Shown one piece after another: positions 1 through 64,000 of a DNA stretch of 64,000 bases (the first letter of the stretch is position 1; each line of letters starts with the position of its first letter). Made by a program: the position numbers and the translations under genes. The notes beneath the pieces were generated by a model, which had not been told where the DNA came from, did not search any database, and was given only the letters and a program-made list of their open reading frames with translations. The stretch is from Ruegeria aquimaris. Its GTDB lineage: Bacteria; Pseudomonadota; Alphaproteobacteria; Rhodobacterales; Rhodobacteraceae. Where the stretch lies: contig NZ_JAOWLB010000010.1 in the NCBI RefSeq assembly GCF_025751555.1, forward strand, positions 1 through 64,000, in the 5' to 3' direction.

Positions 1-90
1 GAACGCCTTGCCGTCGTCAGTGCGGCAATGCACGAAGTCGTAGCTCCAGACATGGTTGCGGTGCTCGGGCCTCAGGCCCGAGATGCGGGC
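1..90 (-). pseudogene. IS3-family transposase fragment (cut by window edge and truncated)
   Basis: The minus strand reads GLRPEHRNHVWSYDFVH and continues CRTDDGKAF, the start of the DDE integrase domain of IS3-type OrfB transposases; the Asp of WSYDF is the usual first catalytic acidic residue. The C-terminal part would lie to the left, outside the window. Upstream in the same frame the similarity stops within about 10 codons and the tRNA-Leu gene begins at 143, so the first half of the transposase is missing. I read it as a degenerate insertion-sequence remnant abutting the tRNA. Whether the rest is intact cannot be seen. Confidence 0.7.
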
Positions 91-142
91 CGCGTTCCCG
101 GCTCTCGTCACCGATGCCGCGTCGCGCTGGCACCGGGAGATG

Positions 143-228
143 TGGTACGGGCGGCCGGATTTGAACCGGCACGGCCTTTCAGCCCAGGCATTTTAAGTGC
201 CATGTGTCTACCATTCCACCACGCCCGC
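143..228 (-). tRNA. tRNA-Leu (anticodon UAA)
   Basis: The reverse complement folds as a class II tRNA. The acceptor arm is GCGGGCG pairing with CGCCCGT (a G1-U72 wobble, as in the E. coli Leu-UAA tRNA). It has a TGG-AATGGTAGACA D arm, an anticodon stem GGCA/TGCC around loop CTTAAAA (anticodon TAA), a long variable arm, a T arm with GGTTCAAATCC, and an encoded CCA end. The length is 86 nt, usual for a leucine tRNA. Its 3' end faces the transposase remnant at the window edge, a common place for mobile DNA to integrate. Confidence 0.95.
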
Positions 229-487
229 ACAGCGCATTCATTGGGGAGGGCATAGTCCGTTTCCGGCGTTCGGGCAGGCAGGACCCAAACATCTGGACAG
301 GCGTTTCTGGGACCCGGCGCTGACTTGGCCCGATCCGGTTCACGCAAGACGCCCGGCCCCAACCGGCGCAGAGTCCGTCTAACCAGAATTTGCGCCGACC
401 TCAATGTGACTTGGGTCACGAAACCGAAAAATTTCAATGGGGTTCCGCCAACCTCGGGGGACGCTCACCATGCCTGTGGCGCCGGGA

Positions 488-1051
488 TCAGATGTCCTTG
501 CCCTTGGGTTCGAGCGGACCGCCCGGGCCCGCAAGGCCGCGTTCAGGCAGCCAGGGGTTCAGCTCGAGCGCCTCTTGCAGCCCCTCGCGCGCCTCGTCGA
601 TACGGCTGAGCCCCAGAAGCGACAGCGCCCGCCCGCTCATCGCCGCCACATGGGTGGGTGACAGCTCCAGCGCGCGGTCGAGATCGACGAGTGCGGCCGC
701 AAAATCCTGCCGCAGGTAGTTGACGAAGGCGCGCTGGTTGTAGCCTTCGGCATAGTCCGGGCAATAGGCCACAAGCCGGTCGAAATCCTCAAGCGCGCCG
801 AGCAGGTCCCAGGACGACCGCCGCGACATGCCGCGATCCAGGATCGCCTGCGCCTGTTCGTCGGGCGCGTCGGCCCAGAACTCCCACATCCGGTTAGAGA
901 TCTGCCGCGCCTGTCCCTCGTTCGGGGCCACGCGGATTTCGGCGATCAGGCGGTTGATCTGGGCCGAATGATCCGGCGCCTCAGGGCAGTCCGAGGCCCA
1001 GAGCAGGCCCGGCGACAGCGGGAGCAGCAAGGCAATAAGCGCGTGTTTCAT
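488..1051 (-). CDS. periplasmic tetratricopeptide-repeat protein
   Basis: The 187-aa product begins with a clear Sec signal peptide (MKHALIALLLPLSPGLLWA, then SDCPEAP). The mature part is helical with at least two TPR units at about residues 100-170, including PDYAEGYNQRA and the P-T-H-V-A-A turn typical of TPR helix B. The ATG at 1051 is preferred over a TTG at 1069 because it puts the signal peptide at the N-terminus. TPR proteins of this kind hold protein partners, and none is evident from context. A related gene lies at 27076-27645, where the motif is PDFAEGWHARA. The specific function is unknown. Confidence 0.75.
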   Translation of the reverse strand: MKHALIALLLPLSPGLLWASDCPEAPDHSAQINRLIAEIRVAPNEGQARQISNRMWEFWADAPDEQAQAILDRGMSRRSSWDLLGALEDFDRLVAYCPDYAEGYNQRAFVNYLRQDFAAALVDLDRALELSPTHVAAMSGRALSLLGLSRIDEAREGLQEALELNPWLPERGLAGPGGPLEPKGKDI

Positions 1052-1081
1052 GCACCAATGCTGACGCAAAGTGGATTTCCG

Positions 1082-1570
1082 TCAAGTCACAGTTTCGAGC
1101 GCGCCCAACAACCCCGGTTCCTTGACCGCCTCCATCGCGACAAAGGTCGAGGTGCTGGAGACATGCGGCAGGGCCGAGATCCGCTCGGCCAGCACCGCGC
1201 GGTATTCGTTCATCGAGCGGGTCCTTACCTTGAGCAGGTAGTCGAAATTGGAGGCGATCATATGGGCCTGTTCCACCTCGGCGATGCGGCGGACGGCGGC
1301 GTTGAATTCGGCTAGCGCCTTTTCGCGGGTGTCGCTCAGACGCACCTCGACAAAGGCCACGTGATCGAGCCCCAGACGGATGGGATCGACCAGCGCGCGG
1401 TAGCCGGTGATGATGCCTTCGGCCTCAAGCCGTTTGACCCGCGCCTGGGTTGGCGATTTCGACAGGCCGATGCGGCGGGCAAGGTCGGCCACCGACATCC
1501 GCCCATCGGCGGCCAGTTCGGCCAGAATCGCCCGGTCGTGCCGGTCGAGGTCTGGAAAGTCCGTTTGCAT
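1082..1570 (-). CDS. putR: Lrp/AsnC-family regulator, probable activator of putA
   Basis: This is a 162-aa Lrp/AsnC-type transcription factor. The N-terminal winged helix-turn-helix (about residues 5-55: DRAILAELAADGR, then VADLARRIGLSKSP) is followed by the RAM ligand-sensing domain. It is divergent from putA across about 100 bp. In alphaproteobacteria the gene beside putA is often PutR, an Lrp relative that activates proline catabolism in response to proline, and the neighbourhood fits that role. The ATG at 1570 was chosen because GGGGGCG sits just upstream; an ATG at 1585 is possible. The name rests on context and family, not on a unique motif. Confidence 0.85.
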   Translation of the reverse strand: MQTDFPDLDRHDRAILAELAADGRMSVADLARRIGLSKSPTQARVKRLEAEGIITGYRALVDPIRLGLDHVAFVEVRLSDTREKALAEFNAAVRRIAEVEQAHMIASNFDYLLKVRTRSMNEYRAVLAERISALPHVSSTSTFVAMEAVKEPGLLGALETVT

Positions 1571-1674
1571 CGCATGCGCCCCCATCTTTGGTCATTTGGA
1601 CTGCGTTACCATAAAAATCAGGCGAATGAACCTGTGATTGCGATGTATCATACGCCAACTGAACCGGAGGCATC

Positions 1675-4600
1675 ATGACCCACGCCCTGCGCACCCAAAT
1701 CGACACCTTCACCTATGCCGACCAATCGGCGCTGCTCGACGCGCTGGTTGCGCAGGCCGCGCTGAGCGCTGAGGATCGCGCCGCGATCAGCGGCGCCGCC
1801 GCCGGGTTGGTGCGCGATATTCGCGCCAGCACCGCGCCGGGCATGATGGAGGTATTCCTGGCCGAATACGGGCTTTCGACCGACGAGGGCATCGCGCTGA
1901 TGTGCCTGGCCGAGGCGCTCTTGCGCGTGCCTGATGCCGACACGATCGACGCGCTGATCGAGGACAAGATCGCGCCGTCGGACTGGGGCAAGCATCTGGG
2001 GCATTCCTCGTCCTCGCTGGTCAATGCCTCGACCTGGGCGCTGATGCTGACCGGCAAGGTGCTGGACGAGCGCAAGGCGAGCCCCGTGGGCGCGCTGCGC
2101 GGCGCCATCAAGCGGCTGGGCGAGCCGGTGATCCGCACCGCCGTTTCCCGCGCGATGAAGGAGATGGGCCGCCAGTTCGTGCTGGGCGAAAACATCCAGG
2201 CGGCGATGAAACGCGCACAGGGGATGGAGGCCAAGGGCTATACCTATTCCTATGACATGCTGGGCGAGGCCGCCCGCACCGAAGCCGATGCCGCGCGCTA
2301 TCACCTGAGCTATTCGCGCGCCATCGCGGCCATTGCCGAGGCCTGCACCCATGGCGACATCCGCGCCAATCCGGGCATCTCGGTCAAGCTGTCGGCGCTG
2401 CATCCGCGTTACGAGCTGGCGCAGGAGACCCGCGTGATGGACGAGCTGGTGCCGCGCCTGCGGGCGCTGGCACTTTTGGCCAAGGCCGCTGGCATGGGGC
2501 TGAACGTGGACGCCGAAGAGGCCAACCGGCTGGCGCTGTCGTTGCAGGTGATCGAGGCGGTGATGGCGGAACCGGCGCTGAAGGGCTGGGACGGGTTCGG
2601 CATCGTGGTACAGGCCTATGGGCCGCGCGCCGGGCTGGTGATCGACACGCTCTACGAGATGGCGCAGCGCCATGACCGGCGCCTGATGGTGCGACTGGTG
2701 AAGGGCGCCTATTGGGATACCGAGGTGAAGCGCGCCCAGGTGGCCGGCGTCGATGGCTTCCCGGTCTTTACGCAAAAGGCGGTGACCGATGTCTCTTACA
2801 TCGCCAATGCGCGCAAGCTGTTGGGTATGACCGACCGGATCTATCCGCAATTCGCCACCCATAACGCCCATACCGTGGCCGCGATCCTGCATATGGCGCG
2901 CGATGGCCAGCCCTTCGAGTTCCAGCGCCTGCATGGCATGGGCGAGACGCTGCATAATCTTGTGCTGACCGCCAACAAGACCCGCTGCCGCATCTATGCG
3001 CCGGTAGGGGCGCATCGCGACCTGTTGGCCTATCTGGTGCGGCGCCTGTTGGAGAACGGCGCCAACAGCTCTTTTGTCAACCAGATCGTGGACGAGAACG
3101 TCCCGCCCGAGGTGGTGGCCGGCGATCCGTTCGAGATCGCGCAAAAACCGGCCAAACCGCTGAAGCGCGGGCCCGAGCTGTTTGCACCGGAGCGTCCGAA
3201 CTCGAAAGGGTTCGATCTGGGGCATCAGCCGACGCTGGATGCGATCGACGCCGCGCGCGCGCCGTTCCGCGCCCATCGCTGGCAGGCCGGGCCGCTTTTG
3301 TCCGAGGCGGCCGCGCCCGAGGCGGAGGAAGCAGTGGTCAACCCCGCCGACCCGCATGACATACCGGGCAGCGTGGCGCCTGCAAGTGACGCTGATACCG
3401 AACTAGCACTGGCCAGCGCTCGGCCGTGGCAGGCCCCTGCCGCCGAGCGCGCGACCGTGCTGAACCGCGCCGCCGACCTTTACGAGGCGCATTATGGCGA
3501 GCTGTTTGCGCTGCTGCATCGCGAGGCGGGCAAGACCCTGATGGACGCGGTGGCCGAGCTGCGCGAGGCGGTGGATTTCCTGCGCTATTACGCGGCCAAC
3601 ATCCCCGATGCGGCGCCTGCGGGCATTTTCACCTGCATCAGCCCGTGGAACTTCCCTCTGGCCATCTTCTCGGGTCAGATCGCGGCGGCGCTGGCCACCG
3701 GCAACGCGGTGCTGGCGAAACCCGCGCCGCAAACGCCGCTAATCGCCCATCGCGCGGTAGAGTTGCTGCACGAGGCCGGGGTGCCGCGCGACGCGCTGCA
3801 ACTCTTGCCGGGTGGCCCGGCGGTCGGCGCCGCGCTCACCTCGGACCCACGGGTTTCGGGCGTGGCCTTCACCGGCTCGACCGCAACCGCGCAGAAGATC
3901 CGCGCCGCAATGGCCGTGCACATGCGCCCGGGCACGCCGCTGATCGCGGAAACCGGCGGGCTCAATGCGATGATCGTCGATTCCACCGCGCTGCCGGAAC
4001 AGGCGGTGCAGGCGGTGATCGAAAGCGCGTTCCAGTCGGCGGGCCAGCGCTGTTCGGCGCTGCGCTGTCTCTACCTGCAAGAGGATATCGCCGAGGATGT
4101 GCTGACCATGCTCAAGGGCGCGATGGATGCGCTGAGCCTGGGCAATCCCTGGGCGCTGTCCACTGACAGCGGCCCGGTGATCGACGCGGCCGCGCGCCAG
4201 ACCATCGCCGACCATGTGGCCCGCGCGCGCGCCGAGGGACGGGTACTGAAGGAACTGGCCCTGCCGCCCGAGGGCACATTCGTGGCCCCCACCCTTATCA
4301 AGGTTTCCGGCATCGAAGCGCTGGAGCGTGAGATTTTCGGCCCCGTGCTGCATGTGGCCACCTTCCGCTCGGATGAGCTGGATCAGGTGATCGGGGCGAT
4401 CAACGCCACCGGCTATGGTCTGACATTCGGCCTGCAAACCCGGATCGACGACCGGGTGCAGCATGTGACCGAGGCGGTGCATGCGGGCAATATCTATGTC
4501 AACCGCAACCAGATCGGCGCCATTGTCGGCAGCCAGCCCTTTGGCGGCGAGGGCCTGTCGGGCACCGGACCCAAGGCGGGCGGGCCGAACTACATGGCGC

Positions 4601-5079
4601 GCTTCTGTGCGCCGGACCGGCAGCAGGCGGCGGCTGACTGGGCCGCGCCGATGGCCACCCTGCCCCGCGCGACCGGCACGCCCGCACCGGTGCGGACGCA
4701 AAGCCTGCCTGGCCCGACCGGTGAGTCGAACCGGTTGAGCGAGATGGCGCGGCCGCCGCTCCTCTGCCTTGGCCCGACGGCAGCGGCGGTCGCGGCGCAG
4801 GCGCAGGCGGTCGAGGCGCTGGGCGGCACCGCGATCCGCGCCACCGGTTCACTGGCGGCGGAAGCTCTGGAAACGGTTGAGGGGATTTCGGGCGTGATCT
4901 GGTGGGGCGATGAAGAGACGGCGCGCGCCTACGAGCTGGCGCTGTCGCGCCGGTCCGGTCCGATCCTGCCGCTGATCCCCGGCCTGCCCGACCGCGCCCG
5001 GGTGCTGGCCGAGCGCCATGTCTGTGTCGACACCACCGCCGCGGGCGGCAATGCCGCGCTGCTGGGTGGCATGGGCTAA
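1675..5079 (+). CDS. putA: bifunctional proline dehydrogenase / L-glutamate gamma-semialdehyde dehydrogenase
   Basis: This 1134-aa PutA oxidises proline to glutamate in two steps, channelling P5C between its active sites. An FAD proline dehydrogenase barrel spans about residues 60-480 (GFGIVVQAYGPRAG, LMVRLVKGAYWDTE). An aldehyde dehydrogenase domain spans about 560-1010 (ISPWNFPLAIFSGQ, ETGGLNAMIVD, catalytic Cys793 in QSAGQRCSALR). A roughly 120-aa C-terminal extension follows. Unlike E. coli PutA it lacks the N-terminal ribbon-helix-helix, so it cannot repress itself, and regulation presumably falls to the divergent Lrp-type gene. A GGAGG-like site lies just before the ATG. Confidence 0.97.
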   Translation: MTHALRTQIDTFTYADQSALLDALVAQAALSAEDRAAISGAAAGLVRDIRASTAPGMMEVFLAEYGLSTDEGIALMCLAEALLRVPDADTIDALIEDKIAPSDWGKHLGHSSSSLVNASTWALMLTGKVLDERKASPVGALRGAIKRLGEPVIRTAVSRAMKEMGRQFVLGENIQAAMKRAQGMEAKGYTYSYDMLGEAARTEADAARYHLSYSRAIAAIAEACTHGDIRANPGISVKLSALHPRYELAQETRVMDELVPRLRALALLAKAAGMGLNVDAEEANRLALSLQVIEAVMAEPALKGWDGFGIVVQAYGPRAGLVIDTLYEMAQRHDRRLMVRLVKGAYWDTEVKRAQVAGVDGFPVFTQKAVTDVSYIANARKLLGMTDRIYPQFATHNAHTVAAILHMARDGQPFEFQRLHGMGETLHNLVLTANKTRCRIYAPVGAHRDLLAYLVRRLLENGANSSFVNQIVDENVPPEVVAGDPFEIAQKPAKPLKRGPELFAPERPNSKGFDLGHQPTLDAIDAARAPFRAHRWQAGPLLSEAAAPEAEEAVVNPADPHDIPGSVAPASDADTELALASARPWQAPAAERATVLNRAADLYEAHYGELFALLHREAGKTLMDAVAELREAVDFLRYYAANIPDAAPAGIFTCISPWNFPLAIFSGQIAAALATGNAVLAKPAPQTPLIAHRAVELLHEAGVPRDALQLLPGGPAVGAALTSDPRVSGVAFTGSTATAQKIRAAMAVHMRPGTPLIAETGGLNAMIVDSTALPEQAVQAVIESAFQSAGQRCSALRCLYLQEDIAEDVLTMLKGAMDALSLGNPWALSTDSGPVIDAAARQTIADHVARARAEGRVLKELALPPEGTFVAPTLIKVSGIEALEREIFGPVLHVATFRSDELDQVIGAINATGYGLTFGLQTRIDDRVQHVTEAVHAGNIYVNRNQIGAIVGSQPFGGEGLSGTGPKAGGPNYMARFCAPDRQQAAADWAAPMATLPRATGTPAPVRTQSLPGPTGESNRLSEMARPPLLCLGPTAAAVAAQAQAVEALGGTAIRATGSLAAEALETVEGISGVIWWGDEETARAYELALSRRSGPILPLIPGLPDRARVLAERHVCVDTTAAGGNAALLGGMG

Positions 5080-5083
5080 GGCA

Positions 5084-5162
5084 GGGAGCGCTCCCGCCTG
5101 CCGCCGGATCTTGCGATCCGCGGCAGTTGGGCCGGGCGCGCCGCCGACGCGGCGCGTCGGCG
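5084..5162. repeat. three consecutive hairpins downstream of putA
   Basis: Three inverted repeats follow the putA stop codon. The first is the perfect palindrome GGGAGCGCTCCC (5084-5095). The second is an 11-bp stem TGCCG(c)CGGATC / GATCCGCGGCA around TTGC with one bulged base (5099-5125). The third is CGCCGACGCG / CGCGTCGGCG with one base between (5142-5162). They may end putA transcription or protect the mRNA 3' end. No T tract follows. Confidence 0.6.
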
Positions 5163-5201
5163 CCCCTTGACCTCTGCCCCGTTTGACCGCAGCGTCGCGG
5201 G

Positions 5202-5945
5202 ATGTTTCCGATCCGCGATCACAACCCCTCGGGCCGAACGCCCTATGTCGTCTATCTGCTGCTGGCGGCAAATATCGGTATTTTCCTGACCACTCTGGGC
5301 ATCATGGAGGATCCCCGGTTGGTCAGCCGCTTTTACTATGACTATGCGATCATCCCCGCCCGCATCTCGGACGGGGACGGGTGGCTGACCCTGGTCACTT
5401 CGGTCTTTCTGCATGGCGGCTGGATGCATCTGGGCGGCAACATGCTGTTTCTATGGATCTTTGGCGACAATCTGGAAGACGAGATGGGGCATCTGGGCTT
5501 TGCGCTCTTCTATCTTGCCGCAGGGATTGGCGCCGGGCTGATCCATGTGCTGAGCGGGCCGGGGTCGATGGTGCCGACCATCGGCGCCTCGGGCGCGATT
5601 GCCGGGGTGATGGGAGGGTATCTGCTGCTGTTTCCGCGTGCGCGGGTCGATATCCTGCTGATTCTGGTTGTCTATTTCCGCATTTTCACGATCCCGGCCT
5701 TTGTGATGCTCGGGGTCTGGCTGGGGTTCCAGTTCCTGGGCGGGTTCAGTTCCGACCCGGATACTGGCGGCGTCGCCTATTGGGCGCATACGGGCGGCTT
5801 TGCGGTGGGGCTGGTTCTGACGCTGCCGCTGTGGCTCAGGCGTGGCGGGCGGGGGTTCTGGCGCCGGACCGAGGGCCACCCGCCGCATCCCGAGCAGAAA
5901 TACCGCCTGTCGCCCAGCCGGATCCCGAAGATCCCGCGCAAATAG
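5202..5945 (+). CDS. rhomboid-family intramembrane serine protease
   Basis: This 247-aa polytopic membrane protein matches the rhomboid fold. Its first membrane segment is YVVYLLLAANIGIFLTTLG, and an HGGWMHLGGNMLFLWIFG block represents the conserved loop 1/TM2 histidine-asparagine region. The catalytic Ser130 lies in GASGAIAGVMGG and the catalytic His196 in YWAHTGGF, so both members of the Ser-His dyad are present. Rhomboids cleave transmembrane substrates within the inner membrane; the substrate here is unknown. The C-terminal 35 residues are basic and cytoplasmic. It follows putA in the same direction behind a hairpin cluster, so it is probably a separate unit. Confidence 0.92.
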   Translation: MFPIRDHNPSGRTPYVVYLLLAANIGIFLTTLGIMEDPRLVSRFYYDYAIIPARISDGDGWLTLVTSVFLHGGWMHLGGNMLFLWIFGDNLEDEMGHLGFALFYLAAGIGAGLIHVLSGPGSMVPTIGASGAIAGVMGGYLLLFPRARVDILLILVVYFRIFTIPAFVMLGVWLGFQFLGGFSSDPDTGGVAYWAHTGGFAVGLVLTLPLWLRRGGRGFWRRTEGHPPHPEQKYRLSPSRIPKIPRK

Positions 5946-5960
5946 GCGCCAGACATGCAA

Positions 5961-5981
5961 AACCCGGCCATGGGCCGGGTT
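5961..5981. terminator. bidirectional terminator hairpin
   Basis: AACCCGGCC and GGCCGGGTT form a 9-bp stem around ATG between the convergent rhomboid and inositol-phosphatase genes. It is preceded by a short A run, giving T residues for the leftward transcript. Confidence 0.7.
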
Positions 5982-6014
5982 CCAGGCTTGTCGATGATAA
6001 CTCTTGGGTTCGGC

Positions 6015-6800
6015 TCAGCCGCGGATCACCTTGGCGAATGGATCGAAGATATTGCCATTGGCGCAGATCACCTCGCCGCTGTCGAGGATCGAATCCTCGG
6101 GATCGAGCGCCTCGACCAGACCGCCCGCTTCCTTGACGATGATGATGCCCGCCGCCACATCCCAGGCATTGAGGCGCCGCTCCCAGAAGCCTTCGTAGCG
6201 GCCCGCCGCCACATAGGCCATGTCGAGCGCAGCAGAGCCCCAGCGCCGCACACCGGCGCAGGCGGGCATCAGTCGCGCCAGATCCTGTAGCGTCAACGGC
6301 AGGTCGGCACGCCCGCCAAAGGGCAGGCCGGTGGCAAAGATCGACTCGATCATCCGGTGGCGGCCCGACACCCGGATGCGCTGGTCGTTCATCCAGGCGC
6401 CTTCGCCCTTTTCGGCAAAGAACATCTCGTCCTTGGCGGCGTCATAGATGACGCCCGCGACGATCTTGCCCTTATGCTCGAGCGCGATGGAAATCGCCCA
6501 ATGCGGCAGACCGTGCAGGAAGTTGGTGGTGCCGTCCAGCGGATCGACGATCCAGCGGCGGGTGGGGTCCTCGCCCTCTTCCGAGCCGCCCTCTTCGGCC
6601 ACCCAGCCATAGGTCGGGCGGGCATTGCGCAGCTCTTCCTTTAGGATCGCCTCGGCGGCGATATCGGCCTTGGACACAAAATCGCCCGCGCCCTTCATCG
6701 ACACTTGCAGGTTCTCGACCTCGCGGAAATCCTTCACCAGCGACCGGCCTGCCTTGCGGGCGGCCTTGATCATGATGTTGAGGTTCGCACTGCCAATCAT
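6015..6800 (-). CDS. suhB: inositol monophosphatase family protein (SuhB-like)
   Basis: This 261-aa member of the Mg-dependent inositol monophosphatase family carries the metal-binding motif WIVDPLDGTTNFLHG and the second motif WDVAAGIIIVKEAGG near the C-terminus. WVAEEGG supplies the upstream metal-binding glutamate. In bacteria the family dephosphorylates inositol phosphates or similar small phosphates, and in E. coli SuhB also acts in rRNA transcription antitermination. The start at 6800 has AGGAGC at good spacing. The gene is monocistronic and convergent with the rhomboid gene. The physiological substrate cannot be told from sequence. Confidence 0.93.
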   Translation of the reverse strand: MIGSANLNIMIKAARKAGRSLVKDFREVENLQVSMKGAGDFVSKADIAAEAILKEELRNARPTYGWVAEEGGSEEGEDPTRRWIVDPLDGTTNFLHGLPHWAISIALEHKGKIVAGVIYDAAKDEMFFAEKGEGAWMNDQRIRVSGRHRMIESIFATGLPFGGRADLPLTLQDLARLMPACAGVRRWGSAALDMAYVAAGRYEGFWERRLNAWDVAAGIIIVKEAGGLVEALDPEDSILDSGEVICANGNIFDPFAKVIRG

Positions 6801-6975
6801 CGGGGAGCTCCTGCCTTGGTCAAGCCGCGCGTATACTCGCGCGGGCCCGGCTTGCCAAGGGGCTCTCTGTGCAAGGCGGCTGCCGTACCGGCGTATGGCG
6901 CGGCGTCACTGGGGCGGCAAGGTTTGCAGCGGTGCCGCAAGCGACTAGATTTGCGGGGAGCAAAGGAGTTTTCCC

Positions 6976-8016
6976 ATGACCGACCGCATGTACCGCATCG
7001 CCCTGGCCAGCCGCCCGACCGGCGCGCCCGAGGCCGCGAATTTCTCGTATGAAGAGGCGCCCGTCCCCGCCCCCGGCCCCGGTGAGGTGCTGGTGCGGGT
7101 CCATTACATGTCGCTGGACCCCTATATGCGGGGCCGGATGGACGATGCCAAATCCTATGCCGCGCCGGTGCCGCTCGGCGGCACCATGGAGGCCGGTGGC
7201 GTGGGCGAGGTGATCGCATCGAACGATCCGGGGTTTGCGCCGGGCGATTTCGCCTTTGGCATGTTCGGCTGGGCGACACACGGCGTGCAACCGGCGAAGA
7301 TGCTGCGCAAGATCGACCCCAAGGTGATGCCGATCACCACCGCGCTGGGTGTGCTGGGCATGCCGGGGTTCACCGGCTGGTACGGGCTGATGGAGCATGG
7401 CCGGCCCAAGGCGGGCGAGACGCTGGTGGTGGCTGCGGCCACCGGGCCGGTGGGCTCGATGGTGGGTCAGGTCGCGCGCCTGGCCGGGCTGCGCACGGTG
7501 GGTATCGCGGGTGGCGCCGACAAATGCCGGATCGCAATCGAGACATTCGGCTTTGACGCCTGTCTGGATCACCGCGCCTATGACAGCGCCGCCGATCTGC
7601 GTCGGGCGCTTGCCACCGAGTGCCCGGACGGGATCGACATCTATTTCGAGAATGTCGGCGGCAAGGTGCTGGAGGCCGTATTGCCGCTGATGAACAACTT
7701 TGGCCGTATCCCGATCTGCGGCATGATCAGCTGGTACAATGCCGGGGGCCTGGGCGCGGGCGCCTCGGACCCCGGACTGACCGGCCCGGCGATCTGGCGT
7801 TCGATCCTGGTCAAGTTCCTGTCGGTCAACGGTTTCATCATCTCGAACCATTTCGACCGTTACCCGGCCTTCCTGTCCGAGGTCGCGCCGAAACTGGCCA
7901 ATGGCGAGATCCGGTACCTGGAAGATGTGGCCGAAGGGCTGGAAAACGCGCCCGCCGCCTTCATGTCCATGCTCAGGGGCGGCAATACCGGCAAGCAGAT
8001 CGTGAAGCTGATCTGA
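6976..8016 (+). CDS. NADP-dependent MDR-family oxidoreductase
   Basis: This 346-aa medium-chain dehydrogenase/reductase belongs to the zinc-independent leukotriene B4 12-hydroxydehydrogenase/CurA branch. Evidence is the N-terminal GroES-like fold with YMSLDPYMRGRM and the Rossmann nucleotide-binding loop ATGPVGSMVGQVARLAG at about residues 155-171. GGADKCRI follows, where a K/R pair usually contacts the NADP phosphate. No structural-zinc cysteine cluster is present. Members reduce the C=C bond of alpha,beta-unsaturated ketones or aldehydes using NADPH. AAAGGAG lies 8 bases before the ATG. The substrate is unknown. Confidence 0.9.
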   Translation: MTDRMYRIALASRPTGAPEAANFSYEEAPVPAPGPGEVLVRVHYMSLDPYMRGRMDDAKSYAAPVPLGGTMEAGGVGEVIASNDPGFAPGDFAFGMFGWATHGVQPAKMLRKIDPKVMPITTALGVLGMPGFTGWYGLMEHGRPKAGETLVVAAATGPVGSMVGQVARLAGLRTVGIAGGADKCRIAIETFGFDACLDHRAYDSAADLRRALATECPDGIDIYFENVGGKVLEAVLPLMNNFGRIPICGMISWYNAGGLGAGASDPGLTGPAIWRSILVKFLSVNGFIISNHFDRYPAFLSEVAPKLANGEIRYLEDVAEGLENAPAAFMSMLRGGNTGKQIVKLI

Positions 8017-8032
8017 CCGGCTTCTACATTGG

Positions 8033-8069
8033 GCGGGGACGCGGGAAGCGACGCTTCCCGCGTCCCCGC
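8033..8069. terminator. perfect 18-bp inverted repeat between convergent genes
   Basis: The left arm (8033-8050) begins GCGGGGACGCGGG and the right arm (8052-8069) is its exact reverse complement, with a single A between. It sits in the 58-bp gap between the MDR oxidoreductase and the aldo/keto reductase and probably stops transcription from both sides, although neither side has a T tract. Confidence 0.65.
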
Positions 8070-8074
8070 GATCC

Positions 8075-9121
8075 TCAATAGGGGAGCGGATGCGCCTTGT
8101 GGGCGGCTGCGATCTCACCCAGGATCTCATCAGAGAGCGTCACATCGGCGGCGCCCAGCGCATGGTCGAGCTGTGCCAGTGTGGTTGCGCCAAAGATCGC
8201 CGACATCATGAAGGGGCGTGTCAGCGCCCAGGCCAGCGCCATATGCACCGGGTCGATCCCGTGGCGGCGGGCGATGTCGAGATAGGCCGAGACCGCGCCA
8301 AAGACGCGGTCGGATTTGCGCCCGCCGAGTTCCGGCACCAGCGACATGCGCGAGCCCTCGGGCACCTGCCCACCCTGGTACTTGCCGGTCAGCAATCCCG
8401 CCGCCAGCGGCGAAAAGGCCATCAGCCCCACCTTCTCGTTCACGCTCAGCTCTGCCATGTCGGTGTCGAAGAGACGGCAGAGCAGCGAATATTCGTTCTG
8501 GATCGAGGCGACGCGCGGCCCATGCCCGGCCTCGGCCAGATGCAGCCATTGCGCGGTGCCCCAGGCGCTTTCGTTCGACAGGCCAAAGGCGCGGACGGTG
8601 CCGCGATCGACCTCGCGTTGCAGCGCCTCGAGACAGTCGATCATGTTGTCGCGTATCGCCGCCGGATCCTGCCCCGAGGGATCATAGCTCCAGTTCTGGC
8701 GGAACATGTAGCTGCCGCGATTGGGCCAATGGAACTGGTAGAGGTCGACATAATCGGTGCGAAGCCGCTTGAGCGAGGCCTCGAGCGTGGCGCGGATGGT
8801 CGCGCCCGAGATCGGCGCGCCGTCGCGCACATGCGCCATGCCGCTGCCGGAATGTTTGGTGGCCAGGATGAACTCACCGCGCCGGGCGGGATTGGCCGCG
8901 TTCCAGGCGCCGATGATCTCCTCGGTACGGCCAATGGTCTCTTTGCTGACCGGGTTCACCGGGTACATCTCGGCGGTGTCGATGAAGTTGATCCCCGCCG
9001 CGAGCGCATGGTCGATCTGGGCATGCGCCTGCTCCTGCGTGGTCTGGGTGCCAAAGGTCATCGTGCCCAGGCACAGTTCGCTTACACTCATGCCGGTGCG
9101 GCCCAGCGGTCTCTGTTTCAT
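8075..9121 (-). CDS. aldo/keto reductase (Tas/YghZ-like)
   Basis: This 348-aa TIM-barrel oxidoreductase shows all the family marks: the N-terminal GRTGMSVSELCLGTMTFG, the catalytic Asp and Tyr in DTAEMYPVNP, the Lys in ILATKHSGSG and the His in LYQFHWPNRG. It reduces aldehydes or ketones with NADPH. The sequence is nearest the Tas group (MKQRPLGRTG start, long loop after SYMFRQNWSYD). The frame remains open far upstream but overlaps the divergent rhodanese gene, so the ATG at 9121 is taken as the start. The physiological substrate is unknown. Confidence 0.93.
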   Translation of the reverse strand: MKQRPLGRTGMSVSELCLGTMTFGTQTTQEQAHAQIDHALAAGINFIDTAEMYPVNPVSKETIGRTEEIIGAWNAANPARRGEFILATKHSGSGMAHVRDGAPISGATIRATLEASLKRLRTDYVDLYQFHWPNRGSYMFRQNWSYDPSGQDPAAIRDNMIDCLEALQREVDRGTVRAFGLSNESAWGTAQWLHLAEAGHGPRVASIQNEYSLLCRLFDTDMAELSVNEKVGLMAFSPLAAGLLTGKYQGGQVPEGSRMSLVPELGGRKSDRVFGAVSAYLDIARRHGIDPVHMALAWALTRPFMMSAIFGATTLAQLDHALGAADVTLSDEILGEIAAAHKAHPLPY

Positions 9122-9238
9122 CGCACATCCCCTTGTCTCCGATCCGGGGAAGCCTAGCGGGATGAGGATCGTCGGCAACCCCTCTTGAGCTGGCTGCAGG
9201 TTTCGGTCAGCCTGTGGACGAGTCGCGGGAGGACGGGC

Positions 9239-9637
9239 ATGGCACAGAAGATAACCAAGGGCATCAAGACGCTGCTGAAAGAGGCGAACGCGGTGGTCGA
9301 CACGCTGTCGGTCGAAGAGGCCAAGGGGCTTTTTGACAATCCCGGCTATGTCTTCGTCGATCTGCGCGACATTCGCGAGTTGCAGCGTTCCGGTATGATC
9401 CCGGGGGCGTTTTCCTGCCCGCGCGGCATGCTGGAATTCTGGATCGACCCCGAGAGTCCCTATCACAAGGCGGTGTTCAACCAGGACAAGACCTATGTCT
9501 TTTACTGCGCCAGCGCCTGGCGGTCGGCCCTGTCGGCGAAGGTGGCTCAGGAAATGGGGCTGAGACCGGTGATGCATCTGGAAGGCGGCTTCACCGAATG
9601 GGTGAAGCAGGACGGTCCGGTGATCGAAAAGACCTGA
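9239..9637 (+). CDS. rhodanese-like domain protein
   Basis: The 132-aa product is a single rhodanese domain. VFVDLRDIRELQRSGMIPGA is the conserved entry to the fold, and the active-site loop is CASAWRSA with the nucleophilic Cys at the expected place after YVFY. Such single-domain proteins move sulfane sulfur between small thiols and proteins. GGGAGG lies five bases before the chosen ATG at 9239, and a longer upstream reading has no such site. The gene is divergent from the aldo/keto reductase and followed by an array of five hairpins. Confidence 0.9.
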   Translation: MAQKITKGIKTLLKEANAVVDTLSVEEAKGLFDNPGYVFVDLRDIRELQRSGMIPGAFSCPRGMLEFWIDPESPYHKAVFNQDKTYVFYCASAWRSALSAKVAQEMGLRPVMHLEGGFTEWVKQDGPVIEKT

Positions 9638-9650
9638 ACGCGCGCGGTCA

Positions 9651-9766
9651 CAAAGTGTCAATGACACTTTGCCCCAAGCGCCTGGAACAGGCGCTTGTAC
9701 AGGATTTTCAAAAATCCTGTGGACAAGGATTTCCTTAAATCCTTGATCCCGCGCCTGCCGCAGGCG
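9651..9766. repeat. array of five tandem hairpins
   Basis: Five different inverted repeats follow one another with only a few bases between them. They are CAAAGTGTCA/TGACACTTTG (9651-9671), CAAGCGCCTG/CAGGCGCTTG with loop GAA (9675-9697), ACAGGATTTT/AAAATCCTGT (9699-9720), CAAGGATTT/AAATCCTTG (9724-9745) and CGCCTGC/GCAGGCG (9752-9766). All arms pair perfectly. The array fills the gap between the rhodanese and metY genes. A similar array lies at 57999-58115. Confidence 0.85.
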
Positions 9767-9838
9767 GGCGCTTGTTGTCTGGCGGGCGCGTATCGCTTAG
9801 AGATTCGGGCAAGACATTTCCAAAGGGAGACTCCACCC

Positions 9839-11131
9839 ATGTCCGATACCCCCAGCTACGGCTTCGACACGTTGCAGATCCATGCCGGCGCCCGGCCCGA
9901 CCCGGCCACCGGCGCGCGGCAGACGCCGATCTATCAGACCACGGCCTATGTGTTCCGCGACGCCGATCACGCCGCCGCGCTCTTCAACCTGCAAGAGGTG
10001 GGCTATATCTATTCCCGCCTGACCAACCCCACCGTCGCCGTGTTGCAGGAGCGTATCGCCACGCTCGAAGGCGGGGTCGGCGCGGTCTGCTGCTCGTCGG
10101 GTCACGCGGCGCAGATCATGGCGCTCTTTCCGCTGATGGGACCGGGCTGCAACGTGGTGGCCTCGACCCGGCTATATGGTGGCACCGTCACCCAGTTCAG
10201 CCAGACCATCAAGCGGTTCGGCTGGTCGGCCAAGTTCGTCGATACCGACGATCTGGAGGCGGTGAAGGCCGCCATCGACGAAAACACAAGGGCGGTGTTT
10301 TGTGAATCGATCGCCAATCCCGGCGGCTATGTCACCGATATCCGCGCCCTGGCCGACGTGGCCGATGCCGCGGGCATCCCGCTGATCGTCGACAATACCA
10401 GCGCCACCCCCTATCTGTGCCGCCCCATCGAACAAGGCGCGACACTGGTGGTACATTCGACCACCAAGTACCTGACCGGCAACGGAACCGTCACCGGCGG
10501 CTGTATCGTGGATTCGGGGCGCTTCGACTGGTCGGCCAACGATAAGTTCCCCTCGCTCAGCGCGCCGGAACCGGCCTATCACGGGCTCAAGTTCCACGAG
10601 ACCTTTGGCTCGCTTGCCTTTACCTTCCACGGCATCGCCATCGGGTTGCGGGACCTGGGCATGACGATGAACCCGCAGGCCGCCCATTACACGCTGATGG
10701 GGATCGAGACGCTGAGCCTGCGCATGCAGCGCCATGTGGAGAACGCAAAGAAGGTGGCGGCCTGGCTCGAGGCCGATCCGCGGGTGGATTACGTGACCTA
10801 TGCCGGGCTGCCCTCGTCGCCCTATTATGACCGGGTGCAGAAATGCTATCCCAAAGGCGCGGGCGCGCTCTTTACCTTTGCGGTCAAGGGCGGCTACGAG
10901 GCCTGCGTCAAGCTGGTCAACGCGCTGGAGATCTTCAGCCATGTGGCCAACCTGGGTGACGCGCGCTCGCTGATCATCCATTCGGCCTCGACCACGCACC
11001 GCCAGTTGTCCCCCGCGCAGCAGGAGGCGGCAGGCGCCGGCCCCAATGTTGTGCGGGTATCGATCGGCATCGAGGATGCCGCCGACATCATCGCGGACCT
11101 CGACCAGGCCCTGACCAAGGCAACCGCCTGA
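9839..11131 (+). CDS. metY: O-acetylhomoserine aminocarboxypropyltransferase (sulfhydrylase)
   Basis: This 430-aa PLP enzyme of the Cys/Met metabolism family makes homocysteine from O-acetylhomoserine and sulfide. The PLP Lys210 lies in HSTTKYLTGNGTVTGG. Also typical are GFDTLQIHAGARPDP at the N-terminus, YSRLTNPTVAVLQERIA, and the long insertion region (FPSLSAPEPAYHGL) that separates MetY from shorter MetB/MetZ proteins. AAAGGGAGA precedes the ATG at 9839. A specificity for O-succinylhomoserine cannot be fully excluded, but length and motifs favour MetY. A strong terminator follows. Confidence 0.93.
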   Translation: MSDTPSYGFDTLQIHAGARPDPATGARQTPIYQTTAYVFRDADHAAALFNLQEVGYIYSRLTNPTVAVLQERIATLEGGVGAVCCSSGHAAQIMALFPLMGPGCNVVASTRLYGGTVTQFSQTIKRFGWSAKFVDTDDLEAVKAAIDENTRAVFCESIANPGGYVTDIRALADVADAAGIPLIVDNTSATPYLCRPIEQGATLVVHSTTKYLTGNGTVTGGCIVDSGRFDWSANDKFPSLSAPEPAYHGLKFHETFGSLAFTFHGIAIGLRDLGMTMNPQAAHYTLMGIETLSLRMQRHVENAKKVAAWLEADPRVDYVTYAGLPSSPYYDRVQKCYPKGAGALFTFAVKGGYEACVKLVNALEIFSHVANLGDARSLIIHSASTTHRQLSPAQQEAAGAGPNVVRVSIGIEDAADIIADLDQALTKATA

Positions 11132-11144
11132 TATGTTTGACAAG

Positions 11145-11170
11145 AGAAGCAGCCGGAACCGGCTGCTTCT
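11145..11170 (+). terminator. terminator of metY
   Basis: A perfect 12-bp stem AGAAGCAGCCGG / CCGGCTGCTTCT with a 2-base AA spacer lies 14 bases after the metY stop codon, followed by a pyrimidine-rich stretch. Confidence 0.75.
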
Positions 11171-11292
11171 TCGCTTGCGGCACAGGTTTCCGGCTATGGA
11201 AAACCTGACTTTCCCGATCCCCTGACATAACCCAGAATTGTATCTGCGGGTCATTTTCCCGCCATTTCAGCAATTCATTTGGAGATCAAGTC

Positions 11293-11499
11293 ATGGGTGA
11301 TTCAACCACCACCACCGAAACAAATCCCAACGACGGTTCGACCCGGACCACGACCAAGAACGGGGACGGTTCCAGCGTCGAGACCACGACCGGTGGATCG
11401 AGCGGCAACACCAAGGTGAAAGTACGTTCGGCCAGCGGCGACAGTGCGACCATCTTCATCAGTGGCAAGACCGGAGAGATCAAGATCACCCGACCCTGA
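11293..11499 (+). CDS. small Thr/Ser-rich hypothetical protein
   Basis: The 68-aa product starts MGDSTTTTETNPNDGSTRTT. Its first 40 residues are almost wholly Thr, Ser, Gly, Asn and Asp and likely unstructured. The last 28 residues (KVKVRSASGDSATIFISGK) have an alternating pattern suggesting a small beta structure. No signal peptide or membrane segment is present. ATTTGGAGATC upstream offers a ribosome binding site, and a hairpin at 11531-11547 follows. I do not recognise a family. It could be a real small protein or a chance frame; the good ribosome site and isolated position favour a gene. Confidence 0.5.
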   Translation: MGDSTTTTETNPNDGSTRTTTKNGDGSSVETTTGGSSGNTKVKVRSASGDSATIFISGKTGEIKITRP

Positions 11500-11530
11500 C
11501 CCCCGGGTGCGTCGGAACAAGCCAATGGAG

Positions 11531-11547
11531 GCGGCCCTGCGGGCCGC
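11531..11547. terminator. bidirectional hairpin between convergent genes
   Basis: GCGGCCC / GGGCCGC form a 7-bp stem around TGC between the small Thr-rich gene and the MFS gene on the other strand. Confidence 0.55.
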
Positions 11548-11554
11548 TCTCCGC

Positions 11555-12772
11555 TCAGTCCAGCCGCAGCCGCGCCAGCGCATAGACCAGCAGCGCCAGA
11601 CAGCACAGGCCCGCTAGCAGGAAGGGCGCACGCAAAGCCATCTCGCGGCTCATCTGCTGTTCGGCCAGCGCCACCGCGGCGCCCCCCGCCAGTGCCCCCA
11701 GCGGCATCGAACCCCAGCCGAAAAAACGATAGATGCTGTTCACGCGGCCCAGCATGGCGGGCGGGATGCGTCGTTGGCGCCAGGACACGGTGATCACGTT
11801 CCACAGCATCGCCGCCGCCATGATCGCGGTCAGCGCCAGCCCCATGATCCAGCCGCTGTTCGACAGGCCGATGATGGCATAGCCCGCGCCCCAGACCGCA
11901 ACCGACAGGAACAGGCACGCTTGCGTGCCGATCAGCCGCATCGCGCGCGGTGCCAGGAGGCTGCCGCAAATCGCCCCCACCGCCCCCGCCGACAGCACCA
12001 GCCCGTATTGCGCGGCCCCAAGTCCCAGCACCTCTTGTGCAAAGAGGACCTGCACGGTGATCGTGGCCATGGCGATGAAATTGGCCAGCCCCAGCACCAC
12101 CGCCAGCCGCAACAGCAGCGCGTCGCCGCGCATGAAGGCGATGCCCTCGGCCAGCGCCTCGGCGAACCGCGCGCGGCTGGGCACCTGCGGCGGCAGCGAG
12201 ATCAGCCAGACCAGACCGGCGGCCAGCACCAGAACCGCCGCATCGAGGCCAAAGGGCACCGCGATCCCGGCCGAGATCAGCACGCCGGCCAGCGGCGGGC
12301 CGATGAACTGGCCGGTCAGCTGCTCGGTGCTCCAGAGCTGGCCATTGGCGGCCTCCAGATCGTCGGGATCGACCAGCGCGGGCAGGATGGTCTGGGCGGC
12401 ATTGTCGCGCAGCACCTCTGCCGAGCCCAGAAGAAAGGCCAGCCCCGCCAGCGCCCAGATCGCGCCCGGCACCGGATCGCCCAGCGCCAAGAGCAGGATC
12501 GCCAGCACGATGCCTGCCCGCATCAGATCGGCCCGCGCGATCAGCTTGCGACGGTCGCTGCGGTCGATGATCACGCCCGCAGGCAGGGCAAAGAGCAACC
12601 AGGGCAACCGCGCCGCCGCCGCCACGGCGGCAATCGCCACCGCATCGCGGGTCATCAGCGCCGCCAGCCACGGCACCGCAAGCACCAGCACCCCGTCGCC
12701 CAGATTGGTCAGGGCGCCCGCGGTGAAGAGCAGGCGGAAGTTGCGATTTCGGATTACCAGCGGTGCCGCCAT
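11555..12772 (-). CDS. MFS transporter, EntS-like exporter branch
   Basis: This 405-aa protein with about 12 hydrophobic segments belongs to the major facilitator superfamily. The motif A loop appears as PAGVIIDRSDRRKL between the second and third segments. The N-terminus RNRNFRLLFTAGALTNLGDG resembles the enterobactin exporter EntS/MFS_3 group, whose members export small molecules. The second half contains RRIPPAMLGRVNSIYRFF, a typical motif of that group. No biosynthetic genes lie nearby, so no substrate can be suggested. The start at 12772 gives a normal cytoplasmic N-terminus. Confidence 0.85.
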   Translation of the reverse strand: MAAPLVIRNRNFRLLFTAGALTNLGDGVLVLAVPWLAALMTRDAVAIAAVAAAARLPWLLFALPAGVIIDRSDRRKLIARADLMRAGIVLAILLLALGDPVPGAIWALAGLAFLLGSAEVLRDNAAQTILPALVDPDDLEAANGQLWSTEQLTGQFIGPPLAGVLISAGIAVPFGLDAAVLVLAAGLVWLISLPPQVPSRARFAEALAEGIAFMRGDALLLRLAVVLGLANFIAMATITVQVLFAQEVLGLGAAQYGLVLSAGAVGAICGSLLAPRAMRLIGTQACLFLSVAVWGAGYAIIGLSNSGWIMGLALTAIMAAAMLWNVITVSWRQRRIPPAMLGRVNSIYRFFGWGSMPLGALAGGAAVALAEQQMSREMALRAPFLLAGLCCLALLVYALARLRLD

Positions 12773-12834
12773 GTCTGTCTCCGGGTCAAGTCCGGGTCAG
12801 AGTGGCGCGACCGTGCGTGATGGTCAATGCGGGG

Positions 12835-12850
12835 GGGCGGCCAGCCGCCC
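12835..12850 (-). terminator. terminator hairpin after the SIMPL gene
   Basis: GGGCGG / CCGCCC form a 6-bp stem around CCAG just beyond the end of the leftward SIMPL gene, within a G/C-rich stretch that can extend the stem. Confidence 0.45.
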
Positions 12851-12864
12851 GCCCCCTGCCCGGT

Positions 12865-13563
12865 TCACTGCCGGATTTCGTAGACCATGGTGACGGTGCC
12901 GCTCAGCCCGATCTCGCCACCGGCCACCGGCACATCCATCGACTCGGCCATGGCGGCCATGCGCATCATCGGGCGCGGTTGCGGGTCGGAGTAAAGCTCC
13001 GAGATCGACACGATCCGGCCCAGCGACACCCCGGCCGCCTCGGCCAGTTGCTGTGCCTTGTCGCGGGCATCCGCCACCGCCTTGGCCCGCGCCTGATCGC
13101 GCAGCGGCTTGGGCTCCTTGACCGAGAATTCCAGCCCGTTGAACGTGTTGGCCCCGTCGGACACGACCGTATCCAGGATCTCGCCCAGCCGCGCCAGGTC
13201 ACGGACCCGCACCGTCACCCGGTTCGAGGCCTGAAAGCCGGTTATCGCCGGGGGTTCGGTGCTGGACCCACGGTTGGACCAGACCGGCGACAGCGACAGG
13301 TCCGAGGTCTGCATGTCGCGCGCCTCGACCCCCAGTTCGGTCAGACGGGCAAGAACCCGGCCGACCGCCTCGGATGTCGCCGAGAGCGCCGCCCGCGCCT
13401 CCTTGGCCTCTTGCGTCACGCCAAGGGTGATAACGGCCATGTCGGGCACGGTTTCCACCACCCCTGTGCCGGTTACGGTGATCTGTCCGGGCTGCTCGTC
13501 GGCGCGGGCCAAGCCCACTGCGGCAAACAGCAACGCCACCACCAGAAAAACCAATGTCCTCAA
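12865..13563 (-). CDS. SIMPL (DUF541) domain periplasmic protein
   Basis: The 232-aa product has a cleavable signal peptide (MRTLVFLVVALLFAAVGLARA) followed by the SIMPL domain. Marks are GQITVTGTGVVETVPDMAVI, then VGRVLARLTELGVEARDMQTSDLSL, and NRVTVRVRDLARLGEILD. The related E. coli protein YggE affects oxidative-stress physiology, but the biochemical role of the family is not settled. The gene stands alone, divergent from the large membrane protein gene at 13730. Confidence 0.88.
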   Translation of the reverse strand: MRTLVFLVVALLFAAVGLARADEQPGQITVTGTGVVETVPDMAVITLGVTQEAKEARAALSATSEAVGRVLARLTELGVEARDMQTSDLSLSPVWSNRGSSTEPPAITGFQASNRVTVRVRDLARLGEILDTVVSDGANTFNGLEFSVKEPKPLRDQARAKAVADARDKAQQLAEAAGVSLGRIVSISELYSDPQPRPMMRMAAMAESMDVPVAGGEIGLSGTVTMVYEIRQ

Positions 13564-13729
13564 CTTTGCTCTCCTGTTATTCTTTGTTCCAAAGATGGGG
13601 CGGCGGCATGTCGCGCGACAAGGGGAAGTTACGCGTTTTTCTTTCCCTCGGCGGTTCTCTGCTCTAATGTCGCGCCGGGATGCGCCGCGGCGCGTGCTAC
13701 GGCCTTGATTGGATTGGTTAACTGGTCAG

Positions 13730-16141
13730 ATGAAACCCGCGTTTGCGTTATCCTTGTCGTTTGAGGGGATCTCCCTTCTTCACCGTGCCGCCGGTGGCTG
13801 GCGGCAGGTGGGGGCGGTGACGCTTGACGATCCCGATCTGGCCCGGTCGCTGGCCCGTCTGCGCGACCTTGCCCTGCGGCTGGACCCGGACCTGCGATGC
13901 AAGCTGATCCTGCCCAACGACCAGATCCGGTATCTGACCGTCGATACCGGCCCGTTCCGGGGCGAGACGCGGCTGAATGTCATCGAGGACGCGGTTGCCA
14001 ACGCGACCCCCTATGCGCTGGAGGAGCTGATCTGGGACACCTCGCCCGATGGCAGCGTGACCCATGTGGCGGCGGTGGCGCGGGAAACCCTGGCCGAGGC
14101 CGAAGCCTTTGCCGAGGAGCACGGGTTTCATCCGGTCAGCTTTGTCGCGGTGCCCGATGACAATGCCTTTCTCGGCGAGCCGTTCTTTGGCCCGGCCTCG
14201 GGTCTGCGGGAGCTGACCGGCACCGATGCGGTGGAACCCGACGGCATCGCAGTTGTGGTGATCGGCCCGGCGGTGATCCCCGACAGCGCGCCCGTGGCCC
14301 AGGCACCCGAGGCGTCCAGCAAGGCGCCCGTGGCGAAAAAGGCCGAGCCGCCAAAGGCGCAGAGCGCCGCGCCGGTGGTCGGGTTCTCATCGCGCCGGAG
14401 CAAACCCGACGAGAGCATCGCCGCCAAACCGCCCGAAAGCGCGGCTGTGTCCGAGGCCCCTGCCGCAGCGCCGCCCGCCGATGCGCCGCCGCAAGACGCG
14501 GCGGGCCTCAGTTTCCAGTCGGTTCGCGGCGACGAGCCGGCGGCCCCGCCGCCGGTCAGACCAAAGGCCACCAGCGCTCCCGCTCCGGCAAGACCCGTCG
14601 CGCCACCGGTTGCGCCACCGGTCGCACCACCGGTCGCGGCGCGCCTGATCACCGAGGAGATGCCGCCCCCCGCGTTTACCCCGGCCGCGCGGCCCGACCA
14701 GGTCCCGCGCGACGAGGCCGACCGGCTCACCATCTTTGGCGCGCGCAAGGGCGGCATGATCGGCGGCAAGCCACGGTTCCTGGGCCTGTCGCTGACCGTG
14801 GGTCTGCTGTTGTTCCTTGCCGCGATTGCTGTCTTTGCCGCAGTGGTGGGGACCGGCGTGTTCCGGGACGGGTCCGACCGCAGTGGCGATCCGGCGCCCG
14901 CCGCATTCAGCCCGCCGACCGATCCTGCGACCGATCCTGCGGCCGCCCCGGAGCCCGAGGCGCCCGCGATCGCGCCACTGGCGGAGAGTCCGGACAACGG
15001 CCCGGCACCCGCTCTGGAACCGGCCTCGATCGACGAGGATCCGGTACAGCTCTCGGCGCTACAGGATCCGGCCGACCGCCCGGCCCTGAGCAGCACCGAC
15101 GATGCGGTGCTTCAGGCGCTTCAGGTGGAGCCGCAACAGGTCGAGGAAATGGAGTTCGAACCCGAGCCGGATACGGCTACGGGCGAGAACGAGGCCGGAA
15201 TTCTGGTCACCGCCCCGGACGCGCCCGAGGTGCCGGGGCTGATCGGGCTGGGCGATCTCTTTGTCGCCTCGATCGACCGCACCGATATCTTTCAGGACGC
15301 GGTGGCGCTGCCGGATGGAACCCGGTTCGACACCGACGCCCTGCCCGAGGGCAACAATGCCCCCGCCGCCGCCGGACAGGCCTTTGCCCTGGATGACAAG
15401 GGGCTGGTCGAGCCCAGCCCCGAAGGCGCGCTCAACCCCGATGGCGTGCTGATCTTTGCCGGGCGGCCCGCCCGGGTGCCGCCCGCGCCGCCGGTCCGGT
15501 TCGAAGCCGCGCCCGAAGCTGACCCTGCGCAGGAACGGCTGGCCGCGAAACGGCCCAAGGCGCGGCCCGACGACCTGGTGGAACAGGCTGAACGGTCGCA
15601 GTTCGGGGGCCGGTCCCTGACCGAGCTCGCCACGCTGCGCCCCAAGGCGCGGCCGGCATCGGTGCAGGAACAGGCCGAGGCGGAACAGGCCGCATCGCCC
15701 GAGGACGAGGCCCAGGCGGTCAGCCCGCTGGCGGTGGCCAGCGCCAAGAAACCCAAGCCGCGCCCGGAGGGGCTGGCGGTGGCCGCAGCGGCGGCAAACA
15801 CCAACCTGGGATCGCTGGCCAATCCCAGCCGCGGCGCCGGGTCCAACATTTCCGGCGACGGGTTTGTCGCGGCGACGGTCAAGCCCAAGGCGCCCTCGCC
15901 GACCTCGGTCGCGCGCCAGGCGACACTGGACAACGCGATCAACCTGCGTGACCTGAACCTTATCGGAGTCTATGGCACCCCGTCGAACCGGCGCGCGCTG
16001 GTGCGGCTGCCATCTGGCCGCTACAAGAAGGTCAAGGTCGGCGACAGCATCGAGGGTGGCCGCATCACCGCCATCGGCGACAGCGAGCTGCGCTATCAGA
16101 AGGGCGGCCGCAATCTGACCCTGAAAATCCCCAGTGGCTGA
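13730..16141 (+). CDS. large single-span membrane protein with PilP/GspC-like C-terminal domain
   Basis: The 803-aa product has four parts. Residues 1 to about 150 form a folded cytoplasmic domain (SLSFEGISLLHRAAGGWRQ, KLILPNDQIRYLTVD) that resembles the pilus/secretion PilM or GspL type. Residues about 180-340 are a Pro/Ala-rich linker. One membrane segment lies at about 351-376 (LGLSLTVGLLLFLAAIAVF). A long acidic, Pro-rich periplasmic region follows with four imperfect KPKxRP-type repeats. The last 65 residues (LIGVYGTPSNRRALVRLPSG, YKKVKVGDSIEGGRITAIGD) look like the small beta domain of PilP/GspC. ATG 13730 is chosen over TTG 13709. The function is unknown, and the domain assignments come from pattern only. 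Confidence 0.6.
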   Translation: MKPAFALSLSFEGISLLHRAAGGWRQVGAVTLDDPDLARSLARLRDLALRLDPDLRCKLILPNDQIRYLTVDTGPFRGETRLNVIEDAVANATPYALEELIWDTSPDGSVTHVAAVARETLAEAEAFAEEHGFHPVSFVAVPDDNAFLGEPFFGPASGLRELTGTDAVEPDGIAVVVIGPAVIPDSAPVAQAPEASSKAPVAKKAEPPKAQSAAPVVGFSSRRSKPDESIAAKPPESAAVSEAPAAAPPADAPPQDAAGLSFQSVRGDEPAAPPPVRPKATSAPAPARPVAPPVAPPVAPPVAARLITEEMPPPAFTPAARPDQVPRDEADRLTIFGARKGGMIGGKPRFLGLSLTVGLLLFLAAIAVFAAVVGTGVFRDGSDRSGDPAPAAFSPPTDPATDPAAAPEPEAPAIAPLAESPDNGPAPALEPASIDEDPVQLSALQDPADRPALSSTDDAVLQALQVEPQQVEEMEFEPEPDTATGENEAGILVTAPDAPEVPGLIGLGDLFVASIDRTDIFQDAVALPDGTRFDTDALPEGNNAPAAAGQAFALDDKGLVEPSPEGALNPDGVLIFAGRPARVPPAPPVRFEAAPEADPAQERLAAKRPKARPDDLVEQAERSQFGGRSLTELATLRPKARPASVQEQAEAEQAASPEDEAQAVSPLAVASAKKPKPRPEGLAVAAAAANTNLGSLANPSRGAGSNISGDGFVAATVKPKAPSPTSVARQATLDNAINLRDLNLIGVYGTPSNRRALVRLPSGRYKKVKVGDSIEGGRITAIGDSELRYQKGGRNLTLKIPSG

Positions 16142-16146
16142 CAAAA

Positions 16147-16233
16147 AAGGACGGAGCCCGCGCCCCGTCCTTCATTTCGCTCAAAATACTCCCGGGGAGT
16201 CGCCGTCAGGCGACGGGGCAGCACCCCTGCCCC
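16147..16233. repeat. series of four hairpins between convergent genes, first one a terminator
   Basis: AAGGACGG/CCGTCCTT (16147-16172) is flanked by A6 on the left and CATTT on the right, and looks like a bidirectional terminator. It is followed by ACTCCC/GGGAGT (16188-16200), CCGTC/GACGG (16203-16216) and GGGGCAG/CTGCCCC (16215-16233), the last two sharing two bases. The segment lies between the convergent 803-aa gene and hpd. Confidence 0.6.
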
Positions 16234-16240
16234 GGTCGAC

Positions 16241-17341
16241 TTATTCGGCGGCCTTGATCTCACCGCTTTCGATCTGCTCGCGCTCGATGCTTTCGAACAA
16301 CGCCTTGAAGTTGCCCTCGCCGAACCCGTCATCGCCCTTGCGCTGAATGAATTCGAAGAAGATCGGCCCGATCACGGTCTTCGAGAAGATCTGGAGCAAG
16401 ATCTTGGTCTCGCCGCCATCCACCACGCCTTCGCCGTCGATCAGGATGCCGTGTTCCATCATCCGGTCCTTGGGCTCGTCATGGCCCGCGACCCGCTCAT
16501 AGGACATGTCGTAATAGGCCTCGTTCGGGCCGGGCATGAATTTCAGGCCCTTGGCCGCGATCGCATCCACCGAGTCGTAGATGTCGTCGGTGCCCACGGC
16601 GATATGCTGGATGCCTTCGCCATTGTATTTCTTCAGGTAGCTGACGATCTGGCCGGTTTCGCCGCGATCCTCGTTGATCGGGATGCGGATGCGCCCGCAG
16701 GGCGAGGTCAGCGCCCGGCTGTAGAGGCCGGTGAACTTGCCCTGGATGTCAAAGAAGCGGATTTCGCGGAAGTTGAACAGGTCGCCATAGAACTTGAACC
16801 ACTTGTCCATGTTGCCCTTGTAGACATTGTGGGTCAGGTGATCGAGGTAATAGAACCCGTCGCCGCGCGGCTTGGACTGCTTCAGCCACTCGAACTCGGT
16901 GTTGTAGGGCGAGGTGTGGTAATACTGGTCGATGAAATACAGCAGCGAGCCGCCGATACCCTTGATCGCAGGCACGTTCATGGTCTTGTCGTCGCCCTCA
17001 TAGGGTTCGGCGCCCATCTTCACCGCGTGATCGAAGGCGGCCTGCGCATCCACCACGCGCCAGCCCATCGAGGGGGCACAAGGGCCGTGCAGTTCGATGA
17101 ACTTCTCGGCAAAGCTGCCTTTTTCGGCGTTCAGGATATAGGTCACATCGCCCTGCTGCCACAGTTCGATGCCGGGCTTGTCCTTGTGGCGGGCGACCAT
17201 ATCAAAGCCCATGCGCGCGAAGAGATCGCGCAGCACCTGCGGCTCGGGATGGGCGAATTCGACAAATTCGAACCCGTCGGTTCCGGCGGGGTTTTCGGGG
17301 GTGATTTCGGATTTCGGGGCGTTATGCGGGAAAGGACCCAT
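16241..17341 (-). CDS. hpd: 4-hydroxyphenylpyruvate dioxygenase
   Basis: The 366-aa iron enzyme converts 4-hydroxyphenylpyruvate to homogentisate in tyrosine catabolism. Two vicinal-oxygen-chelate domains are visible. Likely iron ligands are the His in YLDHLTHNVYKGNMD, the His in GEGIQHIAVGTDD and the Glu in IFFEFIQRKGDDGFGEGNF, the last motif being diagnostic. The ATG at 17341 follows GAGGAG at ideal spacing; an upstream extension in frame is not needed. It is divergent from an Lrp-type regulator, its probable controller. No other homogentisate-pathway genes are in the window. Confidence 0.96.
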   Translation of the reverse strand: MGPFPHNAPKSEITPENPAGTDGFEFVEFAHPEPQVLRDLFARMGFDMVARHKDKPGIELWQQGDVTYILNAEKGSFAEKFIELHGPCAPSMGWRVVDAQAAFDHAVKMGAEPYEGDDKTMNVPAIKGIGGSLLYFIDQYYHTSPYNTEFEWLKQSKPRGDGFYYLDHLTHNVYKGNMDKWFKFYGDLFNFREIRFFDIQGKFTGLYSRALTSPCGRIRIPINEDRGETGQIVSYLKKYNGEGIQHIAVGTDDIYDSVDAIAAKGLKFMPGPNEAYYDMSYERVAGHDEPKDRMMEHGILIDGEGVVDGGETKILLQIFSKTVIGPIFFEFIQRKGDDGFGEGNFKALFESIEREQIESGEIKAAE

Positions 17342-17437
17342 GGCGCGTCTCCTCGGCTGGCGGAATAATTGCTGAGTCGAGAATACGCGTTCAGCCATGC
17401 TGGTTCTGCGCATTGTTTTTTGGATTCCAACATTTAC

Positions 17438-17454
17438 GTGCGCGATTTACGCAC
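17438..17454. promoter_or_regulatory. possible operator dyad between hpd and its Lrp-type regulator
   Basis: GTGCG and CGCAC form a dyad separated by 7 A+T-rich bases, 32 bases before the regulator start and about 100 bases before hpd. Size and position suit an Lrp/AsnC-type binding site, but this is inferred from symmetry only. Confidence 0.3.
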
Positions 17455-17485
17455 TAAAATAAGAAAAAACGAGGAAAATGCGCAC

Positions 17486-17941
17486 ATGTTGGATTCGATG
17501 GATCTGCGCCTGCTCGATGCGCTGCAAAAGGACGCGCATCTGACCGCCCAGCAGCTGGGCGAGATGCTGCATCTGTCCAGCAGCCAGGCTGGGCGGCGGC
17601 GGCAGCGGCTGGAATCCGAGGGCTATATCACCGGCTATGCCGCCAAGCTTGACCCGCTGAAGCTGGGCCTGCATGTGCAGGGCTTCATCCAGGTGCATCT
17701 GGGCACCCATGGGCCGGAGCAATCGGCCAAGTTCGCCCGGATGGTGAATTCCCGCCCGGAGATCACAAGCGCATGGACGATGACCGGCGAAGCGGATTAT
17801 CTGCTGCATGTCTACTGCGCTGATTTGCCCGCGCTGAATCGGTTGCTGCACGAGGTGATCCTGCCGCATCCGGCAGTGGCGCGGGTGCAGAGCCAGATCG
17901 TGATGGACCAACTGAAACGGGACGCTCCGCTGCCCACCTGA
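17486..17941 (+). CDS. Lrp/AsnC-family regulator, probable regulator of hpd
   Basis: The 151-aa product has an N-terminal helix-turn-helix (MDLRLLDALQKDAHLTAQQL, then HLSSSQAGRRRQRLESEG) and a C-terminal RAM domain (GFIQVHLGTHG, ITSAWTMTGEADYLLHVYCA). Such factors usually sense an amino acid or related acid and bind DNA as octamers. It is divergent from hpd with 144 bp between, so it likely regulates tyrosine breakdown and itself. GAGGAAAA precedes the ATG at 17486. The ligand is unknown. Confidence 0.9.
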   Translation: MLDSMDLRLLDALQKDAHLTAQQLGEMLHLSSSQAGRRRQRLESEGYITGYAAKLDPLKLGLHVQGFIQVHLGTHGPEQSAKFARMVNSRPEITSAWTMTGEADYLLHVYCADLPALNRLLHEVILPHPAVARVQSQIVMDQLKRDAPLPT

Positions 17942-17960
17942 GCCGGACGAAAGGACAAGC

Positions 17961-19841
17961 ATGGAAAGCTTCCTCTACCAGGCGACGATCTATCTGGCGG
18001 CCGCGGTGATCGCGGTGCCGCTGTCGGCACGCCTGGGTCTGGGATCTGTGCTGGGTTATCTGGCGGCGGGGCTGATCATCGGGCCGATACTGGGTCTTGT
18101 CGGCGACGAAACCGCCGATCTTCAGCATGTGGCCGAGTTCGGCGTCGTGATGATGCTGTTCCTGATCGGGCTGGAGCTGGAACCGCGGGCGCTCTGGGAC
18201 ATGCGGGACAAGCTGCTGGGTCTGGGCGGGTTGCAGGTGGGGGTCTCGACCCTTGCCATCATGGTTGTGGCGATGGTGGCGGGCCACCCCTGGAGCGTGG
18301 CGCTGGCGGTGGGCCTGACCCTGTCGCTGAGTTCGACCGCGATCGTGTTGCAGACCCTGTCGGAAAAGGGGTTGATGCAGACCAATGGCGGGCGGGCCAC
18401 CTTCTCGGTCCTGTTGACGCAGGATATCGCGGTGATCCCTATCCTGGCCCTCCTGCCGCTGCTGGCCAGTGTGCCGGGGCTGGCCGAGCTTACCCCCGAT
18501 GGGTCAATCAACCTGTTGCACGACGACGAGAAGGGCGCGCACGACCTGTCTCTCGTCGAGGGGCTGCCCGGCTGGGCGGTCACGCTGGTCACCATCGGCG
18601 CGGTCGGCTTTGTGGTGCTGGCGGGCATCTATCTGACCCGGCCGCTGTTCCGCTTTATTCACGCCAGCCGCCTGCGCGAGATGTACACCGCGCTGGCGCT
18701 GGTGATCGTGGTGGGGATCTCGTTTCTGATGACCCTGGTGGGCCTGTCGCCCGCGCTTGGCGCCTTTCTCGCTGGCGTGGTTCTGGCCAACTCGGAGTTC
18801 CGACACGAACTTGAAAGCGATCTGGAACCGTTCAAGGGGCTGCTTCTGGGCCTGTTCTTCATCACCGTGGGCGCGGGCATCGACGTCGGGTTTTTCTTTG
18901 CAGATCCGCTGGATCTGATCGGGTTGGCGTTGCTGGTGATCCTGTTCAAAGGCGTGATCCTCTATGTCGTCGGGCGCGCTTTCAGGCTCAAGGGACGCGA
19001 CCGCTGGCTGTTCACGCTGGGGCTGGCACAGGCGGGCGAGTTCGGCTTTGTCCTCTTGGCGTTTTCGACCCAGCAGAACGTCATCCCGGCGCATCTGTCG
19101 CAGAAGCTCTTGATGATCATCGCGCTGACCATGCTGATCACGCCGCTCTTGTTCATCCTTTACGAGGTGCTGTCGCGCCGGATACGCGAGCATGTCGCGG
19201 ATATGGTGCCGGACGAGATCGACGAGCAGGGACCGGTGATCATTGCGGGCATCGGCCGGTTCGGGCAGATCGTCAACCGGCTGGTCACCGCCAGCGGGTT
19301 CAAGACCATCGTGCTGGACCACGACATGGAAACGATCCAGACCATGCGGCGGTTCGGCGTCAAGGGCTTCCTGGGCGATCCGACCCGGCCCGAACTGCTC
19401 AAGGCGGCGGGCCTGGCCAAGGCGCAGGTGCTGGTGGCGGCGCTGGACGATGACGCCCAGGTCACGAAACTGGTGGCCTATGCCCGGCGCCAGCGGCCCG
19501 ACCTGCATATCATCGCCCGCGCGCGGGACCGCAACCATGTCTATGAGCTCTACCGCGCGGGTGCCAATGACATCGTGCGCGAGATGTTCGACAGTTCGGT
19601 CCGCGCCGGGCGCTATGTGCTGGAAAATGTCGGCCTCAGCGAGTACGAGGCGGCGCAGGCGGCGCAGACCTTCTATCATCACGACCGCAAGGCGGTGCGT
19701 GATCTGGCAGAGGTCTGGGACCCCAACGTCCCGACCGCCGAGAACAGAGCCTATGTCGAGCGCTCGCAGGCGCTGCAAAAGGATCTGGAAACCGCGCTGA
19801 TGGAGCTGAACGAGGAACTGGCGTCGCGGCGCTCGGCCTGA
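17961..19841 (+). CDS. CPA2 monovalent cation:proton antiporter (KefB/KefC-like)
   Basis: This 626-aa inner-membrane protein has about 12 membrane segments in the first 400 residues. They include GSVLGYLAAGLIIGPI, DLQHVAEFGVVMMLFLIGLE and LSLSSTAIVLQTL, all typical of the Na+/H+ exchanger CPA2 family. A cytoplasmic RCK/TrkA-N Rossmann domain begins at about residue 420 (GPVIIAGIGRFGQIV). Members exchange K+ or Na+ for protons, and Kef proteins are gated by glutathione adducts. No KefF/KefG partner gene is adjacent, so glutathione gating cannot be claimed. Confidence 0.9.
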   Translation: MESFLYQATIYLAAAVIAVPLSARLGLGSVLGYLAAGLIIGPILGLVGDETADLQHVAEFGVVMMLFLIGLELEPRALWDMRDKLLGLGGLQVGVSTLAIMVVAMVAGHPWSVALAVGLTLSLSSTAIVLQTLSEKGLMQTNGGRATFSVLLTQDIAVIPILALLPLLASVPGLAELTPDGSINLLHDDEKGAHDLSLVEGLPGWAVTLVTIGAVGFVVLAGIYLTRPLFRFIHASRLREMYTALALVIVVGISFLMTLVGLSPALGAFLAGVVLANSEFRHELESDLEPFKGLLLGLFFITVGAGIDVGFFFADPLDLIGLALLVILFKGVILYVVGRAFRLKGRDRWLFTLGLAQAGEFGFVLLAFSTQQNVIPAHLSQKLLMIIALTMLITPLLFILYEVLSRRIREHVADMVPDEIDEQGPVIIAGIGRFGQIVNRLVTASGFKTIVLDHDMETIQTMRRFGVKGFLGDPTRPELLKAAGLAKAQVLVAALDDDAQVTKLVAYARRQRPDLHIIARARDRNHVYELYRAGANDIVREMFDSSVRAGRYVLENVGLSEYEAAQAAQTFYHHDRKAVRDLAEVWDPNVPTAENRAYVERSQALQKDLETALMELNEELASRRSA

Positions 19842-19853
19842 GCGCCGCTTGAG

Positions 19854-19874
19854 CGGACGGCGGTCAGCCGTCCG
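19854..19874. terminator. hairpin overlapping the end of cobT
   Basis: CGGACGGC / GCCGTCCG form an 8-bp stem around GGTCA between the convergent antiporter and cobT genes. It includes the cobT stop codon. Confidence 0.5.
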
Positions 19875-20874
19875 AGACACCCGCCTCGGCAAAGGTGGCC
19901 ATGCCGGAATGGCAGGCCACCGCGCTTCTGACGATGTTGATCGCCAGCGCCGCACCCGAGCCTTCGCCCAGCCGCAGACCAAGCGACAGCAGCGCCTCTT
20001 TGCCCAGCTTGGCAAGCAGCGCGCCATGGGCGCCCTCGGCGCTTTGGTGGCCTGCGATCGCGTGATCGAGCGCGTCCGGCGCGACCGCCGCCAGCGTTGC
20101 CGCTGCCGCGGTGCAAATGAACCCGTCCAGGATCACCGGTATGCGCAGCTGGCGGGCGGCGGCGATGGCACCGGCCATGGCGGCAAGCTCGCGCCCGCCC
20201 AGGCAGCGCAGCACCTCCAGCCCGTCGCGGCTGGTATGCCGGGCAACGCCCTCGGCCACGACCCGCGTCTTGTTGGCGAGCCCTGCGTCGTCGACCCCGG
20301 TGCCGCGCCCGGTCCAGTCACCCGCCGTACCGCCGTAAAGCGCATGCGCGATGGCCGCCGCAGGGGTGGTGTTGCCGATGCCCATCTCGCCCACCACCAG
20401 CAGATCGGCCGCCGGATCGACGGCGGCCCAGCCGGTTTGCAGCGCGGTCAGCAATTCGGCCTTGGTCATCGCCGGGGCTTGGGTGAAATCCTGGGTCGGG
20501 CGGTCCAGTTCCAGCGCGTGCACATCCATCCGCGCCCCGGCGGCGCGCGCCAACTGGTTGATGGCGGCACCGCCATGTTCGAAATTCATCACCATCTGCA
20601 CCGTCACTTCGGCCGGAAAGGCCGAGACGCCCTGCGCCGTCACCCCGTGATTGCCGGCAAAGACGATGACCTGCGGCGCCTCGATCCGGGGTCGGGCATC
20701 GCCGCGCCAGCCGGCATACCAGATCGCCACATCCTCGAGCCGTCCCAGCGCGCCGGGCGGTTTGGTAAGCTGGCCGTTGCGGGCCTCGGCCCCGGCGCGG
20801 GCGGCGCTGTCGGGCCCGGGCGCATTCACCAGCAGGTCACGGAACTGGTCGAGATCGGTAAGGGTCGGCAGCAT
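19864..20874 (-). CDS. cobT: nicotinate-nucleotide--dimethylbenzimidazole phosphoribosyltransferase
   Basis: The 336-aa enzyme makes alpha-ribazole phosphate, the lower-ligand precursor of cobalamin. Family marks are [17 protein letters not shown] at the N-terminus, [47 protein letters not shown] and [13 protein letters not shown] near the end. That last segment contains the catalytic glutamate. The frame stays open upstream on this strand but overlaps cobS, so the ATG at 20874 with AGAGG upstream is the start. It is divergent from cobS, and both act in nucleotide loop assembly. Confidence 0.96.
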
Positions 20875-20952
20875 GGAAAGCCTCTTTGCAACTGGGGTCC
20901 GCCCGTGTTTAACCGTTGCATCCGGTGCGACAAGACCTTGAAAGGCGGAGAG

Positions 20953-21720
20953 GTGCGCAAAAACGACATCACGGGCATTTCCCCCTGGGATCCGCTGCTG
21001 GCGCTGGTGCTGCTGACCCGGTTGCCGCTGCCCCGGCTGCCGGATTCCGTGTTTGCACGGCAGGCAGCCGCCATCTGGGCGTTTCCGCTGGCCGGGCTGG
21101 CCGTGGGTGCCCTGATCTGTGTCACCGGTTGGCTGGCACAGGCGGTCGGGCTGTCCGCCTGGATCGCAGCCGGTCTGATGCTGGCCGTCTCGGTGATGGT
21201 CACCGGCGCCATGCACGAGGACGGGCTGGCCGATACGGCCGACGGTCTCTGGGGCGGGTTCACCGCCGAGCGGCGGCTGGAGATCATGAAGGACAGCCAT
21301 ATCGGCACCTATGGCGTGCTGGCGCTGATCCTGTCGCAATTGCTGCGATTGTCGGCCCTTGCGGCGCTGGTGAGCGCTGGCGCGCTCTGGTCGCTGCTGG
21401 CTGCCGCGATCTGGTCGCGCGCGCTGATGCCGGTCGTAATGACCGCCCTGCCCAATGCGCGCGGTGCGGGGTTGAGCCAGTCGGTCGGACGGCCCGCACC
21501 GCAGGCGGTGGGGCTGGGGCTTGCGCTGGCGGCGGCGCTGGTCGTCGCGGTCATGGGAGCCGCCGGGCTGGGTCCGGCGCTGCTGTCCGCCGTCGCGGTT
21601 CTTGGGCTTGGCGCGCTTGCAAAGGCCAAGATCGGTGGACAGACCGGCGACATCCTGGGCGCCAGTCAGCAACTGGCCGAGATCGTGTTCCTGCTGGCGC
21701 TGGCGGCTCAGCTTAGTTGA
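20953..21720 (+). CDS. cobS: adenosylcobinamide-GDP ribazoletransferase (cobalamin synthase)
   Basis: This 255-aa polytopic membrane enzyme joins alpha-ribazole to adenosylcobinamide-GDP. Characteristic motifs are LLTRLPLP near the N-terminus, [16 protein letters not shown] with conserved acidic residues, and [14 protein letters not shown]. No ATG lies in frame before the conserved region. The GTG at 20953, preceded by GGCGGAGAG, is the best start and TTG at 20938 is an alternative. It is divergent from cobT by about 80 bp, too short for a full cobalamin riboswitch. Its last 8 bp overlap the end of the convergent channel gene. Confidence 0.93.
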
Positions 21721-22486
21721 CACCGCCGGTTTCGATATTGATCAGCCCGCCACAATGCTTGCAATGCACCGCATCGGGATCGTGCCGATAAAGCCCGCAT
21801 CCCGGACATTTGTAGCGCACCTTTTGCGGCGAGAAGATCGCGGTGGCCAGCCGGACGAACAGGGCCACACCCACCACCATGACAAAGACCGAAAACAGCT
21901 TGCCCGCAGGTGTCGACAGGGTGATGTCGCCGAACCCGGTGGTGGTCAGCGTCGCCATGGTGAAATAGAGCGCGTCGATATAGGGGGTCTCGCTGCTGCC
22001 GGGCGGGATGAAGAACACCAGAACCGCCGTTGTGGTCAGGAAGATGAAGACCAGAAGGTTGACGGCGGCGATGATGGCATCCTCGCGGGTGCGAAAGAAC
22101 TGGCTGTCGCGGCGCAGGTCGTGCAGCAGGTGATAGGAGTGGATCAGGCGCATCCCCCGCAGGATGCGCAGGAAGGCCAGGCTCTGCGTCAGGAACGGAT
22201 CGAGCAACAGCGACAGGATGACCACGATATCGGCCAGCGTATAGATCCGGGTCAGAAACTCGCGCCTGCTGCGTGCGATCCAAAGCCGGGCCAGGAAATC
22301 GGCGAGGATCACGAGGCCCACAAAAACGCTGATCGCCGTCAGGACCGGTCCGTGCACCATGTAGGCGGTGGCAACAAAGAACAGGATCGTGACCAGATCG
22401 AACAGGATCAACGCATAGCGAAACCGAACCGACGCCCGGTTGCGTCCGACATAGAGTCTTCGAACCCACAGCTTTAGTGCGCGCAT
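21713..22486 (-). CDS. potassium channel-type ion transporter with C-terminal zinc ribbon
   Basis: The 257-aa membrane protein has six hydrophobic segments in the voltage-gated-channel layout. A charged segment ([19 protein letters not shown], then [14 protein letters not shown]) occupies the S4 region. The pore has the K+ filter [13 protein letters not shown]. After the last membrane helix a short tail ends in a zinc-ribbon-like knuckle: Cys227-x2-Cys230 and Cys242-x2-Cys245 ([14 protein letters not shown]). K+ selectivity is inferred from TGFGD. The role of the cysteines is unknown. ATG 22486 gives a basic cytoplasmic N-terminus. Confidence 0.85.
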
Positions 22487-22558
22487 GTCGCCGTTGTCCC
22501 CTTTGGCAGCCCATCAAAGACCGACGGACGCATGTTGTGCAAGGGGTTAGGTGAATGC

Positions 22559-22585
22559 AAAAAGGGCCGCCCCGAAGGACGGCCC
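22559..22585 (-). terminator. intrinsic terminator of carD
   Basis: On the minus strand a 9-bp stem (GGGCCGTCC / GGGCGGCCC, including one U-G pair) closes a TTCG tetraloop and is followed by TTTTTGC, an almost ideal rho-independent terminator 23 bases after the carD stop. Confidence 0.9.
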
Positions 22586-22607
22586 CGAATGCCTTGCAGC
22601 GTGCCGA

Positions 22608-23117
22608 TCAGGCGGCGCGCGAGGTCAGGACGTCATCCACCTGCTTGGCGGCGGCGATCTCGTCGGCGCCCGACACGGCGGCCACTTCGCGGGTGAGACG
22701 CTCCAGCGCGGCCTCGTAGAGCTGACGCTCGGAATAGCTCTGCTCACGCTGATCGTCGGTGCGGTGCAGGTCGCGGACCACCTCGGCGATCGAGATCAGG
22801 TCGCCCGAGTTGATCTTTTGCTCGTATTCCTGGGCGCGGCGCGACCACATCGCGCGCTTGACCTTGGCCTTGCCCTTGAGCGTCTTCATGGCCTGGCTGA
22901 TCACGTCCGGCGAGCTGAGGGAGCGCAGGCCAGATTCGGTGATCCGGTTGGTCGGAACCCGCAGGGTCATCTTGTCCTTTTCGAAGGAGATCACAAACAG
23001 CTCGAGCTTGAACCCGGCGACTTCCTGCTCCTCGATGGAGATGATCTGGCCAACGCCATGCGCGGGATAGACCACATAATCATTGGGGCGGAACTCGAGC
23101 TTCTTCGACTTGGTCAT
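22608..23117 (-). CDS. carD: CarD-family RNA polymerase-binding transcription factor
   Basis: The 169-aa protein has the N-terminal RNA-polymerase-interaction (Tudor-like) domain seen as FRPNDYVVYPAHGVGQI, then FVISFEKDKMTLRVPTNRI. A helical C-terminal DNA-binding domain follows (WSRRAQEYEQKINSGDLISI, EVVRDLHR, ERQLYEAALERL). CarD stabilises the open promoter complex at many promoters and is widespread in alphaproteobacteria, where it activates rRNA and housekeeping promoters. The order carD-fdxA-hsp15-helicase is common in Rhodobacteraceae. About 290 bp upstream to fdxA probably holds its promoter. Confidence 0.95.
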   Translation of the reverse strand: MTKSKKLEFRPNDYVVYPAHGVGQIISIEEQEVAGFKLELFVISFEKDKMTLRVPTNRITESGLRSLSSPDVISQAMKTLKGKAKVKRAMWSRRAQEYEQKINSGDLISIAEVVRDLHRTDDQREQSYSERQLYEAALERLTREVAAVSGADEIAAAKQVDDVLTSRAA

Positions 23118-23406
23118 TCAGATCTTTCCTAGGTTGCGAACCGGGTTTGCGGCGACAAAAAACCACGCGCGGGGCAACTGCGTCCCCGATAGCGGGTTGA
23201 TACTGTCACAATCGAATTCTGCCAAAAGCACCCTGGCTTTTGGGTCCCATCCCAGTTCTTTGCGTTACTTCGGCAGGAAGCATACCATAAAAATGGGCAT
23301 CCTGAAAGATGCACCCTAAAGAGAGCTATGTTTGCACTGCAATTTCAGCATGTTGCCAGTGCATAGCCGCGCGCGGGGCGGCGCGGCACTGCGAATCACC
23401 TGGGGG

Positions 23407-23745
23407 TCAGCCGCCCTGTCCCGGCGCCTCGGAGAAATACTTCTCCATCTTGCCCTCTTCGCCGTCCCGCGACTCTGCATCGGGCAGCGGGTCTTTCTTG
23501 GTCACGATCACCGGCCATTGCTCGGCGTATTTGCGGTTGAACTCCACCCAAGGCTCCATCCCCGGCTCGGTATCGGGACGGATCGCGTCAGCGGGGCATT
23601 CCGGCTCGCAGACGCCGCAGTCGATACATTCGTCGGGATGGATGACCAGCGTGTTCTCGCCCTCGTAGAAACAGTCGACCGGGCAGACCTCGACGCAGTC
23701 GGTGTATTTGCAGGCGATGCAGTTCTCGGTGACGACGTAGGTCAT
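23407..23745 (-). CDS. fdxA: 7Fe ferredoxin (FdxA type)
   Basis: This 112-aa ferredoxin has two clusters of cysteines. [14 protein letters not shown] (Cys9, 12, 17, 21) has the spacing of a 3Fe-4S site in the 7Fe ferredoxins. [12 protein letters not shown] (Cys40, 43, 46, 50) is a classical 4Fe-4S motif that lends its last Cys-Pro to the first site. A roughly 50-residue C-terminal extension ([16 protein letters not shown]) is typical of FdxA of alphaproteobacteria. It transfers electrons in the cytoplasm; the partner is not evident. Confidence 0.95.
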
Positions 23746-23883
23746 GGGCAGAAATCCACTTCTCGTTTGCCGGACTAGCTAAATCACAGCGGACCATTCT
23801 TCAAGTCAGGATCGCCCCTGCTCCGCGACGGAAAGACCGGAAATGCGCGGCTTTGCCACGGAGGGACGACGCGGTTTCGTTCT

Positions 23884-24183
23884 TTAGTCCGTCGCAGGGG
23901 GAGTGTCCCGGTTTTCGTCCAGATCCCGGTACAATGTCTGCGCCTCGCTGGCCGGGCCGCGCCGGGTTCCCAGCGCTTCGACCCGGATCAACCGGACATT
24001 GCCCGCCTGCACAAAGGTCAGCACATCACCCGGCGCCACCGCATGGGCGGGTTTCGAGATCCGGCTGCCGTTGACGCGCGTGCGGCCGTTTCCGGCCGCC
24101 TCCGCCGCCAGCCCGCGCGTCTTGAAGAAACGCGCGTGCCAGAGCCATTTGTCGATCCGCATCTTGGACGGCTGGTCGACCAT
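23884..24183 (-). CDS. S4-domain RNA-binding protein (Hsp15-like)
   Basis: The 99-aa product is one S4 RNA-binding domain: MRIDKWLWHARFFKTRGLA, then GRTRVNGSRISKPAHAVAPG and VLTFVQAGNVRLIRVEALG. It resembles heat-shock protein Hsp15 (HslR), which in E. coli binds free 50S subunits carrying nascent chains. The C-terminus is short and acidic. It starts 6 bp after the SUV3-type helicase gene ends, so the two are likely co-transcribed, which suggests a shared role in RNA metabolism. Confidence 0.88.
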   Translation of the reverse strand: MVDQPSKMRIDKWLWHARFFKTRGLAAEAAGNGRTRVNGSRISKPAHAVAPGDVLTFVQAGNVRLIRVEALGTRRGPASEAQTLYRDLDENRDTPPATD

Positions 24184-24189
24184 CCGTCG

Positions 24190-27048
24190 TCAGTTGCCCT
24201 CTTTGAGCGCCAGCAGCGCGGCAAAGGGGTTGTCGGGGTCGATGGCCTTTTCCTTTTTCGGCGGGCGCGAGGAATAGGTCTTGGCCCCCTGCTGAGCCGG
24301 TTTGCCGCCCTTGCCGCCATACGGCTTGCCATCGCGGCGGCGTTCGCCGTCCTTGGCCTTGCCCCGGGATTTGTCCTGCGGCTTGTCGCGGCGGCCCTGG
24401 CGGGCCTCGCCCTGCGGTCGGGGCTGGCCTTCGCCGCGCGGCTCGCGGCGCGGGCCACGGCCCTGCGGGCGCGTGCGGGCCCAGGTGAAGGTGTAGAAGA
24501 CCTCGACCTCGGGCTCTTCGGCAGCCGCCGCATCGGCGGGTGCGGCTTCGGCCTCTGCGGCTACGGGTTCGACCGGTTCGGTCTCGACCGGCTCCGCTGT
24601 CGTCGGCTCTGCTGCGGGCTCGACGGCGGCTTCGGCAGTTGCTTCGGGCGCGGTATCCGGCGTGCCCGGTTTGACCTTGGCCCGTTCGCCGCGCTCGGCA
24701 TTATAGCCCAGCCCCTGCATCAGGTCGGCGAACTGTTCCAGCGTCATGCCGGTGATCGACAGCATGTCCGCCGTCGCCTCGAACCCGGCGCGGCTGTCCT
24801 TGGCGCGCAGCATGTCGGCCAAACGTTCCAGCATGTCGATGCGCACCGCCCGTTCGCCCGCCATCCGGTAGCCGCACATGGTGTCGACGCCCGGCTCGGC
24901 ATCCTTGACCGAGGGCACCGTCACCAGACCCGGCGGCGGTGCCTCGGGGAATTCCTGAAGCCCGTTGGCCAGCGACCAGAGCACCAGGCGCAGACGGGTC
25001 GGCGCCGGTTTCAGCAGGAGCGGCATGAAAATGGTGAACTGGCCAAAACGGATGCCATGCTTGCGCAGGGCGCCACGCGCCTCCTGATCCAGATCCTTGA
25101 CCTCTTGCGCCACATCGGCGCGCGGCAGGATGCCAAAATTCTCGACCATGCGGAAGGCAAAGCCACGCGCCAGCCCGGTCAGGGCCTCGTCGCGCGAAAG
25201 CGCCAATAGCGGCTCGAACAGCGCGGCCACCTTGCGGTCGATGAAATGTTGCAGGCGGCGGCGGACCTTCTGTTCGACATCCGGTCCGGCGACCTCGTCG
25301 ACAAAGACCTCGACCTGAGGTTTCAGCGCATCGGCCCCGGCCACCAGCTTGCCGACGGCGTTCTCGCCCCACATCAGCCCGCCCTGTTCGGTAAAGTCGA
25401 TCTCGGTATCGGGCGCGTTATAGAAGCGGTCCGCTCGCAGATGGAACTGCGGCGCCAGCGCCTGCATCGACGCGGCTTTTAGCGCCTTGGCTTCGGTGCC
25501 CTGCGCGCTTTTGTCCGGGCTGAACCGGAACCCTTCCAGACGTCCGACGAATTCGCCTTCGACGGTCACTTCACCCTTGTCGTTCACTTCGGCCAAAAGG
25601 GCCTCCTTCTGCTTGAGCCGGCGCAGCAGCACGCTGGTGCGCCGGTCCACAAATCTCTGCGTCAGACGTTCATGGAGGGCGTCCGACACCCTGTCTTCTA
25701 CAGCGCGGGTTTCCTCGCGCCAATGGGTTTCGTCACGAACCCAGCCGTTCCGCTGCGCGACATATGTCCACGTCCGGATATATGCCAGCCGTTTCGACAG
25801 CGCGTCGATGTCGCCATGGGTCCGGTCGATTCGCCGGATCTGGCGCGCGATGAAGTCGTCGGGGATATGACCGTGCTCATGCAGATGCTCGTAAATCACC
25901 TGCAAAAGCCCGGCATGTTCGGCGTGAGAGATGCCGCGGAAATCGGGAATCCGGCAGACATCCCACAAGAGCCGCACCGCCTGGCCCGAGCTTGCGCGGG
26001 CCATCACCTCGGGCATCTGGGCCAGCGATTTCAGCGCCATCAGGTCATCGGCCTCGCGCGCCTTGAGCAGATCCTCGCCGACGGGGGGCTGTTCGAGTGA
26101 GCGGATCAGCGCCTCGACCGTGCCGAAACTGAGGTCGCTGTTGCGCCAGTTGAGCTTCTTGAGCGGGGTAAAGCGATGCTCCATGATCGCCTGCGCCATG
26201 CCGTCGTCCAGCGGCCGCGCCTCGCCGGTGACACCAAAGGTACCGTCGGACATGCCGCGCCCGGCCCGGCCCGCGATCTGGGCCAGCTCGTTCGGGGCCA
26301 GTTGCCGCATCCGGCGGCCATCGAATTTGGACAAGCTGGAAAAGGCCACATGGTCGATATCGAGGTTCAGCCCCATGCCGATGGCGTCGGTGGCGACCAG
26401 ATAGTCGACCTCGCCATTCTGGTAGAGCGCCACCTGCGCATTGCGGGTGCGCGGGCTGAGCGCCCCCATCACCACGGCAGCACCACCCTTTTGCCGGCGG
26501 ATCAGCTCGGCGATGGCATAGACGTTTTCCACCGAGAAGCCGACAATGGCGCTGCGTGGCGGCATCCGGGTGATCTTTTTCGAGCCGGTATAGACCAACT
26601 GGCTCATCCGCTCGCGGCGCATGAACTGCGCCTGAGGCACCAGCGCGGCAATCGCCCCGCGCATGGTGTCCGAGCCCAGGAACAGGGTTTCATGCAGACC
26701 CCGCGCGCGCAGCAGCCGGTCGGTGAACACATGGCCGCGTTCGGGATCGGCGCAGAGCTGGATTTCGTCGATGGCGACAAAATCGGCGCCCATGCCCTCG
26801 GGCATCGCCTCGACCGTGCAGACCCAGTATTGCGTGCGCGGCGGCACGATCCGCTCTTCGCCGGTGACCAGCGCCACGACCGACGGCCCGCGCAGGCCCA
26901 CGATACGGTCATAGACCTCGCGCGCAAGCAGCCGCAGCGGCAGGCCGATCACCCCCGTCCGGTGCCCCAGCATCCGTTCGATCGCGTAATGCGTCTTGCC
27001 TGTGTTGGTCGGGCCAAGAACGGCCACGATCCGCGAGGATCCGTTCAC
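24190..27048 (-). CDS. SUV3-type (Ski2-like) RNA helicase with basic tail
   Basis: The 952-aa protein has a helicase core near its N-terminus. Walker A is LGPTNTGKTHYAI (about residues 12-24), motif II is AIDEIQL, motif V is TDAIGMGLNLDIDHV and motif VI is QIAGRAGRG. The arrangement matches the mitochondrial degradosome helicase SUPV3L1, whose relatives are found in alphaproteobacteria. The middle is helical. From about residue 800 the chain is low-complexity, first Ala/Glu-rich then Arg/Gly/Lys-rich, probably an RNA-binding tail. The start is a GTG with GGGGGCAG upstream. Its exact RNA target is unknown. Confidence 0.9.
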   Translation of the reverse strand: MNGSSRIVAVLGPTNTGKTHYAIERMLGHRTGVIGLPLRLLAREVYDRIVGLRGPSVVALVTGEERIVPPRTQYWVCTVEAMPEGMGADFVAIDEIQLCADPERGHVFTDRLLRARGLHETLFLGSDTMRGAIAALVPQAQFMRRERMSQLVYTGSKKITRMPPRSAIVGFSVENVYAIAELIRRQKGGAAVVMGALSPRTRNAQVALYQNGEVDYLVATDAIGMGLNLDIDHVAFSSLSKFDGRRMRQLAPNELAQIAGRAGRGMSDGTFGVTGEARPLDDGMAQAIMEHRFTPLKKLNWRNSDLSFGTVEALIRSLEQPPVGEDLLKAREADDLMALKSLAQMPEVMARASSGQAVRLLWDVCRIPDFRGISHAEHAGLLQVIYEHLHEHGHIPDDFIARQIRRIDRTHGDIDALSKRLAYIRTWTYVAQRNGWVRDETHWREETRAVEDRVSDALHERLTQRFVDRRTSVLLRRLKQKEALLAEVNDKGEVTVEGEFVGRLEGFRFSPDKSAQGTEAKALKAASMQALAPQFHLRADRFYNAPDTEIDFTEQGGLMWGENAVGKLVAGADALKPQVEVFVDEVAGPDVEQKVRRRLQHFIDRKVAALFEPLLALSRDEALTGLARGFAFRMVENFGILPRADVAQEVKDLDQEARGALRKHGIRFGQFTIFMPLLLKPAPTRLRLVLWSLANGLQEFPEAPPPGLVTVPSVKDAEPGVDTMCGYRMAGERAVRIDMLERLADMLRAKDSRAGFEATADMLSITGMTLEQFADLMQGLGYNAERGERAKVKPGTPDTAPEATAEAAVEPAAEPTTAEPVETEPVEPVAAEAEAAPADAAAAEEPEVEVFYTFTWARTRPQGRGPRREPRGEGQPRPQGEARQGRRDKPQDKSRGKAKDGERRRDGKPYGGKGGKPAQQGAKTYSSRPPKKEKAIDPDNPFAALLALKEGN

Positions 27049-27075
27049 CTGTCTGCCCCCTGCCCCTGGCCTGCT

Positions 27076-27645
27076 TCAGAGCGCCTGGCCCTCGATCCGG
27101 GGCTTCAGCCGATTCACGGCACTGGTTACTTCCTCGTGATGGGGATGTATAGCCAGCGCGCGGGAATAGGCGGCAAAGGCCGCCTCGGGCCGGTCCAGTG
27201 CTTCGAGCATCAGGCCCAGACCGTAGATCGCGTTATAATGGTTCGGGTTCAGGGCCAGGACATGTTCGAGATCGGCAATGGCGGGCCCGAAGAGATTGAC
27301 CGCGAAATAGGCCGAGGCGCGGGCATGCCAGCCTTCGGCGAAATCCGGCGCATGATCGGTCAGCGCCGTGAGATGTTCGATTGCCGCGCCATAGTCATGT
27401 AGCTCGAGCGCGTCGCGCCCACGTTTGAGCAGGAAATCGGCCGAGGGTGAGCCGGATTTCGCCCAGAGCGCCTGCAATTGCCGGTCGAGCTGGCGCGCGC
27501 GCGTGGTATCGGCCTGTGCCAGTTCCGCCAGCAACGCGGTTTCGTCGCTGGAATCGGCCTGTTGCGCAGCGAGGCTGCCGGAAATCGCGACTAGCAGCCC
27601 GATTGCCGCGACGATACCTTTGAGATTGAGTGGCGCAGTTGTCAT
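27076..27645 (-). CDS. periplasmic TPR protein, paralogue of the gene at 488-1051
   Basis: The 189-aa product has an N-terminal signal segment (MTTAPLNLKGIVAAIGLLVA, then ISGSLAAQQA) and at least three TPR units at about residues 75-180 (PDFAEGWHARASAYF, LNPNHYNAIYGLGLMLEALD, YSRALAIHPHH). Layout and several motifs match the TPR gene near the window start. ATG 27645 is chosen over an upstream start because it places the signal segment at the N-terminus. It lies 27 bp downstream from the helicase start on the same strand, so it is not an obvious operon partner. Function unknown. Confidence 0.78.
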   Translation of the reverse strand: MTTAPLNLKGIVAAIGLLVAISGSLAAQQADSSDETALLAELAQADTTRARQLDRQLQALWAKSGSPSADFLLKRGRDALELHDYGAAIEHLTALTDHAPDFAEGWHARASAYFAVNLFGPAIADLEHVLALNPNHYNAIYGLGLMLEALDRPEAAFAAYSRALAIHPHHEEVTSAVNRLKPRIEGQAL

Positions 27646-27715
27646 AACAAATCTCACATTAGCGCGGTATGCGCCGTTGTCCAATCACGGACAATGTCAC
27701 GAAACGAGGATGAAG

Positions 27716-28006
27716 ATGAGCGAAATTCTTGACCAGGCCGTGGCCGAGCTGAACCAAAAGATGAGCGGCGCGGGCTTTGCCTCGTCGGCCAAGTTCGCGA
27801 TCGCCGAAGTGGGTTCGATCGTGCTGGACGCCAGCGGCGCGCGGATCAGCGACGAGGATGCGGATGTGACCCTGTCGGCCGATGCCGACACCTTCCAGCA
27901 GATCATCAGCGGCGAGATGAACCCGACCGGCGCGTTCATGTCGGGCAAGCTGACCATCGACGGCGACATGGGTGTCGCCATGCAACTGGCCTCGGCGCTG
28001 GCCTGA
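27716..28006 (+). CDS. SCP2 sterol-binding-domain protein
   Basis: The 96-aa protein is a single SCP-2 domain: SSAKFAIAEVGSIVLDASG, DADVTLSADADTFQQIISGE, then MNPTGAFMSGKLTIDGDMGV and a final amphipathic helix. The domain binds lipids or acyl chains in a hydrophobic tunnel. The ATG at 27716 with GAGG six bases upstream is preferred to an ATG at 27710. Its stop codon overlaps the next ATG (TGATG), so it is translationally coupled to a lysophospholipase-like gene, which suggests a shared lipid function. Confidence 0.9.
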   Translation: MSEILDQAVAELNQKMSGAGFASSAKFAIAEVGSIVLDASGARISDEDADVTLSADADTFQQIISGEMNPTGAFMSGKLTIDGDMGVAMQLASALA

Positions 28007-28950
28007 TGGACCTGTCGCCGGCCCCGCTGTTCGAGGATGTGGCCGGCGGACCGCCCGGCGGGGCGGCGCATTGGCTGCGTACCGATGACGGCATTCGCAT
28101 CCGGGTCGGCCACTGGCGGCCCGAGGGCACGGTGCAAGGCACCGTGTTCCTGTTTCCCGGGCGCACCGAATATGTCGAGAAATACGGCGATGCCGCGCGC
28201 GAGTTTACCCGGCGCGGCCTGGCCATGCTGGCGGTGGACTGGCGCGGACAGGGGCTGGCTGACCGGTTGCTGGACGACCGGCGGTTGGGCCATGTCGTGT
28301 CTTTCCCGGACTATCAGCGCGATGTCGCGGCGGTGGTCGATCTGGCCGCGGCGCTGGAGCTGCCGCGCCCGTGGTTCGTGATCGGTCATTCGATGGGCGG
28401 CGCCATCGGCCTGCGCGCGGTGATGGAGGGGCTACCGGTGGTGGCCTGCGCCTTTACCGGGCCGATGTGGGGCATCTTCTTTACCCCGGTGATGAAACCC
28501 CTGAGTTGGGTCACCTCGACCCTGGCGCCGGTGCTGGGGATGGGGCACAAGAACCCGGCCACCACCTCGCCCGAGCCTTATGTGGTCGTGCAAGAGTTCG
28601 AGGGCAACAGCCTGACCCGCGACCCGGCGATGTACCAGATGATGCGCGATCAACTGGCCGCCTATCCCGAACTGTCGCTGGGGGCGCCGACCAATATCTG
28701 GCTGCGCGAGGCCCTGAATGAATGCCGCCTGCTGGCAGCGCGCGCCGCGCCTGCCCTACCCTGCCTGACCTATCTGGGCAGCCATGAGCAAATCGTCGAC
28801 CGCAAGGCGATCCGCAGACGCATGGCGGCCTGGCCGGGTGGAGCGCTGGTGGAAATTCCCGGTGGCGAGCACGAGGTTCTGATGGAGGCGCCCGCAGTGC
28901 GGGGGCCGGTCTATGATCGGCTGGCGGCCCATTTCCGGGCCGCCGGCTAA
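28006..28950 (+). CDS. pldB: alpha/beta hydrolase, lysophospholipase (PldB)-like
   Basis: The 314-aa serine hydrolase has the nucleophile elbow GHSMGG at about residue 128 (FVIGHSMGGAIGLRA). The oxyanion region is VFLFPGRTEYVEKYGDAA, as in PldB/monoglyceride lipases. A late acid-His pair comes from YLGSHEQIVD and IPGGEHEVLMEA. There is no signal peptide. The predicted role is hydrolysis of lysophospholipids or monoacylglycerols at the cytoplasmic membrane. Coupling to the SCP2 gene supports a lipid substrate. The gene symbol is by family likeness. Confidence 0.88.
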   Translation: MDLSPAPLFEDVAGGPPGGAAHWLRTDDGIRIRVGHWRPEGTVQGTVFLFPGRTEYVEKYGDAAREFTRRGLAMLAVDWRGQGLADRLLDDRRLGHVVSFPDYQRDVAAVVDLAAALELPRPWFVIGHSMGGAIGLRAVMEGLPVVACAFTGPMWGIFFTPVMKPLSWVTSTLAPVLGMGHKNPATTSPEPYVVVQEFEGNSLTRDPAMYQMMRDQLAAYPELSLGAPTNIWLREALNECRLLAARAAPALPCLTYLGSHEQIVDRKAIRRRMAAWPGGALVEIPGGEHEVLMEAPAVRGPVYDRLAAHFRAAG

Positions 28951-28971
28951 TCCGCTCTCCGCGCGCGCCAG

Positions 28972-28998
28972 CCAAGAAAATTCGACGAATTTTCTTGG
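28972..28998. repeat. 13-bp A+T-rich perfect inverted repeat
   Basis: CCAAGAAAATTCG and its exact complement CGAATTTTCTTGG flank a single A, 22 bases after the lysophospholipase stop codon. It could act as a terminator in either direction, and it resembles the A+T-rich members of the hairpin arrays at 9.7 and 58.0 kb. Confidence 0.6.
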
Positions 28999-29050
28999 GC
29001 CGCCCGTGACGTGCTCTGGCATCCGCCCGGCTTCGGGCTAGACTTGCCGC

Positions 29051-30055
29051 ATGGCGCGCGATCCGGTTCTTGAGTTTACCGAACGGGGCATCTATTGCCC
29101 GGCGGGCGGTTTCTACGTCGACCCCTGGCACCCGGTCGACCGGGCGCTGATCACTCATGGCCATGCCGATCATGCCCGCCCCGGCCATTCCCGCTATCTA
29201 TCCACCACCGGTGCGGCGCCCATTCTGCGCCAGCGTCTGGGCGATATCATGCTCGAGACCGTCTCTTATGGCGCGCGCCTGCGCATCGGCGATGCGTTGG
29301 TTTCCTTTCATCCTGCCGGACATGTGCCGGGGTCGGCGCAGATCCGGATCGAGGTGGCCGGAGAGATCTGGGTAGTTTCGGGCGATTACAAGACCGTACC
29401 CGACGGGCTGAGCGAGCCGTTCGAGCCGGTGCGGTGCCACAGCTTCATCACCGAAAGCACATTCGGCCTGCCGGTGTTTCGCTGGCCCGATCCGGCGGAG
29501 GTGGCGCGGGACCTGAACGACTGGTGGCGTGACAGTGTCGCGGCGGGCCGGACGCCGGTGCTGGGTGCCTATGCGCTGGGAAAGGCGCAGAGGCTGTTGT
29601 CGATGCTGGACCCCGGCATCGGTCCGCTCCTGACCCATGGCGCGATTGAAACGGCCACTTCGGTTCTGCGTGCGCAGGGGTATAGCCTGCCACCGACGGT
29701 GGCGGTGACGCCCGAGACCGACCCGCGCGCGCATGGTGGGGCGCTGGTCCTGGCGCCGCCCTCGGCGCTTGGCAGTGCCTGGATGCGGCGGTTCGGCCCT
29801 GTCTCGACCGGCTTCGCCAGCGGCTGGATGATGCTGCGCGGCGTGCGGCGACGGCGGGCGATGGACCGGGGCTTTGTCCTGTCCGATCATGCCGATTGGC
29901 CTGGGCTGAACACGGCGGTGAAGGAGAGTGGTGCGGAAAAGATATTTGTAACGCATGGTTACACCGAAGTCTTTACGCAATGGCTCAGGTCGAGAGGGTT
30001 GGATGCGGATATCGTCCCAACCCGGTTCACAGGCGACGAGGCGCAGGTTGAATGA
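29051..30055 (+). CDS. ligase-associated DNA exonuclease, metallo-beta-lactamase fold
   Basis: The 334-aa protein has the metallo-beta-lactamase signature THGHADHARPGH at about residues 35-46 and a beta-CASP region. Later metal ligands are visible in FHPAGHVPGSAQ and VVSGDYKT. DHADWPGL and VTHGYTEVF are typical of the ligase-associated exonuclease family, formerly called mRNA 3'-end processing factors. It overlaps the ATP-dependent ligase gene by 4 bp (ATGA), the usual pairing for a bacterial DNA repair module. It probably trims DNA ends for the ligase. The Lhr helicase and phosphoesterase that often complete the module are not downstream here. Confidence 0.9.
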   Translation: MARDPVLEFTERGIYCPAGGFYVDPWHPVDRALITHGHADHARPGHSRYLSTTGAAPILRQRLGDIMLETVSYGARLRIGDALVSFHPAGHVPGSAQIRIEVAGEIWVVSGDYKTVPDGLSEPFEPVRCHSFITESTFGLPVFRWPDPAEVARDLNDWWRDSVAAGRTPVLGAYALGKAQRLLSMLDPGIGPLLTHGAIETATSVLRAQGYSLPPTVAVTPETDPRAHGGALVLAPPSALGSAWMRRFGPVSTGFASGWMMLRGVRRRRAMDRGFVLSDHADWPGLNTAVKESGAEKIFVTHGYTEVFTQWLRSRGLDADIVPTRFTGDEAQVE

Positions 30056-31647
30056 TCCGGTTCGCCCACCTTTTCGAAGCGCTCGATCAGAGCACACGCA
30101 CGACCGACAAGGTCAACGCGCTGGCCGCCTATTTCGCCGAGGCGGAACCGCTGGACCGGCTGTGGACAGTGGCGCTCTTCTCGGGTCGCAGACCGCGCCG
30201 GGCGGTCACCACCACCGAGTTGCGCAACTGGGCGGCGGAGGCGGCAGCGCTGCCGCTGTGGCTGGTCGAAGAGAGCTATCCCGTGGTCGGCGATCTGGCC
30301 GAGACCATCGCGCTGATCCTGCCGCCGCCGGATCGCCTGTCCCGGCGATCTTTGTCGGGCTGGATGGCGTTGCTTCGCGACCTGGCCGGGCAGCCGGAGG
30401 CGGCCCGCCGGGCCGCGATCCTTCAGGCCTGGGCCGAGCTCGACACCGCGCAGCGTTTCCTGTTCAACAAGCTGGTCACCGGCGGGTTCCGCGTGGGGGT
30501 CAGCCAGAAGCTGATGACCCGTGCGCTGGCACAGGCGACAGGCCACGATGCGGCAGAGCTGGCGCATCGACTGATGGGAAGCTGGTCGCCCGAGATGACA
30601 AGCTGGGAGCGGTTGATCGAAGCGGAGGATGGTGGAGCCGATGCCTCGCGCCCCTATCCGTTCTGCCTAGCGCATCCGCTGGAGAGCGCGCCGGACGATC
30701 TGGGCCCGCCGCAGGACTGGCGCGCCGAGTGGAAATGGGACGGCATACGCGGCCAGTTGATCCTGCGCGAGGGGCGGCATTTCGTCTGGTCGCGCGGTGA
30801 GGAGCTGATGACCGACCGCTTTCCCGAACTGGCGCGGGCGCTCGATTTCCTGCCGCCGGGCACGGTGCTGGATGGCGAGATCCTGGCCTGGGACGGTATC
30901 GCGCCGCTGCCCTTTGCGGCGCTGCAACGCCGGATCGGGCGCAAGAGCGTGCCGAAGAAACTGCTGGCCGAGGCGCCGGTAATCCTGCTGGCCTATGACC
31001 TGCTGGAATGGCAGGGCCGCGACCTGCGGTCGGCGCCGTTTGTACAACGGCGCGCGCTGCTGGACCGCGCGCTGAGTGGCCTGCCCCCGGATGCGCCGGT
31101 GCGCCCCTCGCCGCTGGTAGGCTTTGACGACTGGCAGGCGCTGGCGGATATCCGAACCGAGGCCCGCAACCGCCAAGCCGAGGGCTTGATGCTGAAACGG
31201 GTCGCCAGTCCCTATCATGCAGGGCGCAAGAAGGGCGATTGGTGGAAATGGAAGCTTGACCCCCATACGGTGGATGCGGTGATGATCTATGCGCAGGCGG
31301 GCCATGGGCGGCGCGCCACGCTGTACACCGATTTCACCTTTGCGGTCTGGGATGGCGATGCGCTGGTTCCCTTTGCCAAGGCCTATTCCGGCCTGACCGA
31401 TGCCGAGTTTCGCGAGATCACCGCCTGGGTGCGCAGCAATACGCTGCAACGGTTCGGTCCGGTGCGGCAGGTGAAGCCAGAGCTGGTGTTCGAGATCGCA
31501 TTCGAGGGTATCCAGCAAAGCCCGCGCCACAAATCCGGTATCGCCCTGCGCTTTCCGCGCATGCTGCGCTGGCGGCGCGACAAGCCCGCGGCCGAGGCCA
31601 ACCGGCTGGAGGATCTCAAACAGTTGCTCGACCCGCCCGGCACCTGA
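30052..31647 (+). CDS. ATP-dependent DNA ligase
   Basis: This 531-aa ligase has a helical N-terminal DNA-binding domain (residues 1 to about 200) and then the nucleotidyltransferase core. The adenylated Lys228 is in EWKWDGIRGQLI. Further motifs are GTVLDGEILAWDG, AEGLMLKRVASPYHAGRKKG and WWKWKLDPHTVDAVM. An OB-fold ends the protein with KPELVFEIAFEGI and FPRMLRWRRDKP. It seals nicks using ATP, in addition to the NAD-dependent LigA expected elsewhere. It is translationally coupled to the exonuclease gene. Confidence 0.94.
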   Translation: MIRFAHLFEALDQSTRTTDKVNALAAYFAEAEPLDRLWTVALFSGRRPRRAVTTTELRNWAAEAAALPLWLVEESYPVVGDLAETIALILPPPDRLSRRSLSGWMALLRDLAGQPEAARRAAILQAWAELDTAQRFLFNKLVTGGFRVGVSQKLMTRALAQATGHDAAELAHRLMGSWSPEMTSWERLIEAEDGGADASRPYPFCLAHPLESAPDDLGPPQDWRAEWKWDGIRGQLILREGRHFVWSRGEELMTDRFPELARALDFLPPGTVLDGEILAWDGIAPLPFAALQRRIGRKSVPKKLLAEAPVILLAYDLLEWQGRDLRSAPFVQRRALLDRALSGLPPDAPVRPSPLVGFDDWQALADIRTEARNRQAEGLMLKRVASPYHAGRKKGDWWKWKLDPHTVDAVMIYAQAGHGRRATLYTDFTFAVWDGDALVPFAKAYSGLTDAEFREITAWVRSNTLQRFGPVRQVKPELVFEIAFEGIQQSPRHKSGIALRFPRMLRWRRDKPAAEANRLEDLKQLLDPPGT

Positions 31648-31717
31648 GCCGCGTTGCCGGTTGCGGCGGGCGGCCATGCTCCTTAAGTGTGAGGCAACCA
31701 GAAATGACGAGGCTCTC

Positions 31718-33538
31718 ATGTTCCACCTGCCCTTTCCCCTTCGCGACGCCAATGCCGGTTCCGGTTCCAAGGATCTCGGCAACCTGCCCGAATGGGACCT
31801 GAGCGACCTCTATTCCGGCGAGGATGCGCCGGAACTGAAGCGCGACCTCGACTGGCTGGAAACCGAATGCGCCGCATTCGCCACCGATTACGAGGGCAAG
31901 CTGGCCGATCTTGATGCGGCCGCCCTGCTGACCTGTGTGCAGCGTAACGAAAAGATCAGCGCCATCGCGGGCCGCATCATGTCCTTTGCAGGCTTGCGCT
32001 ATTACCAGCTGACCATCGACGGGGGCCGGGCCAAGTTCATGTCCGACTGCCAGGAAAAGATCACCAATTTCACCACGCCGCTGGTGTTCTTTACCCTGGA
32101 GTTGAACCGGATCGAGGATGACGCTCTGGCCGCCCGCTTTGCAGAAAACGCCGAACTGGCGCGCTATGCGCCCGTGTTCCGCCGCATCCGCGCAATGAAA
32201 CCCTATCAGCTGAGCGACGAGCTGGAACGGTTCCTGCACGATCTGGGCGTGGTGGGCGACGCCTGGGAGCGGCTGTTCGACGAGACCATCGCCGGGCTCA
32301 CCTTTGACATCGACGGCGAAGAGCTGAACATCGAGGGCACGCTGAACCTGCTGACCGAGCAGGACCGCAACAAGCGCGAGGCCGCCGCCCACGAGTTGGC
32401 GCGCGTCTTTGGCGAGAACATCAAGACCTTCGCCCGCGTACACAACACCGCCGCCAAGGAAAAGGAAGTGATCGACCGCTGGCGCAAGATGCCCAGCGCC
32501 CAGACCGGCCGGCACCTGTCGAACGATGTGGAACCCGAAGTGGTCGAGGCCCTGCGCGAGGCGGTGGTTGCCGCCTATCCCAAGCTGAGCCACCGCTATT
32601 ACGAACTCAAACGCAAATGGCTGGGGCTGGACCGTATGCAGGTCTGGGACCGCAACGCGCCGCTGCCGATGGAAGACACCCGCACCATCCCCTGGGCGCA
32701 GGCCGAGCGCATGGTGATGGAGGCTTACGAGGCCTTTGACCCGCGCATGGGGGAAATCGCCGCGCCCTTCTTCTCCAAGGGCTGGATCGACGCAGCCGTC
32801 AAACCCGGCAAGGCGCCGGGCGCCTTTGCCCATCCCACCGTGACCGAGGTGCACCCCTATGTGATGCTCAACTATCTGGGCAAGCCGCGCGACGTGATGA
32901 CACTGGCCCATGAACTGGGCCATGGCGTGCATCAGGTGCTGGCCGCCGGTCAGGGCGAAATGCTCAGCTCGACCCCGCTGACGCTCGCCGAGACCGCAAG
33001 CGTGTTCGGCGAGATGCTGACCTTCCGCAAGATGCTGGAAAAGGCCGAAACCCAGAAACAGCGCAAGGTGCTGCTGGCGGGCAAGGTCGAGGACATGATC
33101 AACACGGTGGTGCGCCAGATCGCGTTCTATGACTTTGAATGCAAGCTGCACGCCGCCCGCCGCCAGGGGGAACTCACGCCCGAGGATATCGGCGCGTTGT
33201 GGATGAGCGTGCAGGGCGAAAGCCTTGGGCCCGCATTCGACTTCATGGAAGGCTATGAAAGCTTCTGGGCCTATATCCCGCATTTCGTGCACTCGCCCTT
33301 CTACGTCTATGCCTACGCCTTCGGCGACGGGCTGGTGAACGCGCTTTACTCGGTCTATGCCGAGGGCAAGCCGGGATTCCAGGATCTCTATTTCGAGATG
33401 CTGAAGGCGGGCGGTTCCAAGCACCACAAGGAGCTTCTGGCGCCCTTCGGCCTTGACGCGACGGACCCGAAGTTCTGGGACAAGGGGCTGAACATGATCT
33501 CGGGCTTCATCGACGAGTTGGAGGCGATGGAGGATTGA
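31718..33538 (+). CDS. pepF: M3-family oligoendopeptidase F
   Basis: The 606-aa zinc metallopeptidase cleaves short peptides in the cytoplasm. The active-site helix is LAHELGHGVHQ with His398, Glu399 and His402, and the third ligand glutamate is in LAETASVFGEML. The N-terminal helical domain (LPEWDLSDLYSGED) is typical of the PepF/M3B group. The C-terminal half has the conserved FVHSPFYVYAYAFGD. The ATG at 31718 is preceded by GACGAGG; a longer in-frame reading upstream is not conserved-looking. A small membrane protein gene overlaps its stop codon. Confidence 0.95.
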   Translation: MFHLPFPLRDANAGSGSKDLGNLPEWDLSDLYSGEDAPELKRDLDWLETECAAFATDYEGKLADLDAAALLTCVQRNEKISAIAGRIMSFAGLRYYQLTIDGGRAKFMSDCQEKITNFTTPLVFFTLELNRIEDDALAARFAENAELARYAPVFRRIRAMKPYQLSDELERFLHDLGVVGDAWERLFDETIAGLTFDIDGEELNIEGTLNLLTEQDRNKREAAAHELARVFGENIKTFARVHNTAAKEKEVIDRWRKMPSAQTGRHLSNDVEPEVVEALREAVVAAYPKLSHRYYELKRKWLGLDRMQVWDRNAPLPMEDTRTIPWAQAERMVMEAYEAFDPRMGEIAAPFFSKGWIDAAVKPGKAPGAFAHPTVTEVHPYVMLNYLGKPRDVMTLAHELGHGVHQVLAAGQGEMLSSTPLTLAETASVFGEMLTFRKMLEKAETQKQRKVLLAGKVEDMINTVVRQIAFYDFECKLHAARRQGELTPEDIGALWMSVQGESLGPAFDFMEGYESFWAYIPHFVHSPFYVYAYAFGDGLVNALYSVYAEGKPGFQDLYFEMLKAGGSKHHKELLAPFGLDATDPKFWDKGLNMISGFIDELEAMED

Positions 33539-33771
33539 GCGACTGGCACCAGCGGCGCATCGCCCTGCGCATGCGCCTGCGCCCGGTGCTGCAACGCATC
33601 CGCCGCAACGTGCCGCGCGGATTGCGGATTGTGCTGGGCGCGTTGCTGATGGTCGGTGGCGTGTTCGGCTTTCTGCCTGTGCTCGGCTTCTGGATGATCC
33701 CTTTGGGATTCATGGTGGCGGCGATGGATGTCGACCTCTATCGCCGCTGGAAACGGCGCAAACGGCGCTAG
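33535..33771 (+). CDS. small two-span membrane protein, PGPGW-like
   Basis: The 78-aa product is very basic at both ends (RMRLRPVLQRIRRNVPRGLR, YRRWKRRKRR) with two hydrophobic stretches (LRIVLGALLMVGGVFGF and LPVLGFWMIPLGFMVAA). The layout resembles the short PGPGW-type putative membrane proteins. Translation probably starts at a TTG that overlaps the pepF stop codon; an internal ATG at 33571 is the alternative. Its stop codon abuts the end of the convergent urtE gene with no gap. Function unknown. Confidence 0.65.
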   Translation: MSDWHQRRIALRMRLRPVLQRIRRNVPRGLRIVLGALLMVGGVFGFLPVLGFWMIPLGFMVAAMDVDLYRRWKRRKRR

Positions 33772-34467
33772 TCAGACCGAGACGGCGGCCAGCAGATCGT
33801 CGCGCGCGACCTCGCCCGCCCGGCCCCGCAGGCAGACCTGCCCGCGTTTGAGCGCCACGAAACTGTCCCCAAGCCCATAGGCAAAGTCGAAGAACTGTTC
33901 GACCAGCATGATGGCCATGCCGCCCTGCATGCGCAGATGCGCGATCACCTCGCCGATCTGCTGGATGATATTGGGCTGGATCCCCTCGGTCGGCTCGTCG
34001 AGCAGCAAGAGCTTTGGCCGGGTGATCAGGGCCCGCGCGATGGCCAGTTGCTGCTGTTGACCGCCCGACAGGTCGCCGCCGCGCCGGTTCTGCATCTGTT
34101 TGAGGACCGGGAAAAGCTGGAACATCTCTTCGGGGACCTGCCAATCGGCGCGCGGCAGGCAGCCAAACCCGGTTTCAAGGTTCTCGCGCACGCTGAGCAG
34201 CGGAAAGATCTCGCGCCCCTGCGGCACCAGGGCCACGCCCTTGCGCGCCATGGCATGGGCGGGGAGCACGCCCAGCGCCTCGCCATCCAGCGTCACCTGC
34301 CCGCCCGAGCGCGGATGGGTGCCCGCAATCGCCTTGATCAGGCTGGTCTTGCCCACCCCGTTCGATCCCATCAGGCAGGTCACCTCGCCCGCGCGGGCCT
34401 CCATCGAGATACCGTCCAGAATGCGCGAATGGCCGTAATGCAGGGTGATATCGTCAAGTTTCAGCAT
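33772..34467 (-). CDS. urtE: urea ABC transporter, ATP-binding subunit UrtE
   Basis: The 231-aa ATPase has Walker A GSNGVGKTSLIKAIAG, the ABC signature LSGGQQQQLAIARALI and Walker B LLLLDEPTEGIQ, in the LivF-like form. As the last gene of urtABCDE it pairs with UrtD to energise urea uptake through UrtB/UrtC. It starts 3 bp after urtD ends. The identity as UrtE rather than a branched-chain amino acid LivF rests on the gene order next to urease. Confidence 0.95.
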   Translation of the reverse strand: MLKLDDITLHYGHSRILDGISMEARAGEVTCLMGSNGVGKTSLIKAIAGTHPRSGGQVTLDGEALGVLPAHAMARKGVALVPQGREIFPLLSVRENLETGFGCLPRADWQVPEEMFQLFPVLKQMQNRRGGDLSGGQQQQLAIARALITRPKLLLLDEPTEGIQPNIIQQIGEVIAHLRMQGGMAIMLVEQFFDFAYGLGDSFVALKRGQVCLRGRAGEVARDDLLAAVSV

Positions 34468-34470
34468 CTG

Positions 34471-35211
34471 TCAGCGTCCCAGGTAAACGTCGATGACCCG
34501 CTTGTCGGCGGTCACGTGATCAAGGCTGCCCTCGGCCAGAACCGCGCCTTCGTGCAGGACGGTCACCTTGCAGTTCAGCCGCCGTACGAATTCCATGTCA
34601 TGCTCCACCACCACGACGGCGCGGGTCTTTGCCGCCTCGACCAGAATGGCGGTGGTGTGTTCGCGTTCCTCGGGGGTCATGCCTGCGGCGGGTTCGTCGA
34701 CCAGCAGCAGGCGCGGATCCTGCGCCAGCAGCATGCCGATCTCCAACCATTGCTTCTGCCCGTGCGACAGCTCACCCGCCTTGCGGGGCAGATGGTCACC
34801 AAGGCCGATTTCGGCAGCCAGTTCCCCGACCCGCGCAAGGTGGGCCGCGTTGGGGCGATAGAACAGGACAGACCACGGCCCACGCGGACCTTGCAGGGCC
34901 ATCAGCAGGTTCTCGTGCACGCTCTGATCCTCGAACACGGTGGGTTTCTGGAACTTGCGCCCGATCCCGGCCCGGGCGATCTGTGCCTCGGACAGGCCCA
35001 AGAGCGACAAGCTGCGCTCGCCCCAGAGCACCCGGCCCTCGTCGGGCCGGGTCTTGCCGGTGACGATGTCCATGAAGGTGGTCTTGCCCGCCCCGTTGGG
35101 GCCGATCACCGCCCGCATTTCGGCCTGGCCGATGCGGAAGGACAGGTTGTTGATTGCCTTGAATCCGTCGAAACTGACCGAGACGCCGGAAACTTCGAGA
35201 AGTGTGCTCAT
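34471..35211 (-). CDS. urtD: urea ABC transporter, ATP-binding subunit UrtD
   Basis: This 246-aa LivG-like ATPase has Walker A GPNGAGKTTFMDIVTG, signature LSHGQKQWLEIGMLLA, Walker B RLLLVDEPAAGM and the H-loop VVVEHDMEFV. NVTVLHEG-type C-terminal sequence (KVTVLHEGAVLAEGSL) is typical of UrtD. The start at 35211 overlaps the urtC stop codon (ATGA), showing tight coupling. Longer upstream readings on this strand fall inside urtC and are discarded. Confidence 0.95.
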   Translation of the reverse strand: MSTLLEVSGVSVSFDGFKAINNLSFRIGQAEMRAVIGPNGAGKTTFMDIVTGKTRPDEGRVLWGERSLSLLGLSEAQIARAGIGRKFQKPTVFEDQSVHENLLMALQGPRGPWSVLFYRPNAAHLARVGELAAEIGLGDHLPRKAGELSHGQKQWLEIGMLLAQDPRLLLVDEPAAGMTPEEREHTTAILVEAAKTRAVVVVEHDMEFVRRLNCKVTVLHEGAVLAEGSLDHVTADKRVIDVYLGR

Positions 35212-36437
35212 TCCGTGGCCTCCCGTTCGCGCAGGGCGCCCGCATCGGGACCCAGATCGGCGCCATGCCGGTCGGGAGGACGCCTGCCCTGCCAGAGATC
35301 GAACAGCCCGCCGATGCCCGAGGGCGCGAAGAGTGTGACCAGCACGAAGGAGAGACCCAGAACGATGGTCCACCAGTCCACCCATTTGATGGTCAGCGGA
35401 CCCAACACAAGGTCGGGGATCTGCCCGCCGGTGAACCACGACGAGACAAGGCTGACGAAGGCCGCCCCGATCACCGCGCCGTAAAGCCGACCGCGCCCGC
35501 CGATGGCGACCCAGACGGCAAGGTAGATCGACGCGATGGGCGCGATCTCGGCCGGGTTCACGATACCTGCCTGCGGGTAGTAGAGCGCGCCTGCGATCCC
35601 GGCGATACAGGCGGTCAGGGTAAAGACGGCAAGCTTGTAGGTCTCGACCGAGTAGCCGAGGAACCGCACCCGCGCCTCGTTGTCGCGAATGCCGCGGATG
35701 ACCGAGCCGAACTTGCCCGACACGATCCAGGCGGCCAGCAGGTAACCCAGGCCCAGCGCCAGCGCCGAGGCCCAGAAGAACCACAGGCTGATCACCGCTT
35801 GCGGCGCCTCTACGCCGGGCAGGTTCTGCAATCCGGACAGGCCATTGTTGCCGCGCAACCCGCTGTCGTTCTGGAACAGGTACAGCGCCAGCGCCAGTGT
35901 CATCGCCTGGGTCAGGATCGACAGGTAGACGCCGGTCACCCGGCTGCGGAAGGCGAGCCAGCCAAAGACCAGCGCCAGCAGACCGGGGGCCAGCACCACC
36001 ATGGCCAGTTGCAGGATCAGGCTGTCGGCAAAGGCCCAGACCAGGGGGAAATCCGAGGAACCGACCACGCCGAAGATCTGAGTGCCGATGGCATCCACGA
36101 CCTCCTGTTCCGTGGGCGGCAGCGCACCCTGTGCCAGCGAGCCTTCGACGATGAGCCGGGTGCGCTCATACATCAGCCACATGCCGATCATGTAGCCGCC
36201 CAGCCCGAAAAAGGCGAAATGACCAAGGCTGAGAATGCCGCAATAGCCCCAGATCAGGTCCATCGCCACCGCGATCAGGCACAGGCAGAGCGTCTTGCCC
36301 AGCGTCTTGACGAAGCTGGTGGAGATCAGGCCGATGCCAAAGCCTTCGGACAGGACGCTGACGCCCAGGGTGAACAGGGCAAGAAGCGCAAGAAAGGCCA
36401 GCACCGACGGGTGACGCGCGACAAAGCTGTTTCTCAT
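35208..36437 (-). CDS. urtC: urea ABC transporter, permease UrtC
   Basis: The 409-aa permease has about ten hydrophobic segments and belongs to the LivM-type family. Motifs include MDLIWGYCGILSLGHFAFFG, FLGYSVETYKLAVFTLTACI, AGIAGALYYPQAG and VAIGGRGRLYGAVIGA. Together with UrtB it forms the urea path across the inner membrane. Four bases separate it from urtB and four overlap urtD. Confidence 0.95.
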   Translation of the reverse strand: MRNSFVARHPSVLAFLALLALFTLGVSVLSEGFGIGLISTSFVKTLGKTLCLCLIAVAMDLIWGYCGILSLGHFAFFGLGGYMIGMWLMYERTRLIVEGSLAQGALPPTEQEVVDAIGTQIFGVVGSSDFPLVWAFADSLILQLAMVVLAPGLLALVFGWLAFRSRVTGVYLSILTQAMTLALALYLFQNDSGLRGNNGLSGLQNLPGVEAPQAVISLWFFWASALALGLGYLLAAWIVSGKFGSVIRGIRDNEARVRFLGYSVETYKLAVFTLTACIAGIAGALYYPQAGIVNPAEIAPIASIYLAVWVAIGGRGRLYGAVIGAAFVSLVSSWFTGGQIPDLVLGPLTIKWVDWWTIVLGLSFVLVTLFAPSGIGGLFDLWQGRRPPDRHGADLGPDAGALREREATE

Positions 36438-36441
36438 GGCG

Positions 36442-38394
36442 TCAATCCCCCGCCGCGCGGCCCTTGAGGGCGATGATCCCCCGCGGCCGAAACTGAATGA
36501 AGATGATGATGAAGATGATCATGTAGGTCTGCGCCGCGAGGGTGTTCGAAGGGTTCAGCCATTCGATCCCCTTTTGCAGCGTGCCGATCATCGCGGCCCC
36601 GGCCAGCGTGCCCCAGATATTGCCGACACCGCCCACCACCACGGTCATGAAGCTTTGCACGATGTAGTCGCTGCCCAGTTCCGATGTGACCTTGGCAAAG
36701 AGGCCGATGGCCACCCCGGCAATCCCGGCGATGCCGGAGCCGAGGCCAAAGGTCAGCATGTTGATACGGTCGGGGTTGATGCCCATCGACGCCGCCATGC
36801 GCGGGTTCTGGGTGACGGCGCGGGTCTCCAGCCCCAGCCGGGTGCGCCGCATGATGAACAGGAAGAGACCCAGAAAGATCAGCGCGAGGACAAAGATAGC
36901 GATGCGGATATAGCTGATCGACACCACGTCGTTCAGCACCCAGGCGCCGTCCAGCCAGCCCGGCGCGGTCAACGGACGCGCTTGCGTGCCAAAGATGTTC
37001 TTGGCCAGTTGCTGCAAGGCGATCGAGATGCCGAAGGTCGCGAGCAGCGTCTCCAGAGGCCGGTTATAGAGGTGTCGGATCACCAGCCGCTCCATCGTGA
37101 CACCGGCGGCGAAGGTGACGGCAAAGGCCAGCGGGATCGCCACCAGGATCGACAGGGTGTGATCGGCAATCACCTGCTGCACCATATAGCCGGTATAGGC
37201 CCCCATCATGATGAACTCGCCATGGGCCATGTTGATCACCCCCATGACGCCAAAGGTGATCGCCAGCCCGATGGCGGCGAGGAAATAGATCGAGGCCAGC
37301 GACAGTGCATCCAGCCCTAGGTCGATGGCTTGATTGAGGCCGACGCGCCTCTCGATTTCGGCCAGCGCCTGTTCGGCGGCTTCGGTAACGGCGGCGGAGG
37401 GTTCGGAATAGACCTCGACAAACCGGTGCCGGGTCACCACCACCTCGGGCGCCTCGGCGGTGGACCAACGCGGCACCAACCCGGCCTGCGCCAATTGCAC
37501 ATAGGCCGCGTCGCGCGCCTCCTGACTATCGAGGCGGTGGACTGGAACGCCGGCGACCTGGCCATCGACCATGTTCGCGATCAACAGCGCCTTGCGCGCC
37601 TCATTATCCGGGATAGGTTGCGCCTGTCCGGCGGCAATCAGCATGTCATAGGCGGCTGCTACGCCCAGCGCGGGATCGCCCGGTTTCACCTCGCGCCGGA
37701 TGTTTGCGGTCTCTGGCAAGCCTTCGGCCAGCGCAATTCGGGTGACCAGCAGCGGATTGAGTGTCGCGCGCATGTCGACGCCAAGATCGCCCGACATCTC
37801 CTCTATCGCGGCGATCCGGGACGGCTCGTCGGGATCGAAGGCGATGGTCAACAGGCGTTCCACCCGCATCTTGCGGGCTTTCAGGGCAGTGTCCGGCTCT
37901 GCCGGGATCGACGCGCGCAGAGGCGCCAGCAAATCGGCTCCGGGGCTGCGCTGGATCGCATCCAGCGCTTCGGCGCGGCGGGTGGGATCGGGGTCTGACA
38001 ATTGAAACTGCACCAGGGCGGTGCCAATCATCGCCCGCACGCCGCTGTTAGGCTTGATCTGGCTCAGTTCGTCGCGACTCACTGTCCCAAAGCTTTGTCC
38101 GGTGTCGAAATCGAAAAGCTCGACCTGGCGGGCGGGTTTCTCTGTCCCGCGATAGAACAGACCGTCATCGCTGCGCTGCCACATCTCCTTGGCGGCCCAG
38201 ACCTGAAGCACCTCCTGCGCCTGCGGCAGCCCGCTGGCGGCGATTGCGTCGATGGCCGAACCGATCGATGTGCGCGAGCCCTTCTCGATGGTTTCGCGAT
38301 GCGCCTGGAGCACGCTTTGTACCGTGGTCTCTTGCGCCATGGCCTGCGCGCAGAACAGCACCAGCGCCGCCAGCGCGATCATCAGTCTTGTCAT
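36442..38394 (-). CDS. urtB: urea ABC transporter, permease UrtB with long periplasmic N-terminal domain
   Basis: The 650-aa protein has a signal peptide (MTRLMIALAALVLFCAQAMA) and a soluble region of about 310 residues (including VQSVLQAHRETIEKGSR and two ADLLAPLRA-type helical segments). The LivH-type permease follows from about residue 345 (ASIYFLAAIGLAITFGVMGV, INMAHGEFIMMGAYTGYM, VVVGGVGNIWGTLAGA). N-terminal extensions of this sort are known in UrtB proteins but are absent from LivH. The ATG at 38394 is preferred because it exposes the signal peptide. The role of the extension is unknown. Confidence 0.93.
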   Translation of the reverse strand: MTRLMIALAALVLFCAQAMAQETTVQSVLQAHRETIEKGSRTSIGSAIDAIAASGLPQAQEVLQVWAAKEMWQRSDDGLFYRGTEKPARQVELFDFDTGQSFGTVSRDELSQIKPNSGVRAMIGTALVQFQLSDPDPTRRAEALDAIQRSPGADLLAPLRASIPAEPDTALKARKMRVERLLTIAFDPDEPSRIAAIEEMSGDLGVDMRATLNPLLVTRIALAEGLPETANIRREVKPGDPALGVAAAYDMLIAAGQAQPIPDNEARKALLIANMVDGQVAGVPVHRLDSQEARDAAYVQLAQAGLVPRWSTAEAPEVVVTRHRFVEVYSEPSAAVTEAAEQALAEIERRVGLNQAIDLGLDALSLASIYFLAAIGLAITFGVMGVINMAHGEFIMMGAYTGYMVQQVIADHTLSILVAIPLAFAVTFAAGVTMERLVIRHLYNRPLETLLATFGISIALQQLAKNIFGTQARPLTAPGWLDGAWVLNDVVSISYIRIAIFVLALIFLGLFLFIMRRTRLGLETRAVTQNPRMAASMGINPDRINMLTFGLGSGIAGIAGVAIGLFAKVTSELGSDYIVQSFMTVVVGGVGNIWGTLAGAAMIGTLQKGIEWLNPSNTLAAQTYMIIFIIIFIQFRPRGIIALKGRAAGD

Positions 38395-38417
38395 GTCTTG
38401 ATTTCCGCCTGTGGGTC

Positions 38418-38440
38418 GGAAGGGGCGGAACGCCCCTTCC
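38418..38440. promoter_or_regulatory. stem-loop between urtA and urtB
   Basis: GGAAGGGGCG and CGCCCCTTCC form a perfect 10-bp stem around GAA in the 58-bp urtA-urtB gap. With no T tract it probably protects the urtA 3' end or reduces read-through, letting the binding protein be made in excess over the permease. Confidence 0.55.
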
Positions 38441-38452
38441 CCTCTGTCTGGC

Positions 38453-39733
38453 TCAGTAGTTGGACAGCGTCTGGACGCAGGTCTTGGTCTGGGTGTTGTA
38501 CATGCCACAGCCCAGATCCTTCCAATCCGACATCAGCACCGCAGATTCCGGCAGGAAGTCGGTCCAGGCGTCGCCGGGCACTTCGGAGGTCTGGCTGATG
38601 ATATCGAACTGACCATCGGCCTGGATCTCGCCGATCAGCACCGGCTTGGCCAGATGGTGGTTCGGCAGCATGACGGCGGTGCCGCCGGTCAGGTTCGGAA
38701 ACTCCTGCCCGTACATGGCGGTGCGCACGGCATCCACATCGGTGGAACCTGCGGCGGTGGCCGCGTTCACCCACATGTTGAAGCCGATGTAATGGGCCTC
38801 CATCGGGTCGTTGGTCACGCGGTCCTCGCCCATCTTGGCCTTCCACGCCTTGACGAAATCGGCATTGATCTCGGTATCGGCCGACTGGAAATAGTTCCAG
38901 GCCGCGAGATGCCCGACGAGGTTGGTGGTGTCGAGACCCGAGAGCTCCTCTTCGCCCACCGAGAAGGCCACCACCGGGATGTCATCCGCCGAAACGCCGG
39001 CCGCCGCCAGTTCCTTGTAGAACCCGATATTGGCGTCGCCGTTGATGGTCGAGATCACGCCCACTTTCTTGCCATCGGCGCCAAGGGCGACCACATCAGC
39101 CACGATCTTGGACCAGTCGGAATGGCCAAAGGGCGTGTAGTTCACAAAGATATCCGAATCCGCGATTCCCTTTTGCTTGAGATAGGATTCGAGGATGTTG
39201 TTGGTGGTGCGGGGATAGACATAGTCGGTGCCCAGCAGCGCGAATTTCTCGACCCCCAGTTCCTCGAGGAAGTAATCGGTTGCCGGGATCGCCTGCTGGT
39301 TCGGCGCAGCCCCGGTATAGAACACGTTCTTCGAACTTTCCTCGCCCTCGTACTGCACCGGATAGAAAAGCAGGCCGTTCAGTTCCTCGATCACCGGCAG
39401 GACCGACTTGCGGCTGACGCTGGTCCAGTTGCCAAAGATCACGTCGACATTGTGCACGGTCAGCAACTCGCGCGCCTTTTCGGCAAAGAGCGGCCAGTCC
39501 GAGGCCGGGTCGACCACCACCGCTTCAAGCTCGCAGCCCAGCAAGCCGCCCTTGGCATTCTGCTGCTCGATCAGCATCAGCATGGTGTCCTTGAGCGTGG
39601 TTTCCGAAATCGCCATGGTCCCGGACAGCGAATGCAGCACGCCGACCTTGACCGGGCAATCTGCCGCCAGGGCCGGGGCGCCAAACCCGGCGAGCAGAGC
39701 GGCGGTTGCGAGAGAGGATTTAAGATGAGTCAT
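38453..39733 (-). CDS. urtA: urea ABC transporter, substrate-binding protein UrtA
   Basis: This 426-aa periplasmic binding protein has a signal peptide (MTHLKSSLATAALLAGFGAP, cleaved after ALA). The mature N-terminus DCPVKVGVLHSLSGTMAISE is diagnostic of UrtA (type I fold, AmiC/FmdD-like). Other marks are PVQYEGEESSKNVFYTGAAPNQQ and the C-terminal CGMYNTQTKTCVQ. It captures urea for UrtBCDE. GAGGAG precedes the ATG at 39733. It is the first gene of the leftward operon, and the divergent urease operon begins 460 bp away. Confidence 0.97.
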   Translation of the reverse strand: MTHLKSSLATAALLAGFGAPALAADCPVKVGVLHSLSGTMAISETTLKDTMLMLIEQQNAKGGLLGCELEAVVVDPASDWPLFAEKARELLTVHNVDVIFGNWTSVSRKSVLPVIEELNGLLFYPVQYEGEESSKNVFYTGAAPNQQAIPATDYFLEELGVEKFALLGTDYVYPRTTNNILESYLKQKGIADSDIFVNYTPFGHSDWSKIVADVVALGADGKKVGVISTINGDANIGFYKELAAAGVSADDIPVVAFSVGEEELSGLDTTNLVGHLAAWNYFQSADTEINADFVKAWKAKMGEDRVTNDPMEAHYIGFNMWVNAATAAGSTDVDAVRTAMYGQEFPNLTGGTAVMLPNHHLAKPVLIGEIQADGQFDIISQTSEVPGDAWTDFLPESAVLMSDWKDLGCGMYNTQTKTCVQTLSNY

Positions 39734-40194
39734 ATGTTTCTCCTCGCAGGGGCGCGCATCCGGGCCTTGCCGAAAAGGGCAAATCGACCTAGGTGACCCC
39801 TGCAACAAATCGTTGCACCCGTGTGGCGGCCGGTCAGAGCTCCAATTCGTCTGGTCGCCACACACCCGTTTGCGGCGCGGCCTTTTGCGCCTTGGGTGGC
39901 TTATCGGTTCTGCATCGCAGCATGAATCGCAACACTGGGATGTAGCTTTCCCCCCACCCCAAAGCCAGTTGCCGGATTTTTAGGCCAACGCCATGCAATT
40001 CGCTCAATTTCCGTGCAAATCCAGCGGTTGGCCAATGCAAAACAGCCTGCATCCCTGACACCGGACCGACACTGTGCTGTCTCTTTGAGCAAAGAACGCC
40101 GCAGACGGAGGCCAAGATTACCGCAGCGCAGCACATACACCCGGACCGCTCCGGCGATGCGCAGCCCCGCGCGATCGGGCAGGCCTTTCTGTCG
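39734..40194. promoter_or_regulatory. divergent control region of the urt and ure operons
   Basis: This 461-bp region separates urtA from the first usable ureD start and must hold both promoters. It contains the NtrC-like dyad at 39801-39817. The right end (about 40081-40194) is open in the ureD frame and probably encodes the ureD N-terminus. No further gene, tRNA or clear sigma-70 promoter could be made out. Confidence 0.6.
39801..39817. promoter_or_regulatory. NtrC-like binding dyad upstream of urtA
   Basis: TGCAAC-AAATC-GTTGCA is a 17-bp dyad with the same half-site spacing as the NtrC consensus TGCACC-N5-GGTGCA, differing by one base in each half. It lies 68-84 bases before the urtA start codon. 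Nitrogen control of urea uptake by NtrC is well known in bacteria; the assignment here is an inference from pattern and position. Confidence 0.45.
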
Positions 40195-40956
40195 GTGCAA
40201 ACACACGCTGGGCTCAGCGAGCTGGAGGGCCTGCGCCAGTCCGGATCGCTCAAGCTGCTGTTCCCGCGGCGCGACGACAGCACGCTGCAAGCGGTTCTGG
40301 TCAATACGGCGGGCGGCGTCACCGGTGGCGACCGGTTTTCCCTGCGCGCCGAGGTCGGGCCGGGCGCCGCGGCGACCCTGACCACCCAGGCGGCCGAACG
40401 GGCCTACCGCGCCCGGGGCGCCGCGCCGGGCCGGATCGACACCCGCCTGACCCTGGCCGAGCGCGCGCATCTGAACTGGGTGCCGCAAGAGACCATCCTG
40501 TTCAATGGCTGCGCGATCCGGCGAAACCTGCGGATCGACATGGCCGGGGATGCCCGCCTGCTGATGGTGGAATCGCTGGTTTTCGGTCGCGCGGCGATGG
40601 GCGAGACCCTGACCGGCGCGCAGTTCCGCGACCGGATCGAGATCCGGCGCGATGGCAGGATCGCGCATCTTGATGCGCTCCACTTTGATGGCAATGTCGC
40701 CGATCATCTGGCCCGGCCGCACGTGGCCGCAGCTGCCGGAGCGATGGCCAGCCTCGTGCTGATCGGGCCTGATGCGGCCGCGCATCTGGCGCCGGTACGG
40801 GCCGCGCTACCCGCCACGGGCGGCGCCAGCCTGGTGGGCGAGGACATGCTGCTGATGCGCCTGCTGGCCCCGGACAGTTTCCTGTTGCGCCGCACGCTGG
40901 TTCCGATCCTCAACCGCCTGACCCGCAACGCCCTGCCCCGACCCTGGATGATCTGA
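40195..40956 (+). CDS. ureD: urease accessory protein UreD
   Basis: UreD (253 aa from this GTG) is the scaffold that, with UreF and UreG, delivers nickel to apo-urease. Marks are [52 protein letters not shown] and [14 protein letters not shown]. Family alignments begin several residues before this GTG (the frame reads [13 protein letters not shown]), so the true start is probably upstream. The frame is open there but has no ATG, GTG or TTG close by; an ATT at 40117 lies six bases after GGAGG. The N-terminus should be treated as unsettled. First gene of the urease operon. Confidence 0.9.
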
Positions 40957-40957
40957 C

Positions 40958-41260
40958 ATGCAACTGACCCCGCGCGAAAAAGACAAACTGCTGATCGCCA
41001 TGGCGGCAGAGGTGGCGCGCCGCCGCCTCGCGCGCGGCGTCAAGCTCAACTATCCCGAGGCCATCGCCCTGATCACCGATGCGGTGGTCGAGGGCGCCCG
41101 CGACGGCCGCTCGGTCGCCGACATGATGGAAGCAGGCGCCCAGGTGGTGCGCCGCGCCCAATGCATGGAGGGTGTGCCCGACATGATCCCCGAGGTGCAG
41201 GTCGAGGCCACGTTTCCCGATGGCACCAAGCTTGTCACCGTTCACCAACCGATCCGCTGA
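40958..41260 (+). CDS. ureA: urease subunit gamma
   Basis: The 100-aa smallest subunit of urease has the near-invariant sequence [20 protein letters not shown], then [40 protein letters not shown] and [20 protein letters not shown]. It assembles with UreB and UreC into the nickel enzyme that splits urea to ammonia and CO2. It starts one base after the ureD stop codon and is followed by a small membrane protein gene. Confidence 0.98.
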
Positions 41261-41271
41261 GGAGACCCCAG

Positions 41272-41436
41272 ATGAAGACCATGCTTTCCCTGCCACTGAC
41301 CCTGATCGCCGCCCCTGCAATGGCACATGACGGCGTGCACCTGCATCCGCACGGTTCCGGCGACTGGCTCGCCGTGTCGCTGGGCCTGATCGCATGTGGC
41401 CTGGCCCTGCTGGCCTGGCTGAAGGCCACAAGATGA
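41272..41436 (+). CDS. 54-aa histidine-containing membrane protein inside the urease operon
   Basis: The product starts [18 protein letters not shown], a signal-like segment. It continues [14 protein letters not shown] and ends with one membrane helix ([20 protein letters not shown]) and a short basic tail. Four histidines in nine residues suggest metal binding, and in an operon for a nickel enzyme nickel is the obvious candidate, though this is only inference. AGGAGACC lies before the ATG. Its stop codon overlaps the ureB start (ATGA). It is too small to be UreJ/HupE; it may be a peptide related to their N-terminal HDGHxH motif. Confidence 0.75.
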
Positions 41437-41738
41437 TCCCGGGCGAGGTAATCCCGGCCCCCGGCGACATCGAACTGAACGCCGACAGGACCGCGACCAT
41501 CCTGATGGTCGCCAACACCGGCGACCGCCCGGTTCAGGTCGGGTCGCACTATCATTTTGCCGAAACCAACCCGGCTCTGGATTTCGATCGCGGGGCGGCG
41601 CGGGGCATGCGGCTGGATATCGCCGCGGGCACTGCCGTCCGGTTCGAACCGGGTCAGCGCCGCGAGGTGCAGCTGATCCCGGTATCCGGGAACCGTCGCA
41701 TCTTCGGCTTCAACGGTCAGATCATGGGACCGCTGTGA
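41433..41738 (+). CDS. ureB: urease subunit beta
   Basis: The 101-aa subunit reads [75 protein letters not shown] and [10 protein letters not shown], all standard for UreB. The ATG at 41433 overlaps the stop of the preceding small gene; longer readings are not conserved. Normally ureC follows within a few bases, but here a 564-bp A+T-rich segment intervenes. Confidence 0.98.
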
Positions 41739-42302
41739 TGTCTCTCCTACTCTCAATGGCATCGCACCCCGACCGATGGTATTTGCAATCACACGATCCG
41801 TCGCGGGACACGAACAAACTCTCCGCGACGAAGGCAGATCGGCCACAATCAGAATGGCGGACGATTCGGAGGAACTTGCCTCAAAACCAGCCACGGTATT
41901 TTCCCCAGACCACAATTGCTGCGAGTGCAATCGCAGACAAGCGCAAGCACAATTCAGTTAATGTCACAGTCACCCCTTTCATTGGTTGGGCGCAGTCAAC
42001 GCGCATTCGGGCGACCAAACAAATAGTCAATAAATCTGGTTCATTGTGGTTATTTTTTGACATTGAAATATCAGCCACTGATCAAAAATCAGTTGCAGAT
42101 GCAACCGTATCAATATTTTCCGTTTTTTTACCTCCTGTAATGCTCGCGTCATTTCTTTCAAAATACCTTTCAAAAACAATAGGTAACACCAGAGTTCACT
42201 TTTTGATTTTTCGAAAAATTGTATTTAAATCAAATAGTTATACATTGCCTGAAAGCTTTTCATTCGGACGCCGACGCAATTTGAAACAATCGTGAGGACG
42301 AA
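41739..42302. other. A+T-rich segment splitting ureB from ureC
   Basis: By hand count bases 42001-42240 are about 33% G+C, against about 62% in a sampled line of ureC. A frame of about 185 codons (start 41738, TGATG overlap with the ureB stop) runs through it to 42295. Its protein has no recognisable family, changes composition midway and may not be real. A shorter leftward frame (about 41881-42078) ends in a possible membrane helix. No transposase, inverted-repeat ends or tRNA were found. The last 60 bases carry a ribosome site (GTGAGGACG) for ureC and perhaps a promoter. Confidence 0.6.
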
Positions 42303-44012
<1,710 letters not shown>

Positions 44013-44023
44013 AGGGAGCCGAG

Positions 44024-44497
44024 ATGCAAGTCGTCACCAGCCAGAGTATTCGCCGTTGTGGTGAGTGGAGCGAGCCAGACGGGTCTGTCCTGCTCACTTA
44101 CGAAGACCGGTTCCTGCGCCGCAAGATGCTGACCACCCTGCATTGCGAGGACTTTCTTGTCGATCTGGCACAGACCACATCGCTGGACGGCGGCGACGCC
44201 TTCGAGCTTGGCGACGGGCGCCTGATCGAGGTTGTCGCCGCAAACGAACCCCTGCTGGCCATCACGGGCGACAACCTGACCCGGCTGGCCTGGCACATCG
44301 GCAACCGGCACACACCCTGCCAGATCGAGGCGGACCGGCTGCTGATCCGGCAGGATCACGTGATCCGCGACATGCTTGAAAGGCTCGGTGCAAGTGTGAC
44401 CGAGGTCAACGCGCCCTTTACCCCCGAGGGTGGAGCCTATGGGCACGGGCGCACCCATGGGCACAGTCACGGGCACGCGCATGCAAACGGCCACTGA
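44024..44497 (+). CDS. ureE: urease accessory nickel chaperone UreE
   Basis: This 157-aa metallochaperone binds nickel and passes it to UreG. The N-terminal peptide-binding domain is followed by the metal-binding domain (HIGNRHTPCQIEADRLLIRQ, DHVIRDMLERLGA). It ends in a histidine-rich tail ([18 protein letters not shown]) that holds extra nickel. AAGGGAG lies before the ATG at 44024. The last 17 bp overlap the ureF start, inside the sequence for the His tail. Confidence 0.97.
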   Translation: MQVVTSQSIRRCGEWSEPDGSVLLTYEDRFLRRKMLTTLHCEDFLVDLAQTTSLDGGDAFELGDGRLIEVVAANEPLLAITGDNLTRLAWHIGNRHTPCQIEADRLLIRQDHVIRDMLERLGASVTEVNAPFTPEGGAYGHGRTHGHSHGHAHANGH

Positions 44498-45134
44498 CAT
44501 CGATCTGCTGACGCTTATGCAATGGCTGTCGCCCGCCTATCCGGTAGGCGCGTTTGCCTATTCGCATGGGCTGGAGCGGCTGGTTCAAACCGGCGCCGTG
44601 GCGAATGTCGCAGACCTGCAAGACTGGTTGCATGACCTGCTCGACTTCGGTTCGGGCTGGTCCGATAGCCTGTTTCTTGTCGCGGCCTGGCGCGCAGGCA
44701 CCGGCGACGAGGTGCTGGATATCGACGCGATGGCGCGCGCCTTTGCCGGACCCGCCGAACGCCGCTTGGAAACCCTTCAGCAAGGCGCGGCCTTTGTCCG
44801 GATCACGTCAAAGATCTGGGGAAGTCACGAGGGCGACCTGTCCTATCCGGTCGCAATTGGCCGCGCCGCGCGCGCGGCGGACCTGCCCGTGGACCTGACG
44901 GCGAAGATGTATCTGCATGCCTTCGTCTCGAACCTTGTCTCGGCAACGCAACGGCTGATGCCGCTGGGCCAGAGCGCGGCACAGGCGCTGGTGCACCAAA
45001 TGGCACCGTTCTGCGCCGCGCGGGCAGAGGCGGCGCTTGCCGCCGATCTGTCAGCCTTGTCCGGCACCGCCTTTCTGGCCGAGATCGCGGCCATGCAACA
45101 CGAAACCCAGGAACCGAGGATATTCCGCACATGA
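44481..45134 (+). CDS. ureF: urease accessory protein UreF
   Basis: The 217-aa all-helical protein links UreD to UreG and gates GTP-dependent nickel insertion. Marks are [69 protein letters not shown] and a C-terminal [13 protein letters not shown], the standard UreF ending. The ATG at 44481 gives the expected N-terminus; an in-frame start at 44430 would lie deep inside ureE. It overlaps ureG by 4 bp. Confidence 0.96.
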
Positions 45135-45766
45135 CCCAGATGAATGGCCCCCTGCGCGTCGGCATCGGTGGCCCGGTGGGCGCGGGCAAGACCAGCCTGA
45201 CCGCCGCGCTGGCCCGCGCGCTGCGTGACACCCACTCGATCGGTGTGATCACCAATGACATCTACACGCAGGAGGATGCCGAGGCGCTGATGCGCATGCA
45301 AATCCTGCCGCAGGACCGGGTGATCGGCGTCGAGACCGGCGGCTGCCCGCATACCGCGATCCGCGAGGATGCCTCGATCAACCTGGCTGCCGTCGCCGAG
45401 ATGGAGCGGCGTCATCCGGATATCGAAATTGTGCTGATCGAATCCGGCGGCGACAACCTGTCGGCGACGTTCAGCCCGGAACTGGCCGATGTGACCCTCT
45501 ATGTGATCGACGTAGCCGCTGGCGAGGAGATCCCGCGCAAAGGCGGACCCGCGATCACGAGGTCTGATATTCTGGTGATCAACAAGACCGATCTGGCGCC
45601 TTATGTCGGGGCCGATCTGGGTGTCATGGAACGGGACGCCGCGCGGATGCGCGGCGAACGGCCCTTCGTTTTCACCTCGGTCCGGCACGGAGAGGGTGTG
45701 GAGCAGGTCCTGGCCCTGCTCGACCGCATCGGCGGCATCGGGCCGGGCCGGAAAAACGCGGCCTGA
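45131..45766 (+). CDS. ureG: urease accessory GTPase UreG
   Basis: The 211-aa SIMIBI GTPase drives nickel delivery to urease. The P-loop is [13 protein letters not shown] (residues 11-23). The switch/metal region has [20 protein letters not shown], whose Cys-Pro-His binds nickel between two subunits. Walker B-like [18 protein letters not shown] and the guanine-specificity motif [12 protein letters not shown] follow. It is the last gene of the operon; its stop lies 7 bp from the end of a convergent gene. Confidence 0.98.
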
Positions 45767-45773
45767 TCCGGCG

Positions 45774-46043
45774 TCACTTCAGCTGGCTGTCCTTGGAACC
45801 GCGCCGGTTGATGCCGCCGCGTGCCTTGTAGGCGCCGTCGCGTTCCTGCTGGCAATCGAGGCACAGTTTCACCCCCGGGATCGCCTGCCGACGCGGCTCG
45901 GGGATCTCCTCTTCGCATTCGGCGCAATGGGTCAGGCTCTCGCCCACCGGCGCGCGGCGTGCCTGCATGCGCGCCAGTTCGTCGGAAATCGACGCCTCGA
46001 TCTGTTCGCTCACCGCGCCGTCGCGGGCCCAGCCTCCGGCCAT
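45774..46043 (-). CDS. DksA/TraR-family C4 zinc finger protein
   Basis: The 89-aa protein is the short YbiI/TraR type. A helical N-terminal part (SEQIEASISDELARMQARRA) is followed by a four-cysteine zinc finger, HCAECEEEIPEPRRQAIPG and then KLCLDCQQERD. Short DksA relatives may bind the RNA polymerase secondary channel like TraR, but many have no known role. It is convergent with ureG and not part of the urease operon. Confidence 0.9.
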   Translation of the reverse strand: MAGGWARDGAVSEQIEASISDELARMQARRAPVGESLTHCAECEEEIPEPRRQAIPGVKLCLDCQQERDGAYKARGGINRRGSKDSQLK

Positions 46044-46110
46044 GTTTCACCTCCGCTCTGGCATTGAGACTATCCCCCGCGCCGGGCCTTGCAAAGCCCT
46101 GCCGCTCGGG

Positions 46111-47031
46111 TCACATGGGCGACTGACCATGCGCGCCGGTCCAGTAGAGCCCCGGCACCAGCGCCTCGGCGCTGGCCTTCAGATCTTCGGGCCGCGTGCC
46201 GGGCGGGTGTGGCGCACCATAGAACACATCGTAGGAGCCGCCCAGTTTCGCCAGCAGTTCTGCCGCATAACGCAATGAACCGACCATGGCACCAAAATGT
46301 TCGTCACCGCCGCTGACAAACTGTGCGATCCTGCGCAAGCCATAGTAATAGCCGGTGTTTCGCGCATCCAGCGCCGCTGGCACGATCTGCGTTTGGCATT
46401 GCAGCGACATGCGGGTTGTGCCGCTGCGCCACGCGGGTTCGACAAGCCGACCGTTCCGCAAGCTTGGCACTCGCCCCGATCCGAACACCAGCAACGCGCC
46501 CTCACCCATCAGATGCGCTTCCATCGCGGCCAGGGTGGCGCCGGCGGACACCGCGCGGTTGCGTTTGTCGATATCCACCGCGACGATGCTGTCCTTGCCC
46601 AGGAACCGCTCGGTTTCCCGGTTCGCGACCACCTTCAAATCGGGCCGCCGGGCGAGCAGCGCGCCTGCATGGGCGACAAAATCGAACATCCCTGTGGGAT
46701 GTGTGGCGGCGATGATCACACGTCCCGTGGCCGGGACATTTTCCATGCCAGGGGCCGAAACCGTCGTCCCCCCGTCGCGGCCCAGAATATGCTCGACCAA
46801 CGCCTTGCCGCCCAGTCCGGCAATCTCGTCCAGCAGATCCTCGGTTTCGCGCAAGGCGATGAAGGGTTGGCGGAATAGCAGCCGACTGATCGCATCGGTC
46901 GCGCTCAGGCAAGAGCGCACGACCCCCAGGCCCAACCGGTTTTCTTCGGACAGATGCAAACGGGCCCGCAAGACCGGGTCCAGCGGGTGTTCACGGCCGC
47001 CAACGGTATGCGGTTGTTGCGCGTTTTTCAT
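46111..47031 (-). CDS. 1-acylglycerol-phosphate acyltransferase-like protein
   Basis: The 306-aa protein resembles the lysophospholipid acyltransferase superfamily. The catalytic block is IIAATHPTGMFDFVAHAGAL (H-P-x-G-x-x-D), the spacing found in the HPLGGLDG subgroup rather than the H-x4-D of PlsC. It is followed by LKVVANRETERFLGKDSIVA and a glycine-rich LLVFGSGRVPSL that would be the acceptor-phosphate motif. The N-terminal 60 residues are polar and lack a membrane segment. It probably transfers acyl chains to a lysolipid. The substrate is unknown and the assignment is by motif. Confidence 0.7.
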   Translation of the reverse strand: MKNAQQPHTVGGREHPLDPVLRARLHLSEENRLGLGVVRSCLSATDAISRLLFRQPFIALRETEDLLDEIAGLGGKALVEHILGRDGGTTVSAPGMENVPATGRVIIAATHPTGMFDFVAHAGALLARRPDLKVVANRETERFLGKDSIVAVDIDKRNRAVSAGATLAAMEAHLMGEGALLVFGSGRVPSLRNGRLVEPAWRSGTTRMSLQCQTQIVPAALDARNTGYYYGLRRIAQFVSGGDEHFGAMVGSLRYAAELLAKLGGSYDVFYGAPHPPGTRPEDLKASAEALVPGLYWTGAHGQSPM

Positions 47032-47321
47032 CGGGCTCCACTGCGCTGAATTTCTCCAGCTTCCCGCAATCCGTGATCAAGCGCAATGACGGTCCCGAGC
47101 CTTGATGTCCCGGCCCGCTGAAAACACGGTCGACTGTTCCTGGACCCCGACGCATGAAGCATGCCGTTCTTGCGGCGACCGGGCGATGAAGCGCCCCGAT
47201 GATTGCCGGGGTCGGACGTTGCCATACCGCCGCGCGAATCCGAGGGCCCGACGCAGGGTCAGTCTTTGTCCTGACATGTTCGCGGCATAGGCTGGCGCCA
47301 AATCGCATCAGGGAGAGGATC

Positions 47322-48500
47322 ATGCGAAAGGTTCTGAAATGGGTGGCGCAGCTCATCGCGCTGGCGGTGGTGATCGGGGCGGTGGGGTTCTTCGGCTTTC
47401 TGCCCGCCTATGTCGAGGACACATCGAACAACGTGATCGACCACGCGCCCTATCCGGTCAGCGACCGCGCCGCCGCCCTGCACAGGACGTTGATCGTGGG
47501 CGACTGGCATGCCGACCCGCTGCTGTGGAGCCGCGATCTGAGCCAGCGCGGCAGCCGGGGCCAGGTCGATGTGCCGCGCCTGCTCGAAGGTAACGTGGCC
47601 TTGCAAGTCTTTACCGCCGTTACGAAATCGCCCGCCGGACTGAACTATGACAGCAACTCGGCCGAGGCGTTCGACAATATCACCCTGCTGGCGGTGGGCC
47701 AGCTCTGGCCGCTGCGCACCTGGACCAGCCTGCGCGAACGGGCGATCTGGCAGGCCGAAAAGCTGCACAAGGTCGAGGCCGCATCTGATGGGCGCCTCAA
47801 GATCATCAAGACCGCCGCCGATCTGGAGCAGGTGCTCGCCGCCAAGGCGCGCGGCGAGGAGGTGGTGGGCGGCATCCTGGGCATCGAGGGGGCGCATCCG
47901 CTCGAGGGCAATCTGGCCAATCTCGACCCGATCTATGACGCCGGGCACCGGGTCTATGGGCTGCAACATTTCTTCGACAACGAACTGGGCGGCTCACTGC
48001 ATGGCGAGGCCGATACCGGCCTGACCGAATTCGGGCGCGCGGTGGTGACGGAACTGGCCCGCCGCCCGGTGGTGATCGACCTGGCCCATTCCAGCCAGCA
48101 GGTGGCGCGCGACGTGCTGGCGATGACCGACATGCCGCTGGTGGTCAGCCATGGCGGGCTGCACGGCCATTGCCCGGTGAAACGCAACTATCCCGACGAG
48201 CTGATGCGCGAGATCGCCGCCACCGGCGGGGTGATCGGCATGGGCTACTGGGCCGAGGTCGCCTGTGACGACATCACCCCCACCGGTATCGCCAGGATGA
48301 TCGTCAAGGCGATCGAGACAGTGGGCGCCGATCACGTCTCGCTTGGGTCGGACTATGACGGTTCGGTGGAAACTGCTTTCGACACGTCTGAACTGGCGGC
48401 GCTTACCTCGGCGCTTCTGGATGCGGGCGTGAGTGAAGACCAGATCCGCAAGGTGATGGGCGAGAACATGGTCCGCGTCCTGCGCGCCAGGTTGCGTTAG
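47322..48500 (+). CDS. membrane-anchored M19 dipeptidase
   Basis: The 392-aa protein has an N-terminal membrane anchor (VLKWVAQLIALAVVIGAVGF) and a periplasmic renal-dipeptidase domain. Zinc ligands appear in VGDWHADPLLW (His-x-Asp), GILGIEGAHPLEG (bridging Glu) and the histidines of VIDLAHSSQQV and VVSHGGLHGHC. Near the end comes HVSLGSDYDGSVETAFDTSE, typical of peptidase M19. It hydrolyses dipeptides, sometimes D-amino-acid containing. The ATG at 47322 follows GGGAGAGG. The upstream in-frame extension is rejected because it would bury the anchor. Confidence 0.93.
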   Translation: MRKVLKWVAQLIALAVVIGAVGFFGFLPAYVEDTSNNVIDHAPYPVSDRAAALHRTLIVGDWHADPLLWSRDLSQRGSRGQVDVPRLLEGNVALQVFTAVTKSPAGLNYDSNSAEAFDNITLLAVGQLWPLRTWTSLRERAIWQAEKLHKVEAASDGRLKIIKTAADLEQVLAAKARGEEVVGGILGIEGAHPLEGNLANLDPIYDAGHRVYGLQHFFDNELGGSLHGEADTGLTEFGRAVVTELARRPVVIDLAHSSQQVARDVLAMTDMPLVVSHGGLHGHCPVKRNYPDELMREIAATGGVIGMGYWAEVACDDITPTGIARMIVKAIETVGADHVSLGSDYDGSVETAFDTSELAALTSALLDAGVSEDQIRKVMGENMVRVLRARLR

Positions 48501-48530
48501 GGACAGGCCAAAGTCGGACCGGCCGGATAC

Positions 48531-50060
48531 TCAGAGTTGCGATCCGATAGGAAGCACGGCGTAGATTCCCGATACAACCTTTTCCCAGAACGATCCGGTA
48601 GGCTCGTAGTAGTAGATTCTATGCCTGTTGCCTTGTATCGTTTCCGTCCACGACATTCGCCCGCCCTCGGACAACCCTACGACATAGGTTTCATTCTTCA
48701 AGACCTGCCGCAGAGCTGCCGACGTCTCACTTGTGAACGCAGTTGAATCGATCAGGATCCCCATTTCTGTATTGATGTTCACGGATCTTGGGTCCCAGTT
48801 GAACGAGCCGACGAACAGATATCGGTCGTCAACGGTGAAAGCTTTGGCATGCAGGCCCGATCGGGACTCGCCCCAGTTGATACCGCGTTGCTGTTCCTGA
48901 TCTGCATCGGGTTTCAGTTCGTACAGTTCGATACCACCATCCAGCAGGCTGCGACGGCTCTTGGCGTAATGTGCATAGACCGGTTTTACGTCGTTCGATG
49001 CCAGTGAGTTGGTAACAACAGTCACCTCCACCCCACGCGCCTCAAGCTCGCGAAGCCAATCCGTGCCAGGTCTGCGCGGTACGAAATAGGCCGATATTAT
49101 TTCGACCTTGGATTGCGCATTGACAAAGTACCGCGTCAACTGAGACGCAAGGATTTCTTCGCCGCTATTCTTGCCGGCAGCTTTCGACGGCGGATCAGAA
49201 TACATCTTCGCAGGAACCCACCTGAGCTTCAGCGTGGAGGGAGTGAAATTCTGGCGTCCGGCCTCGCGCACGACATCGGCATACTCCGTCTTCCGCGCGT
49301 CACCTATGATCTCTGCGAGCCGAGCGCGCGCATCCTCCAACCCTAACTCGTCAGGTTCGCCAACGACGGCCCGTGCTGGCACCGCGAAACTGCTGTTCCA
49401 GAACGCATCGAAATTGTTCGAAACCTCCCCGACAACAGGTCCCGCCACAAGAACGTCGAGATCAGCATAGTTCATTTCCCTTTTGGCAAGGAAATATTCA
49501 TCACCTACGTTTCTGCCGCCCACGATGGACATGGCATTGTCGGCGGTCATCGACTTGTTGTGCATGCGTCGGTTGATCCGCCTGAAATCCGTGAGGCCCG
49601 CTACGATCAGGCTCTGGTCTCGCCAGAAAGGATTGAACAGTCGAATCTCGATGTTCTCATGAGAATCCAAGGCGGCAGTCGCGGCATCGTACCCCTTGGT
49701 ATCCATGTCATCGAGCAAGAGGCGAACCCGGACCCCGCGATCCGCGGCCTCCAGCAGGCTCCATGCAAAGACCTGTCCGGTCAGGTCATTGTGCAGAAGA
49801 TAGTATTGCGCGTCTATCGTCCTTTCCGCTGCCGCAGCCAGCGCCAGGCGTGCCGCAAAAGCTTCCTCGCCGTTTCCTATGAGCTTAACTCCCGAGCGCC
49901 CGTCGCCCGGATCACCAAGTTCCCGTACCGCGCGCGCCAGTTTCGTTCGCGTCGGCTGTTCCGGTGCATAAGAAGGTATTTGCTCGAATGTTCGGTTGCC
50001 CGTTGCGCACGCCGTGAGGAGCGGCAAAGCAATTCCTATCAGCAACAAAATCGCTCTCAT
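48531..50060 (-). CDS. phospholipase D-family lipoprotein
   Basis: The 509-aa product begins MRAILLLIGIALPLLTACAT, a lipoprotein signal with Cys18 in LTAC. Both HKD motifs are complete: HNKSMTADNAMSIVGGRN and HAKAFTVDDRYLFVGSFN. Architecture matches the periplasmic PLD/cardiolipin-synthase-like YmdC group, which exchanges or cleaves phospholipid head groups. By hand count three sampled lines average about 50% G+C, lower than the neighbours, so recent transfer is possible. The ATG at 50060 is taken rather than an upstream start because it exposes the lipobox. Confidence 0.9.
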   Translation of the reverse strand: MRAILLLIGIALPLLTACATGNRTFEQIPSYAPEQPTRTKLARAVRELGDPGDGRSGVKLIGNGEEAFAARLALAAAAERTIDAQYYLLHNDLTGQVFAWSLLEAADRGVRVRLLLDDMDTKGYDAATAALDSHENIEIRLFNPFWRDQSLIVAGLTDFRRINRRMHNKSMTADNAMSIVGGRNVGDEYFLAKREMNYADLDVLVAGPVVGEVSNNFDAFWNSSFAVPARAVVGEPDELGLEDARARLAEIIGDARKTEYADVVREAGRQNFTPSTLKLRWVPAKMYSDPPSKAAGKNSGEEILASQLTRYFVNAQSKVEIISAYFVPRRPGTDWLRELEARGVEVTVVTNSLASNDVKPVYAHYAKSRRSLLDGGIELYELKPDADQEQQRGINWGESRSGLHAKAFTVDDRYLFVGSFNWDPRSVNINTEMGILIDSTAFTSETSAALRQVLKNETYVVGLSEGGRMSWTETIQGNRHRIYYYEPTGSFWEKVVSGIYAVLPIGSQL

Positions 50061-50374
50061 AAATCCCCCGCGCAGTCTGTCTTCGGTGGTTCCATGGTCA
50101 GGCAAATCTGTCTTATGACAATCAGTGCCCCACACTAGTCAAAACGAAGAATGATGGTTTTGGCCCTCAACACAACAATCATACCGAAAGCAAAACCGTG
50201 GCGGGTTGTTCCTGCACCACTTGCGCATAAGGCGCGGAACACGGGACCGCAGCACAGAATACCGGCAGGGTCGATACAAAATGCGAAGTCGTGTCTGATC
50301 TGCGTCTGCGCACAAAGAAGGGCCCCACCGGGCCCCTCTCTTCATTCCGCCATAAATACTCACCTGCGGGCCGG
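50061..50374. other. intergenic region between the PLD gene and rpoH
   Basis: This 314-bp stretch holds the upstream region of the PLD lipoprotein gene on the left and the rpoH terminator at 50317-50336 on the right. The leftward frame crossing it has no ribosome site or recognisable product, and I see no RNA gene. Confidence 0.5.
50317..50336 (-). terminator. terminator of rpoH
   Basis: On the minus strand GGGCCC-GGTG-GGGCCC forms a 6-bp stem followed by TTCTTTG, 38 bases after the rpoH stop codon. Confidence 0.75.
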
Positions 50375-51271
50375 TCAGGCCGGGATCAGCATGCCTTTTT
50401 CGCGGGCCAGGTCGCGCATGCGCTTTTGCAGCTTTTCAAAGGCGCGCACCTCGATCTGGCGGATGCGTTCGCGGCTGACCCCGTATTGCGCGCTCAGATC
50501 TTCCAGCGTCACCGGCTGGTCCATCAGGCGGCGCTGGGTCAGCACGTCCTTTTCCCGGTCGTTCAGCACGTCAAGCGCCGCAACCAGCAACTCGCGCCGC
50601 GCCTCCAGCTCATCCCGCTCTTCGTAATCGGTGGCCTGATCGGCATCCTCATCCTCGAGCCAGTCCTGCCACTGCATCGAGCCTTCGCCCTCGGCGCCCA
50701 CGGTCGCGTTCAGCGACGCGTCGCCGCCCGACATGCGCCGGTTCATGCTGATCACGTCATCCTCGCTCACGCCCAGGTCCTTGGCGATCTGGCGCACGTT
50801 GTCGGGATGCAAATCGCCCTCTTCGAGGGCGCCGATCTTGGCCTTGGCCTTGCGCAGGTTAAAGAACAGCTTCTTTTGCGCGCTGGTGGTGCCCAGCTTC
50901 ACCAGCGACCACGAGCGCAGGATGTATTCCTGGATCGCGGCACGGATCCACCACATGGCATAGGTCGCCAGACGGAACCCCTTTTCAGGGTCGAACCGCT
51001 TGACCGCCTGCATCAGGCCCACATTGGCCTCGGAAATCACCTCGGCCTGCGGCAGGCCATAGCCGCGATAGCCCATAGCGATCTTGGCCGCCAGCCGCAG
51101 GTGGCTGGTGACCATCTTGTGGGCCGCCGCGCTGTCCTGCTCTTCGACCCAGCGCTTGGCCAGCATGTATTCCTCTTCCGGTTCCAGCAGCGGGAACTTG
51201 CGGATTTCCTGCATGTAACGGTTCAGGCCGCCTTCGGGCGTAGGCGCCGGGAGATTTGCATAATTCGCCAT
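50375..51271 (-). CDS. rpoH: RNA polymerase heat-shock sigma factor RpoH (sigma-32)
   Basis: The 298-aa sigma factor has region 2 (SHLRLAAKIAMGYRGYGLP, EANVGLMQAVKRFDPEKGF, LATYAMWWIRAAIQEYILRS). The RpoH box AQKKLFFNLRKAK separates RpoH from RpoD, and region 4 ends in VSRERIRQIEVRAFEKLQKR. It directs transcription of chaperones and proteases in heat and oxidative stress. Many Rhodobacteraceae carry two RpoH copies, and which one this is cannot be told. GGGAGGG precedes the ATG at 51271. A sigma-32-type promoter lies just upstream. Confidence 0.96.
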   Translation of the reverse strand: MANYANLPAPTPEGGLNRYMQEIRKFPLLEPEEEYMLAKRWVEEQDSAAAHKMVTSHLRLAAKIAMGYRGYGLPQAEVISEANVGLMQAVKRFDPEKGFRLATYAMWWIRAAIQEYILRSWSLVKLGTTSAQKKLFFNLRKAKAKIGALEEGDLHPDNVRQIAKDLGVSEDDVISMNRRMSGGDASLNATVGAEGEGSMQWQDWLEDEDADQATDYEERDELEARRELLVAALDVLNDREKDVLTQRRLMDQPVTLEDLSAQYGVSRERIRQIEVRAFEKLQKRMRDLAREKGMLIPA

Positions 51272-51312
51272 TGTTCGTGTCCCTCCCATAATGTTTAAGG
51301 ACTTAACATAGG

Positions 51313-51341
51313 ATATGGGTCACCTTTATAGCCCATTCAAG
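51313..51341 (-). promoter_or_regulatory. sigma-32-type promoter of rpoH
   Basis: Reading leftwards, CTTGAA (51341-51336), 16 bases, then CCCATAT (51319-51313) match the heat-shock consensus CTTGAA-N13-17-CCCCATNT. The expected transcription start lies about 35 bases before the rpoH ATG. This suggests positive autoregulation. Confidence 0.6.
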
Positions 51342-51422
51342 TCCCAACCGGTACAGTAGTGATATTAAGCTTCGATTAAGAAAATGTGAGACCTTGGACA
51401 TCACCTTGACGTGCGGATTGTT

Positions 51423-52451
51423 TCACCGTCCCCGCAGGGTGTCGAGCAAGGTTTCGAAATCCTGCGGCAGCGGAGAGTTGAACTGCATCGCATTGCCGGT
51501 AACCGGATGTTCAAATCCCAGGCTGGCGGCATGCAACGCCTGGCGGGGAAAACCCGCCACCGCCTCGACCGCCTCGGGCGACAGCGCCTTTGGCGACAGT
51601 TTGCGCCGCCCGCCATAGACCGGATCACCGAGCAGTCCGTGCCCGGCATGAGCCATATGCACACGGATCTGATGGGTACGGCCGGTTTCCAGCCAGCAGT
51701 CGATCAGCGAGACCGCTGCCGGGGCGCCAAAGCTTTCGACCACCCGCGCCCGTGTCACCGCGTGGCGGCCGCCATGAAAGACCACGGCCTGTTTCTGGCG
51801 GTCATGCGGGTGCCGGGCCAGCTGGGTGGTCAGGCGCAGCACATTGCCCGGCTCGAAACTGGCGCCTTTCACCCCGCGCAGGCGCGGATCGCTGCCATCG
51901 GGCACACCATAGCAAAGCGCCGAATAGTGGCGATCGACGCTATGCGCCTCGAACTGGGCCGCAAGGCCGTGATGCGCGGCGTCGCTCTTGGCCACTACCA
52001 GGAGGCCGCTGGTGTCCTTGTCGATCCGGTGCACGATGCCGGGCCGTTTCACGCCGCCCACCCCCGACAGATTGTCGCCGCAATGGGCCAGCAGCGCGTT
52101 GACCAGCGTGCCCGAGGGCGTGCCGGGTGCCGGATGCACCACCAGCCCGGCAGGCTTGTCGATCACGATCAGATCATCGTCTTCGAAGACCACGTCGAGC
52201 AAGATGGGTTCGGGTGCGATATGGCTCTCATCAGCTTCCTCGATGGCGATCTTCACCCGGGCGCCTTCGTCGATGCGCGCCTTGGGGTCGGTGATCACCT
52301 GCCCGTCGACCGAAACGGCCCCTTCGGCGATCAGCCGGGCCAGACGCGTGCGCGACAGGGCGGCGGCGTCTGGCACATCGCGAGAAAGCGCCTTATCAAG
52401 GCGGGGCGGCGGTGCGGCCGCGATGTCGAATTCCACGATGCGGGTGCCCAT
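51423..52451 (-). CDS. rluD: RluA-family 23S rRNA pseudouridine synthase (RluD-like)
   Basis: The 342-aa enzyme has an N-terminal S4 domain (SRTRLARLIAEGAVSVDGQV) and the RluA catalytic domain. The active-site Asp is in VHRIDKDTSGLLVVAKS, with VIDKPAGLVVHPAPG before it and GRTHQIRVHMAHAGHGLLGD after it. It isomerises uridines in 23S rRNA, probably those in helix 69 by family likeness. GGAAGGA lies before the ATG at 52451. That codon shares two bases with the start codon of the divergent DUF6476 gene. Confidence 0.93.
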   Translation of the reverse strand: MGTRIVEFDIAAAPPPRLDKALSRDVPDAAALSRTRLARLIAEGAVSVDGQVITDPKARIDEGARVKIAIEEADESHIAPEPILLDVVFEDDDLIVIDKPAGLVVHPAPGTPSGTLVNALLAHCGDNLSGVGGVKRPGIVHRIDKDTSGLLVVAKSDAAHHGLAAQFEAHSVDRHYSALCYGVPDGSDPRLRGVKGASFEPGNVLRLTTQLARHPHDRQKQAVVFHGGRHAVTRARVVESFGAPAAVSLIDCWLETGRTHQIRVHMAHAGHGLLGDPVYGGRRKLSPKALSPEAVEAVAGFPRQALHAASLGFEHPVTGNAMQFNSPLPQDFETLLDTLRGR

Positions 52452-52767
52452 GAACGTTCCTTCCGATCCCGAGATACCGCAGGAAACCCCGCAGCTGAAA
52501 CTGCTGCGGCGCATGGTCATGGCATTGACCGCGGTGATGATTGGCGGGGTTCTAGTAACATTCGCGCTGATTGTCATCCGCCTGAGCGACAGAACCCCGA
52601 CACTGCCCGAACAGGTCGAATTGCCGGACGGGGCCCGGGCGCTTGCCGTGACCATCGGATCCAATTGGTACGCGGTTGTCACCGATGACAACCGCATCCT
52701 GATCTTTGACAAGACCACCGGAAAACTGCGGCAGTCAGTGCCCCTTGCGGCTGAACGATCGGATTAG
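52450..52767 (+). CDS. DUF6476-like single-span membrane protein
   Basis: The 105-aa product reads MNVPSDPEIPQETPQLKLLR, then one membrane helix (MVMALTAVMIGGVLVTFALI) and a short periplasmic part (ALAVTIGSNWYAVVTDDNRI, LIFDKTTGKLRQSV) that looks like a small beta domain. I recognise it as resembling DUF6476, a Rhodobacterales-restricted family of unknown function. It is divergent from rluD and no strong ribosome site precedes its ATG, so its transcript may be leaderless or start inside rluD. An internal ATG at 52513 is the alternative start. Confidence 0.75.
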   Translation: MNVPSDPEIPQETPQLKLLRRMVMALTAVMIGGVLVTFALIVIRLSDRTPTLPEQVELPDGARALAVTIGSNWYAVVTDDNRILIFDKTTGKLRQSVPLAAERSD

Positions 52768-53060
52768 GCACTATCCTTTGGTATAGCGGCGCTATCCCCT
52801 TGAGCTTTGGCACCTGCCGCTGCCGTTTGCTACTTGTGTGTTAGCGAAACATCGCCACTCACCAAGCGTCAGGCCCGCAACAAAGGGGAGGTTGCGGGTC
52901 TGTCCGGTTCTTCACGGCATAGATATTGCATGTGACACGCGCGTGACGCGGACAGATGGCCCTTGCCGCAAACCCAAGCGCGCCCGGAGCAGCGACCGGG
53001 CGCTTTGCGATGCCGAAAAAGTCACTGGTGCATTTGCTTGACCGGCCCTAGCGTGCCGGC
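52768..53060 (+). ncRNA. intergenic region with a possible small RNA
   Basis: The 293-bp gap has no convincing gene. It holds an 8-bp stem CCCGCAAC/GTTGCGGG (52874-52898) presenting AAAGGGGAG in a 9-base loop. About 80 bases on is a second hairpin, GCGCCCGG/CCGGGCGC (52980-53003), followed by TTTGCG. Together these could be the body and terminator of a rightward small RNA of about 150 nt. On the other strand the loop would present CTCCCC. This is a guess from structure, with no family match. Confidence 0.25.
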
Positions 53061-54275
53061 ATGACACATCCGGTTCACGACAGCGCCTATTCCTGGTTCC
53101 GCCTTGCCATCACCCTGGCAATAGCGGCGGTATCCTCTGCCGGTATGTGGGCGGTGATCGTTGTGATGCCCGCGATCGAGGCGCAATTCGGCACCGGCCG
53201 GGCAGCCTCGTCGATGCCCTATACGCTGACGATGATCGGATTTGCCTTTGGCAACATGTGGCTGGGACGTCTGGTCGACCGCATGGGCGTGACCCGCGCC
53301 CTGATCGGCGCGGCGCTGCTGTCGGCGCTGAGCTATCTGCTGGCGACCCTGGCACCAACCATCCTGTTGCTCTCGGTGACGCATCTGCTGATGGGGCTGG
53401 GCACCGCGATCGGATTTGGGCCGCTGATGGCGGATATCTCGCACTGGTTCATGCGCCGGCGCGGCATTGCCGTGGCGGTGGTGGCCAGCGGCAACTACCT
53501 GGCCGGTGCCATCTGGCCTGCCCTGATGGCCGATGTGCTGGCCGGGCGCGGCTGGCAGGCGGTGTATCTGTCGCTGGCGGTGCTGACACTGGCGGTGGTG
53601 ATCCCGCTGTCGCTGGTGCTGCGCCGCAGGCTGCCGGACGAGGCGCATCTGGCCGCCGCCGCCACCGCTCAGGTCAACGCGCGCAGTGTCGGGCTCGGCC
53701 CCCGGCCGCTGCAATACCTGCTGGGCATCGCCGGGATCGGCTGTTGCGTGGCGATGTCGATGCCTCAGGTCCATATCGTGTCCTATTGCGTCGGGCTGGG
53801 CTATGGCCCGGCGGTGGGGGCTGAGATGCTGTCGCTGATGCTCTTGGGTGGCGTGGTGAGCCGGATCGTGTCCGGCCTTGTCGCCGACCGCCTGGGCGGG
53901 CTCAGGACCCTGCTCATCGGCTCGGTGCTGCAATGCGCGGCGCTGTTCCTGTTCCTGCCTTATGACGGGATGGTGCCGCTTTACGTGATCAGCACGCTCT
54001 TTGGTCTGAGCCAGGGCGGCATCGTGCCCAGCTATGCACTGATCGTGCGCGAATACATGCCTCCGCGCGAGGCCGGTGCCCGGGTGGGCTTTGTCCTGAT
54101 GATGACCATTCTGGGCATGGCGCTTGGCGGCTGGATGTCGGGCTGGATCTACGATCTGACCTCCAGCTATCAGCTCGCCTTCATAAACGGCATCGCCTGG
54201 AACGCACTCAACATCGCCATCGCGCTCTGGCTGCTGTCGCGGTCCCGGCCGCGGGCACAGGCGGTTCCCGCCTGA
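53061..54275 (+). CDS. MFS transporter
   Basis: The 404-aa membrane protein has 12 predicted spans and the MFS motif A as GRLVDRMGVTRALI after the second span, with a partial repeat VADRLGGLRTLL after the eighth. The segment MADISHWFMRRRGIAVAVVA resembles the monocarboxylate/oxalate-formate antiporter-like group. The natural substrate cannot be inferred, and no catabolic genes adjoin. It has a weak ribosome site and is followed 36 bp later by a YceI-family gene. Confidence 0.85.
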   Translation: MTHPVHDSAYSWFRLAITLAIAAVSSAGMWAVIVVMPAIEAQFGTGRAASSMPYTLTMIGFAFGNMWLGRLVDRMGVTRALIGAALLSALSYLLATLAPTILLLSVTHLLMGLGTAIGFGPLMADISHWFMRRRGIAVAVVASGNYLAGAIWPALMADVLAGRGWQAVYLSLAVLTLAVVIPLSLVLRRRLPDEAHLAAAATAQVNARSVGLGPRPLQYLLGIAGIGCCVAMSMPQVHIVSYCVGLGYGPAVGAEMLSLMLLGGVVSRIVSGLVADRLGGLRTLLIGSVLQCAALFLFLPYDGMVPLYVISTLFGLSQGGIVPSYALIVREYMPPREAGARVGFVLMMTILGMALGGWMSGWIYDLTSSYQLAFINGIAWNALNIAIALWLLSRSRPRAQAVPA

Positions 54276-54311
54276 CATCTCTCCGGACAAGGGCACAAAG
54301 GAGGTCGTTCC

Positions 54312-54908
54312 ATGCCCCTGCTCACCCGCCGCGCCCTGCTTTCCGTTTTCCTGCTGTTGCCCGCGTGGCGACCTGCGGCCGCCGCCCCGGTCCGCTATGT
54401 TCTGGATCAAGACCGGTCCGAGGTCGGCTTCAGCTTCGATCTTGCCGGGACACGGCTGCGCGGCACCATGCCGGTGGCCCGCGCCGAGGTGCTGGTCGAT
54501 CTCAATGACCTGAGCCGCAGCAATGTCGATGTCACGCTTGATGTCGCCAAGGCCCGGGTCGCGCTGCCGCTGGCGCGGCAGGCGATGCTGGGACCCGAGG
54601 TCCTGTGGGCCGAACGCTATCCCGAGATTCGGTTTGTTTCGGCCCGCGTCAGACTTGGACCCGAAGGCCGAATCTCTGAGGGCGCCGAAATCGTCGGCCA
54701 CCTGACCATCCGGGATGTCACCCGGCCCGTGACGCTGCGAGCGGCGCTTTACCGTCAGCCCGGAAGCCCGCCCGAGGATCTGGATCTCCTCGAAATCCGG
54801 CTGACTGGCAGTATCAGCCGCCGTGCCTTTGGCGCATCGGGCCGCGCCGATATCGTGCGGGACCGGGTCGACCTGGACATAACCGCCACGATCCGGCGCG
54901 CGGAATGA
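54312..54908 (+). CDS. YceI-family periplasmic lipid-binding protein
   Basis: The 198-aa product has a signal sequence (MPLLTRRALLSVFLLLPAWR, cleaved near AAA) and then the YceI lipocalin-like barrel: YVLDQDRSEVGFSFDLAGTR, VDVTLDVAKARVALPLARQA, ERYPEIRFVSARVRL and HLTIRDVTRPVTLRAALY. Known members bind isoprenoid chains in the periplasm, but their role is unclear. AAAGGAGG stands before the ATG. It may share a transcript with the preceding MFS gene. Confidence 0.92.
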   Translation: MPLLTRRALLSVFLLLPAWRPAAAAPVRYVLDQDRSEVGFSFDLAGTRLRGTMPVARAEVLVDLNDLSRSNVDVTLDVAKARVALPLARQAMLGPEVLWAERYPEIRFVSARVRLGPEGRISEGAEIVGHLTIRDVTRPVTLRAALYRQPGSPPEDLDLLEIRLTGSISRRAFGASGRADIVRDRVDLDITATIRRAE

Positions 54909-54985
54909 CAAAAGGGTCGAAATCGACCTCAAAACGTCGATAAATCAGAGGACAGTTCTGCCCCGCCCCATTACCAGCCAAGACC

Positions 54986-56209
54986 ATGCGCACAATCATT
55001 TCCTTTGCCGCCCTGTTCCTGTCCGTCATCCTGCTGCAACTCTCGACCGGCGGTGTCGGGCCGCTGGATGCGATTTCAGGCTTCACGCTGGGTTTCTCCA
55101 AAGGAGAGATCGGCATGCTGGGTTCGGCGCATTTCTTCGGCTTTTTCATCGGATGCTGGTGGGCGCCGCGCCTGATGGGGTCGGTCGGCCATTCGCGCGC
55201 CTTTGCCGCCTGCACCGCCCTGGGCGCCATGGGGTTGATCGGCCATACCCTGACCGAGGATCCCTATGCCTGGGCCGTGATGCGGGTCGCGTCGGGCATC
55301 TGCGTCGCGGGCTGCTATACGGTGATTGAGGCCTGGCTTAACGCCAAGCTAACCAACGAGATCCGTGGTCGCGCCATGGGCACCTACCGGATCGCCGATT
55401 CCGGCGCTTCGCTCTGTGCGCAGCTGATTATCGCGGTGCTGCCGCCTGCCGCCTACGTGTCCTACAACCTGCTGGCGATCCTGTGCTGTGCGGCGCTTCT
55501 GCCGCTGACGCTGAGCAAGGCGTCCCAGCCCGAAACCCCCGACGCCCCGCGTCTGCGGCCCGGGTTGGCCTGGGCTTGTTCGCCGCTCGCCGTCGCCGGT
55601 GTGATTGTGGCCGCCGTCAGTTCCGCCTCGTTCCGGATGGTCGGACCGGTCTATGGTCAGGAGGTTGGGCTGGCGGTGAACCAGATCGCCTTCTTCCTTG
55701 CCGCCTTTGTGCTGGGCGGGGTAGCGGCGCAATACCCGGTCGGGTGGCTGGCCGACAAGTATGACCGCCGCTGGGTGCTGATCTGGGTCTCGGTCGCGGC
55801 GATGGGCGCCTGTGGTGTGATCGCGGCGGCCGGTGACACCGGCACATTGGGCGTGATGCTGGCGGCGGGGCTGTTCGGCTTTACTTCCTTCCCGATCTTC
55901 TCGATCTCGGCGGCCCATGCCAACGACTTCGCCACTTCGGAACAGCGCGTGGAACTGTCGGCGGCGCTGATGTTCTGGTACGCGCTCGGCGCCATCGCCG
56001 CGCCTTACCTTGCCTCGACCCTGATCGAAGGGTTCGGACCGCCCGCGCTCTTTGGCCTGATCGCCACCGCGCATCTGTTCCTGATCGGCTTTGGCCTGAC
56101 CCGCATGCGCGCCCGGCCCACGCCCGAGGAGCGCACCAGCTATGTGTTCTCGCCCCGGACCTCGTTCACCATCGGGCGCCTTCTGAAACGCTCGCGCGAA
56201 GAGAATTAA
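54986..56209 (+). CDS. MFS transporter, YcaD-like
   Basis: The 407-aa protein has 12 hydrophobic segments. [20 protein letters not shown] is typical of the YcaD/MFS_1 group. [40 protein letters not shown] and [18 protein letters not shown] (a motif A copy in the second half) support the family. The function of this branch is not established. The gene lies alone between the YceI gene and metG. Confidence 0.87.
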
Positions 56210-56224
56210 GGGCCTGCCCCGAAA

Positions 56225-56242
56225 AGGGGGATTTCTCCCCCT
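56225..56242 (+). terminator. hairpin between the YcaD-like gene and metG
   Basis: AGGGGGA / TCCCCCT form a 7-bp stem around TTTC, 15 bases after the MFS stop codon. Confidence 0.4.
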
Positions 56243-56291
56243 GCCCGCCTGCGCTAAAGGAAGCCCACACGATTTTCGCGGAAGTGGGACT

Positions 56292-58010
56292 ATGGCACGT
56301 ATTCTGATCACCTCGGCGATCCCTTATATCAACGGGATCAAGCACCTCGGCAATCTGGTGGGTTCGCAGCTGCCCGCCGATCTCTATGCGCGCTATCAGC
56401 GCGGCCGGGGCAATGAGGTGATGTTCCTCTGCGCCACCGACGAGCACGGCACCCCCGCCGAGCTGGCAGCTGCCAAGGCGGGCAAGCCGGTTGCCGAGTA
56501 TTGCGCCGAGATGCACGGGGTACAGGCCGATATCGCCCGCCGCTTTGGCCTGAGCTTCGACCATTTCGGGCGCTCTTCGAGCCCGCAGAACCACAGGCTG
56601 ACCCAGCATTTCGCAGGCAAGCTGGCCGAGAACGACCTGATCCGCGAAGTGAGCGAGCGGCAGGTCTATTCCAATGCCGATGGCCGGTTCCTGCCCGACC
56701 GCTATATCGAGGGCACCTGCCCCAATTGCGGTTACGACAAGGCGCGCGGCGACCAGTGCGAGAATTGCACCAAGCAGCTGGACCCGACCGACCTGATCGA
56801 GCCGCGCTCGGCCATTTCCGGATCGACGGATCTGGAGGTGCGCGAGACCAAGCACCTCTACCTGCGTCAGTCTGCGCTCAAGGATCAGCTCGACGCCTGG
56901 ATCGACTCGAAAACCGACTGGCCGTTGCTGACCACTTCGATCGCCAAGAAATGGCTGCATGACGGCGACGGCTTGCAGGATCGCGGCATCACCCGCGATC
57001 TGGACTGGGGCATCCCGGTGAAGAAGGGCGAGCAGGACTGGCCGGGGATGGAGGGCAAGGTCTTCTATGTCTGGTTCGACGCGCCGATCGAGTACATCGC
57101 CTGCGCGGGCGAATGGGCCCAGGCGCATGGCAAGAGCGACGCGGAATGGGAACGCTGGTGGCGCACCGACAAGGGTGCGGATGACGTGCGCTATGTGCAG
57201 TTCATGGGCAAGGACAACGTGCCCTTCCACACGCTGAGCTTTCCGGCCACCCTGATCGGCTCGGGCGAGCCGTGGAAGATGGTCGATCACCTGAAATCCT
57301 TCAACTACCTGAATTACGATGGCGGTCAGTTCTCGACCTCGCAGGGTCGTGGCGTGTTCATGGATCAGGCGCTGGAGATCCTGCCCGCCGACTATTGGCG
57401 CTGGTGGCTCTTGTCCCATGCGCCGGAAAACAGCGACAGCGAATTCACCTGGGAGAACTTCCAGGCCAGCGTGAACAAGGACCTGGCCGATGTGCTGGGC
57501 AATTTCGTCAGCCGGATCACCAAGTTCTGCCGCTCGAAGTTCGGCGAGGAAGTGCCCGAGGGCGGCACCTATGGCCCGCAGGAAGAGGCGCTGATCGCGG
57601 AACTGACGACGCGGGTGCGCGCCTACGAGGGGCATATGGAGGCGATGGAGGTCCGCAAGTCGGCGCAGGAGTTGCGCGCGATCTGGGCGGCAGGCAATGA
57701 GTATCTGCAAAGCGCCGCTCCCTGGACCCTGTTCAAGACCGACCCGGTGCAGGCGGCGGCGCAGGTGCGGCTGGGTCTGAACCTGATCCGGCTTTACGCG
57801 GTGCTCTCGGCCCCGTTCATTCCCGCCTCCTCGGCGCGGATGCTGGAGGCGATGCAGACGACAGACGACAGCTGGCCCGAGGATGTTGCAGGCGCGCTGA
57901 GCGTTCTGGCCCCGGGTCACGCCTTCACGGTGCCCGAAGTCCTGTTTGCCAAGATCTCGGACGAGGATCGCGAAGACTGGCAGCAGCGGTTTTCCGGCGT
58001 GCGGTCCTGA
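56292..58010 (+). CDS. metG: methionyl-tRNA synthetase
   Basis: The 572-aa class I synthetase has [20 protein letters not shown] with the HIGH-like KHLG motif, a zinc knuckle of four cysteines ([19 protein letters not shown]), and EYIACAGEW. The KMSKS position reads QFSTSQGRG (residues 346-354), so both lysines of the usual loop are replaced. The rest of the fold ([20 protein letters not shown], anticodon-binding helices) is intact, so the enzyme should be functional. There is no C-terminal dimerisation domain. The stop codon lies inside the first hairpin of an array. Confidence 0.96.
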
Positions 58011-58115
58011 CCGCACGACAAGGTTTCACCGAAACCTTGTAAACACGATTTGATTCAAATCGTGTTCCAGCGCCTTTCCAAGGCGCTGGAGACAGGAATT
58101 TACTACAAATTCCTG
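57999..58115. repeat. second array of five tandem hairpins, at the metG 3' end
   Basis: The stems are GTGCGGTC/GACCGCAC over the metG stop (57999-58016), ACAAGGTTTC/GAAACCTTGT (58018-58040), AACACGATTTGA/TCAAATCGTGTT (58042-58066), CCAGCGCCTT/AAGGCGCTGG (58067-58089) and CAGGAATTT/AAATTCCTG (58093-58115). All arms pair perfectly and neighbours are 0-3 bases apart. The last two correspond in order and type to hairpins two and three of the array at 9651-9766. Confidence 0.85.
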
Positions 58116-58137
58116 CCCCGTTCAGCCGCTGTGCTTG

Positions 58138-59460
58138 TCAACGCAACACGTCCTCAAGTGCGGCCTGAAGTCTTTGGGCGATCAGCCCGGCATCCGCCTC
58201 GGCCATGACAAACGGCGGCGCCAGCAGAACGTGGTCACCATTGCGCCCGTCACGGGTCCCGGGCATCGGGTAGCAGATCAGCCCCTGCGCCATGGCGGCT
58301 TTCTTGAGCTTGCCCGCCACGCCTTTCGCCGGGTCAAACGACACCTTGCCATCGCGATCGACGACCAGCTCCACGCCCCAGAACAGCCCCCGGCCTCGGA
58401 TGTCGCCCACGTTGGGATGCTGGCCAAACGCCTTGCGCAACTCCCGTTCCATGACCGGTTCCAGCGCCCGCACCCGCGCAGGCAGGTCACGCTCCAGCAT
58501 CTCACGCAACACCGCCAGCCCGGCGGCGGTGGCAACCGGGTGGCCGATATAGGTATGCCCGTGCTGGAAAAAGCCCGAGCCACTGGCGATGGCGTCATAG
58601 ATCGCCCCCGAGCACAGCATCGCCCCCACCGGCTGGTAGCCCGCCCCCAGCCCCTTGGCGATGGTGACGATATCGGGCCGCACTCCCTCGCCCATGCAGG
58701 CAAAGAGATGACCGGTGCGCCCCATGCCACACATCACCTCGTCCAGGATCAGGAGCACGCCATACTTGTCACAGATCTCGCGGATGCGGGCGAAATACCC
58801 TTCGACCGCAGGCACCGCACCCAGGGTTGCGCCCACCACCGGCTCGGCGATAAACCCCATCACCGTGTCAGCGCCCAGCCGCAGGATCTCGGCCTCCAGC
58901 TCGTCCGCGGCGCGGCGTCCATACTCGGCGAGGCTCTCGCCCTCGGCCCGCTCGGCATATTCATAGCAAGGCGCGATATGGCTGACCCCAATCAACAGCG
59001 GATCAAACTGCGCCCGCCGCCAGGCATTGCCGCCCGCCGCCAGCGCCCCCAGCGTGTTGCCGTGATAGCTCTGCCGCCGGGCGATCAGGTGGCGCCGTTC
59101 GGGTTGCCCCACTTCCAGATAGTACTGCCGCGCCAGCTTGATCGCAGCCTCGATCGCCTCGGATCCGCCCGAGACGAAATAGACGCGCTCGATTCCCTCC
59201 GGCGCGTTGGCGATCAAGAGATCGGCCAGATCCTCGGCCGGATCAGAGGTGAAAAAGCCGGTATGGGCAAAGGCCAGCCGGTCCACCTGATCCTTGATCG
59301 CCTGTTTCACGCGGTCGTTGGAATGGCCAAGGCAGGACACCGCCGCCCCACCCGAGGCGTCGAAATAGCGCTTGCCGGTGCTGTCTATGAGGTAACAGCC
59401 CTCGCCGCCCACGGCAGTGGGCAGTTGCGCGTGACAGTGACGGGGGAAGACATGGCTCAT
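58138..59460 (-). CDS. class III PLP aminotransferase
   Basis: The 440-aa omega/beta-aminotransferase-type enzyme shows YFDASGGAAVSCLGHSNDRV, YFVSGGSEAIEAAIKLARQY, ILDEVMCGMGRTGHLFACMG (the Asp that binds the PLP nitrogen), and the PLP-Lys motif IVTIAKGLGAGYQPVGAM. HGHTYIGHPVATAAGLAVL is also typical. The donor and acceptor cannot be read from sequence. Its ATG overlaps the stop codon of the preceding BKACE gene (ATGA), so the two are made together, most simply giving a beta-keto acid for that enzyme to cleave. Confidence 0.9.
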   Translation of the reverse strand: MSHVFPRHCHAQLPTAVGGEGCYLIDSTGKRYFDASGGAAVSCLGHSNDRVKQAIKDQVDRLAFAHTGFFTSDPAEDLADLLIANAPEGIERVYFVSGGSEAIEAAIKLARQYYLEVGQPERRHLIARRQSYHGNTLGALAAGGNAWRRAQFDPLLIGVSHIAPCYEYAERAEGESLAEYGRRAADELEAEILRLGADTVMGFIAEPVVGATLGAVPAVEGYFARIREICDKYGVLLILDEVMCGMGRTGHLFACMGEGVRPDIVTIAKGLGAGYQPVGAMLCSGAIYDAIASGSGFFQHGHTYIGHPVATAAGLAVLREMLERDLPARVRALEPVMERELRKAFGQHPNVGDIRGRGLFWGVELVVDRDGKVSFDPAKGVAGKLKKAAMAQGLICYPMPGTRDGRNGDHVLLAPPFVMAEADAGLIAQRLQAALEDVLR

Positions 59461-60215
59461 GCCGCTTTCCTTTCCAGATGATGCCGCAGGGATGCCACCG
59501 CGGCGGAATTATCGGGCCAGGGGGTGCCATCGGGCGACAGCAAGTTGTTTTCAAAGCCGACGCGCAGGACCTCGGCACCCGCGCGCGCTCCGGCCAGCAG
59601 GCAGGCCTGTTCCTGCGGACCAAAGGCACACAGGCCCAGCCGCAAACCATCCAGCGCCGGGGCAAGTGCGGCCAGTTCCTCGGGCCGCCCCGCCCGCGGC
59701 GGCGCATAGGCGCCCAGTACGCAGATCACCTCGTCCTGCTCGGCGCGGATGATGCCCGTCGCCCGGCTCTGCGCCAACAGGTCCAGATCGCCGCGGTCAT
59801 AGGCGATATGCTGAAGGCGGATGCCCTGATCGGCGGCCAGTGCATAAAGGCGCGGTGCCAGATCCGGATCGCGGGCGATTTCGCGCAGCGAGACGCTGGC
59901 CCAGGCCGGGCGCAGCGCGTCGAGACAGGCATATTGCTCGGTCGGGCTGTAGATACCCGCCGCCTCGGTGGTGATCTGCACCGCAATGCCCGGCACGGAG
60001 CGCGCCAGTTCAGTCAGCGCCTCGCGATAGAGGCCCGCATCCAGCGAGTGCATACCGGATGTGTCGCGGATATGCAGATGCAAGGCATCGGCCCCGGCCG
60101 CGTGGCAGAGGCGGGCCTCCGCCACGATCTCTACGAGGTCGAGCGGCAGGCGGACATGATCTTCCTTGCCACGCCGCGCCCCGTTTGGGGCAACCATAAT
60201 CAGGGGTTGGGTCAT
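59457..60215 (-). CDS. beta-keto acid cleavage enzyme (BKACE, DUF849)
   Basis: The 252-aa TIM-barrel protein has the zinc/substrate motif ADALHLHIRDTSGMHSLDAG (His-x-His) near residues 45-50, and PLIMVAPNGARRGKEDH at the N-terminus. GLRLGLCAFGPQEQACL and LRVGFENNLLSPDG near the end are typical of the family. BKACE enzymes condense a beta-keto acid with acetyl-CoA and release acetoacetate and a new acyl-CoA; the founding member acts in lysine fermentation. It is at the short end of the family's usual length. Operon partners are a class III aminotransferase and a GlxA-type regulator. Confidence 0.88.
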   Translation of the reverse strand: MTQPLIMVAPNGARRGKEDHVRLPLDLVEIVAEARLCHAAGADALHLHIRDTSGMHSLDAGLYREALTELARSVPGIAVQITTEAAGIYSPTEQYACLDALRPAWASVSLREIARDPDLAPRLYALAADQGIRLQHIAYDRGDLDLLAQSRATGIIRAEQDEVICVLGAYAPPRAGRPEELAALAPALDGLRLGLCAFGPQEQACLLAGARAGAEVLRVGFENNLLSPDGTPWPDNSAAVASLRHHLERKAA

Positions 60216-60293
60216 TGGACCTCCATCGGTATCGAGCTTAACCTACGACAGGGGCTCGAAACCAACTTGATCAGAAACGACACACTGATTGAT

Positions 60294-61247
60294 CTAATTC
60301 GACAAACGATCCTGCGATGGCAACAGGCCGAACACCCGCTTGTATGCACGGCCGAACCCTGCCGGACCATAGCCGTAGTCGAGCGCGATCTCGGTCAGGC
60401 TGCGACGGCCCGTCTGCACCTCGGCCCGCGCCTCGGTCAGGCGGAGTTCCGTATAGAGCGCATTGGGCGTCTTGCCGAACTGCTGCGCAAAGACGCGCTC
60501 GAGCCTGCGCTCGCTTACCCCTTGAACGCGCGCTATGTCGGCGATGGGCATCGGCGAGAACAGATTGGCGCGCATCAGGCGCAGGGCGGCAAAGGCGACG
60601 GGATCAACCGTCTCGAACCGCATCTCAAGCGCGCGCCGCTGCTGGACCTGACCGCTGCGCATCGCGTCGATCACCAGCCGGGCGGCGATTTCGTCGGCGA
60701 CCTCGGCGCCCAGATCGCGCCGCAGCACGCTGAGCATCATGTCGGTCGCGGCCCCGCCCCCCGCACAGGTCATCATCGGGCCATCCGTCAGGAACAAGGA
60801 GGCGCTGACTTTGACCTGCGGGTGGCAATCGCGCAGATAGGCGACGTCCTCCCAATGGGCAGCCACACGGCGACCGTCCAGAATGCCCGCCTGCGCCAGC
60901 CGCACCACGCCCGACGAAATGCCCCAGACCGGGTGCCCCCGGCGCACCCAACGCCGGATCAGGGCCGCCAGCGCCGGTTCCGCGCTGCGATTGGCGCGCA
61001 CGCCTGCCACGACCACGACAACAGACCGGGGCGGCACCTGCGCGGCGGCAAAATCAGGAATCAGCCGGAACCCGTTCGAGGCTGCCACAGGCTCACCCGA
61101 CAGGCTGGCGGCGCTATAGGTATAGCCCGAGCCCGGACGCACCCGCTCGACCAGGCGTAGCGCCTCGACCGCCGAAGAAAACGCCTGCATGGTGAAGCCT
61201 TCGTCGAGGACAAAAACAAAATGCCTGCCGTCATCGGGCCTGCTCAT
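60294..61247 (-). CDS. GlxA-family AraC-type regulator
   Basis: The 317-aa regulator has an N-terminal DJ-1/PfpI-like domain (HFVFVLDEGFTMQAFSSAVE, then ALRLVERVRPG) and a C-terminal AraC helix-turn-helix pair (LFSPMPIADIARVQGVSERR, LTEIALDYGYGPAGFGRAYK). Related proteins such as GbdR, CdhR and ArgR control catabolism of betaine, carnitine and amino acids. It is the first gene of a leftward unit with the BKACE and aminotransferase genes, so it probably activates them in response to their substrate. The ligand is unknown. Confidence 0.92.
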   Translation of the reverse strand: MSRPDDGRHFVFVLDEGFTMQAFSSAVEALRLVERVRPGSGYTYSAASLSGEPVAASNGFRLIPDFAAAQVPPRSVVVVVAGVRANRSAEPALAALIRRWVRRGHPVWGISSGVVRLAQAGILDGRRVAAHWEDVAYLRDCHPQVKVSASLFLTDGPMMTCAGGGAATDMMLSVLRRDLGAEVADEIAARLVIDAMRSGQVQQRRALEMRFETVDPVAFAALRLMRANLFSPMPIADIARVQGVSERRLERVFAQQFGKTPNALYTELRLTEARAEVQTGRRSLTEIALDYGYGPAGFGRAYKRVFGLLPSQDRLSN

Positions 61248-61456
61248 GGCGGTCTCCCGCTTTCTTCAGATCCGTCAAGACTAGACCCCGCCAACCCCGC
61301 AGGGAACCCCACACCGCGCCCTGGCATACAAGGTCACGGTTTGCTTGAGAATTCCGGCCGTTGCGGTCATTGTCGATACAAACCCTGATCGACTCGGAGC
61401 GCAGATCGGCGAACCCGGGCGATATCGGCCAAGACACTTTATTGAAGAGGTTCTCC

Positions 61457-62629
61457 ATGCCAGGCACTTTTTCCTTTTTCGGATTTTCCAGAGCGGGCGC
61501 GGGGCGGCGGGCAACGACCCTCTCTCTCGTACTGGGCCTTGGTCTTGCCTGTTCCGCATCGGCGCAATCGTCCGACCAACCCGCCCCCAAAGTATCCGTG
61601 GCTGCCGCTTATTCGCAGGACATCACGCAGGAGGCGGTGTTTATCGGCCGGGGCGAAGCCATCGACAAGGTTGATATCGTGGCCCGCGTGAACGGCTTTC
61701 TCGAAGAGCGCAAGGTCGAGGATGGCAGCCTTGTGAACGAGAATGACCTGCTGTTCCGCATCGAACCCGACCTCTATCAAGCGACGCTTGACGCCCGCAA
61801 GGCGGACCTGGACAAAGCCCAGGCCAATCTGGAACTGGCCAAGGTGGAACTGGCGCGCAAGGAAGAATTGCTGCGGCGTGAGGCAACCCCGGCCTCCGAG
61901 GTCGATATCGCCCGCGCCAACGAACTGGTGGCCGAAGCGGCGGTAAAATCGGCGCAAGCGGCGATCCAGCAGGCCGAGCTTGACCTCAGCTATACCGAGA
62001 TCCGCGCGCCCTTCCCGGGCCGCATGGGGCGCGTCGCCACCTCGGAAGGCGATGTGGTGGGGCCCAGCAACCCTCCGCTTGTGACCCTGGTGCGCGAGAC
62101 GCCCATCTATGTCAGCTTCGCCCTGAACGAAAAACAGCTGGTCAATGTGCTTCAGGAACTGGGGGAAACCACGGACAGCCTGGCCCATAGCCAGCGCAGC
62201 CCCGATGTGCATGTGACCCTGCCCAACGGTACCAACCTGGATGAAACCGGACGTATCGTGTTCATCGACAACCGGATCGACCCGCTGACCGGCGCCATTA
62301 TCCTGCGCGCCGAATTCGCCAACGAGAAACGGCTGATCGTGGACGGCTCCTTTGTGCATGTGCGCATTTCGGCGCTGGAGCCGACAACACAGGTCCTGGT
62401 CCCCCAGGCGGCCTTGCAGCGCGACCAGCGCGGCGAGTTTGCGCTGGTGGTCAATGACAAGCAGATGGTCGAACAACGCTATGTTACCACCGGCGACACG
62501 GTCGGCAACGCCATCATCGTGCTGGACGGCATGCGCGAAGGTGAAAGCGTCATCGTCGAAGGCCTGCAACGCGTCCGACCCGGTGTGGCCGTCGACGCCG
62601 TCGTGGCCGCCGAACAGCCCAAGGAATAA
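61457..62629 (+). CDS. RND efflux periplasmic adaptor subunit
   Basis: This 390-aa membrane fusion protein has an N-terminal signal sequence (RRATTLSLVLGLGLACSASA). The barrel/lipoyl half is seen in GEAIDKVDIVARVNGFLEER and KVEDGSLVNENDLLFRIEPD. A coiled-coil hairpin occupies about residues 105-170 (ARKADLDKAQANLELAKVEL, ARANELVAEAAVKSAQAAIQ), and the return is LDLSYTEIRAPFPGRMGRV. It links the inner-membrane pump to an outer-membrane channel. GAAGAGG precedes the ATG at 61457. The permease gene starts 3 bp after it; no outer-membrane partner is visible before the window ends. Confidence 0.94.
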   Translation: MPGTFSFFGFSRAGAGRRATTLSLVLGLGLACSASAQSSDQPAPKVSVAAAYSQDITQEAVFIGRGEAIDKVDIVARVNGFLEERKVEDGSLVNENDLLFRIEPDLYQATLDARKADLDKAQANLELAKVELARKEELLRREATPASEVDIARANELVAEAAVKSAQAAIQQAELDLSYTEIRAPFPGRMGRVATSEGDVVGPSNPPLVTLVRETPIYVSFALNEKQLVNVLQELGETTDSLAHSQRSPDVHVTLPNGTNLDETGRIVFIDNRIDPLTGAIILRAEFANEKRLIVDGSFVHVRISALEPTTQVLVPQAALQRDQRGEFALVVNDKQMVEQRYVTTGDTVGNAIIVLDGMREGESVIVEGLQRVRPGVAVDAVVAAEQPKE

Positions 62630-62632
62630 GCC

Positions 62633-64000
62633 ATGTTCTCGGCGCTTTTCATCAGCAGGCCGAAACTGGCCTTTGTCATCTCTCTGGTTCTGACCATCAT
62701 GGGGGCCATCGGCTACATGGCCCTGCCGGTCGCCCAGTTCCCGGATATCACACCGCCGGTGGTCAGTGTCTCGGCCAACTATACCGGCGCCAACGCGGAA
62801 ACGGTTGAAAACGCGGTGGCCGCCCCGATCGAGGCGCAGGTCAACGGCGTCGACGACATGCTCTACATGACGTCCAGCTCGGCCGACAACGGATCGTATT
62901 CGCTGAGCGTGACCTTCGAGGTCGGCACCGATCCCGACATCGCCTCGGTCAACGTGCAGAACCGGGTGGCGCAGGCGCTGTCCGCGCTGCCGACCGAGGT
63001 GACGAATTCGGGCGTGGTGACCCAGAAGTCTTCGACCAACATGCTGATGGTTGTCACGCTCACTTCGCCCAACGACACATATGACAGCGTTTTCCTGTCG
63101 AACTACGCCTCGATCAACCTCAAGGACGCGCTGGCGCGGGTTCAGGGGGTGGGCAAGGCCGACGTGCTGACCGACCTGAAATATGCCATGCGCATGTGGA
63201 TGGACCCGGACAAGATGGCCGCATTGGGGATCACCCCCGGCGACCTGATCGGCGCCATCCGGGAACAGAACCTCGAAGTATCGGCGGGCCAGATCGGTGC
63301 ACCGCCTGCGCCCGAGGGTCAGACCTTTCAGTACACGATCAAATCCAAGGGCCGCCTGAGTTCGGTCCAGGAATTCGAGAATATCGTGGTAAGGACCGGC
63401 GATGCCGGGGCGATCGTGCGGGTCCGGGATATCGCCCGTGTCGAACTGGGAGCCCAGTTCTATAACGCGTCCGGATATTTCCAGGGCAAGCAGGCGACGA
63501 TCCTGGCGATCTATCAGGCGCCGGGTGCCAACGCGCTGGCGGTGTCCGAGCGTGTCACCGCCGAGCTGGAACGGCTCTCGCGGGCCTTTCCAGCCGATGT
63601 CGAATACGAGATTCCCTTCAACACCACCGACTTTGTCGAACAGTCGCTGAATGACGTGGTCTCGACCCTGATGCTGACTTTTGTTCTGGTGGTGTCGGTG
63701 GTATTCGTCTTCCTGGGAAGCTGGCGGGCCACACTGGTTCCGGCAGTGGCGATCCCGGTCTCTCTGATCGGCACCTTCGCCTTTCTTCTGGCCTTTGGCA
63801 TGTCGCTCAACACCATTTCGCTGTTTGCACTGGTGCTGGCCATCGGCATCGTGGTGGACGATGCCATCGTAGTGGTGGAAAACGTCGAACGTATCATCGC
63901 CGAAGAGGGGTTGAGCCCGCCCGAGGCGACGCGCAAGGCGATGGGCCAGATCACCGGCCCGGTGATCGCGACCACGCTGGTGCTGCTGGCGGTGTTTGTT
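62633..64000 (+). CDS. RND efflux permease, HAE1/AcrB type (N-terminal 456 codons; cut by window end)
   Basis: The open frame from 62633 runs off the window. It begins MFSALFISRPKLAFVISLVL, the first membrane helix. The porter domain follows (LPVAQFPDITPPVVSVSANY, TGANAETVENAVAAPIEAQV). From about residue 340 come further helices (LMLTFVLVVSVVFVFLGSWR) and GIVVDDAIVVVENVERII, the fourth-helix motif with the proton-relay Asp pair. It is a proton-driven multidrug pump subunit paired with the upstream adaptor. Substrates cannot be read from sequence. Confidence 0.95.
   Translation, partial: MFSALFISRPKLAFVISLVLTIMGAIGYMALPVAQFPDITPPVVSVSANYTGANAETVENAVAAPIEAQVNGVDDMLYMTSSSADNGSYSLSVTFEVGTDPDIASVNVQNRVAQALSALPTEVTNSGVVTQKSSTNMLMVVTLTSPNDTYDSVFLSNYASINLKDALARVQGVGKADVLTDLKYAMRMWMDPDKMAALGITPGDLIGAIREQNLEVSAGQIGAPPAPEGQTFQYTIKSKGRLSSVQEFENIVVRTGDAGAIVRVRDIARVELGAQFYNASGYFQGKQATILAIYQAPGANALAVSERVTAELERLSRAFPADVEYEIPFNTTDFVEQSLNDVVSTLMLTFVLVVSVVFVFLGSWRATLVPAVAIPVSLIGTFAFLLAFGMSLNTISLFALVLAIGIVVDDAIVVVENVERIIAEEGLSPPEATRKAMGQITGPVIATTLVLLAVFV

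Follow-up and report, generated by a model that had tools for sequence, protein, structure and literature searches.

The hairpin pairs found at two loci of Ruegeria aquimaris are parts of larger hairpin arrays, one of four perfect hairpins with an imperfect fifth and one of five, and these arrays belong to a class that is over-represented at gene 3' ends in the genus. With confidence that we put at about even, the arrays are predicted to be 3'-end elements, acting as hairpin-cluster terminators or as exonuclease barriers. The whole stretch of DNA analysed, referred to below as the window, comprised 64,000 nt. A preliminary description of it had proposed a shared two-hairpin unit, a G+C stem closely followed by an A+T stem, and this succession was recovered at both sites (1-base gap in array 1, 2-base gap in array 2). 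The two-hairpin unit was the wrong grain, the class being one of hairpin arrays with locus-specific stems. The following features were assigned at the first locus:

9239 to 9637, plus strand: gene upstream of array 1, rhodanese-domain protein (Pfam PF00581, E 1.2e-18)
9651 to 9745: array 1, four perfect hairpins, stems of 9-10 bp, loops of 2-4 nt
9651 to 9671: array 1 hairpin 1, perfect palindrome, 9 bp, loop AAT
9675 to 9697: array 1 hairpin 2, perfect G+C stem, 10 bp, CAAGCGCCTG-GAA-CAGGCGCTTG
9699 to 9720: array 1 hairpin 3, perfect A+T stem, 10 bp, ACAGGATTTT-CA-AAAATCCTGT
9724 to 9745: array 1 hairpin 4, perfect palindrome, 9 bp, loop CCTT
9751 to 9771, plus strand: imperfect fifth hairpin of array 1, one G-U pair, weak T-rich tail
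9839 to 11131, plus strand: gene downstream of array 1, O-acetylhomoserine aminocarboxypropyltransferase (TIGR01326, 591.6 bits, cut-off 495.1)

Array 1 starts 13 nt past the stop codon of the rhodanese-domain gene and ends 93 nt before the aminocarboxypropyltransferase gene on the same strand. When 9645-9775 was folded as RNA (plus strand), a z-score of -8.95 was obtained, and none of 200 shuffled sequences was as stable. The array is present in four of the five genus genomes and absent from G121. In an alignment of the four orthologues, one of the nine pairs of hairpin 1 was broken in G122; all pairs of hairpin 2 (10/10; loops GAA, GAA, TTC, and ATC), hairpin 3 (10/10), and hairpin 4 (9/9; loops CCTT, CCTT, CAGG, and CAGG) were invariant. 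The hairpin at 9751-9771 was terminator-like in a consensus scan (two such sites in 901 bases, against a mean of 0.6 in shuffled sequences), and relatives carry a different sequence there. The features of the second locus were as follows:

56292 to 58010, plus strand: gene upstream of array 2, methionine--tRNA ligase metG (TIGR00398, 465.8 bits, cut-off 336.35)
57998 to 58115: array 2, five perfect hairpins, stems of 9-11 bp
57998 to 58017: array 2 hairpin 1, 9 bp, overlapping the metG stop codon
58018 to 58040: array 2 hairpin 2, perfect, 10 bp, loop ACC
58042 to 58066: array 2 hairpin 3, perfect, 11 bp, loop ATT
58066 to 58090: array 2 hairpin 4, perfect G+C stem, 11 bp, TCCAGCGCCTT-TCC-AAGGCGCTGGA
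58093 to 58115: array 2 hairpin 5, perfect A+T stem, 9 bp, CAGGAATTT-ACTAC-AAATTCCTG
58138 to 59460, minus strand: convergent gene of array 2, class-III aminotransferase (NF005685, 753.3 bits, cut-off 485)

Array 2 is located partly within the 127-nt gap that separates metG from the convergent aminotransferase gene and partly next to it. The fold of 57995-58120 gave z-scores of -11.93 (plus strand) and -10.67 (minus strand), with 0/200 shuffles as stable on each strand. The array is intact in three of the five genus genomes, decayed in G121 except for one hairpin, and absent from G120. Hairpin 1 occurs in the window's own genome and in Ruegeria sp. PrR005 and was not found in the other three genus genomes; the stem of hairpin 2 is the same in these two genomes, G122, and G121. 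For hairpin 3 a common 9-bp core, and for hairpins 4 and 5 the same stem (with differing loops in hairpin 5), was found in three genomes, all three hairpins being broken in G121. At the decayed G121 locus (L209:2219-2316) the ACAAGGTTTC hairpin was observed to be intact, and the next three carry unpaired changes. In other genera, no array was seen downstream of metG at the 28 loci inspected (118 of the 120 family genomes have metG).

For the census, arrays were defined as at least two perfect hairpins with a stem of at least 8 bp, a loop of 2-8 nt, and a gap of at most 15 nt. The sample came to 2.464 Mb: 864 kb from the window's own genome (G000), the window among them, and 800 kb from each of G120 (R. 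pomeroyi) and G122; block coordinates of G120 and G122 are converted by adding 2,400,000 and 1,000,000, respectively. Genes were called with a home-made codon-usage finder, the calls of which contain visible errors, and counts that pool G120 and G122 include orthologues and are not independent. The window alone holds 20 perfect hairpins with stems of at least 9 bp and loops of 2-8 nt, as compared with 2-6 in each of ten first-order Markov sequences. Across the three genomes 66 arrays were found, 25 of them with three or more hairpins, and the 288 kb of spacer DNA contained 57, against 0, 1, 0, 0, and 0 in five third-order Markov nulls of equal length. Among the array hairpins outside called genes, the loop was 3 nt long in 103/160 and the stem 9-11 bp long in 126/160, and neighbouring centres were 24 nt apart in 42 of 97 cases. 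The pitch was more even than in shuffled arrays (standard deviation 1.36 versus 2.36; 88 neighbours with gaps of at most 5), a result that is partly definitional, a longer stem shortening the gap. The median energy was -12.6 kcal/mol for array hairpins and -18.7 kcal/mol for single hairpins, the array hairpins thus being the weaker ones. A search with Rfam 15 above curated thresholds gave no match at either array.

Two hits elsewhere in the window were returned by that search, a tRNA and a match to the 5'ureB sRNA (RF02514, 95.9 bits; 42456-42743, minus strand). The latter, an antisense RNA family of Helicobacter, probably matched only as a reflection of conserved urease coding sequence. Two further hairpins of the window were recorded. 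At 8033-8069 a 3-nt loop closes a perfect 17-bp stem, and no other perfect stem of the window with a loop of 2-8 nt is as long. The one at 28972-28998 is a single-hairpin element of the form AATTCG-N-CGAATT. Its arms are for the most part long and A+T, and GGGGGCAGCGCC-like sequence stands next to some of the copies; it occurs once in the window and seven times in the 800 kb of each of G120 and G122, and none was found in the sampled stretches of C11, C33, and C59.

By gene context, 36 of the 66 arrays were tandem, 26 convergent, one divergent, and three inside called genes, whereas the spacers of at least 50 nt available numbered 721, 180, and 314 for the tandem, convergent, and divergent arrangement, respectively (Fisher test: divergent deficit 5e-7, convergent excess 8e-7). 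The sole divergent case (G122 block 504287) is a gene-call error: the array is orthologous to array 1, and its rhodanese gene was called wrongly. The array at G122 block 472135, orthologous to the one after metG, had entered the count as tandem. In 26/36 tandem cases the array start lay at -16 to +21 nt relative to the upstream stop codon. A canonical Rho-independent terminator consists of a 3' stem-loop whose stem is followed at once by a U-tract. At several loci a terminator of the canonical kind separates the stop codon from the array (7/36 tandem regions flagged, orthologues included), and the array would therefore be a backup there.

Stem conservation was measured on 40 orthologous array hairpins of G120 and G122, of which 34 had identical stems. 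Differing bases amounted to 1.6% in stems, 24.4% in loops, and 21.8% in nearby spacer; the corresponding values were 6.2%, 25.7%, and 12.7% for single spacer hairpins, and 8.4% (stems) and 11.5% (loops) for perfect palindromes picked likewise inside genes. Single 3' hairpins thus share the slow-stem trend more weakly, so that arrays are not distinguished by slow stems alone. Between G000 and G122 or G120, array stems differed by 5.6% or 5.3% (13 or 12 hairpins) and loops by 49% or 31%. Retention of the stems together with free change of the loops points to a selected structure that would act at transcript ends.

In the preliminary description it had been argued from base changes affecting both arms that the unit was under covariation. 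The arms do differ between the two copies as stated (CAAGCGCCTG and CCAGCGCCTT), but the copies are different, non-orthologous loci. Among the four orthologues of array 1, 37 of 38 pairs were invariant and none had changed on both sides; because the stems hardly vary, they show no covariation, and the argument does not hold for the two-hairpin unit. Compensatory changes were found at other orthologous arrays: ACAAGGTTTT is replaced by ACAGGGTTTT together with the matching arm (C11:371048 versus G120 and G122), CGGCCTGG by CGGCCCGG and CCGTTTTTCG by CCGTTTTCCG (G120:385673 and 385700 versus G122), and one compensatory pair is present in G120:685917. At G120:122612 the first stem is a different palindrome from that in C33, and the second has changed and become shorter; this block and its C33 locus are only partly included in the orthologue counts. 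Counted in one direction over three species pairs, arrays gave 7 compensatory, 3 uncompensated double, and 19 single changes in 637 pairs, and palindromes inside genes 16, 17, and 286 in 1746; with reciprocal comparisons the figures were 13, 7, and 51 of 1314 and 31, 28, and 562 of 3397, all of these being raw counts in which the compensatory events are few and partly shared between comparisons. Nine of the 141 array rows were dropped from these counts owing to stem gaps, and paralogous three-hairpin modules were left out since one stem was out of register in their alignment and since they had been picked for perfect pairing and would have made the count circular. The main signal is the near-freezing of the stems, compensatory changes existing in small number. 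The wider claim, that the structure is maintained as an element and does not represent two separate terminators, is borne out by the over-representation of the arrays and their position at gene 3' ends, and further by stems that are kept while loops drift and by the few orthologous compensatory double changes. Unpaired arm changes in other copies, named at the outset as evidence against such an element, were found in part: of the four metG hairpins retained by its relatives, three have decayed in G121.

G-U pairs were counted on the gene strand of tandem spacers, with A-C mismatches as background. Among single hairpins, 102 were perfect, and of those with one non-Watson-Crick pair 41 had G-U and 17 had A-C, an excess such as RNA selection predicts. 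Beside arrays and other perfect hairpins there were one G-U (the window's 9751-9771), no A-C, and two others versus 69 perfect array hairpins, a scarcity of G-U relative to single hairpins with p = 2e-7 (2e-4 with background subtracted). Loop composition on the gene strand was nearly symmetric, and these two observations favour a constraint at the DNA level. A three-hairpin sub-family (TTTTC-type, GAAAA-type, and GGAATT-type, types defined after the list had been seen) keeps the same succession with respect to the upstream gene at 6/6 tandem loci of R. pomeroyi; in G120:723332, an array of two hairpins, the first two types are reversed. In R. pomeroyi and G122 a hairpin is often an inside-out copy of its neighbour, the 3' arm resembling the next 5' arm (0/1000 permutations as high in both), and in the window's own genome this relation did not reach significance (p = 0.196). 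Examples of such neighbours in G120 were noted at L244, L273, L276, and L280.

The individual stems were followed in the window's genome and in the family. The pair AGCGCCT and AGGCGCT, at most 12 nt apart, on which the G+C stem had been said to be built, occurred at three places in the 5.04-Mb genome, two of them the arrays and one with a 12-nt loop, and a backwards-pattern control gave one. Near-confinement of this stem to the two arrays partly matches the other outcome named at the outset as evidence against the unit. The loose stem GATTT/AAATC was found at 34 places in the same genome (control: 2), CAGGATTT at 5 places and in 3/120 family genomes (two genera), and CGGAAAAC at one place and in 11/120 family genomes. 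Arrays with partly other stems were met in Roseovarius atlanticus (five hairpins), in a Paracoccaceae MAG (two sets of three), in G082, and in an uncultured Rhodobacteraceae genome; these loci were fetched through a shared stem and are not a fair sample. From these sequences the stems look lineage-specific, and the layout appears to be wider. The ACAGGATTT/AAATCCTGT pattern matched at least 118 stretches of sequenced genomes from many phyla (G+C above 55% in 17 of the 118 matches listed), and its scan led to the loci in Ruegeria pomeroyi, Ruegeria sp. PrR005, and Roseovarius.

A 3'-end function would operate as follows. In Ruegeria, two to five short perfect hairpins with a pitch of about 24 nt stand mostly right after stop codons. 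Once transcribed, they would fold successively behind RNA polymerase and act jointly, either by releasing the polymerase without a U-tract, as in hairpin-cluster termination, or by blocking 3'-5' exonucleases after Rho-dependent release; in either option the mRNA end would lie at the array. A palindromic stem is unchanged when the opposite strand is read, so that a single array could act for both genes of a convergent pair, such as metG and the aminotransferase. Evidence for this function is provided by the census against the nulls, the gene context, the start near the stop codon, the slow stems, and the sub-family order. Against an RNA-only constraint stands the near-absence of G-U, which such a constraint should tolerate; the terminators ahead of some arrays, the symmetric loops, hairpins weaker than single ones, the out-of-order array G120:723332, and the absence or decay of arrays in some relatives also weigh against a 3'-end function. 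Two or more ordinary Rho-independent terminators side by side by chance would fit hairpin size and position, and the weak terminator-like hairpin at 9751-9771 does follow array 1; this origin is very improbable in view of the even pitch, of arrays of up to five hairpins, and of the U-tracts, at least five T in the next 9 nt being present after only 3/69 array hairpins in tandem spacers as compared with 28/102 single hairpins (p = 8e-5).

The DNA itself may be the level of action, in that REP/BIME-like palindromes would serve as duplex or cruciform, for example as topoisomerase or nucleoid protein sites, and would be left at 3' ends since insertion elsewhere harms promoters. The near-strict Watson-Crick pairing and symmetric loops speak for this account, as do presence or absence at orthologous spacers, stem types recurring across loci, the inside-out neighbours of R. 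pomeroyi and G122, and arrays lying beyond a canonical terminator. We nevertheless consider it a doubtful, if real, possibility and place the RNA 3'-end function ahead of it: the Y1 (RAYT-type) transposase (PF01797) was found in 0/5 genus genomes (a control search was positive in 5/14 genomes including E. coli), the listed arms have no common head sequence and few copies per stem type, the sub-family keeps a single order relative to transcription, divergent spacers are avoided, and the inside-out relation lacks significance in the window's genome. Rather unlikely, in our judgement, is a distinct class characterised by the pitch of about 24 nt, near-strict Watson-Crick modules, locus-fixed stems, inside-out neighbours in some lineages, and lineage-specific stem dialects, which would be read by a dedicated hairpin-binding factor or act as cruciform DNA between genes. 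As a purely mutational product, with little or no function, the arrays would have arisen by template switching during replication, a process that generates hairpins without mismatches and mends their arms. Such an origin agrees with the perfect arms and the compensatory double changes, and also with loop inversion, 4 of the 39 loops that had changed at equal length being exact inversions (mean of 1.12 in permutations, p = 0.02, with non-independent pairs); the mean inverted loop identity was not significant (p = 0.13). Arm-to-arm correction alone would, by our reasoning, allow approximately neutral stem drift, whereas stems differ by 1.6% as against 22-24% in spacer and loops, and placement at gene ends is left unexplained. 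The stem rate disfavours template switching as the sole cause, which we regard as improbable.

Hairpin-cluster terminators (Gupta and Pal 2021, PMC8355165) are described there as at least two hairpins less than 15 nt apart, mostly at most 80 nt from the stop codon, with no U-tract needed. The Ruegeria arrays resemble them in spacing (less than 15 nt in both window arrays, the 66 arrays being defined at gaps of at most 15 nt) and in distance, with 31/36 tandem arrays starting at most 80 nt from the upstream stop codon. The published class also coincides with a drop in RNA-seq coverage. The Ruegeria arrays differ in that their perfect stems contain almost no G-U, follow an even pitch, and scarcely change between species. 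The main text of that article names neither Rhodobacter nor Alphaproteobacteria, and according to it no sequence is conserved in the 25 bases next to the stop codon. Enrichment of inverted repeats behind bacterial stop codons is reported in PMC13155455, with arms that are conserved and spacers that vary near terminators, and the arm-versus-loop pattern is shared by the Ruegeria arrays; as far as the passages cited go, that work concerns single inverted repeats and within-species variation with prevailing spacers of 4-5 nt, as opposed to tandem arrays compared between species with 3-nt loops commonest. REP/BIME elements (PMC2817692), which resemble the arrays less closely, are likewise extragenic palindromes in clusters, for which aid to Rho-dependent termination is among the roles cited. 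The Ruegeria arrays differ from what is described there by having no GTAG-type shared head in the listed arms and few copies per stem, the copy numbers, counted genome-wide for GATTT/AAATC, CAGGATTT, and CGGAAAAC, falling short of those of REP/BIME. For template switching, proposed in PMC8794818 as a source of perfect stems and loop inversion, the likeness lies in perfect stems, compensatory changes, and occasional loop inversion; it is a mutation mechanism, which alone does not explain slow stems and placement at gene ends. With canonical Rho-independent terminators the arrays share the stem-loop at the gene 3' end; they differ in that U-tracts are rare and several hairpins follow one another.

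The general pattern is thus already in print, both as hairpin clusters and as conserved arms with variable loops near terminators. In the openly licensed PMC literature searched, no description of arrays from Ruegeria or Rhodobacteraceae was found, and the regular pitch, frozen stems, G-U rarity, and ordered modules seen in Ruegeria were not met. To our knowledge, the mapping of transcript ends is poor in marine alphaproteobacteria, and few experiments underlie the hairpin clusters that lack a U-tract. One genus now offers dozens of regular, conserved arrays, including the one after metG, that are directly testable in R. pomeroyi. RNA folding alone does not readily account for the near-absence of G-U or for the frozen stems, and with these features action as RNA and action as DNA can be separated experimentally.
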